The notes beneath the pieces were generated by a model. It was not told where the DNA came from. It saw only the letters and a program-made list of their open reading frames with translations, and made no database searches. 35,452 bases of DNA, from NCBI GenBank assembly GCA_021733985.1, contig JAIPJT010000028.1, positions 1 to 35,452 of the forward strand. Direction: 5' to 3'. The position numbers were made by a program, and so were the translations under genes. This document shows, piece after piece, positions 1 through 35,452 of the stretch (positions are counted from its first letter, which is position 1; each line of letters opens with the position of its first letter). The DNA comes from Victivallales bacterium (GTDB lineage: Bacteria > Verrucomicrobiota > Lentisphaeria > Victivallales > GWF2-38-69).

Positions 1-2
1 CT

Positions 3-275
3 TTCGTGGCCGATGAGGCAGAAGTTAAAGGAGTACAGATAACACTTACGAACTGGAGTAAAGGGTCTGACGGTATCCAGCTGGCTTTTGCTAATTTGGT
101 TAAAGAATTTAACGGGTTGCAGATGGCACTCGCAAACGTTGCAAGAGATTCAGGGGTATTTCAAATAGGAATTCTCAATTTTGCAAGGCAGAATTCTGAA
201 TGTGTACAGCTGGGACTTTTAAACTTTAATGACGGGTTCCTTCCGTTCTTTCCAATATTTAATTTAAGTCTATAG
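3..275 (+). CDS. C-terminal part of a short-repeat protein (5' end outside window)
   Basis: The reading frame is open from the left edge and stops at 273-275, so the true start probably lies outside the window; a GTG at 6 is possible but has no visible ribosome site. The visible part is built from repeats about 15 residues long that begin GVQ/GIQ/GLQ/VFQ and end in L-x-N, such as GVQITLTNW, GIQLAFANL, GLQMALANV and VQLGLLNFN. The alternating hydrophobic pattern suggests a beta-structured or surface repeat protein, similar to the 'surface repeat' proteins I recall from other bacteria. It ends in a hydrophobic stretch, FLPFFPIFNLSL. I do not know its function. Confidence 0.6.
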   Translation, partial: FVADEAEVKGVQITLTNWSKGSDGIQLAFANLVKEFNGLQMALANVARDSGVFQIGILNFARQNSECVQLGLLNFNDGFLPFFPIFNLSL

Positions 276-331
276 GTTGAAGGGTTGAATGGGAGATGTG
301 AAGATGTGGGGAAACTTGCCCCATACATACT

Positions 332-385
332 CTTAATCTTACTCTTAATCTTGGTCTTGGTCTTGGTCTTAATCTTGGTCTTGAC
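332..385. repeat. Hexamer microsatellite (CTTRRT, about 9 copies)
   Basis: Nine consecutive 6-bp units are variants of CTTAAT and CTTGGT (also CTTACT and CTTGAC). The tract lies between the end of the repeat-protein gene and the decayed transposase. Open frames across it (LILVLVLV on plus, KTKIKTKT on minus) are products of the repeat and not convincing genes. The unit is a multiple of three, so length changes would not shift a frame. Confidence 0.85.
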
Positions 386-438
386 GAAGGGCGCAGCTAT
401 ATTATTCAGTGCTTCACATTTTAACACTTCTTGGTATT

Positions 439-847
439 ATGGCACTGTGTCCTATAAAAACGGTAGAAAAACTTAGGTGGAAACCTCCCGGTGAATTCGG
501 AAAACTTATCGGCTTAGACCGCATTCCCGGAGTAAAGTGCCTGCGAAAAAAGTAAAATTGAGCTGGCTGAAGAAATTACGTAATTGAAAATGAACGTGCA
601 GTTAAAAAACAGGAACAGAAAAGCACAGAAAAACATATAAAGGTCGCCGTTTTTCCTGAAAAATATTCATTTAAGGCCCTTTCACCAAGCAAAAACTGTC
701 AGAATGATAGCATACAGAACTGAAACTTCTATGGCAGCAGTTATTGCTGATAAATTCAAATCTTTTGAACAGGGAAGGGCTTTATTGAGAGAAGTATTTG
801 TGACGGAAGCTGATTTAATCCCTTCAAGAAAATTATTCTTTAATTAA
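439..847 (+). pseudogene. Collapsed transposase remnant
   Basis: Three pieces in different frames resemble one transposase family that I recall as common in Lentisphaerota, Planctomycetes and some Deltaproteobacteria. The N-terminal piece (439-555) reads MALCPIKTVEKL and then PGEFGKLIGLDRIPGVK before a stop; the next bases continue in another frame as KIELAEEIT (554-583). A piece around 630-690 reads HIKVAVFPEKYSFKALSP. The C-terminal piece (about 698-847) reads MIAYRTETSMAAVIADKF and ends TEADLIPSRKLFFN. An intact member would be several hundred residues long, so the central catalytic region has been deleted and frameshifts have accumulated. The last bases overlap the 3' end of the convergent transporter gene. 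No terminal inverted repeats were found. Family membership is from memory of the motifs. Confidence 0.65.
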
Positions 848-2293
848 CCAGTCAAGTAATGGCTTAATAACCAGAACTATAAAAAATGCACATATAGTCC
901 CTACAGTAAGCCAAAAGAAAAAATTCTGATAAACCGGTAATGCCTGGATTGCAGTTGTCCCCTTCGGGACAGCTGAATAACCTGATATTAAAGCACCAAA
1001 AATGCTTCCGATTGCAGATGCAAAGAAAAATATACCATAGACAAAACCGAGATATCTATCTACAACCAGTTCTGCAACCATAGCAAGCCCTAAGCCTCCA
1101 ATGAAAATTTCTCCAAATCCCTGAAAAACATAAAACAGGAAAATCCAGGCGGAATGAACTCTGCCTGTAGAGTCGACAAAATATGTACATATCCATAAAA
1201 CTGAAAATGCTATAGCGCATGAGAAAAAACCGGCAGTAAATTTAGTTGTTATCTTAATTTTTTTTCCGCTTTTAGCGTTTTTAGCAAAAAAAGCTGCAAG
1301 AATTGGGCTGAAAATAACAATTACAACCGGATCAAATCCCTGAAAGCTTACCTGGCTGACAGGAATACCAAGTATTGAAGCATAAACATTATGTAATGAG
1401 AAAAATGTTACTGATAGATACATCTGCTGGTATAAAGTGTAGAACATTACAGCCTGCATAATAAGAATCAGCGCCGCTATCATCTTTTTTCTATCATTGG
1501 CATTTTCAAGCTTAACTGTAAAATAAAGAAATATGATTACTGATATTCCTACAAGTGTATATGTAAAAAAATACGCTACTGTTACATGCTGCAGTAAAAA
1601 AGTCGCAAGTGCGGTTAATATACTGATAAGGATAAGAACATTCACAAACCTGCCCCACTTAAATGGAAGCAGGTCAGGCTCCGAACCGATTTTCTTAACA
1701 GTTTTTTTCTGAAAGCCAAAATTTGCCAAAGCAATTACCATTCCTAATCCTGATAGGAGAAATGCAATATTCCAACCTAAATGATGCGCTATCACCGGAG
1801 CAAGAAACGTAGCGATTAAAGAGCCGATATTAATTGCCATATAGTAGTATGTATAAGCGGTATGAAGCCTCGGGTCTTTTTCATAGTAGCTTTTTGAAAG
1901 TAAACTGGATGGATTTGCTTTGAACAATCCTTCTCCAACAGCAATTAATGCCAGGCTTACATACATTAAATTGATATCCGCGCAGGAAAGAGTTATATAG
2001 CCTATAAACAATACAATGCTTCCAAGCACTATTGTTCGTTTTGTACCGAAATATTTATCCCCGATATATCCGCCTATTATTATAAAGGCCCACATTAACG
2101 CAGAGAACGCACCGAAAAGTTTGAAAGCATGTGATTCGGTAAAATTCAGTACTTCTACAAAATAGAAATAAACTATTACTGTATTCATTACATAATAGCC
2201 GAATCTTTCCCAAAACTCCAGAAAGAAAATCATATAAAATGCTTTTGGATGCTTCTGGTGTGCTAAATCAGCATAACTGTTATCATTTGACAT
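833..2293 (-). CDS. POT/PTR2-family proton-coupled peptide transporter
   Basis: This inner-membrane protein of 486 residues has the hallmark of the proton-dependent oligopeptide transporter family near its start: EFWERFGYY at residues 26-34, where the E-x-x-E-R motif couples proton movement to transport. About 12-14 hydrophobic segments follow, including the loop GEGLFKANPSSLL. Expected substrates are di- and tripeptides. Its ATG lies 33 bp after the bactofilin stop on the same strand, and a GAGG-type ribosome site sits in that gap, so the two may be cotranscribed. The 3' end overlaps the transposase remnant by about 15 bp. The family call is firm; the exact substrate is not. Confidence 0.9.
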   Translation of the reverse strand: MSNDNSYADLAHQKHPKAFYMIFFLEFWERFGYYVMNTVIVYFYFVEVLNFTESHAFKLFGAFSALMWAFIIIGGYIGDKYFGTKRTIVLGSIVLFIGYITLSCADINLMYVSLALIAVGEGLFKANPSSLLSKSYYEKDPRLHTAYTYYYMAINIGSLIATFLAPVIAHHLGWNIAFLLSGLGMVIALANFGFQKKTVKKIGSEPDLLPFKWGRFVNVLILISILTALATFLLQHVTVAYFFTYTLVGISVIIFLYFTVKLENANDRKKMIAALILIMQAVMFYTLYQQMYLSVTFFSLHNVYASILGIPVSQVSFQGFDPVVIVIFSPILAAFFAKNAKSGKKIKITTKFTAGFFSCAIAFSVLWICTYFVDSTGRVHSAWIFLFYVFQGFGEIFIGGLGLAMVAELVVDRYLGFVYGIFFFASAIGSIFGALISGYSAVPKGTTAIQALPVYQNFFFWLTVGTICAFFIVLVIKPLLDWLIKE

Positions 2294-2326
2294 AGGTTCA
2301 ATTACCTCGCTTTCAAGAAAATTTAA

Positions 2327-2824
2327 TTAATCTTTCTTATTATTTTTTGGTACAGGTGTTCCCGCTTTTATACCACCTGGGTTTACATTACATTTTCCAA
2401 CAAAATAAACACCTTCTTCAATAGAAAGAGTTTTGGCTGTCAAATCACCGATAAGCTGTGCTTTTTCTTTAAGTTCAATCTTTTCTGTAGCAGTAACATT
2501 ACCTTCAACTTTTCCTTCAATAATAGCATTTTTAACTTTGAAGTCAGCTTTTACAGATCCAGTTTTACCAACAATAATTTCTCCATCTTTAGTAATAAGT
2601 TCACCTTCAAATTTACAGTTCACTTCAAGTACATTGTTAAATTTAATTGAGCCGTTAATTTCTATATCAGGTGTTAATGTTGTTGCATTGCTCTTGTCCA
2701 TTGTTAAGGCTGTTACTTTGCTTTTGTCCATATTGAGTTCCTTTGCTGAATTATTTTCTTTATTATTATTATCACCATAATTTAATGAATCTGAATCATC
2801 ATCCTTTTTGAAAAATTTTTTCAT
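2327..2824 (-). CDS. Bactofilin (polymer-forming cytoskeletal protein)
   Basis: The protein has 165 residues from the ATG at 2824, chosen because AAAGG lies about 8 nt upstream; a TTG at 2842 is in frame but would place the ribosome site inside the gene. The middle (about 50-145) is the bactofilin beta-helix with short repeats, for example DIEINGSIKF, FEGELITKDGEIIVG, IEGKVEGNVTA and LIGDLTAKTLSIEEG. Flanking tails are charged and disordered (DDDSDSLNYGDNNNKENN; PVPKNNKKD), as usual in the family. The N-terminal tail holds a small internal duplication, MDKSKVTALT and MDKSNATTLT. Bactofilins form nucleotide-independent filaments at the membrane involved in cell shape or wall synthesis; its role here is not evident from its neighbours. 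Confidence 0.9.
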   Translation of the reverse strand: MKKFFKKDDDSDSLNYGDNNNKENNSAKELNMDKSKVTALTMDKSNATTLTPDIEINGSIKFNNVLEVNCKFEGELITKDGEIIVGKTGSVKADFKVKNAIIEGKVEGNVTATEKIELKEKAQLIGDLTAKTLSIEEGVYFVGKCNVNPGGIKAGTPVPKNNKKD

Positions 2825-3120
2825 TGGCACTACCTTTGTCAATTTTATTATAAGTTTACTAAAAATGCAATCTAAAATTAATGTTTGTCCAATGTGTTAT
2901 AGAGACTTTGTCATCAATCCTGGCATTGGAATAAGTTTAAATAGGGTTCTTCTGCGTTTTCATCAAGCAATAAAAAATTTTTCAAAACTTCATACTTATC
3001 AAATATCACTTAGATTAACCTACAATGATATTTATATGTTAATTAAAAGCTGTAGTCAATGCACTTTTCTATTGTTTTTAATACTTTTAATTTGAACAAT
3101 TCCTCAGAATCAATCTGAAC

Positions 3121-3617
3121 CTAAACCTTTCTTTGCTTTGGGGCAGCAACACTGTCGTAAATAAGCCATATTTTAAAGCCACTTGCCGCTGGAGGATATA
3201 AAACCCTGCCCATTGATGATTTTACTTAACTTACATTTTCAAATTTATGCTTGAGAGGATTATTCATAATCAGGCAATTTTGCATACACTATAATCAACA
3301 TTTTTTGGTCACGTTTGTTCCACAATAAAGCGTTCAAGTGCCTTTGTTTCCAATCACTGGCTATCAAGTTAGGAAAAAACTGTCCATAAACAACAAAGGT
3401 TCAGAATCTTTCCATTTTGAAGGTCCTTTTGGATAGCCTATTAACTGAACAGTATAACCAAGCATTGTATTTAAAGTCTGATGGGTACTTATTTTTATGT
3501 AATCAGTTTTTCTCCTGTTACAGGATAAATCTTCTTTTCTTCAGGTATAACTTTGTGCTCTGTTACTACAGGAAAATCATCAGGTGAATTTACTTTTTTT
3601 CCCGCTTTTATCAACAC
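3121..3617 (-). pseudogene. Decayed coding remnant, family unknown
   Basis: The 1.5 kb between the bactofilin start and tRNA-Tyr has no intact gene. On the minus strand three protein-like fragments follow each other in different frames: 3617-3495 (ends IPEEKKIYPVTGEKLIT), about 3492-3364 (TMLGYTVQLIGYPKGPSKW) and 3213-3121 (MGRVLYPPAASGFKIW, then LIYDSVAAPKQRKV). Their composition is protein-like, and I infer the wreck of one secreted or envelope protein gene broken by frameshifts and stops. I do not recognise the family. The stretch 2843-3120 shows nothing I can support. Confidence 0.3.
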
Positions 3618-3684
3618 ATTCTTTTTTATTAATTTATTTTTAAAGGTGTTAAATTTAATTTGAGTCTAAATGGGGGTAAAAAAA

Positions 3685-4356
3685 ATGGTGGTGGGAGGTG
3701 GATTCGCCATATCATCCGATATGGCGCCATGTTGGATAACATGGCGAACCTGATTTTTGATAATTTGTTGACCTAGAGTTTAGTTTTTTATAAATACGGG
3801 GGAAATATTTATTAATTTATAGAAAACGTATTGAAAGATTGTGATTTAAAAAATGGTGGTGGGAGGTGGATTCGCCATATCATCCGATATGGCGCCATGT
3901 TGGATAACATGGCGAACCTGATTTTTGATAATTTGTTGACCTAGTGTTTAGTCTTTTATAAATACGGGGAAAATATTTATTAATTTATAGAAAACGTATT
4001 GAAAGATTGAGATTTAAAAAATGGTGGTGGGAGGTGGATTCGCCATATCATCCGATATGGCGCCATGTTGGATAACATGGCGAACCTGATTTTTGATAAT
4101 TTGTTGACCTAGAGTTTAGTTTTTTATAAATATGGGGGAAATATTTATTAATTTATAGAAAACGTATTGAAAGATTGAGATTTAAAAAGTGGTGGTGGGA
4201 GGTGGATTCGCCATATCATCCGATATGGCGCCATGTTGGATAACATGGCGAACCTGATTTTTGATAATTTGTTGACCTAGAGTTTAGTCTTTTATAAATA
4301 CGGGGAAAATATTTATAAATTTATAGAAAACGTATTGAAAGATTGAGATTTAAAAA
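3685..4356 (-). repeat. 168-bp tandem array: tRNA-Tyr 3' ends opened by double hairpins
   Basis: Four head-to-tail units (3685-3852, 3853-4020, 4021-4188, 4189-4356), nearly identical and exactly 168 bp apart, run in register into the true tRNA-Tyr gene, whose 3' end is the next unit's start. On the minus strand each unit has an AT-rich spacer of about 106 bp, then GGTTCG, hairpin 1 CCATGTTATCCAACATGG, CG, hairpin 2 CCATATCGGATGATATGG, then CGAATCCACC and the rest of the tRNA-Tyr 3' end through CCA, followed by T6. In the leftmost unit the 21-base tRNA match is 3686-3706, hairpin 2 is 3707-3724 and hairpin 1 is 3727-3744. The hairpins sit exactly where the T-loop TTCGAAT would close. No open frame of note lies in the unit. 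A sister structure follows tRNA-Lys. Confidence 0.95.
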
Positions 4357-4357
4357 A

Positions 4358-4442
4358 TGGTGGTGGGAGGTGGATTCGAACCACCGAACTCTGAGAGGGC
4401 AGATTTACAGTCTGCTGCGGTTGACCGCTTCGCTATCCCACC
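4358..4442 (-). tRNA. tRNA-Tyr (GTA)
   Basis: A complete class II tRNA of 85 nt including encoded CCA. The acceptor GGTGGGA (5' end at 4442) pairs with TCCCACC (4362-4368), followed by discriminator A and CCA (4358-4360). The anticodon loop CTGTAAA gives GUA. The T-arm is GGTGG-TTCGAAT-CCACC and a long variable arm is present, as expected for tRNA-Tyr. Seven bases separate it from tRNA-Gly upstream. Its 3' end from CGAAT onward is repeated four times in the array immediately downstream. Confidence 0.95.
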
Positions 4443-4449
4443 TGAAAGA

Positions 4450-4523
4450 TGGAGCGGGCGAAGGGAATCGAACCCTCCTAATCAGCTTGGAAGGCTGGAG
4501 CATTACCACTATGCTACGCCCGC
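4450..4523 (-). tRNA. tRNA-Gly (TCC)
   Basis: A complete 74-nt tRNA including encoded CCA. The acceptor GCGGGCG (4517-4523) pairs with CGCCCGC, with discriminator T and CCA at 4450-4452. The anticodon stem CAGCC-TTCCAA-GCTG gives anticodon UCC. The T-arm is AGGG-TTCGATT-CCCT. It is the first gene of a two-tRNA transcript with tRNA-Tyr. Confidence 0.95.
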
Positions 4524-4540
4524 TTTATAATTGAACTTAT

Positions 4541-4568
4541 AAATTACTTTAACTAAATGAATTGTCAA
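4541..4568 (-). promoter_or_regulatory. Probable promoter of the tRNA-Gly/tRNA-Tyr unit
   Basis: On the minus strand a perfect TTGACA lies at 4568-4563, followed after 16 bp by TAATTT (4546-4541), a weak -10. The tRNA 5' end at 4523 is 17 nt further on, a usual distance for a stable-RNA promoter. The -35 box is convincing; the -10 is the uncertain part. Confidence 0.5.
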
Positions 4569-4576
4569 ATATTGAA

Positions 4577-6808
4577 TTAATTTTTTTTAACAATTTTTTT
4601 GTTTTTACCGTTTCTTAGAATTGATATATAGTCAGACATGATATTAACTGATTCTCTGAGTAATAAATCATCTGAAAGCATGTCATCAACAGATTTTTCT
4701 TTTGCGTTCTTCTGAGAAATGGTCGATTTAAGAATTTTCTTTTGAGAGGAAAGGAGTTTTTTTTCTTTTTTATATTTTTCTATACGTTTATGCCTGTTAA
4801 GTGAAACTTCCTTTCTGTTTTTAAGTTTTTCATACATATCAAGGAGTTTATTAAGCTTTTGAAAATCCTTATCATTTTTTCTTCTGTTTTGAGATTTCAT
4901 GTTAAGTAATTTAATATAAGGTTTGATTACCTTATAGTCCTTATGCGGAACAGGAGCTATATAATCCCAGGGGAGGGCATGGTCAAGCTCTTTTTCACCG
5001 ATATTCAGGCTGTTCGTAAAAGAGTTGAAAGTAATATCCGGAATAACACCTTTCAGCTGTGTAGAACTTCCGTTTATCCTGTAAAACATGGCATTAGTAA
5101 GTTTTATTGCGCCGAGTTTGCAGTCCAGGAAGTTAAAAGGTTTAACCAGCCTGTCCAGTGCAAAAACAGTTTGAACAGTGCCTTTACCGTGAGTGCTCTT
5201 ATCTCCTACAATGACAGCTCTGTTGTAATCCTTCATTGCTCCGGCAAAAATTTCTGCAGCTGAAGCGCTTAGTTTACTTACTAAAACAAGCAGAGGTCCT
5301 TCATAAATACATTCTTCATCCTTATCTCTCTCAATATGTATTTCATTATTATGGTTTTTAATTTGGACAATAGGCCCTTTTTTAACAAAAAGGCCTGTCA
5401 GGTCTATAGCATCTTTCAGGCTACCACCGCCGTTCGCTCTAAGGTCAATTATCAGTCCGTCTATATTTTTCTTTTTCAGTTTTTTAATAATTTTTTTGAC
5501 ATCTGAAGTCGAGCATTTAAGGTTTTTTTTATTGTCTGAAGCGGCTTTAAAATCATAGTAAAAAGAAGGAATATTTATGATACCGATTTTAAGTTTTTCT
5601 CCCTTTTCGGTCTCTTTTTCTATAATTTGGTCATGTGCTTCGGCGTCCTTAAGTTTTACGATTCCACGAATGATTTTAATTGTCCGAGGTATACCGTGTA
5701 TACCTTCTTCCGCAGGAAGTATGTTTAGATAAACAGGGGTACCTTTTTTGCCTCTTATTTTTGTCACTACATCGGAGATCGGCATATCGATAACATTTAT
5801 AATTCTGGACTTTTTATCGCCGACTCCGATTATTCTGTCTCCTGCATGAAGGTTGTCACTTTTGTCTGCAGGGCCGCCGGGTATAATTCTTTCTATTTTA
5901 ATATAGCCGTTATCATCGGATAAGTATGCTCCTATTCCGACAAAAGAAAGTTTCATTTGGATATTGAAATTTTCTTCAGTATGCGGAGACATATACGAGG
6001 AGTGCGGATCATATATATGCGTAAACGAGTTGAGATAAATTTCCAGTATTTTTATCGGTTTATTTTTTTCCAGGTAGTTGAGGTATGAATCCAGCCGTTT
6101 AATTATTCTTTGTTTGGGTGTCCTATTTTTGCCTATACTTTTATTATCAACTTTTTTCTTATTCCTAGTCTTATTCTTACTTTCCTTGCTTTTACTTTTT
6201 TTATCCTTTGCAGTTTCTGTCATAGGTTTTGATTGGAGTGACTGGTTTTCTTTGGCGATTTTATCCATTAACTGAAAAGTAAGCAGTTCATTTTTGATTT
6301 TTTTTCTCCAGATTTTATCAAGTACTTTTTCGTTTTTAGCCCAGGAAACTTCAGATCTGTCAAAATTATAAGATTCATCAGTATTGAAATTGAATTTTTG
6401 TTTCAATAGATTCTTAGCAAACTCAGTTCTTTTTTTCACTTTTCTGATGAACAGGTTATAAGCTCTGAAAGCGAACTCTGTATTACCTTCTTCGATTTCC
6501 TCATACAGTGAAGTTTTTATTGAATTTTTTAAAAAGTCTATATTTTTCTTTGTAAAATAAAGCCGGTTAGGGTCAAGGTTCTTTAAATAATTTTTAAAAA
6601 GTTCGGAAGAAACAGTATTGGGGGCGAGTTTAAAATGATTTTTAAAATTATCATCTATTAATATGGACGTTATTATTTTTGTTATAATACTGTAACTATA
6701 TTGCGGATATAGTTTGTTATAGGCCGAAACACGAAGTACAACCAACAGTGAACATATAAATATAAGATATTTAATTTTTTTAATAATCAACATAATTATT
6801 TTCTTCAA
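4577..6808 (-). CDS. prc: Prc-type tail-specific protease (S41 family, PDZ)
   Basis: A 743-residue protease with an N-terminal hydrophobic signal (YLIFICSLLVVLRVSA), so it acts in the periplasm. The region with LDPNRLYFTKKNIDFL is the N-terminal domain of Prc-like enzymes; a PDZ domain spans about 285-370 (GIGAYLSDDNGYIKIERIIP); the S41 core carries SASAAEIFAGAMKDY and GKGTVQ. By alignment from memory with E. coli Prc, the catalytic serine is S516 and the lysine K542, with D527 nearby, all present. A Prc-type C-terminal extension follows (DDLLLRESVNIMSDYI). A very lysine-rich insert lies near residues 200-235 (KDKKSKSKESKNKTRNKKK). Prc trims C-termini of envelope proteins and degrades misfolded or cell-wall-related substrates. 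It stands alone, 240 bp from pheA. Confidence 0.9.
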   Translation of the reverse strand: MKKIIMLIIKKIKYLIFICSLLVVLRVSAYNKLYPQYSYSIITKIITSILIDDNFKNHFKLAPNTVSSELFKNYLKNLDPNRLYFTKKNIDFLKNSIKTSLYEEIEEGNTEFAFRAYNLFIRKVKKRTEFAKNLLKQKFNFNTDESYNFDRSEVSWAKNEKVLDKIWRKKIKNELLTFQLMDKIAKENQSLQSKPMTETAKDKKSKSKESKNKTRNKKKVDNKSIGKNRTPKQRIIKRLDSYLNYLEKNKPIKILEIYLNSFTHIYDPHSSYMSPHTEENFNIQMKLSFVGIGAYLSDDNGYIKIERIIPGGPADKSDNLHAGDRIIGVGDKKSRIINVIDMPISDVVTKIRGKKGTPVYLNILPAEEGIHGIPRTIKIIRGIVKLKDAEAHDQIIEKETEKGEKLKIGIINIPSFYYDFKAASDNKKNLKCSTSDVKKIIKKLKKKNIDGLIIDLRANGGGSLKDAIDLTGLFVKKGPIVQIKNHNNEIHIERDKDEECIYEGPLLVLVSKLSASAAEIFAGAMKDYNRAVIVGDKSTHGKGTVQTVFALDRLVKPFNFLDCKLGAIKLTNAMFYRINGSSTQLKGVIPDITFNSFTNSLNIGEKELDHALPWDYIAPVPHKDYKVIKPYIKLLNMKSQNRRKNDKDFQKLNKLLDMYEKLKNRKEVSLNRHKRIEKYKKEKKLLSSQKKILKSTISQKNAKEKSVDDMLSDDLLLRESVNIMSDYISILRNGKNKKIVKKN

Positions 6809-7048
6809 AAGCAGTTAACAGATATTGGTTAATAATATTATTATAAAAGAAGTCATTGTCTATTACAAAAACGAATAAAAAAACATATAATATAAATATA
6901 TACCCAATACGATTGATTTTCGAGATTTCAGTACAAACAAAATTTTACGCGTCTATATATATTCTTGTGTCTTACAGACCCGTAATCCGGGAATTTTCAG
7001 TTTATTTTATCTTATGTATTTCAAAAATTAAATCAGCTCTTTATAGGT

Positions 7049-8128
7049 TTACAGAATATCATCAGATTTTGGGTAGCTTCCAAGTATTTTTAATGATGTA
7101 CATTTAGGCCTTAAACAGGAAAGTGCTTTGTTAAAAGATTTATCGCAGCAGTGTCCGAGGTAATCTATAAAAAAACAATATTCCCATTTACTGTTTTTTA
7201 CAGGGCGGCTTTCAAACATCGTGGCAGTGATATTATTTTCTTTAAACGGCATTAATGTGTCACACAGTGCTCCGCTTTCGTTGTTTACTACATAGCATAT
7301 AGTTGTTTTATCATCTCCTGTCGGTTTTGGTTTTTGCTTTCCAATAATAAGATATCTTGTAATATTATCCGGATTATTTTCTACGTTTCTAACAATTGAA
7401 TGAAGCCGCGGGAAAGAAGTTGAAAAGGCGGGATTTGCAATAACTGCTGAATTTTCAGTATTTAATGCGGCCTGTGCTGCTTTGTCATCAGTTTCCACAG
7501 TGATTTTTATTGCATGAGCCAGATTTCTGGAAATCCATACAGAACATTCCTCAAATTTTTCTTTTGTGCAGTAAAGGGTATTTATTTCTTTTACTTTAGA
7601 GCATCTTGACAGTAAATTTTTATGAAAACAGACATTTATCTCTGCGCAGATCAAAGCTTCTGAAGTTATGAATTCATCAAGAGTACTGCTGAAAACTCCA
7701 TCCCTGGAATTCTCAACAGGTATAATGCCATAATCGACTCTTTCATTTGCAACATCCGAAAAAACAGAATGTAGGCTGTCATAAGGCAGGCAATTTACAT
7801 TTTTACCGAATTTACCTAAAGCGGCATATTTAGCCATGGAAGAAGCATTGTCTCCGGTGTAGGCAATTGTAAGGGGATGTTCAAGGGCAAGAGCGCCGGA
7901 CATAATTTCTCTGTAAATAGCTCTTAAGACCTTTGTCTGTAAAGGACCGGTATTAATTTTTTCCAGCTTTGACAGCAGTTTTTTTTCTCTTTCGGGAACA
8001 TATATTTCATGAGATCTTGATTTCTTCCATTTTCCGACTTCTTTTACGTAGTTATATCTTTCGTTTAACAGATTTAATATCTGTTCATCTATTTTATCAA
8101 TTTCTGTTCTAATTTTATCCAGTTCCAT
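7049..8128 (-). CDS. pheA: Bifunctional chorismate mutase / prephenate dehydratase
   Basis: The 359-residue P-protein converts chorismate to prephenate and then phenylpyruvate, committing to phenylalanine. Residues 1-80 are an AroQ-type mutase helix bundle (DKIRTEIDKIDEQILNLLNERY). Residues 85-262 are the dehydratase domain, with TIAYTGDNASSMAKYAAL, YGIIPVENSRDGVFSSTLDEF and the catalytic NITRYLIIG (T257, R258). Residues 275-355 form an ACT domain with ESRP at 306-309, the motif that binds phenylalanine for feedback inhibition, so the enzyme is probably feedback-regulated. aroB of the same pathway lies 6 kb away and not in the same operon. The 240 bp downstream (6809-7048) and the bases 8129-8350 hold nothing else recognisable. 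Confidence 0.95.
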   Translation of the reverse strand: MELDKIRTEIDKIDEQILNLLNERYNYVKEVGKWKKSRSHEIYVPEREKKLLSKLEKINTGPLQTKVLRAIYREIMSGALALEHPLTIAYTGDNASSMAKYAALGKFGKNVNCLPYDSLHSVFSDVANERVDYGIIPVENSRDGVFSSTLDEFITSEALICAEINVCFHKNLLSRCSKVKEINTLYCTKEKFEECSVWISRNLAHAIKITVETDDKAAQAALNTENSAVIANPAFSTSFPRLHSIVRNVENNPDNITRYLIIGKQKPKPTGDDKTTICYVVNNESGALCDTLMPFKENNITATMFESRPVKNSKWEYCFFIDYLGHCCDKSFNKALSCLRPKCTSLKILGSYPKSDDIL

Positions 8129-8350
8129 AAAAAATCCGTTAATTTTTGAATTTCAATTTAATTTAATACAGTATAAGCAAATTTGCTTTCAGATAACAAA
8201 AAAAATAATATAAAAAATAGCGAAACAGTTTGGGGGCTTCAGGTACCAACTGGCTTTAAACACTGAGGCTTATATAAACTTTAGATATTTAGAAACTGTC
8301 ATTATACAGGTATAAAGCGCTGTAAAGATTCATTTTCTTCCTTTTTTAAC

Positions 8351-8379
8351 TTGGAAGTCTTAGATTAATTGGATATAAT
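8351..8379 (+). promoter_or_regulatory. Sigma70-like promoter for the GH32 gene
   Basis: TTGGAA (8351-8356) and a perfect TATAAT (8374-8379) are separated by 17 bp, the optimal spacing. They lie about 80 bp upstream of the GH32 start codon. This is the best-matching promoter visible in the window. Confidence 0.65.
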
Positions 8380-8395
8380 ATAAAAATATAGGTAT

Positions 8396-8408
8396 AGGTT
8401 TGAAACCT
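8396..8408. promoter_or_regulatory. Candidate operator AGGTTTGAAACCT
   Basis: A perfect odd palindrome, six-base arms around a central G, begins 16 bp after the TATAAT of the GH32 promoter, so it would sit just past the transcription start. A repressor bound there would block initiation or early elongation. A LacI-type or other sugar-responsive repressor would suit a fructan-utilisation gene, but no regulator gene lies beside it. An mRNA stem is the alternative reading. Confidence 0.35.
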
Positions 8409-8458
8409 GTTTCTGCAGCCACAGTTTAACTAAAACACAAAAGGGGAAGATAAGAATA

Positions 8459-10300
8459 ATGGGAAAATATTTTGCAGTTTTTTTAATTTTTGCCGGTTTG
8501 TTTTTTTTAAATTCAGCTTACAGTGCAAAAGCTATGACATATGAAGAAACTCAATATGCAGCTGACCTGAAAGTAACAAAAAACCATAAGAAAGCGGTAA
8601 AAGACCCGACATATCCGAGGTACCATCTGAGGGCTCCATCCGGCTGGATCAATGACCCTTGCGGTTTGTTTTATTTTAATTCTTCTTTCCATGTATTCTG
8701 CCAGTCAAATCCGTGGGGAAGCCAGTGGGGCAATATGACCTGGTCGCATATAGTAAGCTGTCCAGACGAAAAATTCAATTTTAAATGGTTCTATCCGAAA
8801 TATAAAGACGGTGTATACAAAACTTCGGCTATAATGCAGTCGCTGAATATAAAAGGAGCGGATAAAGACGGTGTTTTTACTGGATGCGCAGCTGTACTGC
8901 CGTTCAATGAAATAGATAAACAGGGTAAAAAGATACTGGTTTATTATCCGGCTGTTTTTTATTCCGGTGTATGGGGGATTGCTGAATCTAAACAGGAGGT
9001 AATATGTCTTGCTAGGGCGCTGAAAGCAAATAAAGTTGATGAAGAAGGGAATTTATGTGATCCGTTTCTCACCGAATGGACAAAATACTCGACTGTACCG
9101 GAAAAATATTCCGATTCAAACCCCGATATTATTATTAAACAGCCTGAAAAACTTGATTTGTTTTCATTCAGAGACCCGTATCTGGTAGATATTATCGGTG
9201 ATTATAATTATTATATGATCATTTCAGGCGGAATTAGAAATAAAGTCGGTAAACCTGAGGGAGTGTTTATTCTTTACAGAAATGACGGGGGCGATCTGAC
9301 AAAAAACTGGAAACGTGTTAATAAGGGAAAGAACTTTTTCTTTTCTGTCGATACTGCTGTAAAAGATGAATTAACCGGCGGGGGTGATATTGAGTGCGGA
9401 GTTGTTTACAGGCTGACAGATCATATAGGAACTACAAACAATACTCCCTATATTGCTGTTTTCGGGAAAGACGGTCCTTCTGATGAACCTTATGGAAAAT
9501 CTCTTTATTATGTCCTGGGCAGAATAAATAAATCCGATGAGGGAATATTTTTTCAGCCATTGGAAGATTTTAAAGATGGGAATGGAAATACTATAATAAA
9601 ACATATAGACCTAAATCCGGATTTTGTCTTATATGCTTCAAACACTGTAAACATTGACAATGAGCAGAGGAAATATGTTTACGGCTGGCTTAATGTCTCG
9701 AGTCAGGCAAATGATGGGAAGAAATATCCATGGGCAGGAGCACTGAGTATTCCAAGATTTCTATTCGTTTATAAAGAGGAGGGAAGATGGAAACTGGGGC
9801 AGGAGCCGGTGCTCGTTAATTCCCTTAGGGAAAATATAGTATATGAAAACAAGATAAACTTTAAAAATTGTAACGATGTTGTACTTGACGGAGTGAAGGG
9901 ACGTACTATAAACATTTCAGCTGTTTTTAAAGGGAAGGATATTATATCATCGGTATTCGGTTTAAAAGTTGCCTGCTGCAAAAATAAATGTACACTGGTT
10001 AAAATCGACAATGGAAAATTAATTATTAACGGTAAGAACCCTGTAACTCTTGACATACCCGGAAATTCCGAAAAATATGGAGTAAAAGTATACCTTGACG
10101 GCTCAACAATGGAAATTTTCTTTGTAAAATATCCTAACGGAAAGCCTGTTTATTACAGAACATACAGCGATGTACTTCCCAATAACGGGGGAATAATCGA
10201 AAATAAAGTAAAAGTTTTTGGCGGGAATAATATGTCTGCAGATGTAATAGTTTTTGAAATGGGAAAATGCTGGGACATTTGTTCTGTAACATCTAATTGA
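8459..10300 (+). CDS. Secreted GH32 fructan/sucrose hydrolase (levanase/inulinase-like)
   Basis: The 613-residue protein begins with a signal peptide (MGKYFAVFLIFAGLFFLNSAYSAKA). The GH32 catalytic five-bladed propeller carries its three acidic motifs: WINDPCG with nucleophile D66, FRDPY (D239, transition-state stabiliser) and the EC motif GGGDIECGVVY (E312, acid/base). A beta-sandwich follows to the end (LDGSTMEIFF). The usual WMNDPNG is changed to WINDPCG, with cysteine where asparagine is common. GH32 enzymes hydrolyse beta-fructosides such as sucrose, levan or inulin with retention; which one cannot be told. A ribosome site (AAGGGGAAG) precedes the ATG by about 10 nt. No transporter or fructokinase adjoins, so it is a stand-alone secreted enzyme. 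Confidence 0.9.
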   Translation: MGKYFAVFLIFAGLFFLNSAYSAKAMTYEETQYAADLKVTKNHKKAVKDPTYPRYHLRAPSGWINDPCGLFYFNSSFHVFCQSNPWGSQWGNMTWSHIVSCPDEKFNFKWFYPKYKDGVYKTSAIMQSLNIKGADKDGVFTGCAAVLPFNEIDKQGKKILVYYPAVFYSGVWGIAESKQEVICLARALKANKVDEEGNLCDPFLTEWTKYSTVPEKYSDSNPDIIIKQPEKLDLFSFRDPYLVDIIGDYNYYMIISGGIRNKVGKPEGVFILYRNDGGDLTKNWKRVNKGKNFFFSVDTAVKDELTGGGDIECGVVYRLTDHIGTTNNTPYIAVFGKDGPSDEPYGKSLYYVLGRINKSDEGIFFQPLEDFKDGNGNTIIKHIDLNPDFVLYASNTVNIDNEQRKYVYGWLNVSSQANDGKKYPWAGALSIPRFLFVYKEEGRWKLGQEPVLVNSLRENIVYENKINFKNCNDVVLDGVKGRTINISAVFKGKDIISSVFGLKVACCKNKCTLVKIDNGKLIINGKNPVTLDIPGNSEKYGVKVYLDGSTMEIFFVKYPNGKPVYYRTYSDVLPNNGGIIENKVKVFGGNNMSADVIVFEMGKCWDICSVTSN

Positions 10301-10473
10301 ATAATAAACACTTAAAAATATTAAAGCAGTTATTTAAAAATATATAGAATCTGATAAAATATTTAAATGTAAGGTTTGGTTGAAGTTATTTTTTTGTTTA
10401 ACTTTTCGGAATGTTGATAAATAAATAATGAAATATTTTCTTAAATTAATGAATAGTAATTAACAGTTGGTTT

Positions 10474-12795
10474 ATGGATAATAAAGAGAGTAAAAATCGG
10501 TTAAACGATATTTTAAATTCATTGAACAGAATTACGGAAATACTGTCCGTAAACTACAGCACCGCATTGAATATAATTATAAAGGAACTAGCTCATACTA
10601 CAGGTTTTTCTACAGCTACTGTGTTCAGAAAAAAAATAACGAAAGATTCTTTTTATCCTATCTGCAAGTTTAATACACTGGTTGCGGACAATTCGCCTAT
10701 TGATTTAGAAGTTTTAACTTATTCTCAGGAATGGTTAGAACAGCTTAATTCCAACAGATACGTGTTTATTAAGAATGCAGATAAGTACGATATACAACAG
10801 TCACTTATGACTTATTTTAACAAAAATGCAGTAAGAACTTTAATATTATATCCAATATATTTCCATAAAACGCTTCACGGTTATATAAAGTTAGAGGATC
10901 GTTATTCAGACCCCCAAAATATAGACGATATTGATTTTAAGTATCTTGATTCCATAGCAAATATAATAAAGAGCATTTTAAAGAAAAAAGAAAGAGAAAG
11001 CAATTTTGATTCTGTTGAATATGAGGAATTACTGAATTTAATAAATGACAGTGCCGTTATATTTGATAAAGAGGGGATTATTTCTAAAGCAAATTTGGAG
11101 TATTCGGAAAACTTTAACCTGAAGCCGGAAGAAATGATCGGTACTGATATGAGAAAATATATACCTGATGAAGTTTACGATGAAAGGCTGAAAGCTTTTC
11201 AGAAAGTAATTCAAACCGGCTTACCGCACCGCTCGAAAGAGTATTATAATGGGAAATGGAGAAAGTATAAACTTTATCCAATTAAAAATAATTTGGGAGA
11301 AGTAGTCCGTATTGCTGCTTTTACACAGGATATAACTGAATTAATGCAGACTATTAATAAATTTAAAAAATCAAGAGCTAAGTATAAAGCCCTGTTTGAT
11401 AATATTAAGTCCTGTGTTGCTGTCTATCAGCCTATTTGTCAAGGGAAGAATTTTATCTTTAAAAATATAAACAAAGCTGCCGAACGGGTAGAAAAGTTAA
11501 ACAGGAATGAAATTATAGGTAAAACTGTTACGGAAGTTTTTCCGGGTATAAAGGAATTTGGTCTTTTCAATGTTTTAAAACGAGTGTACAAAACCGGACA
11601 ACCTGAAGAATTACCCTCTAGATTATATCAAGATGATAGAATTTCAGGTTGGCGTTCGAATTACGTATATAAACTTGACACTGGTGAAATAGTATCTGTA
11701 TATAAAGATATTACTGAATTAAAAGAGAAGGGAAAGGAACTGCTTGAAAGTAAAAAATATTTAGAGTTGGCGATCAAAGGAACAGGTGCAGGCATATGGG
11801 AGCGTGACCTTAAAAACGATGTTTTTAAGTGTAACGGAAATTTTGCGGAAATGCTCGGATATGAGCATGATGAATTGAATGATGAACAAAAAATAATAGG
11901 GCTCTGTCACCCCCATGATAGAAAAATAATAAAAAAAATGCTTAAACAATATATAGCCGATGAGACAGAACTTTATGAAAATGAATTGAGATTTCTGCAT
12001 AAAAAAGGGCATTGGGTTTGGGTTTTGGCGCGCGGCAGTATTGTTGAATGGGATAATTGTGAAAAACCTTTGACACTGGCCGGAACGTTTATAGATATTT
12101 CAAAAATAAAAGCCTACCAAGCAGAAAGAGACAAGTATCTTCAGCGAATGGAAAAAATTCTTAATGAAGCTGTCGGAGCTATAAGAAAAGCAGTCGAAAT
12201 AAGAGATTCTTATACTGCAGGACATCAGGATAATGTTGCAAATCTTTCAATTTTAATTGCTGAAGAAATGAATTATAATAAAGACAATATTAAAAAAATA
12301 GAAATTGCCGCAAAACTTCATGATATAGGGAAAATATATATACCTGATGAGATCTTAAATAAACCCGGAAAACTGTCTCCTGATGAGTATGAAATTATTA
12401 AAACACATGTTGACAAAGGATATTATCTGCTTAAAACTATCCTGCTTCCCAATAATGTTCCTGAAATTATCAGACAGCATCATGAGCGACTGGACGGGAG
12501 CGGTTACCCTAAAGGTATAAAGAAAGGTCTGATTCTACCGGAATCTTCTATATTAGCTGTGGCTGATGTCGTTGAAGCAATGATTTCAGACAGGCCTTAT
12601 AGAAGAGCCTTAAGTATAGATACTGCAATTTCTGAAATTAAAGGTAATTCCGGAATTCTCTATGATGAGCGTGTTGTTGATGCCTGCATAAAAGTTCTTA
12701 AAAAAGAAAACATAAGTTCTGCTCGTAGCCTCGGGCGTCCGGCTTCAAGCGACAAAGGCTCATATGCGCAGGAATCGGATAAACCCAAAAGTTAA
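10474..12795 (+). CDS. GAF-PAS-PAS-PAS HD-GYP protein (probable c-di-GMP phosphodiesterase)
   Basis: The protein has 773 residues and no membrane segment. Residues about 1-170 look like a GAF domain; three PAS-like domains follow (about 185-295, 300-412 and 425-552, the last two separated by a short coiled linker; the third ends with a PAC-like LAGTFIDISKIKAY). The C-terminal HD-GYP domain (about 565-755) has KLHDIGKIYIPDEIL with H616/D617, and HHERLDGSGYPKG (H669-G681), so metal-binding and GYP residues are intact. HD-GYP proteins hydrolyse cyclic di-GMP, and the four sensory domains suggest control by small ligands or redox state. No GGDEF protein appears in the window. The start is the first ATG; its ribosome site is weak. 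The 173 bp upstream hold nothing recognisable. Confidence 0.9.
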   Translation: MDNKESKNRLNDILNSLNRITEILSVNYSTALNIIIKELAHTTGFSTATVFRKKITKDSFYPICKFNTLVADNSPIDLEVLTYSQEWLEQLNSNRYVFIKNADKYDIQQSLMTYFNKNAVRTLILYPIYFHKTLHGYIKLEDRYSDPQNIDDIDFKYLDSIANIIKSILKKKERESNFDSVEYEELLNLINDSAVIFDKEGIISKANLEYSENFNLKPEEMIGTDMRKYIPDEVYDERLKAFQKVIQTGLPHRSKEYYNGKWRKYKLYPIKNNLGEVVRIAAFTQDITELMQTINKFKKSRAKYKALFDNIKSCVAVYQPICQGKNFIFKNINKAAERVEKLNRNEIIGKTVTEVFPGIKEFGLFNVLKRVYKTGQPEELPSRLYQDDRISGWRSNYVYKLDTGEIVSVYKDITELKEKGKELLESKKYLELAIKGTGAGIWERDLKNDVFKCNGNFAEMLGYEHDELNDEQKIIGLCHPHDRKIIKKMLKQYIADETELYENELRFLHKKGHWVWVLARGSIVEWDNCEKPLTLAGTFIDISKIKAYQAERDKYLQRMEKILNEAVGAIRKAVEIRDSYTAGHQDNVANLSILIAEEMNYNKDNIKKIEIAAKLHDIGKIYIPDEILNKPGKLSPDEYEIIKTHVDKGYYLLKTILLPNNVPEIIRQHHERLDGSGYPKGIKKGLILPESSILAVADVVEAMISDRPYRRALSIDTAISEIKGNSGILYDERVVDACIKVLKKENISSARSLGRPASSDKGSYAQESDKPKS

Positions 12796-12860
12796 TATTT
12801 TCCGACTGCACTTCAAAGTTGAATATAGCAAAATTATTCGGTTATGTCCAGGTTGTATTT

Positions 12861-13979
12861 TTATTGAGACAATTTATATCTTTTTCCAGGGAGCTGAGAT
12901 ACAATCCTCCTGAGCTCCAGGTTCTGAAGGCATACTAACAGTTTACTTAAAGAGAGTTTAGTCTCCATCGATATTAGATCAATTGTTTTGTCTTCATATT
13001 TAATGCAGTTAATTATTTTATTTTCATCTTCAGAAAAAGTTTTATTATCAATTGTAAATTTCTCTTTTGCTTTATTTTTACTTAATTCAGCCTTTGAGAA
13101 TCCTGGCAGGAATGCTATTTCCTCAGTGATATCATCAAGGTTCTCCGTGAGCTTTGCGCCTTCCCTGATCAGCTTATTGCAGCCTTTTGACATCGGTGAA
13201 TTTGCGTTGCCGGGAACAGCAAATATGTTTCGTCCCTGTTCAAGCGCAAAGTTTGCTGTAATCAGTGAACCGCTTTTTGTACCGGCTTCAGTTATAAGTA
13301 CATTGCTGCAAAGACCTGAGATGATTCTGTTTCGCATAGGAAACGTTTTTCTGTTAGGTGGGAATTCCATTGGAAATTCAGAAATTACAGCTCCTCCTTC
13401 ATTGATTATGCTTCTTGCAAGTTCTAAATGGTCCTGAGGATGCAGTCTGGCAAGTCCTCCGCCTAACACTGCCACGGTATGTCCTTTATTTTCCAGTGCA
13501 GTTTTGTGTGCTACGGCATCAACACCATATGCAAGACCTGAAACAATAGTGAAACCGGAAATGCTTAAAGCCGATACAAGAAAATTTGTCATTTCTCTTC
13601 CATAGGAGGTTAACCTTCTTGTGCCTACAACGGCGATGGATTTTTGGAAAACACATTCTAAGTTACCCTTCACGTACAGACATAGTGGAGGGTCTGATAT
13701 TTCTTTTAACTGCTGCGGGTAATTCTCATCGAGAAAGGTAGTTATTTTAACGCCGGCGTTCTCTGCGAGGATTAATTCTTTTTCAAGTTTGTTACTGTTT
13801 CTAATGTCACGGATTTTTTCTGCTAAACTTTTGCTTATACCGTGTATATTAGCCAAATCTGTTACCGACATCGAAAAAATATCAGAAAGTTTTCCTATCT
13901 TTTCCCTGAGTGTGGAAAATTTTGTAAATCCTACACCGTTCAATAAGTTCAGTAAAATACAGGCTTCATTGTCGTTCAT
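12861..13979 (-). CDS. dprA: DNA-processing protein DprA/Smf
   Basis: DprA binds incoming single-stranded DNA and loads RecA during natural transformation; many bacteria keep it without known competence. Here an N-terminal helix-hairpin-helix-like region (ILLNLLNGVGFTKFSTLR; IHGISKSLAEKIRDI) is followed by the Rossmann core with SIAVVGTRRLTSYG, IVSGLAYGVDAVAHKTAL, VLGGGL, FPMRNRIISGL and SGSLITANFALEQGR, and then a small winged-helix domain at the C-terminus (LSKLLVCLQNLELRRIV). I chose the third in-frame ATG (13979, MNDNEACILLN); 13991 and 13985 are also possible. All three lie inside the end of aroB, so translation is probably coupled. No competence genes are adjacent. Confidence 0.92.
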   Translation of the reverse strand: MNDNEACILLNLLNGVGFTKFSTLREKIGKLSDIFSMSVTDLANIHGISKSLAEKIRDIRNSNKLEKELILAENAGVKITTFLDENYPQQLKEISDPPLCLYVKGNLECVFQKSIAVVGTRRLTSYGREMTNFLVSALSISGFTIVSGLAYGVDAVAHKTALENKGHTVAVLGGGLARLHPQDHLELARSIINEGGAVISEFPMEFPPNRKTFPMRNRIISGLCSNVLITEAGTKSGSLITANFALEQGRNIFAVPGNANSPMSKGCNKLIREGAKLTENLDDITEEIAFLPGFSKAELSKNKAKEKFTIDNKTFSEDENKIINCIKYEDKTIDLISMETKLSLSKLLVCLQNLELRRIVSQLPGKRYKLSQ

Positions 13980-15063
13980 AAACATAATCACTTATACATT
14001 GTTTTATTAAATTAACTTTATCGATATTAATTATTTGAACACTTCCAATTTTTTCGGGTATTATAAAATTAATTTTCCCGGATTTAACTTTTTTATCCTT
14101 GAACATAGCATTGTATATTTCTTTTACGCATACCCCTTCAGCCTTGACCGGCAGACCTATCTTAGAGATTACAGAATAAAGTTTACGGTTTTCATCAGGG
14201 CTAAAACATTTAAGCATTTCACCGGTTTTAGCGGCCATAAGCATACCTATTGCTACGGCTTCTCCATGTGTATATTTTTCATAATTTGTTACAGCTTCTA
14301 TAGCATGTCCGAATGTGTGTCCGAAATTCAGAACAGCTCTTAAATTTTTTTCATGTTCATCTTCAATAACAACTTCACCTTTTAATTTACAGCATTCGGA
14401 AATTATTTTTTCATATACAGAGAGGTCTGTACTGAGGATTTTTTCAATATTAAGATCAATAAAAGAAAACAGTTCTTTGTCGAGGATGACCCCATATTTT
14501 ATAACTTCAGCAAGTCCGCTTTTTAATTCTCTTTGGGGGAGAGTATCTAATGTGTTTGTATCAATAAGGACTAATTTCGGCTGCCAGAAAGCACCGACTA
14601 AATTTTTGCCGGCACTTAAATCGACTCCTGTTTTGCCCCCAACACTGGAATCTACCATTGAAAGGAGGGTGGTAGGTACCTGAATATAGTCTATTCCACG
14701 CATAAAAGTAGCTGCGGCAAATCCTGCTAAGTCGCCCGGAACTCCGCCGCCCAGAGCTATGACTGCCGAATCTCGGGTTATCCCGGCTTCAGCCATGCTG
14801 TCATACACAGCCTTTAAAGTATTTATATTTTTACTTTGTTCTCCAGGCGGGAAAGTATATTTGTACACATTAGCCGCACCTGCTTTTTTCAACTGGTTTA
14901 AGATTCTTTCACCGTAGAGTGTGAAAACATTACTATCTGAAATTACGAAGCAATTTTTATTTTTTACAAAACTCGAAAGTAATCGGGAGGCTGTGCTTAA
15001 TATTCCGGGTTTAATTAAGATTTGGTATGCTCTGTTTCCTAAGTCTATTGTAACATTTTCCAT
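13966..15063 (-). CDS. aroB: 3-Dehydroquinate synthase
   Basis: The 365-residue enzyme carries out the second step of the shikimate pathway, converting DAHP to 3-dehydroquinate with NAD+ and a divalent metal. The NAD-binding stretch AVIALGGGVPGDLAGF, the loop VPTTLLSMVDSSVGGKTGVD and the metal-ligand region LNFGHTFGHAIEAV with HGEAVAIGM are intact, and length is normal. Its stop lies inside the start region of dprA, an overlap of about 14 bp with the start preferred here, so the two form an operon. The 212 bp upstream hold no recognisable feature, and no clear ribosome site precedes the ATG. Confidence 0.95.
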   Translation of the reverse strand: MENVTIDLGNRAYQILIKPGILSTASRLLSSFVKNKNCFVISDSNVFTLYGERILNQLKKAGAANVYKYTFPPGEQSKNINTLKAVYDSMAEAGITRDSAVIALGGGVPGDLAGFAAATFMRGIDYIQVPTTLLSMVDSSVGGKTGVDLSAGKNLVGAFWQPKLVLIDTNTLDTLPQRELKSGLAEVIKYGVILDKELFSFIDLNIEKILSTDLSVYEKIISECCKLKGEVVIEDEHEKNLRAVLNFGHTFGHAIEAVTNYEKYTHGEAVAIGMLMAAKTGEMLKCFSPDENRKLYSVISKIGLPVKAEGVCVKEIYNAMFKDKKVKSGKINFIIPEKIGSVQIINIDKVNLIKQCISDYVYERQ

Positions 15064-15275
15064 TTTAGGTACCCGGTATAGCTGTGATTAAACTGAAAGC
15101 AAAAAACTGATTAATTTATCTCATAGAATAAATGAATCATAAAATTTACTAAATTATTGAATAATTTAAAATTAAATACAGTAAATACAACTGTAATATC
15201 TGTCAGATGTTATATGAAAATTTTTTATCTATGCACCTTATTATACTAAAACCGCTCTAATTTTCGAAGACCCAA

Positions 15276-16196
15276 TTAGTTTTCCGATATACAGAACTGT
15301 TTGAATATACATGTACTGCATTTCTTTATATCATTAGTTTTTTTATAATTTTGTTTATAAACTCCCAGGCTTGTCGAGCAGCAGGAGTGTATAGTCGAAA
15401 AAGAATTTTCGATGAACTTAATTGTTTCTTTCAAATTTTTTTTGCAGTAAATATTTGTTGCGGAATTTTTCTGTATATTTAGAAAAGTACTTATTGTTTC
15501 GATATTGATTCTGTTAATATTAAATTTATTCTGCCAGAACAGTGTATTTATACTGCTGAGTAGATCCCAGTCCAGTACATTGAAATTATTCAATGAAGTT
15601 TCGGGGTATAAATTTATGCTTGTAACTTTACCGTTCCGGAACCAGGCTAAATGTGGAGAAACCCATATTTTAATTTTTTTGAGATAGAAAAATGAAGGTT
15701 TAAAAGTGTTTATTTTTGACTGACGGGGTACTTCGGAAAGGATTTTTATAAGCTTGTTATCAGAATTGAATGTGTTCAGTAAATTTGTTAAATATTTTTC
15801 TGAAAGATATATGACATTTGAAGAAGGTAAATTATAAAAGTAAATTTCTTTGAGCGGAGTAATAAGTTTTTGTTCTTGGCTGTGTGTATTGTTTAACAGG
15901 TTAAATTTTTCTCTTAAAAAAGATTTATATAATGTTTTTTTAAGTTGATTCTCTAATTGTTCCGGTTTTATGATATGCGTATCCAGAAAAATATTCCTTA
16001 ATGAAGAAATCAGTAGGTTATTAATCCATTTTTTATAAGGTACAATATGTTTTTGAACGAATACTTTCCTGTTTAAAGAACTACTGTATTCTTTCCAGCC
16101 GTTTTTAGAAGCAAAGTAAAAATAAAAATATTTTCTTCTGCAAAAGCTGAAAATTTTGTGTTTGGTATATGACCAGGAATATATATTGTCTTCCAT
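15276..16196 (-). CDS. PD-(D/E)XK nuclease-like protein with Fe-S cysteine pattern, active site eroded
   Basis: The start at 16196 (306 residues) is chosen because GGGAG lies 11 nt upstream; a TTG at 16214 would include it. The N-terminus WSYTKHKIFSFCRRKYFYFY resembles the opening of the Cas4/AddB/RecB-like group, with one cysteine there and a C-terminal CSTCIFKQFC. One early cysteine plus C-x2-C-x5-C late is the Fe-S cluster pattern of AddB and Cas4 nucleases. The expected catalytic D...D/E-x-K is hard to find: the matching region appears to be IWVSPHLAWFRNGK, then VTSINLYPE, lacking the usual Asp and D/E-x-K. I infer a structural or inactive relative. The coding sequence is very rich in Asn, Ile, Lys, Phe and Ser. 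No helicase gene adjoins it. Confidence 0.5.
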   Translation of the reverse strand: MEDNIYSWSYTKHKIFSFCRRKYFYFYFASKNGWKEYSSSLNRKVFVQKHIVPYKKWINNLLISSLRNIFLDTHIIKPEQLENQLKKTLYKSFLREKFNLLNNTHSQEQKLITPLKEIYFYNLPSSNVIYLSEKYLTNLLNTFNSDNKLIKILSEVPRQSKINTFKPSFFYLKKIKIWVSPHLAWFRNGKVTSINLYPETSLNNFNVLDWDLLSSINTLFWQNKFNINRINIETISTFLNIQKNSATNIYCKKNLKETIKFIENSFSTIHSCCSTSLGVYKQNYKKTNDIKKCSTCIFKQFCISEN

Positions 16197-16331
16197 AAAA
16201 ATCCCGACTCCCAATCTTAATATATTAAACTGGATAGTTCATTCCTGAAAAGAATTTAAAGAAATTCCAGCTGCTTTAAGACACTAAGACTTATACCTGA
16301 ATCCGTGAGATAATTTATAAAAAGTATACTT

Positions 16332-16979
16332 TTATACAAAAATAAGCTTTTCAAAATATTCCGGTCTGTGAAAATCCGGTTTTTCTGTTTTAATCGGCGC
16401 CCAGCAGCCCCATGATGGTTCCGGAGTTAAGTCTCCGCATTTATAGAAATTTCCGTTCCATAATGTAGAGCTTACAGGTTTTTCTGTTTTTGAATATTTA
16501 GTAAACAGTGAAAAAGGTATTGAACAGGCAACTTGGTATTCCGGTAAATTTATCGCATTAATTAACTTTCTTTTTGGTAGAGAAGTTGTAATTATTATCT
16601 CTGTTGCGTCTTTATCAGATATGGGAGTTCTGTTATGCCGGTCTTTACCGAAACAAAGCAAAAGCGTTCCAATTGCATTAACTTCAAAGTTAAAGTATTC
16701 TTTATTGTTGCACATGACAAAAAACTCTACACAGCTGTCCCGGCATACCATATCCTGGTAGCATGTATTAACAGCTTTTGTGAAGTTTTCTTTTACTTTA
16801 AATTTAATATAAAGTCTGTTATTGGAGTATAAAGCTTTACCGCTTACTATTGGAGGTGTATAAGCTTCGTTTTTATGCCATGGCCAATTCGATATACAAA
16901 ATTCATCGGCGTTTTTCCAACAGCTGTTTTCCAGTAGCTCTGAGAAATCTTCAGTTTTATTTATTAGATAATTTTTCAT
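16332..16979 (-). CDS. CBM9-like carbohydrate-binding protein
   Basis: The 215-residue protein has the layout of 'family 9-like' carbohydrate-binding proteins: an early W-rich segment (SNWPWHKNEAYTPP), DSCVEFFVMCNNKEYFNFEVN in the beta-sandwich, and the typical end FYKCGDLTPEPSWGCWAPI followed by PDFHRPEYFEKLIF. Such proteins are DOMON-like beta-sandwiches that bind sugars or related ligands; many have no known ligand. No signal peptide is evident, which is odd for a polysaccharide-binding role. It contains eight or so cysteines. AAGGA lies just before the ATG. The gene stands alone between hypothetical genes. Confidence 0.75.
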   Translation of the reverse strand: MKNYLINKTEDFSELLENSCWKNADEFCISNWPWHKNEAYTPPIVSGKALYSNNRLYIKFKVKENFTKAVNTCYQDMVCRDSCVEFFVMCNNKEYFNFEVNAIGTLLLCFGKDRHNRTPISDKDATEIIITTSLPKRKLINAINLPEYQVACSIPFSLFTKYSKTEKPVSSTLWNGNFYKCGDLTPEPSWGCWAPIKTEKPDFHRPEYFEKLIFV

Positions 16980-17006
16980 AGTCCTTACAATTACTTGATA
17001 ATATTA

Positions 17007-17390
17007 TTAAATTTTTATAATATACATGATTACTAAAATAGAAATAATATAAGCCGGTGAAGCTATAATAAGTGAAAATGCTTTAGCTGTATCCAGTTCT
17101 TTTTTGCCGAGATCAGGTATTTCCCTGAAGCCGATATCTTCAAGTTTACCCCAGATTGAAAAATAAAAATCTATTCCCAAAATTATGAAAAAAGGGATTA
17201 TGCTGTATACGTTGAGAAGTTCAAAAACGGGTGGATACCAATAAGCAAAAATCATAGTCAATAGGTATAAAGCACTGAAAATTTCATATATCAGGATTTT
17301 CTTTTTTGCCTTATATTTAATATGTAAAATAGTGTTAGAGATCAGTATAAGAACAAAAAACACCACATATAAAGTCATCCACCAGGGCAT
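17007..17390 (-). CDS. Small membrane protein, unknown function
   Basis: The 127 residues contain about four hydrophobic helices: WMTLYVVFFVLILISNTIL, a second near residues 36-52, SIIPFFIILGIDFYFSIW and a last one at the C-terminus (IIASPAYIISILVIMYII). A charged loop, GKLEDIGFREIPDLGKKELD, separates the third and fourth. I do not recognise a family. AGG precedes the ATG by about 7 nt. It lies 28 bp downstream of the CBM9-like start region on the same strand order (it is read before that gene), so both may share a transcript. Confidence 0.6.
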   Translation of the reverse strand: MPWWMTLYVVFFVLILISNTILHIKYKAKKKILIYEIFSALYLLTMIFAYWYPPVFELLNVYSIIPFFIILGIDFYFSIWGKLEDIGFREIPDLGKKELDTAKAFSLIIASPAYIISILVIMYIIKI

Positions 17391-17450
17391 TGTTTAGCCT
17401 CTATTTAAATATTATTAATACAGAGTACTGATAAATTACATTATATAATA

Positions 17451-17484
17451 ATAAAGTCAATCAGCCGCGGCTGATTGACTTTAT
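17451..17484. terminator. Perfect 34-bp palindrome, probable terminator
   Basis: Seventeen-base arms with no mismatch meet at 17467/17468 (centre CAGCCGCGGCTG; outer part ATAAAGTCAATCAG). It sits 44 bp past the stop of the secreted Lys-rich gene and 60 bp before the start of the small membrane protein, both on the minus strand. This position suits a transcription terminator, but neither side has a strong T-run. The symmetric centre would also suit a protein-binding site or a cruciform. Confidence 0.55.
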
Positions 17485-17527
17485 GTGAGAATAAAACAAA
17501 TTTTTTATTTAATATCATATGTTTTTG

Positions 17528-17986
17528 TCAGTTGATTTTATCCAGTTTGGTTTCGAGATTATTTATTTCTTTGTTCTCTTTTTTCTCTTTTTTATTTGCA
17601 TTTCCACCATATTGGTCTTTTTTTAAGCGCATATTATCGGATTTACCATACATTTCAGAATCAACATATCCATCATAAGAAGGGCCTTTTTCAGCTTCAG
17701 CACTTTGCTTGTTTGCGGTATCCGTATTTTGCTGGGTAGTAGGATTATTCAATTTTTCAATCTGTTTATCTTTTTGAGATAGTTCAGCTTTAGGGCATTG
17801 TTTAACGGCTTGTGAAGGGATCTCTTTATTTTTCGTTTTTGCCTGTTCGGGTTTTTGGATTACACACTTTTGCTGCTGTTTTAAATTTTTCTTATCAGAC
17901 ATAGGGCATTTACCTTGTTGTTTGCCTGCTAAAGTGAACGAAAAAGCCAGTAAAATACCGATGATAATAAATGAGCGATAAAACAT
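17528..17986 (-). CDS. Secreted Lys/Gln-rich low-complexity protein
   Basis: The 152-residue product has a signal peptide (MFYRSFIIIGILLAFSFTLAG) followed by a highly charged, probably disordered body rich in Lys, Gln, Asn and Glu. Three or four cysteines appear in similar settings (GKCPMSDKK, QKCVIQKPE, KQCPKAELS), suggesting a degenerate repeat. A segment PSYDGYVDSEMYGKSDNMR differs from the rest and may be the functional part. AAGGAG stands close to the ATG. No family recognised. Confidence 0.6.
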   Translation of the reverse strand: MFYRSFIIIGILLAFSFTLAGKQQGKCPMSDKKNLKQQQKCVIQKPEQAKTKNKEIPSQAVKQCPKAELSQKDKQIEKLNNPTTQQNTDTANKQSAEAEKGPSYDGYVDSEMYGKSDNMRLKKDQYGGNANKKEKKENKEINNLETKLDKIN

Positions 17987-18081
17987 AGAAGACTCCTTGT
18001 TTTTTGTTTAAAATTTTTGTTCTTCAATCATTCAAAATTATAGGACAATATTTAAGCAGTTACAAGAAAAAAGTCGGAATT

Positions 18082-18123
18082 TTTATAAAAAACCGGACAA
18101 CCTGCTAAGACAGCAGGCTGTTG
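18082..18123 (-). terminator. Rho-independent terminator of the lysS/ElyC unit
   Basis: On the minus strand the stem CAGCCTGCT / AGCAGG-TTG (loop GTCTT region, 18123-18098) is followed within five bases by a run of six T (CCGGTTTTTT). It begins 35 bp after the stop of the DUF218 gene, so it ends the lysS transcript. Confidence 0.65.
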
Positions 18124-18157
18124 AGCATGAAATCTTTTCGACAGATTTTATTAACAG

Positions 18158-18928
18158 CTATTTAAATATCGAAAGAATATAATACCAGGTGAGACCGATA
18201 TATTCATGGAAGGCAGACCTGGACTGATGTAAATTTCCTGACGAAGGAAAATATATGTAAGGAAACTTTTTATTATATGAGCTGTATCCAGTAGGTGAGG
18301 GGACTGGGTGCATATTTCTTAATTTAAACATAAACATAGATCTTGGCATGTGTATAGCAGAAGTCACAAGGATGAATTTATTGTCTTTTACAAGCTTTTT
18401 GATATTTTCGGCCTGTGCTGCTGTGTCATGAGAGGTTGCTTCAAGTAAAATTCTATTTTTATTAATCCCGAGATTTAATGCTGTTAACTGCATTAATTCT
18501 GCGGAAGTTTTTCCGTTTAAGGCAGATCCTCCGCCGGATAATATGATTTTAGAATTGGGAAAAATTTTTAGAAGCCGTAAACCTTCAACAAGCCTGGCAA
18601 GGGAACTTTTCCCGACTTTCCGGTCATCAGGTACTGAATTAAGCCGGTTAATTCCTCCGCTTAAAACAACAACATATTTAATGTTTTCCAGTCTCGAAGC
18701 TTTTTTCTCTGTTAAAGGCGGATAATAATATTCCAGTGGGCTGGAAATCATATGTGCGATAAAACTATTACTGAATATTAACAAGAATAGTATTCCTGTT
18801 ATTAAAATCTTTTTTGCGGTTTTCTTTTTGTTAAGATAGATAAAAGCTAATCCTATTATAATCAGTAATATACTGAATGTTTCCGGCATCAGGAATTGTG
18901 ATAAAACTTTTTTCAGCACGAACGGCAT
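18158..18928 (-). CDS. ElyC/SanA/YdcF-family envelope protein (DUF218)
   Basis: The 256-residue protein starts with two hydrophobic segments (FSILLIIIGLAFIYL; ILITGILFLLIFSNSFI) and continues with a DUF218 domain: YVVVLSGG, a conserved region SLARLVEGLRLLKIFPNSK, IILSGGG, LLEATSHDTAAQAENIKKLV, and LVTSAIHMPRSMFMFK. This two-helix form matches ElyC, which supports peptidoglycan synthesis through the undecaprenyl-phosphate carrier in E. coli; the biochemical activity of the family is not settled. It begins 13 bp after the lysS stop, so it is the second gene of that operon. Confidence 0.85.
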   Translation of the reverse strand: MPFVLKKVLSQFLMPETFSILLIIIGLAFIYLNKKKTAKKILITGILFLLIFSNSFIAHMISSPLEYYYPPLTEKKASRLENIKYVVVLSGGINRLNSVPDDRKVGKSSLARLVEGLRLLKIFPNSKIILSGGGSALNGKTSAELMQLTALNLGINKNRILLEATSHDTAAQAENIKKLVKDNKFILVTSAIHMPRSMFMFKLRNMHPVPSPTGYSSYNKKFPYIYFPSSGNLHQSRSAFHEYIGLTWYYILSIFK

Positions 18929-18941
18929 TGTTGAAGGAGTC

Positions 18942-20459
18942 CTAATTTTTCGGTTTAATCATCGGGAACGGCACTATATCGCGCATTGTCGGGGCGTCGG
19001 CCAGGAGCATAACAAGCCTGTCTATACCGATACCAAGTCCTCCGGTGGGGGGCATACCGCAGCCGATAGCTTTTATGAAATCATTGTCTATCGGGTTGTC
19101 TTCCCAGTCCTGGCCTTTATCCTGTGAATGCTGCTGTATTTCCCTCTGCTGAACAAAACGTTCCATTTGTTTAACCGGATCTGTGAGTTCAGAATAGGCA
19201 TTTGCCAGCTCTATTCCGTATACAAGAGGTTCGAATCTTTCTACCAGCCGGTCATCGCCCCGTTTAATTTTTGTCAGTGGACTTACTTCAATTGGATGGT
19301 CAATAATAAAAGTCGGCTGAACAATATGTTCTTCACAGAGATTCTCGAAAAGTTCAACAACTCCAAGGCCCCAGTTTATTGAAGGATCGTATTCTATATT
19401 ATGTTTATCAAGTTCTGACTTAATTTCATCTACAGACATGTTATCTGCATTGATTCCGGCAAAAACTCTGACAGCTTCAAGCATAGACATGCGTTTCCAT
19501 GGAGCAGTGAAATCAAGTTCTGTTCCCTGGTACGTGATTTTAGCTGTACCGCAAACATCTTTGCATACATTCTCAATAAGTCTCTCAAGCCGTTCCATTT
19601 GTGTATTATAATCAGTGTACGCTTCATACCATTCCATCATTGTAAATTCCGGATTATGGGTGGCATCGATTCCTTCATTCCTGAAATTTTGACATATAGT
19701 ATAAACTTTTTCAAAGCCGGCCACTATATAACGTTTCAGGTATAGTTCCGGAGAGATTCTCAGAAAAGCATCTTTATTGTTAAGCGCCCATATAGAAGTT
19801 TTGAACGGACGTGCTTCGGCACCACCGTAAATAAATTCAATTGTAGGAGTAGTTACTTCGAGAAATCCGGCATTTTCCATATGTTTTCGTATGGAGGTAA
19901 AAATCTGAAATCGTTTTTTTATTCTTTCACGGTCATTGCTGTCAAGCATCCAGTGAAGATAACGTTCTCTGTATTTTGTTTCTGTGTCCGACGAACGGTA
20001 AAATACTTTGTCGTCAGTTTCTTTACCCATAGGTATATTGACTACTGTTTTTGCTAAAATAGTAAGTTTTTTGACTTTGATTGAGAGTTCGCCCATTTTA
20101 GTTCTGAAGGCGGGACCTTCTACACCTATTATATCCCCCATGTCGAGCTGAGCTATTCTTTTAAATTCCTGTTTTGAAAATGGACGGTTATTTATGTAAA
20201 GCTGAATTTTCCCTGTATCGTCGCGGAGATCCATAAAAACTGTCCTGCCCATTTTTCTGACAGCCCATATCCTGCCGGCTATTTTTCCTTCAGCAGTTAT
20301 TTCTTCACCGGCGTTTTCCTGACGTTTGGCTTTATCAGTAATTTTATTTATTTTTGTACAGTCTTCATAGCTGTACGGGTATAGCTCTGCTCCTTCAGCA
20401 AGCATAGTTTCCCTCTTTTCCAGTCGTGCGTCGTCAAAACCAAATTTTTTAAAATCCAT
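18942..20459 (-). CDS. lysS: Lysyl-tRNA synthetase, class II
   Basis: The 505-residue enzyme charges tRNA-Lys with lysine using ATP. An OB-fold anticodon-binding domain occupies about residues 55-165 (AGRIWAVRKMGRTVFMDLRD). The class II core has motif 2 near 257-272 (NFRNEGIDATHNPEFTMMEW) and motif 3 near 473-485 (GGLGIGIDRLVMLL). Length is normal for bacterial LysS. A strong GAGGT ribosome site lies 8 nt before the ATG. It leads an operon with the ElyC-like gene. The only tRNA-Lys gene in this window lies 7 kb away. The 243 bp upstream (20460-20702) show nothing I can name. Confidence 0.97.
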   Translation of the reverse strand: MDFKKFGFDDARLEKRETMLAEGAELYPYSYEDCTKINKITDKAKRQENAGEEITAEGKIAGRIWAVRKMGRTVFMDLRDDTGKIQLYINNRPFSKQEFKRIAQLDMGDIIGVEGPAFRTKMGELSIKVKKLTILAKTVVNIPMGKETDDKVFYRSSDTETKYRERYLHWMLDSNDRERIKKRFQIFTSIRKHMENAGFLEVTTPTIEFIYGGAEARPFKTSIWALNNKDAFLRISPELYLKRYIVAGFEKVYTICQNFRNEGIDATHNPEFTMMEWYEAYTDYNTQMERLERLIENVCKDVCGTAKITYQGTELDFTAPWKRMSMLEAVRVFAGINADNMSVDEIKSELDKHNIEYDPSINWGLGVVELFENLCEEHIVQPTFIIDHPIEVSPLTKIKRGDDRLVERFEPLVYGIELANAYSELTDPVKQMERFVQQREIQQHSQDKGQDWEDNPIDNDFIKAIGCGMPPTGGLGIGIDRLVMLLADAPTMRDIVPFPMIKPKN

Positions 20460-20702
20460 TAATTTACCTCAGTTTGAAATATTATTTTTAATATATTTAA
20501 ATTACTAATTTATACGATTTCAGCATAGACAGGAGGTCCGGAGCAATCGTATTAAACAAGAAAAATATTTTCATAAGCTGAACCGTAAAATAATTAACGG
20601 CAATGAACCCGGATTATGCATAATTTTGGATGTAAATCCATTCATCAAAGCCGAAGTTTTTATCATAGAGTCAATGATTAAATATTACAGTTCAGTTGTT
20701 TT

Positions 20703-22001
20703 TCAGTTGCAGTTTAGCATATTTAGCCTGTCTGCTGCTTTTTTTATTGATTCCAGGCTTCTGCAGAATGCGAATCTGAGATATCTGTTTCCGTCGCTGC
20801 CTACAGAGTAAAAATTATCTCCGGGTACAGAAGCGACACCAAAATTGGTAATCAAACAGACAGCTGCGTCCATTGGGGTCATATCTTTAAGTTTTTTTAC
20901 ATTAGTATAATCTGCGAATAAATAATAAGAGCCTTCAGGGTAAGCAACCTTAAAGCCTGTTTCACGAAGTTTTTCTACAAGGATCCTGCAGTTTTCTTTA
21001 TATTTAATGTAAATGTTTTTATAAAATTCCCTGTCCATTTCGAGGAGTTTTACCGTTGCTTTCTGTAGCGGTGTAGGTGCCTGCATTACAGTTGTATCAT
21101 GTATACCTCTAAGTTTTTTAGTTGAATGTTCAGGTGAAATGACCCACCCTATTCTCCAACCTGTGGCATTGGCGGTTTTCGAGATTGAGTTAATCAAAAA
21201 AGTAATATCTTTATATTCTTTATATGCTGCCGGAGTATAGTGTCTGAGTCCGTTAAAAAGGATGTGTTCATAAATTTCGTCGGTAAAAATGAATATATTA
21301 TTTTTTTTACATATTTCAGCTATTTCAAGTATTTCTTTTTCTGAAAATACCTTTCCGGTAGGATTATGCGGAGTATTCAGGATTAGAACCTTTGTCTTTT
21401 CATTTATACTGTTTTTCAGTTCTTCGGTATTCAGTTTCCATTTTCCTGAGGTATCCTGATGAAGCGTTATAAACTTAGGAACTACTTTTGCTATCGCTGC
21501 CTGAGTAGGATACATTTCATGGTAAGGCTGTATGATGATAATCTCATCGCCGGGTGAGCATACAGTCATCAGTGATGCAAAAAAACCTTCTGTTGCACCT
21601 GCTGTGACAGTTATTTCAGTTTCCGAATCAGGTCTGAAACCTCTATGGGTTTTCGTGTAATCTGCAATTGTTTTTCGCAGTTCAGGCATGCCGAAAGGAT
21701 ATGAATACTGGTTGAAAACATCTTTTTTTCCCTGAATTTTTCTGAAAATTTCTTTCAGAGAAAGGTTCTTGAAATCTTCTTCGTTGCAGTTGAGCTTTTT
21801 GATAATATCTTTCACGGTGGCTGAATTTATAAAATCCGCTGTCTTCTGATTTCCCCCTGCTGCTGCGGTAATTAAACCCCATAATGTTTCAAAAATTACT
21901 GGCATATCTGTAAATCCCTGAGATAAATTTACTGCATTATGTTTATTAGCAAGGCGTGTCATCAGTCTTATTGTTGATTCTTTCGGAGTATTGTTGTTCA
22001 T
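20703..22001 (-). CDS. PLP-dependent aminotransferase, class I/II
   Basis: The 432-residue enzyme has fold type I aminotransferase features: NLSQGFTDMPV near the start, YSYPFGMPELRKTIADY, VTAGATEGFFASLMTVCSPG, LNTPHNPTGKVFS, the PLP lysine K275 in SISKTANATGWRIGW, and the late Arg region GNRYLRFAFCRS. This set most resembles aminotransferases that take methionine, kynurenine, glutamine or aromatic acids, but the substrate cannot be told. Compared with the usual layout, residues about 45-95 (from ITAAAGGNQKTADFINSATV to GKKDVFNQYSY) are an unusually long segment before the YSYPFG motif. AGGA precedes the ATG. It is divergent from the response-regulator gene, with 148 bp between them. Confidence 0.9.
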   Translation of the reverse strand: MNNNTPKESTIRLMTRLANKHNAVNLSQGFTDMPVIFETLWGLITAAAGGNQKTADFINSATVKDIIKKLNCNEEDFKNLSLKEIFRKIQGKKDVFNQYSYPFGMPELRKTIADYTKTHRGFRPDSETEITVTAGATEGFFASLMTVCSPGDEIIIIQPYHEMYPTQAAIAKVVPKFITLHQDTSGKWKLNTEELKNSINEKTKVLILNTPHNPTGKVFSEKEILEIAEICKKNNIFIFTDEIYEHILFNGLRHYTPAAYKEYKDITFLINSISKTANATGWRIGWVISPEHSTKKLRGIHDTTVMQAPTPLQKATVKLLEMDREFYKNIYIKYKENCRILVEKLRETGFKVAYPEGSYYLFADYTNVKKLKDMTPMDAAVCLITNFGVASVPGDNFYSVGSDGNRYLRFAFCRSLESIKKAADRLNMLNCN

Positions 22002-22084
22002 TTTTTTTCCTGTATTTTATTCTGTCTAAAGGTCAAGTATCCAACAGCCGGATAATTTTCGGATTTAAACGTATGGACTATATA

Positions 22085-22112
22085 TTGACTTTACTGTTTA
22101 ATCAAATATTCT
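22085..22112 (+). promoter_or_regulatory. Candidate promoter of the two-component operon
   Basis: TTGACT (22085-22090) and TATTCT (22107-22112) with a 16-bp spacer lie upstream of the response-regulator gene. The start codon follows 38 bp later, after a TAAGGAG ribosome site. Confidence 0.4.
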
Positions 22113-22149
22113 TTAAATTAATAAGTTTGTAATTTAAGGAGAAAGTTCT

Positions 22150-22851
22150 ATGGAGAATTATAAACCGGCTGTTTTGGTTGTAGATGATGAAGAGGATATA
22201 GTTGATTTTCTCAAATATAACCTGGAAAAGCAGGGGTATGCTATATTTTCTGCGTGTTCCGGGGAAGAATGTTTAAAAATAATTGAAAGAAAAACTCCGG
22301 ATTTAATACTACTGGATATAATGATGTCCGGCATTTCAGGAATTGAAGTGTGTCAAAAGCTCAAGAAAAATCAAAAAACTAAAGATATTCCTGTCATTAT
22401 GCTTACAGCAAAAACTACAGAGAATGATATTGTTTCAGGTTTAGACTCCGGAGCGGATGATTATATAGTGAAGCCGTTCAGCATGAATATTCTTAATGCC
22501 AGGATTAAAGTATTGTTGAGGCGTAATAAACCGAGAAAAAGTAATATATTGACGGTAGATAAATTATGTTTGAATACTGAGACAAGAGAGGTTAAAATTG
22601 ATGGGGAAAATATTGATTTGACCTTTTCAAGATTTGAAATATTAAAGCTTTTCATAAGAAACAAGGGGAAAGTTTTTTCCCGTAAAAATATTGTAAAAGA
22701 AATTAAAGGAGAGAATTATCCGGTAACGGAAAGGGCTGTCGATGTCCATATTGTGGAAATGAGAAAAATACTCGGGGAGTATGGAAAATACATTAAAACC
22801 GTGAGAGGTGCCGGATATAAATTCAGTTATACTCAAAATGAAAAACAGTAA
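22150..22851 (+). CDS. OmpR/PhoB-family response regulator
   Basis: The 233-residue regulator has a receiver domain (1-122) with acidic pocket VVDDEEDI, phospho-acceptor D56 in LILLDIMM, T in VIMLTAKT and K in DDYIVKPF. A winged-helix DNA-binding domain follows (about 135-228), with FTFSRFEILKLF-like core LTFSRFEILKLF, AVDVHIVEMRKILG and TVRGAGYKF. It most resembles PhoB or closely related regulators; no phosphate genes are adjacent to confirm this. Its stop overlaps the kinase start by 14 bp, so the two are translationally linked. Confidence 0.92.
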   Translation: MENYKPAVLVVDDEEDIVDFLKYNLEKQGYAIFSACSGEECLKIIERKTPDLILLDIMMSGISGIEVCQKLKKNQKTKDIPVIMLTAKTTENDIVSGLDSGADDYIVKPFSMNILNARIKVLLRRNKPRKSNILTVDKLCLNTETREVKIDGENIDLTFSRFEILKLFIRNKGKVFSRKNIVKEIKGENYPVTERAVDVHIVEMRKILGEYGKYIKTVRGAGYKFSYTQNEKQ

Positions 22852-23902
22852 ATTAGCAAACTCCCTCCAGCTTGAGGCTGTAATGAAACATGTTAATGAG
22901 GGTATCATAATAATTGATAAGAGTGAGAATATTGTAAATTATAATAATAAGGCTTTAACACTATTAAAAGTTGGTGACTTTAAAATAGGAAGGCATATTT
23001 TTAAAGCAGCTGAGAATACTGAAAATATAATCGGAATAAAAAAACTTTTAAAAAAGGATCAAAAGAATTCTTCTATAAATATTGAAGCAGAAAAGTTTAA
23101 GTATCTTTTAAGAATAACTATCACGAAAATAGAAAACGACAAAGGAAGAACAGAAGGGAAAATAATAAGGATTAAAAAGCAGTCCCTCGGTAAAAAATTC
23201 AGAAAGCTGAGGGAAGGCTTTGTGGCTAATGTTTCCCATGAATTGAAAACCCCGCTGACTGTAGTAAAAGGCTCAGTTGAAACTTTGCTCAACGGCGCTC
23301 TTCATAACAGAGAGGATGCAGAACATTTTTTAAAAGTAATAAGCAAACATACAGACAGGCTTCACACGTTAATAAATGATATCCTGAATTTATCCAGTAT
23401 AGAAAAGAATCTTGAAAAAAAAGATTTAGAGTTGGAAAAGTATAACATAAAAAAATTGATTGACAATGTAATAGCAATGTACAGGAATGCAATCGAAGAG
23501 AAGGGGATAGAATTAGTAGTAAATTGTATGGATGAGGTAGAGATTAATGTTAATGTTCAGCTGATAGAACTTGCAATATCCAATCTTGTTGATAATGCGG
23601 TAAAATATAACAGGCAGGAAAACGGCTTCATTAGAATAAAAGTGGAAACGCTTGATGAAAAAGTTTTAATAAGTGTGAAAGATTCCGGAATAGGAATAGA
23701 AAAGGAGTATATACCCAGGCTGTTTGAGAGATTTTTCAGAGTGGATAAGATCAAGAGCAGAAGAATCGGCGGTACTGGCCTGGGGCTGTCAATCGTGAAA
23801 CAGATCGTAAAAGCTCATAAAGGTTTGATCACAATTAAGAGTGAGCCCCAGATAGGGAGTAATTTTACTATTGCACTTCCGTTAAAACTTAAAAATAAGT
23901 AG
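22838..23902 (+). CDS. Soluble PhoR-like histidine kinase (PAS-HisKA-HATPase)
   Basis: The kinase has 354 residues from ATG 22838; a GTG at 22808 is in frame but lies deeper in the regulator gene. A PAS domain (about 8-115, MKHVNEGIIIIDKSENIV) is followed by a HisKA domain with the phospho-acceptor H134 in FVANVSHELKTPLTVVKG, and an ATPase with N box NLVDNAVKYN, G1 DSGIGIEKEYIP, F box FERFFRVD and G2 GGTGLGLSIV. All functional motifs are intact. PhoR-like kinases normally carry one or two membrane helices before the PAS domain; none is present here, so this one should be cytoplasmic. It is the partner of the preceding regulator. Confidence 0.92.
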   Translation: MKNSKLANSLQLEAVMKHVNEGIIIIDKSENIVNYNNKALTLLKVGDFKIGRHIFKAAENTENIIGIKKLLKKDQKNSSINIEAEKFKYLLRITITKIENDKGRTEGKIIRIKKQSLGKKFRKLREGFVANVSHELKTPLTVVKGSVETLLNGALHNREDAEHFLKVISKHTDRLHTLINDILNLSSIEKNLEKKDLELEKYNIKKLIDNVIAMYRNAIEEKGIELVVNCMDEVEINVNVQLIELAISNLVDNAVKYNRQENGFIRIKVETLDEKVLISVKDSGIGIEKEYIPRLFERFFRVDKIKSRRIGGTGLGLSIVKQIVKAHKGLITIKSEPQIGSNFTIALPLKLKNK

Positions 23903-23923
23903 AAGAACTATATATTACTACAT

Positions 23924-24934
23924 TCATTTATTTGCCCAGTAGTTGGGATTTTTAATAAATTTAGGTTTGATTCCTGTAGTTGCAGGCGGTTTTTCTCCTT
24001 TAGTAATCCACTTATATGCTAAGTCTATTGCAGAATAGCCAATTTTTTCCGGGTTTATATATAAAAAGCCTATCAGGTTTTCAGATGTTTCATTTTTGCT
24101 ATAGGTATTCCTGGCATAGCGGACCGTAAAATAATGTATATCTTTTAAAGTATGCCTGTACTTAGTTGCGACTAATTCTGCTACCTTTGAAGTCATTTTA
24201 GCATTAAATCCGAAAATAATCCAGGTCTTATAATCTCCATCTTTAATTCTGGCCAGTCCTTCATTTGAGGCTATTACACTGTCCGGAGCAGGGATTGTAT
24301 TGCATATAAAAATGCTTTTTTCAGGAATGTTATTCTGTTTTAGTCTGTCTCTGGCTTCTTCAAGGCATTCCTGAAAAATCGAATTGTCTTCTGATTTAAG
24401 GAACAGTATACCAGTAGTTGAGAGATCAACGGCGCTGTTTTTCAGGGTTTCTAAAACAACTTTTGTAATAACATTACCTGTCTTCTCAACAGAAAGACCG
24501 ATATAAGGCACTTTATTTAAGTAGGACCCGTCAATATTTAATAGCCTGTTCTTGACTGCTATGACTTTTAATCCCAGTCTCTCGGCCCTTGAATAAATTA
24601 CAGGGCCTAAATCAGGATTGGGAGCAGATATTACAGCGCTTTCTGCTCCTTCACTGTGTAATTTGTCCATATTAACAAGGAGTGCTTTATTTGTTTTTGC
24701 AGTGGTTACTATTATCTCTACATTATGAAGAGCGGCAAATTTATCGGTTGTTGCTATTGTTTCGGTGGAAAACTTGCTGTAAAGTTCCTTTACTATATAA
24801 CCGACTTTGATTTTAGGCAGACTGGAAGTGGTTTTTTTCTTCTGTTTTTTATCAGCTTTAGAACAGGAAGAAAGACTGAAGGCCAGTGATAGTACTGTCA
24901 GAAGGCTGGCCATGTGTATTAGCTGTTTTTTCAT
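23924..24934 (-). CDS. Sugar-binding lipoprotein (periplasmic binding protein, arabinose/ribose-like)
   Basis: The 336-residue protein has a lipoprotein signal ending in LSLAFSLSSC with the lipidated cysteine C24, then a Lys-rich linker and a type I periplasmic binding fold (IKVGYIVKELYSKFSTETIA; VNMDKLHSEGAESAVISAPN; LGLKVIAVKNRLL; IGFLYINPEKIGYSAIDLAYKW). The pattern resembles L-arabinose or ribose binding proteins of ABC importers. No ABC ATPase or permease adjoins it, so it is an orphan that may serve a distant importer or a sensor. AAGGA precedes the ATG. It converges with the histidine kinase, with 21 bp between the stops. Confidence 0.8.
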   Translation of the reverse strand: MKKQLIHMASLLTVLSLAFSLSSCSKADKKQKKKTTSSLPKIKVGYIVKELYSKFSTETIATTDKFAALHNVEIIVTTAKTNKALLVNMDKLHSEGAESAVISAPNPDLGPVIYSRAERLGLKVIAVKNRLLNIDGSYLNKVPYIGLSVEKTGNVITKVVLETLKNSAVDLSTTGILFLKSEDNSIFQECLEEARDRLKQNNIPEKSIFICNTIPAPDSVIASNEGLARIKDGDYKTWIIFGFNAKMTSKVAELVATKYRHTLKDIHYFTVRYARNTYSKNETSENLIGFLYINPEKIGYSAIDLAYKWITKGEKPPATTGIKPKFIKNPNYWANK

Positions 24935-25098
24935 AAATTATTCCTTATTTTTTTATCGGTTTTATCTAAATTTTATATATTCATTATATGCTTTTTTGGG
25001 GAAAAAACATTATATTTGCAGAAACAAATTATATATCAGGAAAATAAGCTTTTTCCCGGGAGTTTTAAAATATTTAGAAATAGCTGTTATTTGACCGG

Positions 25099-25190
25099 GA
25101 GACAGTTTGTTGATTAATGAATATTTCGGTTTTTATTCATTTTTAATGAATTTTCGGCTAATTGCAGGTCTATTTCATTAAGACTGTCTC
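25099..25190. other. Nested inverted repeats in an intergenic region
   Basis: In the 270 bp between two minus-strand genes, GAGACAGT (25099-25106) and its complement ACTGTCTC (25183-25190) bracket a hairpin AATGAATA (25116-25123) / TATTCATT (25134-25141), which is followed by a second AATGAAT that could pair alternatively with ATTCATT. The nested layout resembles a branched structure, but no T-run follows, so it is not a simple terminator. The rest of 24935-25205 holds nothing recognisable. Confidence 0.35.
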
Positions 25191-25205
25191 TATTTTAAAA
25201 TTAAC

Positions 25206-25655
25206 TTAATCTTTCATAGTGACGAGATTTGCATGAGCTATCCATAACCATTTTTTTCCAACTTTCTGAAATATGCTCATCCTCGGTGAAGTAACTTCCT
25301 TAAGCTCTTCGCCATTAATAGTTTCAAAAACTTCTACATCATAAATAACCATAATGATATCATTACTCTTAGTGACAGAAAAATTTTTGAGTGTATAATA
25401 TTTAAGGTTCAAATTTTTTATAAGCTCAAGTTCCTGCTTTTTGTTTCTTGCCCCGTCCTGATGTATTGACTGGAAGTCTGTAGATATTATTTTGGAAAGC
25501 TTTTTCACGTTCCCGTTTTTCATCTCATTCCAAATGGTTTTTACGAGCTCTATCCCTTTTACGGTATCATTAGCTTTAATGACAGTATCCTTTCCTGCAA
25601 ATGTTAGGCAAAGAGGGAGGAAAACTGCGAATAAGATTATCAGACTTTTTTTCAT
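25206..25655 (-). CDS. Secreted NTF2-like (SnoaL/DUF4440-type) protein
   Basis: The start MKKSLIILFAVF at 25655 is preferred because GGAG lies 6 nt upstream; the ATG at 25667 would swallow that site. The 149-residue product has a signal peptide cut near LTFAG and a domain of the cone-shaped NTF2 fold: TVKGIELVKTIWNEMKNGNV, LSKIISTDFQSIHQDGARNK, KNFSVTKSNDIIMVIYDVEV, and the closing SIFQKVGKKWLWIAHANL. Such domains often bind small molecules or act as subunits; the specific job is unknown. It is divergent from cstA. Confidence 0.7.
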   Translation of the reverse strand: MKKSLIILFAVFLPLCLTFAGKDTVIKANDTVKGIELVKTIWNEMKNGNVKKLSKIISTDFQSIHQDGARNKKQELELIKNLNLKYYTLKNFSVTKSNDIIMVIYDVEVFETINGEELKEVTSPRMSIFQKVGKKWLWIAHANLVTMKD

Positions 25656-25789
25656 TTTTAACTCCATTGTTTATTGTTTTTAACGATTTTATCAAATAAA
25701 ATCTGATTAATCAATACCTGTATTCCAGATTAGCGGTGATTATTGGATTATATTTATAAGTTTCGCTATATTAAAGTTTTTTATAAAAA

Positions 25790-25803
25790 ATACACTTGTG
25801 TAT
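25790..25803. promoter_or_regulatory. Palindromic site ATACACTTGTGTAT before cstA (shared with hflX)
   Basis: A 14-bp palindrome (six-base arms around TT) lies 40 bp upstream of the cstA ATG and overlaps a possible -10 TATAAA (25801-25806); a TATAAT follows at 25808-25813. The same 16 bases, ATACACTTGTGTATAA, occur at nearly the same distance before hflX. I infer a transcription-factor site overlapping the promoter. Confidence 0.55.
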
Positions 25804-25843
25804 AAATTATAATAAGAAAATTTAAAATTAGAAAAAAATTATT

Positions 25844-27514
25844 ATGAACGGTACATTACTATTGGTGGGATCTCTGGTGATTTTTGCTATTGCTTATAGA
25901 GTTTACGGCGGCTTTCTTAATAAACTTTATGAAGTATCGGATGAGAAGAAAACGCCGGCACATCTGATGGATGACGGTGTAGATTATGTGCCCACGAAAT
26001 TTCCTGTACTTTTCGGTCATCACTTTGCTTCGATTGCAGGTGCAGGACCTATTGTGGGGCCTATATTGGCTGGATACTTTGGATGGCTGCCCGCTGTTAT
26101 CTGGATTATTGTCGGGTGTATTTTTATAGGGGGTATGCATGATTTTTCCGCACTTATTATTTCTGCAAGGAACGATGGACGTTCTGTGGCCAGTATTGTG
26201 GAAAAATATCTAGGATATCCAGGAAGACAGATTTTTCTTATTTTTGTTTTCATAACATTAGTACTTGTTGTAGCTATTTTCGCACTGCTGATTGCAAAAA
26301 TCTGTATATCTATACCCGCAGTGCTTACTTCATCCGCTCTTTTTATATTTATGGCACCGGTTTACGGATACCTTGTTTATAAAAAAGGTTTTTCCGTATT
26401 GAAAAGCAGTATTATATTTGTACCCCTGCTTTTTTTCTTTGTATTTATCGGCATAACTTTTCCTTTTGATTTAAAGGCTTTTTTTAATTTATCCGGTACG
26501 GCGGCAAATCATATAATGACTGCTATCTTGTTAATTTATGCTTTTACTGCTTCAGTTCTTCCTGTATGGCTTCTTCTGCAGCCACGGGATTATTTAAATT
26601 CTTTTCTTCTTTATGTTATGCTTTTAGCAGCCTTTATAGGTATCCTTTTTGTTTCGCCCGCTTTACAAATGCCGGAATTTACTCAGTGGAATATTAAAAA
26701 GCTCGGTACTCTGTTTCCTATGTTATTTGTTGTAGTGGCTTGCGGAGCATGTTCAGGATTTCATTCACTAGTTTCATCCGGGACAACTTCAAAACAGATT
26801 TATAAGGAAAGAGATATGCTGAGGATCGGTTACGGGGCAATGCTTCTTGAAGGAGTGGTCGCTATAATAGCAATAATAAGTGTGGCAATATTTACTGAAC
26901 AGCAGTATTTGAGTACAATTGCGAATGCTTCACCTGTACACATTTTTGCCAGCGGAATAGGCAGTATGATCGGAAAGCTCGGTTTTCCGCCCGAAGTTGC
27001 TGTTGTTTTTATTTCACTGACTGTTTCAGCATTTATGCTTACTACTCTCGACACAGCCACCAGGCTGTCAAGATTTGCCTGGCAGGAGCTGTTTATTCCG
27101 AGTATGAGTGAAGTTAGGGAGGCAGAGAATAATCCGAAACACAAGATAGTATCAAATAATTATGCCGCAACCCTGATTCCGGTATTTCTTGCAGGGTATC
27201 TTGCATACAGTGGAAGCGGCCAGGTGATATGGCCCGTATTCGGTGCATCCAACCAGCTTTTAGCAGCTTTGAGCCTTCTTACGGTTACTCTTTACTTAAT
27301 CCATATGAAGTCAAACTACTGGGTCGCTCTTATTCCGGCTGTTTTTATGATGGCAACAAGTATCTGGGCTCTTGTGGTGTTATTTAAAAATAATATGAGC
27401 GTAAAAAATTATTCATTAGTAACTGCTGCGGCTTTTCTATTGATTATGGCTGCTGTCCTCTGTATAAAATCAGTAAAATCAATAAAAAAGAATTCCGGTT
27501 TTTCTGGGAGTTAG
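25844..27514 (+). CDS. cstA: CstA-family carbon-starvation transporter
   Basis: The 556-residue membrane protein has the family signatures YVPTKFPVLFGHHFASIAG, GAGPIVGPILAGYFGWLPA and GGMHDFSALIISARNDGRS in its first 120 residues, then LLQPRDYLNSFLLY, ACGACSGFHSLVSSGTTSKQ and TTLDTATRLSRF. About 13-15 hydrophobic segments follow one another. It is shorter than the roughly 700-residue E. coli CstA, but short forms are common. CstA proteins import pyruvate or peptides when carbon is scarce. No clear ribosome site is seen: the leader is nearly all A and T. A palindromic site overlaps its promoter. Confidence 0.93.
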   Translation: MNGTLLLVGSLVIFAIAYRVYGGFLNKLYEVSDEKKTPAHLMDDGVDYVPTKFPVLFGHHFASIAGAGPIVGPILAGYFGWLPAVIWIIVGCIFIGGMHDFSALIISARNDGRSVASIVEKYLGYPGRQIFLIFVFITLVLVVAIFALLIAKICISIPAVLTSSALFIFMAPVYGYLVYKKGFSVLKSSIIFVPLLFFFVFIGITFPFDLKAFFNLSGTAANHIMTAILLIYAFTASVLPVWLLLQPRDYLNSFLLYVMLLAAFIGILFVSPALQMPEFTQWNIKKLGTLFPMLFVVVACGACSGFHSLVSSGTTSKQIYKERDMLRIGYGAMLLEGVVAIIAIISVAIFTEQQYLSTIANASPVHIFASGIGSMIGKLGFPPEVAVVFISLTVSAFMLTTLDTATRLSRFAWQELFIPSMSEVREAENNPKHKIVSNNYAATLIPVFLAGYLAYSGSGQVIWPVFGASNQLLAALSLLTVTLYLIHMKSNYWVALIPAVFMMATSIWALVVLFKNNMSVKNYSLVTAAAFLLIMAAVLCIKSVKSIKKNSGFSGS

Positions 27515-27732
27515 GATAAAGTGGGGATAACCAGAGTGTGTAAAAAAATAGTACAAAAAATTTGTTATAAAAATATTAATTTAAGTTTGCTATTTTTGTT
27601 ATTATCGTTAGATTGTAGTTTCTGTTCTTTATTAATTCTGCTATAGATATTTCGGTAGAAAATATTTACCTTTTTTTTACTAAGGCGGCTTGATATATTA
27701 TCAATTGCTTGTAGTTTAGTGTCTCGTTTTTC

Positions 27733-27808
27733 GGGTTGGTAGCTCAGCGGTAGTAGCACCTGCCTTTTAAGCAGGGGGTCCTGGGTTCGAATCCCAGCCA
27801 ACCCACCA
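27733..27808 (+). tRNA. tRNA-Lys (TTT)
   Basis: A complete 76-nt tRNA including encoded CCA. The acceptor GGGTTGG (27733-27739) pairs with CCAACCC (27798-27804), discriminator A, CCA 27806-27808. The anticodon loop CTTTTAA gives UUU, and the T-arm is CTGGG-TTCGAAT-CCCAG. Bases 27788-27808 are repeated exactly at 27900-27920. The 215 bp before it (27515-27732) show no gene; a protein-like frame running antisense through the tRNA is an artefact. Confidence 0.95.
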
Positions 27809-27850
27809 TATATATCAATGTAATTTAAGTAGTAGGTGGTCAGTTAAATA

Positions 27851-27920
27851 CTGGGTTCGCCACAGACATACGACTGTGGCACCATATCGAATGATATGGC
27901 GAATCCCAGCCAACCCACCA
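27851..27920 (+). mobile_element. Double-hairpin insertion in a duplicated tRNA-Lys 3' end
   Basis: Forty-two bases after the true tRNA-Lys, its T-arm and 3' end appear again with the T-loop opened: CTGGGTTCG (27851-27859), hairpin 1 CCACAGACATACGACTGTGG (27860-27879), CA, hairpin 2 CCATATCGAATGATATGG (27882-27899), then CGAATCCCAG and CCAACCCACCA (to 27920), followed by T8. The outer arms can pair across the T-loop, giving a three-way junction. The repeat offset is 112 bp. No coding capacity is present. Hairpin 2 shares its core with the array downstream of tRNA-Tyr. Calling it a mobile element is inference from the repeated architecture. Confidence 0.75.
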
Positions 27921-28080
27921 TTTTTTTTGAAAAAGTTAAGCCGGTGAAGGCTGTATATCTTTTGAAAGGGTTTGCTGTCGTTGTTAAAATGTTGTGCCTA
28001 TGATGGTATAGTGCTTACCCCGGCCGTTTCACCTTTTTATTCAGTTTAATATATATTTATATACTTCAGGAGAATACAAG

Positions 28081-28308
28081 ATGAGTAGAGTATGTGAAAT
28101 TTGCGGAAAAGGCAAAAGCGTTGGCGGATCCATTGTAAGAAAAGGACTTGCAAAGAAAAAAGGCGGAATTGGAATGCATGTTGTAAAAAACACTAAAAGA
28201 ACTTTTAAGCCTAATCTCCAGTCAGCAAAAGTTAGTATGAGTGGAAAAGTAAAAAAAGTTAAAGTATGCGCAGCTTGTCTTCGTTCCGGAAAAGTTAAAA
28301 AAGCGTAA
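28081..28308 (+). CDS. rpmB: Ribosomal protein L28 (zinc-ribbon form)
   Basis: The 75-residue large-subunit protein starts MSRVCEICGKGKSVGGSIV and contains RTFKPNLQSAKV. Two CxxC pairs (C5/C8 and C63/C66) mark the zinc-binding form of L28. AGGAG lies 8 nt before the ATG. It is followed by its own terminator and then by valS. Confidence 0.97.
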   Translation: MSRVCEICGKGKSVGGSIVRKGLAKKKGGIGMHVVKNTKRTFKPNLQSAKVSMSGKVKKVKVCAACLRSGKVKKA

Positions 28309-28331
28309 TACTGAATTTATAGTTTACAGTG

Positions 28332-28360
28332 TAAGCCGGGTTTCAGCCCGGTTTTTTTTT
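28332..28360 (+). terminator. Rho-independent terminator after rpmB
   Basis: The stem CCGGG / CCCGG with loop TTTCAG (28336-28351) is followed directly by about nine T. It lies 24 bp after the rpmB stop and separates it from valS. Confidence 0.9.
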
Positions 28361-28395
28361 GTTCATATAATTAAAAAGTTTATGTGAGGAATAAC

Positions 28396-31074
28396 ATGAG
28401 GAAAGAACTTCCCAAAGCTTACGAACCTGCTGAAATAGAACAAAAATGGAATAAAGTATGGCTTGATGAATGTTATTTTAAAGGAAAAGTTGATAGAAAC
28501 AAAACACCTTATTCAATAGTCATACCCCCTCCCAATGTAACCGGAATTTTGACTCTGGGCCATGTTTTGAATAATACTCTTCAGGATATACTGATTCGTT
28601 GGAAAAAAATGCAGGGGTTTTCAACTTGCTGGTTTCCGGGTACGGATCATGCCGGGATTGCCACTGAAAGCAAAGTGGAACAGTTCTTAAGAGAAAATGA
28701 GGGTTGTTCAAGGAGTGACCTCGGCAGAAAAACCTTTATTGAGAAAGTATGGGAATGGAAAGCAAAATACGGAGGAACGATTATCAGGCAGCTAAAAACT
28801 TTAGGTTGTTCCTGTGACTGGAGCCGTGAGAGGTTTACCCTTGATGAAGGATTGAGCAGTGCAGTTAAGAAGGTTTTTGTTGAATTATATAAAAAAGGAT
28901 ATATATATCGTGGAAACAGGATGATTAACTGGTGTCCTGTTTCAGGTACGGCTCTTTCAGATGAAGAGGTTATATATAAAGAAGTCAAGGGTTTCTTCTA
29001 TCATTTTAAATATCCATTGTCAAATGGAGACGGTTTTCTTGAAATTGCTACAACAAGGCCGGAAACAATGCTGGGTGACAGTGCTGTTGCTGTTAATCCG
29101 GAAGATGAACGATATAAGCATTTGATTGGCAAAATGATTGATTTACCGTTAACAGACAGAAAGATACCTATAATTGCAGATGAACATGCTGATCCGGAGT
29201 TTGGTACAGGATGTGTAAAAATTACTCCGGCACATGATCCCAATGACTTTGAGGTGGGATTAAAACACAGTCTTCCTATAATAAATATAATGTCTGATGA
29301 TGCAACTATGAATGAAGCTGCCGGTGAGGAATTTGTCGGTATGGACAGATTTGAATGCAGGGAGAAGGTTGTATATATGATGAAGGACCTTGGACTGTGT
29401 ATAAAAAATGAATCACATATCCACAAAGTCGGCTATTCTGAACGAGGAGATGTACCGATAGAACCACGAGTAAGCGATCAGTGGTTTGTAAATATGAAGG
29501 AACTTGCAAAGCCGGCCATAGAAGCTGTAAAAAACGGGGAAATTAAATTTCATCCTCAACGCTGGACAAAAGTCTATTTTAATTGGCTTGAAAATATACA
29601 GGACTGGTGCATAAGCCGTCAGATATGGTGGGGACACCGTATACCCGCCTGGTATAATGACATGACAGGAGAGGTTTATGTAGGAATGGAGGAACCGGAA
29701 ACAGAAGGGCCCTGGAGACAGGAAGAGGATGTACTTGATACGTGGTTCAGTTCCTGGCTTTGGCCGTTTTCTATAATGGGCTGGCCGGAAGAAACTGAAG
29801 AGCAGGAATATTTTTATCCGACAGACGACTTGGTTACAGGGCCTGATATAATATTTTTCTGGGTGGCCAGAATGATTATGGCGGGTCTCGAATTTAAAAA
29901 AGAGATTCCTTTTAAAAATGTATATTTCACAAGTATTATCAGAGATGTAAAAGGTAGGAAGCTAAGTAAATCTTTAGGTAACTCCCCTGATCCTCTTGAG
30001 GTGATAAAGACTTACGGCGCCGATGCACTAAGGTTTTCAATAATTTATATTGCTCCTGTCGGGCTCGACATAAGATACAGCAATGAAAAATGCGAACTGG
30101 GAAGAAATTTTGCAAATAAGTTGTGGAATGCCTGCAGATTCCGGCAAATGCACGGCGGAAAATCTCAAGGGTTTCATGACCTATCGGGTGTGGATTCGGA
30201 CATGTTGAACTCTGACCAAAAGTGGATACTTGCAAGGTTGAATAAAACAGTTGATTCTGTAAATGCACACTTGGAAAAGTTCAGTTTCCATATGGCTACA
30301 CATGAAATATACGATTTTGTGTGGAGTGAATTCTGCGACTGGTTTATAGAAGCGTCCAAAAGCAGTATTTTCGGAGAAGAAGGATCGAAGGAACAGTCAC
30401 TGGCTGTTCTTGATTATGTTCTGTTTAATATTTTGAAACTGCTTCACCCCTTTATGCCTTTTGTTACAGAAGAATTAAGCCATTCTCTTGGATTTATCGG
30501 TGATGATGCTTCATTGATGTTTGAGAAATATCCAGGGTACGGAAACAATCCAGAACTTAATGATTTTGTTAATGATTCAGTGATTGTTGAATTCGTTAAT
30601 GCTAAATTTGAAATGATAAGTGCCGGCAGAAATTTGAGAGCTTCTTATAAGATTTCGCCTGGAAAAAAACTGTCATTTCATATCAAGGCCGGAGACGAAA
30701 AAGTTAAAACATTTCTTGAAAAAGAAATAAAAATGATGAGAAAACTTTTAAATGCCGGGAAACTGACAGTTGGAATGGAAAGTTTTGCGGATTTATATGA
30801 TGGTCCGGCACCCTCTGTTGTAACAGATAAAGGAACTGTATTTCTATCCCTGAAAGGGGCTGTTGATGTCGAAGCCGAAAAGAGTAAACTGGAAAAGCAG
30901 AAAAAGGAGATTAAAGGCTGGATCAAAGGGTCAAAAGCTAAACTCTCTAATGAAAAATTCCTGAATAATGCTCCTGAAAAAGTCGTCAGCAACGCAAGAT
31001 TGCATTTAGTTGAATTGGAAAAGAAACTGAAGACTGTAGAAGAAATGCTTGAAGTGCTGGATGTTAATGGTTGA
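28396..31074 (+). CDS. valS: Valyl-tRNA synthetase
   Basis: The start MRKELPKAYEPAEIEQKW at 28396 is preferred: GAGG stands 7 nt upstream, inside the alternative GTG start at 28384. The 892-residue class I synthetase joins valine to tRNA-Val. The ATP-binding HIGH region is PPPNVTGILTLGHVLNNT near residues 43-60, the editing domain lies about 190-340 (ATTRPETMLGDSAVAVNP), the KMSKS motif is KLSKS at 522-526, and the C-terminal coiled coil typical of ValS is present (KSKLEKQKKEIKGWIKGSK). All domains are intact. Confidence 0.97.
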   Translation: MRKELPKAYEPAEIEQKWNKVWLDECYFKGKVDRNKTPYSIVIPPPNVTGILTLGHVLNNTLQDILIRWKKMQGFSTCWFPGTDHAGIATESKVEQFLRENEGCSRSDLGRKTFIEKVWEWKAKYGGTIIRQLKTLGCSCDWSRERFTLDEGLSSAVKKVFVELYKKGYIYRGNRMINWCPVSGTALSDEEVIYKEVKGFFYHFKYPLSNGDGFLEIATTRPETMLGDSAVAVNPEDERYKHLIGKMIDLPLTDRKIPIIADEHADPEFGTGCVKITPAHDPNDFEVGLKHSLPIINIMSDDATMNEAAGEEFVGMDRFECREKVVYMMKDLGLCIKNESHIHKVGYSERGDVPIEPRVSDQWFVNMKELAKPAIEAVKNGEIKFHPQRWTKVYFNWLENIQDWCISRQIWWGHRIPAWYNDMTGEVYVGMEEPETEGPWRQEEDVLDTWFSSWLWPFSIMGWPEETEEQEYFYPTDDLVTGPDIIFFWVARMIMAGLEFKKEIPFKNVYFTSIIRDVKGRKLSKSLGNSPDPLEVIKTYGADALRFSIIYIAPVGLDIRYSNEKCELGRNFANKLWNACRFRQMHGGKSQGFHDLSGVDSDMLNSDQKWILARLNKTVDSVNAHLEKFSFHMATHEIYDFVWSEFCDWFIEASKSSIFGEEGSKEQSLAVLDYVLFNILKLLHPFMPFVTEELSHSLGFIGDDASLMFEKYPGYGNNPELNDFVNDSVIVEFVNAKFEMISAGRNLRASYKISPGKKLSFHIKAGDEKVKTFLEKEIKMMRKLLNAGKLTVGMESFADLYDGPAPSVVTDKGTVFLSLKGAVDVEAEKSKLEKQKKEIKGWIKGSKAKLSNEKFLNNAPEKVVSNARLHLVELEKKLKTVEEMLEVLDVNG

Positions 31075-31477
31075 TGGTTGATGTGTATGCCGAAGTTTGT
31101 GAGATCTAAATTAGTAATTTAACTTTCGGATTTAAGAAAACCTATTTAAGTTATTAATAATAAGAGATATAAACTTAAAACAGATGTATGTTTTTATTGT
31201 TTATTTCAATCATACACCAATAACTTTGTACTGAATATTCAATACCTGGATATTGGATACTCTAAATACAAAAATTAAAATCCGTTCGTTGATTTAGCTC
31301 AATTAGAGAGAAACTTGAAACCATAAACTTCAGTTTTTATAGACGGTGTTCATCCAGGATGTCTCTGTTACCTTTTTTTGACTGATCGAAGTTTATTTTT
31401 GATTGAAATTTATTTTTTTAAAAAAAAGAAGGGCAACTGATTTATACCCAAAACGATTTGGTTTATTTATCCATCAC

Positions 31478-31513
31478 ACCATACGGTATGACCTGTATCG
31501 AATGATAAGGTCG
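31478..31513 (+). other. Worn double-hairpin relative in the valS-hflX gap
   Basis: In the 588-bp gene-free stretch 31075-31662 a near-palindrome CATACGGTATG (31480-31490) is followed by ACCTGTATCGAATGATAAGGT (31491-31511; the run is 21 bases with one bulged G) and CG. The inner TATCGAATGATA is identical to hairpin 2 of the tRNA-Lys element. No tRNA end flanks it. The remainder of the gap has short simple repeats (GGTTGAT after valS) and AT-rich sequence, and no convincing gene. Confidence 0.35.
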
Positions 31514-31612
31514 AAAAATAAAGTGTATGTCCAAGTTCATTTACGAAGGACAAAAACCATTCCGTCTTCGTTTTCGCTATTGTGAAACTACGCCGGATTA
31601 AAAAAAAATCGC

Positions 31613-31626
31613 ATACACTTGTGTAT
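31613..31626. promoter_or_regulatory. Palindromic site ATACACTTGTGTAT before hflX (shared with cstA)
   Basis: The same 14-bp palindrome as upstream of cstA lies 36 bp before the hflX ATG. Its right arm overlaps TATAAT (31624-31629), a perfect -10, so a bound protein would cover the promoter. A run of A precedes it in place of a recognisable -35. Confidence 0.55.
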
Positions 31627-31662
31627 AATAATTCTAAAGCGTTGAATTAAAATTTAATAATT

Positions 31663-32955
31663 ATGTTTTTTATAGATGACAGGAAAGATACAAAGAAAGT
31701 TATAAACGCATTTCTGGTAGGGATAAGAAGCTCCGAGATAAGCGGAGATAAGGCATATGAATACGTTTGTGAACTGGCTGAACTTGCTGATACAATGGGA
31801 CTGGAAGTTCTTGGGCATGAAATAGTTAATCTTCGTGCTCCGAATTCGAGATTTTATATTGGTTCCGGAAAAGTAAACGAAATAGCAGAAAAAGCAAAGA
31901 GCCTTAAAGCCGAATGTATAATTGTAGACTTCGAAATAACCCCGGCACAGCAGCGTAACTGGGAAAAAGTTTCGGGGCTTTGTGTTATAGACAGGCAGGA
32001 GGTAATACTGGATATCTTTGCGGAAAGGGCCATCACAAAAGAGGCCAGTCTACAGGTGGAGTTAGCAAGAATGGAATATTCTCTTCCAAGGCTTAAAAGG
32101 GCATGGACACACCTCTCGAGACAACGCGGCGGTGCTAAAGGAACCAGAGGGGAGGGCGAAAAACAAATTGAAGCTGACAGGCGAATGGTCCAGCAAAGGA
32201 TCTCCTTTCTTAAAAAAGAACTTGAGGAAGTTAAAAAACACAGGGAAGTTCAAAGGAGCAAAAGGGAAAATGCAGCTGTTCCTTCGGGTGCAATAATAGG
32301 TTATACTAATGTAGGTAAGTCTTCACTTCTGAACTGCTTGGCGGGCTCGGATGTTATGGTGGAAAATAAACTTTTTGCTACACTGGACTCAACTACCAGA
32401 GTGGTGGATTTGCCGGAGAAACAGAAGGTACTGCTTTCCGATACTGTCGGATTTATCAGAAAACTGCCTCATAAATTAGTGGAAGCATTTAAATCAACTC
32501 TCGAAGCGGCGTTAATTTCTGATTTTATAATACATGTTCTCGATGCTTCGAGTTTGAGTGTCGAGGAGCACTTTCGTACAACAGTAAAACTTCTTGAAGA
32601 ACTTAATTCTTCCGGCAAACCTATATTAACAGTTTACAACAAAGTCGATTTAATTGAGAAACCTGCTGTAAAAGCGCGCTTAAGAGCTATAAGGCCGGAT
32701 GCCGTTTTTACCTCTGTTAAAGAGGGAATCGGGATCGAAGAAATAGAAAAGAGGATTTTAAAACAGATAACATCCTGCACTGAACGAGTTAATCTGCGTA
32801 TACCTGTCAGTAATTCCCGAATCCCGTTTCTTGTTTATAAATATGGAAGGGTTCTTTCTATCAAATATGAGCATAATTACACTTATATAACAGCAAAAAT
32901 AGCAAGAGAAAACCTTAAACCTTTTTCTGATTTTATAGTAAGAGAAGCTTATTGA
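31663..32955 (+). CDS. hflX: GTPase HflX
   Basis: The 430-residue protein has the HflX N-terminal domain (VGIRSSEISG...; RAPNSRFYIGSGKVNEIAEK; IVDFEITPAQQRNWEK; VIDRQEVILDIFAERA), the glycine-rich linker SRQRGGAKGTRGEGEKQIE, and a Ras-like GTPase with P-loop GYTNVGKSS at 213-221, G3 SDTVGFIRKLPHKLV and G4 YNKVDLIE. HflX binds the ribosome and splits or rescues stalled ribosomes under heat or other stress. The start ATG has no clear ribosome site, only an AT-rich leader like that of cstA. Confidence 0.96.
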   Translation: MFFIDDRKDTKKVINAFLVGIRSSEISGDKAYEYVCELAELADTMGLEVLGHEIVNLRAPNSRFYIGSGKVNEIAEKAKSLKAECIIVDFEITPAQQRNWEKVSGLCVIDRQEVILDIFAERAITKEASLQVELARMEYSLPRLKRAWTHLSRQRGGAKGTRGEGEKQIEADRRMVQQRISFLKKELEEVKKHREVQRSKRENAAVPSGAIIGYTNVGKSSLLNCLAGSDVMVENKLFATLDSTTRVVDLPEKQKVLLSDTVGFIRKLPHKLVEAFKSTLEAALISDFIIHVLDASSLSVEEHFRTTVKLLEELNSSGKPILTVYNKVDLIEKPAVKARLRAIRPDAVFTSVKEGIGIEEIEKRILKQITSCTERVNLRIPVSNSRIPFLVYKYGRVLSIKYEHNYTYITAKIARENLKPFSDFIVREAY

Positions 32956-33032
32956 ATTCAGTTTAGCATTAAGTTATAATATAATTTTTAAAGAAATATG
33001 TTTTATATATGAAAAAGGTTTAACTCAGGCAG

Positions 33033-34733
33033 ATGGATACTTCAGGACAGAAAATCAATGTTACTTTGAAAGATGGTCAGACTGCAGAGTGTTTTTCTAA
33101 AACTTTGGTAAAAAATGTTATTAAAAAATTTAATCTTCCCGACAATGAACTTTCTTATATAGGTGCACTGGTAAATAATGAAATGGTATCTTTGTCGTAT
33201 CCATTAGAGGTTGATTCGAAAATTGAACTTTTGACTTTTATTGATGAATGTGGTTGGCAGATTTATAAAAATTCTTTAACTTTTCTTTTGTCAAAAGCTG
33301 TGTTTAATTGTTTTCCGGAAGCTAAATTTGAGATTCAGCATTCAATAGGCAACGGCAGGTACTGCACTTTACAAAATATTCCTGACAATATGAAGATTCC
33401 GCAGGTTGTTAAGATCCTTGATAAGTATATCAGAGAACAGATTGAAGCCAGGCATCCTATAATAAGGAGGAAGCTTTACTTTGAAAATGCACTTAAATAT
33501 TTTGCAGAAAGCGGCAGGCTGGATAAAACAAGGATTCTTCACTTTACTAATGATGCGAAAATTATCCTTTATCAGTGTGAAGACTATTTTGATCTGGCAT
33601 ATGAAAATGTATTGTGCAGTAATACAGAAGACCTCAAATATTTTGAAATTTATTCTTATTCAGATGACGGTTTTATTTTACAGTTTCCCGAATGTGAATT
33701 CCCTGTTAAGGTAATGCCATATAAAAATCTGCCTAACCTTTTTGATGTTTTTAAACATTATAAAAGGTGGGGCAAAACTATCGGATTAAAAACAGTTGCC
33801 GATCTTAATGAAATAATAGTAAGGGGGGATTTCAGGGAAATTGTCAGGATTGAGGAAGCATATCAGGAGAAAAGAATTGCCGAGATAAGTGATATGATCA
33901 GTAAAAAAAGCGGAAGGGCAAAATGGGTACTTATTGCAGGACCTTCTTCTTCAGGCAAAACAACTTTTGCTCACAGACTCGGCACGCAGATGCAGGTAAA
34001 CGGAGTTACGCCGGTAATTGTATCTGTTGATAACTATTTTAAGAACAGAAAAGATACGCCCCGGGATAAAGATGGGAACTATGATTTTGAAAATATTGAA
34101 ACGATAGACTTGGAACTTTTAAATCAACATCTGAAGCTGCTTGATGAAGGAAAAGAGATCGATGTACCCAGGTTTGATTTCGAAAAAGGAGTACGTTTCT
34201 GGTCAGGAGAGAAACTTTTTCTCGGCAGTAATGAAGTTGCAGTTATAGAAGGTATTCATTCCTTAAATCCCAGAATGACTGAAATACTGCCTGCAGAACG
34301 AAAGTTTTTGATATATATTAATGCATTAACACAGCTTAACCTGGACATTAACCATCGGGTTTCAACTACAGACTGCCGGCTTATTAGGAGGATAGTCCGT
34401 GACCATAGGACAAGAGGAAACAGAGCTTTAAAGACGCTTGAAATGTGGCCGAGTGTTAGAAAAGGTGAAGAAAAATGGATTTTCCCCTTTCAGGAACATG
34501 CCGACTGCGTTTTTAGTTCAGCTCTTGATTACGAACTTTCTGTCCTTAAACCTTATGTGGTTCCTCTTCTTGCGGAGGTTAAGCCCTGGAATAAAACTTA
34601 TGCTGTAGCCAGAAGGCTTCAGGCTTTTCTCACAAACTTCCTTCCGGCAGAAAAATTGTATGTCCCGCATAATTCACTGATCAGAGAATTCCTCGGTGAA
34701 GGGATAATCGAGGAAGCAAAAGGATTCTATTAA
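33033..34733 (+). CDS. TGS-domain nucleoside (uridine-type) kinase
   Basis: The 566-residue protein combines a TGS domain (about 5-70, KINVTLKDGQTAECF), a region like the threonyl-tRNA synthetase editing domain (about 75-270), and a uridine-kinase-like P-loop domain (about 290-490) with GPSSSGKTT at 303-311, SVDNYFKNRKDTPRDKDG, FENIETIDLELLNQHL and VIEGIHSLNP. This fused form is known in Thermotoga, Clostridia, Bacteroidota and PVC bacteria, where it phosphorylates nucleosides. Function of the N-terminal part is unclear. It follows hflX by 77 bp on the same strand. Confidence 0.92.
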   Translation: MDTSGQKINVTLKDGQTAECFSKTLVKNVIKKFNLPDNELSYIGALVNNEMVSLSYPLEVDSKIELLTFIDECGWQIYKNSLTFLLSKAVFNCFPEAKFEIQHSIGNGRYCTLQNIPDNMKIPQVVKILDKYIREQIEARHPIIRRKLYFENALKYFAESGRLDKTRILHFTNDAKIILYQCEDYFDLAYENVLCSNTEDLKYFEIYSYSDDGFILQFPECEFPVKVMPYKNLPNLFDVFKHYKRWGKTIGLKTVADLNEIIVRGDFREIVRIEEAYQEKRIAEISDMISKKSGRAKWVLIAGPSSSGKTTFAHRLGTQMQVNGVTPVIVSVDNYFKNRKDTPRDKDGNYDFENIETIDLELLNQHLKLLDEGKEIDVPRFDFEKGVRFWSGEKLFLGSNEVAVIEGIHSLNPRMTEILPAERKFLIYINALTQLNLDINHRVSTTDCRLIRRIVRDHRTRGNRALKTLEMWPSVRKGEEKWIFPFQEHADCVFSSALDYELSVLKPYVVPLLAEVKPWNKTYAVARRLQAFLTNFLPAEKLYVPHNSLIREFLGEGIIEEAKGFY

Positions 34734-34756
34734 AGTTTTTATTTCTGTGCTGCTTA

Positions 34757-35311
34757 TTATCGCTCTATATTTGTTGATTTTTTCTTTAAATGGCTGTCGA
34801 TTTTTTTCTTATTTTTTATTGTATGAATTTCCTGGGGGAGTTCGTATCCGCCGGGTTTTACATTAATTTTCTCCGAAGGTACTCTGCTCCGATATGTTTC
34901 ATTGTCGGGATATTTATTGGAGGCCGGGTACTGGTTTTCGTGATATTTAATAGTGGGAAACTGCTTTGTTCTGGGAAAAGAATGATATGTTTCATTGCCG
35001 GGATAAGAGCCGCTACCCGGAAACTGCCGGTTCTTTTTAGCAGTTTTTTCTTTAATATTTGTGAACCGTTTTGGGAAAATTGAGTTTTTTTCACGCGGTA
35101 TTTTATCGCCGGCATAGTTATATTTGATTTTTTTAAAAGAGTTGCTGTCCGGGAATTCCGGTTCTCTTTTGTGTTTTACCCCGTCCAACTGAGGATAAGA
35201 TTCGCTTCCAGGAAATTGAGAATCCTTTTTTGAGTCTTCTCCAGTAACAGGGCGGCAGGATATTAACAGTATAATAATAATTAATAGTGAAGTTTGTTTT
35301 TGTGTATTCAT
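34757..35311 (-). CDS. Repeat lipoprotein with FPGSxSYP motifs
   Basis: The 184-residue product starts with a lipoprotein signal (MNTQKQTSLLIIIILLISC, lipidated C19). The rest is low-complexity and basic, with variants of a short motif: QFPGSESYPQ, EFPDSNSFKK, QFPGSGSYPGNETYHS, QFPTIKYHENQYPASNKYPDNETYRS-type units (last two overlap). Aromatic, Pro and Ser residues recur at regular spacing. No family recognised. A surface or cell-wall-associated role is a guess. No ribosome site is obvious. It converges with the nucleoside kinase (23 bp between). Confidence 0.55.
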   Translation of the reverse strand: MNTQKQTSLLIIIILLISCRPVTGEDSKKDSQFPGSESYPQLDGVKHKREPEFPDSNSFKKIKYNYAGDKIPREKNSIFPKRFTNIKEKTAKKNRQFPGSGSYPGNETYHSFPRTKQFPTIKYHENQYPASNKYPDNETYRSRVPSEKINVKPGGYELPQEIHTIKNKKKIDSHLKKKSTNIER

Positions 35312-35316
35312 GCAAT

Positions 35317-35346
35317 TACGATTCGGACATTTGTCCTATAATCGTA
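35317..35346. promoter_or_regulatory. Two-tier inverted repeat between divergent genes
   Basis: GGACA / TGTCC (35325-35329 and 35332-35336) is nested inside TACGATT / AATCGTA (35317-35323 and 35340-35346). It lies six bases upstream of the lipoprotein ATG and about 80 bp before the rightward gene. TATAAT (35337-35342) overlaps its right half as a possible -10 for the rightward gene. A regulator site controlling both genes is plausible; an mRNA hairpin is the alternative. Confidence 0.4.
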
Positions 35347-35426
35347 AATGTAATGGGTATTTAAAGCTGGCATACCTCGTTTATCTGTTATATAGATAAA
35401 TTAAATAGAAAAAAAAGAGGTACACC

Positions 35427-35452
35427 ATGATAAAATGTAACACCAGCAGCTA
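35427..35452 (+). CDS. First codons of a gene cut by the window edge
   Basis: An ATG at 35427 follows AAGAGGT at a spacing of 5-6 nt and opens a frame MIKCNTSS that runs off the window. Only eight codons are visible, so no function can be assigned. The good ribosome site and the promoter-like sequence about 85 bp upstream support a real start. Confidence 0.5.

Follow-up and report, generated by a model that had tools for sequence, protein, structure and literature searches.

Hairpin-split partial tRNA copies beside tRNA-Tyr and other tRNA genes: a candidate small mobile element linked to GIY-YIG endonucleases

Downstream of a tRNA-Tyr gene in a Victivallales genome we observed an array of four short units, each carrying the 3' end of that tRNA with its T-loop split by two hairpins. 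Across nine genomes of the phylum, the same hairpin pair breaks partial copies of about 18 different tRNAs, and full-length units at some of these tRNAs encode a GIY-YIG endonuclease. We consider it likely that the Tyr array consists of stacked, ORF-less units of a small mobile element that is linked to a homing endonuclease and lodges in tRNA loops. The tRNA-linked family to which these units belong is broad and apparently undescribed.

The window analyzed here is the whole 35,452-nt stretch of contig JAIPJT010000028.1 (assembly GCA_021733985.1). An initial annotation, made from the sequence alone, had described four exact head-to-tail units that continue in register into a true tRNA-Tyr gene. 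The arrangement was confirmed, with four in-register units downstream of tRNA-Tyr in its direction of transcription (Table 1), which Tandem Repeats Finder reported with 97% matches. Exactness held for length (168 nt each) but not for sequence, as any two units differ by 2-5 substitutions, falling in seven variable columns that all lie in the spacer; variation is zero in the tRNA 3' end and zero in the hairpins. Because the units differ among themselves, a simple assembly artefact is a less likely source of the array. Counted from the T-loop cut TTCG^AATCC, each unit comprises the tRNA 3' end (AATCCACCTCCCACCACCA), an AT-rich spacer ending in CAGGTTCG, hairpin CCATGTTATCCAACATGG, CG, hairpin CCATATCGGATGATATGG and CG. 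Read from the hairpins, this becomes GGTTCG-CCATGTTATCCAACATGG-CG-CCATATCGGATGATATGG-CG-AATCCACCTCCCACCACCA, with the last 19 nt of tRNA-Tyr present in every unit and the T-loop split by the hairpin pair. An Rfam scan returned only tRNA, plus one sub-threshold match.

Table 1. tRNA genes and hairpin-bearing units in the window.
Feature	Position	Strand	Remark
tRNA-Tyr(GTA), intact, host gene of the array	4358..4442	-	ARAGORN; Rfam tRNA 58.7 bits
tRNA-Gly(TCC)	4450-4523	-	
Tyr unit 1: tRNA-Tyr 3' end (common to intact tRNA), spacer, GGTTCG, two hairpins, CG	4209..4376	-	168 nt
Tyr unit 2	4041..4208	-	168 nt
Tyr unit 3	3873..4040	-	168 nt
Tyr unit 4	3705..3872	-	168 nt
Terminal 19-nt copy of tRNA-Tyr 3' end, AATCC...CCA	3686..3704	-	
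Unit 1 hairpin pair	4211..4248 (hp2 4211-4228, hp1 4231-4248)	-	
Unit 2 hairpin pair	4043..4080	-	
Unit 3 hairpin pair	3875..3912	-	
Unit 4 hairpin pair	3707..3744	-	
tRNA-Lys(TTT), intact, host of the second (single) unit	27733..27808	+	ARAGORN
Single tRNA-Lys unit: spacer, CTGGGTTCG, hairpins 27860-27879 and 27882-27899, CG, exact tRNA-Lys 3' end 27902-27920	27809..27920	+	

A whole-genome search with the pattern GGTTCG-N-CGAATCC recovered the Tyr units and two further true units, and the Tyr array is more than chance, since the reversed control pattern gave 0 matches. One of the further units lies in the window (112 nt, downstream of tRNA-Lys and with the tRNA-Lys 3' end); the other, on contig C14 of this genome, bears a tRNA-Pro 3' end 2.2 kb downstream of an intact tRNA-Pro(TGG). 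A covariance model of the hairpin unit, built from five units, found matches in 7 of the 137 genomes of the order and, in a 388-genome sample of the phylum, in two further genomes (G397 and G151). The unit-bearing tRNAs are Tyr, Lys, Pro, Ser(TGA), Ser(CGA), Arg(ACG), Arg(TCT), Arg(CCG), Cys, Met, Gln, Glu(TTC), Glu(CTC), Thr, Asn, Gly, Leu and Phe, the Phe partial copy being weak. The partial copy is nearly always that of the neighboring tRNA itself, and 18-nt 3' ends are exact in most units. Units mostly measure 77-372 bp, and at Thr, Gln and Glu of G006/G064 they form arrays of 2-4. The initial annotation had suggested an element that inserts at the T-loop and leaves the tRNA restored, an idea that would lose ground if no other tRNA shared the insert. 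Its recurrence at about 18 tRNAs supports the mobile-element half of the initial annotation, although mobility itself is something we infer from sequence. A scan of 85k genomes with GGTTCGCCAN{22,50}TGGCGAATCC gave 95 chance-like matches, none with hairpin-CG-hairpin plus a tRNA end, and the same pattern gave one chance match in viral contigs. Many relatives' assemblies have contig ends 50-400 bp downstream of tRNA-Tyr (L004, L006, L008, L020 and others), and repeats there may be under-assembled.

The copied part of the tRNA is either the 3' end, split in the T-loop, or the 5' part, split in the T-loop or the anticodon loop. A 5'-part copy whose anticodon loop is split by the hairpins is found upstream of the intact gene at Ser(CGA) in G023 and in G027 and at Arg(CCG) in G397 (CTCG-hp-CG-hp-CGAAAA; CTCCG-..-CGGAG), and at tRNA-Asn of G397 nt 1-56 are copied with 56/56 nt matching and the T-loop split. 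Since copies can be the tRNA 5' part, tRNA mimicry is not the common theme: the other suggestion of the initial annotation, a tRNA-mimicking RNA that keeps a T-arm and CCA end, does not serve as a general explanation, as several loci copy the 5' part and have no CCA end. CG flanks the insert on both sides, which amounts to duplicating 2 bp of the loop core, TCGA or, in Arg, CCGG. Tandem duplication including the downstream flank was considered and rejected; similar flanks were seen only at Arg (G023) and weakly at Met (G151), and the repeats mostly end at or near CCA. Two further arrangements were noted at tRNA-Asn. In G006 (L235 1005-1660), the Asn 3' end is copied four times in tandem with periods of 124-157 nt, the T-loop insert being a different one, and two inverted Asn-type hairpin units about 1.2 kb apart flank a GIY-YIG fragment and tRNA-Asn in G023 (L181 1743-3037).

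The stems of both hairpins are 7 bp long in 19 units, and their apex is conserved (GTCATCCGAC and its inverse). The lower stems covary, with 93% of cells paired and 39 double-change cells against a shuffled mean of 12.9; the stem covariation score was 0.321 vs 0.141, and slid controls were far lower. The motif scores on both strands, and since it is nearly palindromic, covariation of the stems cannot discriminate between DNA and RNA. Single hairpins sharing this apex are found elsewhere too: a repeat of about 165 bp with hairpin CCATATCATTCGATACGG is dispersed at 13 places in G000 (L339-L351), and single hairpins CCCAGTCATYCGACGGGG, identical in sequence to those in the tRNA units of the same genomes, lie away from tRNAs in G023 and G027 (L311, L312, L329, L336). 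For this reason the tRNA-loop hairpins may represent an independent palindrome family.

The units had initially been called non-coding, which is true of those at Tyr and Lys but not of the full-length units elsewhere. These are about 365-372 nt long, and each has an ORF of some 88 codons that encodes a GIY-YIG catalytic domain; intact versions match Pfam PF01541 with E 1e-13 to 1e-16. GIY-YIG ORFs lie inside units at tRNA-Cys (G006), at Ser(CGA) (two in G023 and one in G027), at Met (G066, frameshifted) and at Asn and Arg (both G397). The tRNA-Pro(TGG) unit of this genome holds a decayed GIY-YIG gene split by a DUF1670 gene pair. The short units lack a nuclease gene, and no significant GIY-YIG remnant was found in the Tyr and Lys spacers, so it is shared architecture only that points to their descent from full-length units. 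No integrase gene was seen in the units examined, which hold a GIY-YIG gene or no ORF.

When 388 genomes from the phylum were searched with the unit proteins, GIY-YIG homologues came to light in 46. A same-strand tRNA lay <=600 bp from the homologue at 17 of the 30 loci examined, and a tRNA on the opposite strand only at none of the 30. A simple density model gives an expectation of about 0.9% per locus, and the associated P value is only a guide because some of the 30 loci may be orthologous. Because the units behind the nuclease alignment (A3) had been found by their hairpins, the co-occurrence of hairpins and nuclease is partly circular. G397 is an independent case: found by the nuclease alone, it has the same hairpin pair in the tRNA copy beside both of its nuclease genes. 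G260 follows the same plan at Ser(GGA) with a different hairpin pair, and in G001 a GIY-YIG gene is followed by another, imperfect pair. Close relatives of the unit nuclease were not found in plasmid and phage records, and a literature search for bacterial GIY-YIG proteins with tRNA-Ser gave no relevant result. A GIY-YIG gene also adjoins the tmRNA gene of G000 (L265 977-1870, contig C9), where it lies between two near-identical direct repeats (about 125 bp) of the tmRNA flank, with no hairpins.

SegB, a free-standing GIY-YIG homing endonuclease of T-even phages, cuts within tRNA genes with the enriched motif RAWTSGAAC, and a tRNA segment was amplified in tandem through its activity (PMC13096335). 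The reverse complement of this motif, GTTCSAWTY, is T-loop sequence. The related SegA leaves a 2-nt 3' extension (PMC2988022), and a staggered cut of this kind, TT^CG^AA, would fit the CG duplication at the insert. The T-loop motif of SegB and a SegA-like stagger matching this duplication are the grounds on which we propose that the element lodges in tRNA loops through its GIY-YIG enzyme and that the ORF-less units depend on it. A full-length element of about 370 bp would combine a partial host-tRNA copy, a gene for a GIY-YIG endonuclease of about 88 aa and an inverted palindromic hairpin pair that splits the TCGA core of the tRNA loop (T-loop TTCG/CGAA or anticodon loop CTCG/CGAA). The enzyme would cut the tRNA gene in the loop with a 2-nt stagger around CG, and repair would insert the unit, yielding one intact tRNA, restored by the tRNA part of the unit, and one loop-broken partial copy. 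Units could then stack into arrays through the intact TTCGAA restored each time, or through unequal recombination between copies. Short units without a nuclease gene would need a helper; an apparently open GIY-YIG ORF follows tRNA-Pro(CGG) in this genome and runs to the contig end. The hairpins may protect the partial copy from re-cutting or serve as sites for the repair step. One point speaks against homing, in that a filled allele must resist cutting, yet TTCGAA persists in the intact tRNA.

A different origin is conceivable in which REP-like palindromes inserted independently into pre-existing tandem partial tRNA duplications, the GIY-YIG gene being a separate passenger with a preference for tRNA genes. 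The dispersed same-apex hairpins of G000, G023 and G027 would agree with this, as would extra single hairpins found within two tRNA copies away from the loop and the short spacers free of any GIY-YIG trace. We nevertheless regard it as unlikely. In G000 and G006, where about 70 tRNA loci were checked, each clear copy of a tRNA's own 3' end carries a loop insert and none is clearly insert-free; the same loop core is split, with CG duplicated; and in seven units a GIY-YIG gene, intact or damaged, sits between the hairpin-marked copy and the intact tRNA.

Copies of tRNA 5' parts upstream of the intact gene, without a CCA end (Ser(CGA), Ser(GGA), Asn and Arg), are hard to reconcile with a transcribed tRNA-trailer RNA under selection, as proposed for the E. 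coli rtT RNA, in which hairpins and CCA end would be functional RNA parts. The patchy distribution and a motif scoring on both strands also count against such an RNA, and we find it distinctly unlikely, even though units are found downstream of the tRNA on its strand, the hairpin stems covary, variation in the array spares the tRNA end and hairpins, and E. coli rtT has a similar layout. Classic attachment sites include tRNA 3' ends and T-loops, and repeats that mostly end at or near CCA might accordingly be scars left by ordinary integrase-borne islands. Against this, the units examined show no integrase gene, mostly measure 77-372 bp and carry a GIY-YIG gene at most, and neither 5'-part copies nor tandem 77-168-bp arrays would be expected, leaving such scars a highly improbable source.

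Several known systems share traits with the proposed tRNA-loop element. The E. coli K-12 tyrT/tyrV rtT repeats (rtT/RttR), as computed here, have a period of 178, carry AATCCTTCCCCCACCACCA, and read AAGGTTCG, a 68-nt hairpin-rich insert and AATCCTTCC. Like the Tyr array, they follow tRNA-Tyr as tandem units (178 bp, against 168 bp in the array), include its last 19 nt and break the T-loop at the same point (GGTTCG-insert-AATCC). Unlike it, they have another insert sequence (no TTCG-hp-CG-hp-CGAA) and no adjoining GIY-YIG gene, and within the region read they occur at tRNA-Tyr only. The Rfam RtT covariance model gave no match to the present units at gathering or at E<=0.1, and we therefore do not claim common descent. 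In G039, G057 and G053 (L007, L022, L035), other inserts, GC-rich and with multiple hairpins (GGTTCGACAG...CAATCC), break the T-loop of tRNA-Tyr 3'-end copies. Given the shared break point and these other inserts, the E. coli repeats may belong to something more general.

SegB is a GIY-YIG gene lodged beside tRNA genes, as are the genes in the full-length units and the one next to tRNA-Pro(CGG) in this genome, but the Tyr and Lys units have no such gene. SegB cuts tRNA genes at a T-loop motif and drives tandem amplification (PMC13096335), and both traits would be shared under the proposed model. It differs in being phage-borne, with a 666-bp gene, and it has not been described with a loop-broken partial tRNA copy or a hairpin pair. 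As in integrative elements with tRNA attachment sites, a tRNA part is carried and the gene restored, with an intact tRNA and an exact partial copy at many loci; unlike in those elements, no integrase is seen, the hairpin pair lies within the partial copy, restoration is both 3' and 5', and the size is about 100-370 bp. The two inverted hairpins, conserved apex and dispersed single relatives recall REP/REPIN palindromes, which differ from the present units in that the latter lie in tRNA loops with a copy of the cognate tRNA. In fungal mitochondria, endonuclease genes occur with duplicated ends of host genes, which are protein genes there, and double-hairpin elements are mobile DNA. The likeness would lie in the pairing of an endonuclease gene with a duplicated host-gene end and in mobile double hairpins.

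On a broader and more tentative reading, which we hold to be possible rather than probable, minimal mobile elements consisting of one GIY-YIG domain, a hairpin pair and a captured tRNA half are widespread and move among tRNA genes by loop cutting, their ORF-less derivatives making tRNA-linked arrays and the E. coli tyrT rtT repeats being relics of the same process. This would offer a concrete role for many small GIY-YIG proteins in bacterial genomes, for which our literature search found no link to tRNA genes outside phages, and would supply an origin hypothesis for the E. coli repeats. Such an element would be near the size minimum for mobile DNA, targeting yet sparing the loops of tRNA genes. 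Should the nuclease require nothing beyond the T-loop, it would amount to a compact site-specific cutter directed at the part of tRNA genes whose sequence is most conserved.

The DUF1670 gene pair that interrupts the tRNA-Pro(TGG) unit was considered as a possible mobilizer and ruled out, because G009, G010 and G089 have pairs with shared ends where there is neither a tRNA nor a hairpin. A literature search found no mention of DUF1670. Several genomes (L037 6828-8578 on contig C14 of G000; L150, L151, L152) have two DUF1670 genes (Pfam PF07900) side by side in cassettes whose ends are similar, AGGGCAYTTGTCC... and ...GGACARATGCCCTT, and such paired genes look like an unrecognized insertion element.

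Follow-up and report, generated by a model that had tools for sequence, protein, structure and literature searches.

The window analysed here is a stretch of 35,452 nucleotides (positions 1 to 35,452 of contig JAIPJT010000028.1, assembly GCA_021733985.1) from a Victivallales bacterium. It carries an intact tRNA-Lys(UUU) gene, a short distance downstream of which the end of the same gene is found a second time: the 21-base 3' end (CGAATCCCAGCCAACCCACCA, at 27788-27808) recurs exactly at 27900-27920, at an offset of 112. What separates the two copies (Table 1) is a spacer, a copy of the 5' half of the T-stem and loop, and two successive hairpins (hereafter the palindrome doublet) that lie within the T-loop of the second, displaced copy. 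The loop of hairpin 2 is the inverse of the ATYC loop that is typical of hairpin 1 in the family described below, and this hairpin differs by a single loop base from hairpin 2 of a similar structure at tRNA-Tyr in the same genome (CCATATCGGATGATATGG). The linker between the hairpins is elsewhere in the family CG or TG, which as a rule is the target dinucleotide CR in reverse complement, so that the CA found at tRNA-Lys is a small deviation. Folded as single-stranded DNA, the 60-nt Lys unit reaches -16.6 kcal/mol, against -6.3 +/- 1.8 for shuffled sequences (z -5.7, 0/200), and in the predicted fold the T-stem stays closed around both hairpins. No nuclease gene or remnant of one was found in the insert (27790-27901); in fuller elements of relatives, by contrast, a GIY-YIG gene occupies the place of its 42-bp spacer. 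The source genome is a metagenome-assembled genome in 71 contigs, and the array length and the junctions reported here are known from the assembly only, without reads.

Table 1. Features of the tRNA-Lys and tRNA-Tyr loci, in positions of the window
Feature	Position	Strand	Basis or remark
tRNA-Lys(UUU), intact	27733..27808	+	ARAGORN (tRNA-Lys(ttt)) and Rfam
112-bp insert	27790..27901	+	between TTCG and AATCCC of the tRNA-Lys T-loop
Insert spacer, 42 bp	27809..27850	+	without ORF
CTGGGTTCG, copy of T-stem and loop 5' half	27851..27859	+	ends in the CG of the target
Insert hairpin 1, CCACAGACATACGACTGTGG	27860..27879	+	
Insert linker CA between the hairpins	27880..27881	+	
Insert hairpin 2, CCATATCGAATGATATGG	27882..27899	+	loop GAAT
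Displaced original tRNA-Lys 3' end, CGAATCCCAGCCAACCCACCA	27900..27920	+	starts with the repeated CG
T8, probable ancestral downstream flank of tRNA-Lys	27921..27928	+	T-run straight after CCA in L331 and other relatives
rpmB (ribosomal protein L28)	28081..28308	+	conserved neighbour used to locate empty sites
tRNA-Tyr(GUA), intact	4358..4442	-	four tandem 168-bp units downstream
Tyr array, four 168-bp units	3707..4378	-	4378-4211, 4210-4043, 4042-3875, 3874-3707
Tyr unit 1 doublet, TTCG-HP1-CG-HP2-CGAA	4207..4252	-	
Doublets of the remaining Tyr units	4039-4084, 3871-3916, 3703-3748	-	
Displaced original tRNA-Tyr 3' end, then T8	3686..3706	-	

The neighbourhood of the gene made it possible to look for the arrangement before insertion: rpmB comes directly after tRNA-Lys(UUU) in the window, and some 20 relatives of the order have the same two neighbours. 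In all of these (approximately 20) relatives the insert is absent, and the tRNA runs directly into the spacer, often with a T-run after CCA. Removing positions 27790-27901 from the window leaves CTGGGTTCG|AATCCCAGCCAACCCACCATTTTTTTT, which is the arrangement of the relatives; the point of insertion is therefore the T-loop, and it is the displaced copy that keeps the original flank. The insert, in other words, supplies the present tRNA-Lys gene with its 3' part from the T-loop onward (27790-27808), as judged by the empty sites. The flanks agree with this (L331 has CCATTTTTTTTGAAAG and the displaced copy of the window CCATTTTTTTTGAAAA, while the restored tRNA-Lys is followed by TATATATC). A first-pass annotation, made on the letters alone, had already noted the 21-base recurrence, the two hairpins joined by CA and the T8, and these observations held, with correct coordinates and far from chance expectation. 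Its predicted insert lengths (112 bp at Lys, 168 bp at Tyr) are both correct, the empty sites that it predicted fall exactly in the T-loop of the relatives, and the T-run often found after CCA in element-free relatives supports its suggestion that T8 represents the flank of the gene before insertion. We consider the insert, its ends and its empty sites to be demonstrated.

The same annotation had implied that further tRNA genes would be followed by a copy of their own 3' end with hairpins. This also held: among the 34 tRNA genes of the genome, all of which were examined, an exact downstream copy with a doublet occurs at Tyr (four times in tandem), at Lys and at Pro-TGG. The four Tyr units show 2-5 differences from one another, and the array sequence (3707..4378) contains no nuclease ORF or remnant. 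The two Pro genes are more informative as to content. Behind tRNA-Pro-CGG, at a distance of 20 bp, lies an intact GIY-YIG gene of 86 aa (on C40; PF01541, 4e-14), in an element that is split over two contig ends (C40/C20, overlapping by about 100 bp) and whose right end has only one hairpin left, the displaced tRNA copy being missing. The Pro-TGG element measures 2233 bp, of which about 1.8 kb belongs to an insertion sequence (IS) that brings two DUF1670 genes and has terminal repeats of its own; without it, about 400 bp remain, with a decayed GIY-YIG gene (C14) beginning about 23 bp behind the tRNA. We take the IS to be a secondary insertion because the C40/C20 copy is uninterrupted and lacks it. 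Intact, decayed, IS-interrupted and nuclease-free forms thus coexist in one genome, and the presence of the nuclease in sister elements of the Lys insert is a matter of observation.

The DUF1670 genes were considered as the identity of the Pro-TGG element itself and rejected in this role, other genomes indicating a separate IS with its own terminal repeats (AGGGCAYTTGTCC). An IS-like element in which two DUF1670 (PF07900) genes stand side by side, bounded by AGGGCAYTTGTCC/GGACAAATGCCCT, is seen in locus L037 (about 813-2680) and also in L114, L115 and L116; in another genome it splits a gene. Its distribution is patchy (a match in 12/149 relatives), a GTDB scan with one DUF1670 protein found nothing, and no mention of DUF1670 was found in the open-access literature searched. 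Two other repeats may be recorded here. One is a dispersed intergenic repeat (window 31440-31590 and about 50 further places in the genome, G000) whose hairpin (CCGTATCGAATGATATGG or CTGTATCGAATGATAAGG) hardly differs from hairpin 2 and lies within conserved flanks TTTATTTAT..TCGAAAAATAAA. The other contains CACGTCATTCGACACG, occurs at about 18 places in G000, many of them contig ends, and probably belongs to an insertion sequence present in multiple copies that has the same ATTC-loop palindrome.

We gathered small GIY-YIG genes from 60 relatives and from a GTDB scan. In relatives, the available upstream sequence was long enough for 54 small GIY-YIG loci, and 37 of these follow a same-strand tRNA at a distance of 12-480 bp, the isotypes being Met, Pro, Ser, Leu, Asn, Asp, Val, Ala, Lys, Cys and His. 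Of the GTDB loci, 61/77 have a same-strand tRNA or tmRNA no more than 600 bp away, upstream of the gene in 31 cases and downstream in 30; none of the seven UvrC GIY-YIG controls adjoins a tRNA. The linkage of the nuclease to tRNA and tmRNA genes is therefore established. Where the tRNA lies downstream of the nuclease, it is the 5' part of the tRNA that is rebuilt, and the displaced 5' part lies upstream. A full element measures about 300-430 bp and comprises the 3' part of the target tRNA, a gene for a GIY-YIG nuclease of about 85-95 aa, the copy of the 5' half of the stem, and the doublet; most of the nuclease loci of relatives with an upstream tRNA have, it should be said, no recognisable displaced copy. 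The hosts in the GTDB scan include Patescibacteria, Lentisphaerae, Kiritimatiellae, Planctomycetes and Cloacimonadota, and in the phage and viral collections only weak matches to the nuclease of the elements, and no close homologue, were found. In the genome of the window, a tmRNA gene followed by a small GIY-YIG gene (G000 C9, L165 979-1745) suggests that tmRNA is apparently also a target. The argument of the first-pass annotation that two unrelated tRNAs sharing one type of insert point to a site-specific process is thus supported, and extends to many isotypes and phyla; the probable agent, the GIY-YIG nuclease encoded by fuller versions, was not identified by it.

On a tree of 130 nucleases the isotype of the tRNA changes 47 times (at least 68 in 1000 label shuffles), its side 12 times (at least 21 in shuffles) and the palindrome class 5 times (at least 15 in 2000 shuffles), so that the nuclease clade tracks both tRNA isotype and palindrome class. 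One should keep in mind that this tree rests on 90 columns, with many weak forks, and that the relatedness of the hosts adds to the signal of co-inheritance.

Many displaced copies, in this genome and elsewhere, share a common layout at the junction: ...YTCR, palindrome 1, YG, palindrome 2, CRA... The doublet lies in the T-loop of the displaced Lys, Tyr and Pro copies of this genome and in those of Cys (L189/L218), Thr (L222), Gly (L225), Glu (L238), Met (L272), Tyr (L216, L234, L254), Gln (L219, L244) and Lys (L235) elsewhere; in Ser-CGA (L220, L228, L231, L236) and Leu-CAA (L237, L249) it lies in the anticodon loop. When the tRNA has CA in place of CG, it is CA that is repeated and the linker is TG (14 frames of the type CG..CG..CG were counted, and 4 of the type CA..TG..CA). 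By eye, the paired palindromes are inverted with respect to each other, with loops ATYC and GRAT in one class and inverse loops in two more. A scan for the doublet pattern found it in 6/137 genomes of the order, and all cases checked adjoin a tRNA, with the reservation that the pattern contained the TTCR flank and was not fully blind to T-loops. Significance was judged against shuffled sequences, reversed sequence being unusable since reversed palindromes remain palindromes. The count of single hairpins did not clearly separate the genomes, and the pattern TTCGCCA..TGGCGAA, tried as a marker in relatives, was abandoned, its matches being mostly unrelated (including RHS-like repeats in G003).

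The recurrence of the doublet with its CR repeat is clear, and so is the fact that it is not universal, some members (L181, L207) having other palindromes or a replaced anticodon arm. In some Pro, His and Asn elements (L181, L207, L167) the displaced copy has a single palindrome in place of its anticodon arm or of the region that runs from anticodon to T-loop. Pairs of GAGCTCAGCTC make up a fourth class of palindrome, seen after tRNAs in L271, L273, L274, L281 and L285, together with a distinct clade of Patescibacteria nucleases. Some displaced tRNA copies (L219, L223, L228, L247) have several separate hairpins in different arms, as if they had been hit repeatedly.

Nuclease-free versions do exist in other genomes. 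Mini-elements like that of Lys were found at tRNA-Leu(TAA) of G027 (L298/L347) and at tRNA-Phe of G094 (L301), and in L216 a mini-element behind tRNA-Tyr stands alongside a nuclease-bearing element. At tRNA-Ser(TGA) of G006 (L305), an element about 930 bp long carries a lipoprotein-like gene and no nuclease, and one at tRNA-Leu of G002 (L186) has, by eye, an exonuclease-like gene and possible toxin-antitoxin genes in addition to the nuclease.

We think that the tRNA-Lys feature is likely (with a probability of roughly 0.7) to belong, as a small non-autonomous form without a nuclease, to a family of homing-type GIY-YIG elements that restore the tRNA genes they enter. Since the insert encodes nothing, this assignment rests on its architecture, on the likeness of its hairpins to those of sister elements in the same genome, and on the equivalent mini-elements elsewhere; that the Lys and Tyr inserts are non-autonomous or decayed members is an inference. 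In the scenario that we favour, the nuclease would cut YTCR^A with a 2-nt stagger, a target that most T-loops contain (as TTCRA), as do the anticodon loops of Ser-CGA (CTCGA) and Leu-CAA (CTCAA), and repair or recombination would copy the element into the cut site; neither cleavage nor transfer has been observed. The tRNA part of the element would then rebuild the gene, while the original end would be displaced, with the doublet in its loop and CR repeated on the far side. The doublet may block re-cutting of the displaced loop, or may serve as the recognition structure of the nuclease, and the Lys and Tyr forms may either have been moved in trans or have lost the nuclease gene after insertion. 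Homing enzymes of the GIY-YIG type cut the two strands at staggered positions (PMC3161791). The break made by I-TevI is one of 2 nt with a 3' overhang, and this would fit the repeated CR.

What one would ask of a homing element is met as regards the target, a specific YTCR^A site in tRNA loops, with the tRNA sequence rebuilt and with empty sites in relatives. As regards a GIY-YIG nuclease, it is met by the family and by the Pro elements of this genome, not by the Lys and Tyr inserts. As to protection of the filled allele, the observations point both ways: the displaced loop is interrupted by the doublet, yet the rebuilt tRNA retains TTCGA (in general, YTCRA) and tandem arrays exist, so that simple homing immunity leaves the lack of re-cutting unexplained. 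It is also possible that the 2-bp repeat is a part of the palindrome instead of a target duplication. A bolder reading, against which the balance seems to us to tilt slightly, would make of these elements a new minimal class of transposable element, in which a single-domain GIY-YIG protein and an inverted doublet tailored to the target dinucleotide insert into tRNA and tmRNA loops, rebuild the RNA gene, and mobilise nuclease-free and cargo-bearing derivatives in trans.

Among the alternatives, the one that deserves most attention, though we regard it as unlikely, is a true transposon in which the GIY-YIG protein would act as a transposase on the doublet (in the manner of REP/RAYT, on folded single strands), the tRNA part being a long target duplication. 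In its favour, the doublet is conserved in sequence, forms an inverted pair and tracks the nuclease clade; it is found at unrelated tRNAs of one genome and in the nuclease-free tRNA-Ser element with lipoprotein-like cargo; and the homology between tRNAs is insufficient for switches of isotype. However, GIY-YIG domains are known as nucleases and not as strand-transferases, and none of the cases checked in the 137 genomes was a doublet remote from a tRNA. We give very little credit to classic integration by a tyrosine recombinase at the T-loop, with the tRNA 3' end rebuilt and the small elements as defective islands. A crossover in the T-loop and a rebuilt 3' end are indeed typical of tRNA islands, and direct repeats of 21 bp are present, but it is GIY-YIG that recurs as the gene of the elements, an integrase would be too large for the compact Cys, Asn, Leu, His and Asp elements, and neither the junction doublet nor the elements on the 5' side of the tRNA (30/77) fit such a scheme. 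No integrase was found in the elements examined, whose contents are GIY-YIG, cargo or no genes (this concerns the elements only and not the rest of the genome).

Insertion in the manner of integron cassettes, with the tRNA loop as attI and the doublet as a folded attC, could account for tandem units that each end in a folded site, and one element does have a cargo gene. This too seems highly improbable: the ends of the units are copies of the target tRNA, something not known of attC sites, and the recurrent gene is a GIY-YIG nuclease. We likewise put very little weight on a local tandem duplication of tRNA 3' ends combined with an independent insertion of a hairpin repeat, although the genome has about 50 matches to a dispersed repeat whose hairpin is almost the same, and several hairpins are present in some displaced copies (L219, L247). 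Against it, the doublet stands at YTCR^A with the CR repeat in unrelated tRNAs and phyla, and the linkage to tRNA is shown by the doublet, not by the single hairpin.

By analogy, the closest experimental precedent for GIY-YIG elements of tRNA loops comes from phage T6, whose GIY-YIG enzyme SegB cleaves within tRNA genes at the motif RAWTSGAAC and drives tandem amplification of the locus by recombination (PMC13096335). The reverse complement of this motif, GTTCSAWTY, reads as the T-loop consensus (this reading is our own). Free-standing homing endonucleases of the SegB type in T-even phages thus share with the present elements the GIY-YIG domain, the association with tRNA, the T-loop-like motif and tandem amplification. 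SegB, however, is phage-borne, and a duplicated tRNA end, a palindrome doublet and a tRNA-restoring insertion are not reported in the sections consulted of PMC13096335.

The nuclease of the elements belongs by profile to the same single-domain family as UPF0213 and other small GIY-YIG proteins (PDB 1zg2, 1ywl), whose structures were deposited as those of hypothetical proteins; a separate GIY-YIG clade (L163, L166, L170) does not adjoin tRNAs. REP/BIME palindromes with their RAYT transposases resemble the doublet in being short, with asymmetric loops and inverted pairs, whereas the tRNA elements have a fixed position in a tRNA loop and GIY-YIG as the associated protein; the GTAG/CGTC tag, taken as a criterion for REP/RAYT, is absent from junctions with the CR..YG..CR frame. 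With the tRNA islands of tyrosine integrases, the elements have in common the insertion in the T-loop and the rebuilt tRNA end, but they show no integrase, measure hundreds of base pairs and not kilobases, and can lie on the 5' or the 3' side of the tRNA. In CPR, rRNA genes contain homing endonuclease insertions (PMC11270868), likewise parasites of structural RNA genes in similar genomes; those, however, are described as insertion sequences within the rRNA genes, whereas here the tRNA gene is rebuilt.

The elements themselves were not found described in the open-access literature searched; they are apparently undescribed, and widespread in bacteria. Their recognition would assign a function and a target to many unannotated small GIY-YIG proteins of Patescibacteria, Lentisphaerae and other bacteria, and accounts for tRNA fragments and tandem repeats beside tRNA genes in metagenome assemblies. 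The coexistence of several forms in one genome makes the life cycle of a homing element testable in bacteria. In the homing reading, we would be dealing with a parasite that attacks the T-loop of tRNA, a site among the most conserved in biology, and survives there by rebuilding the gene.
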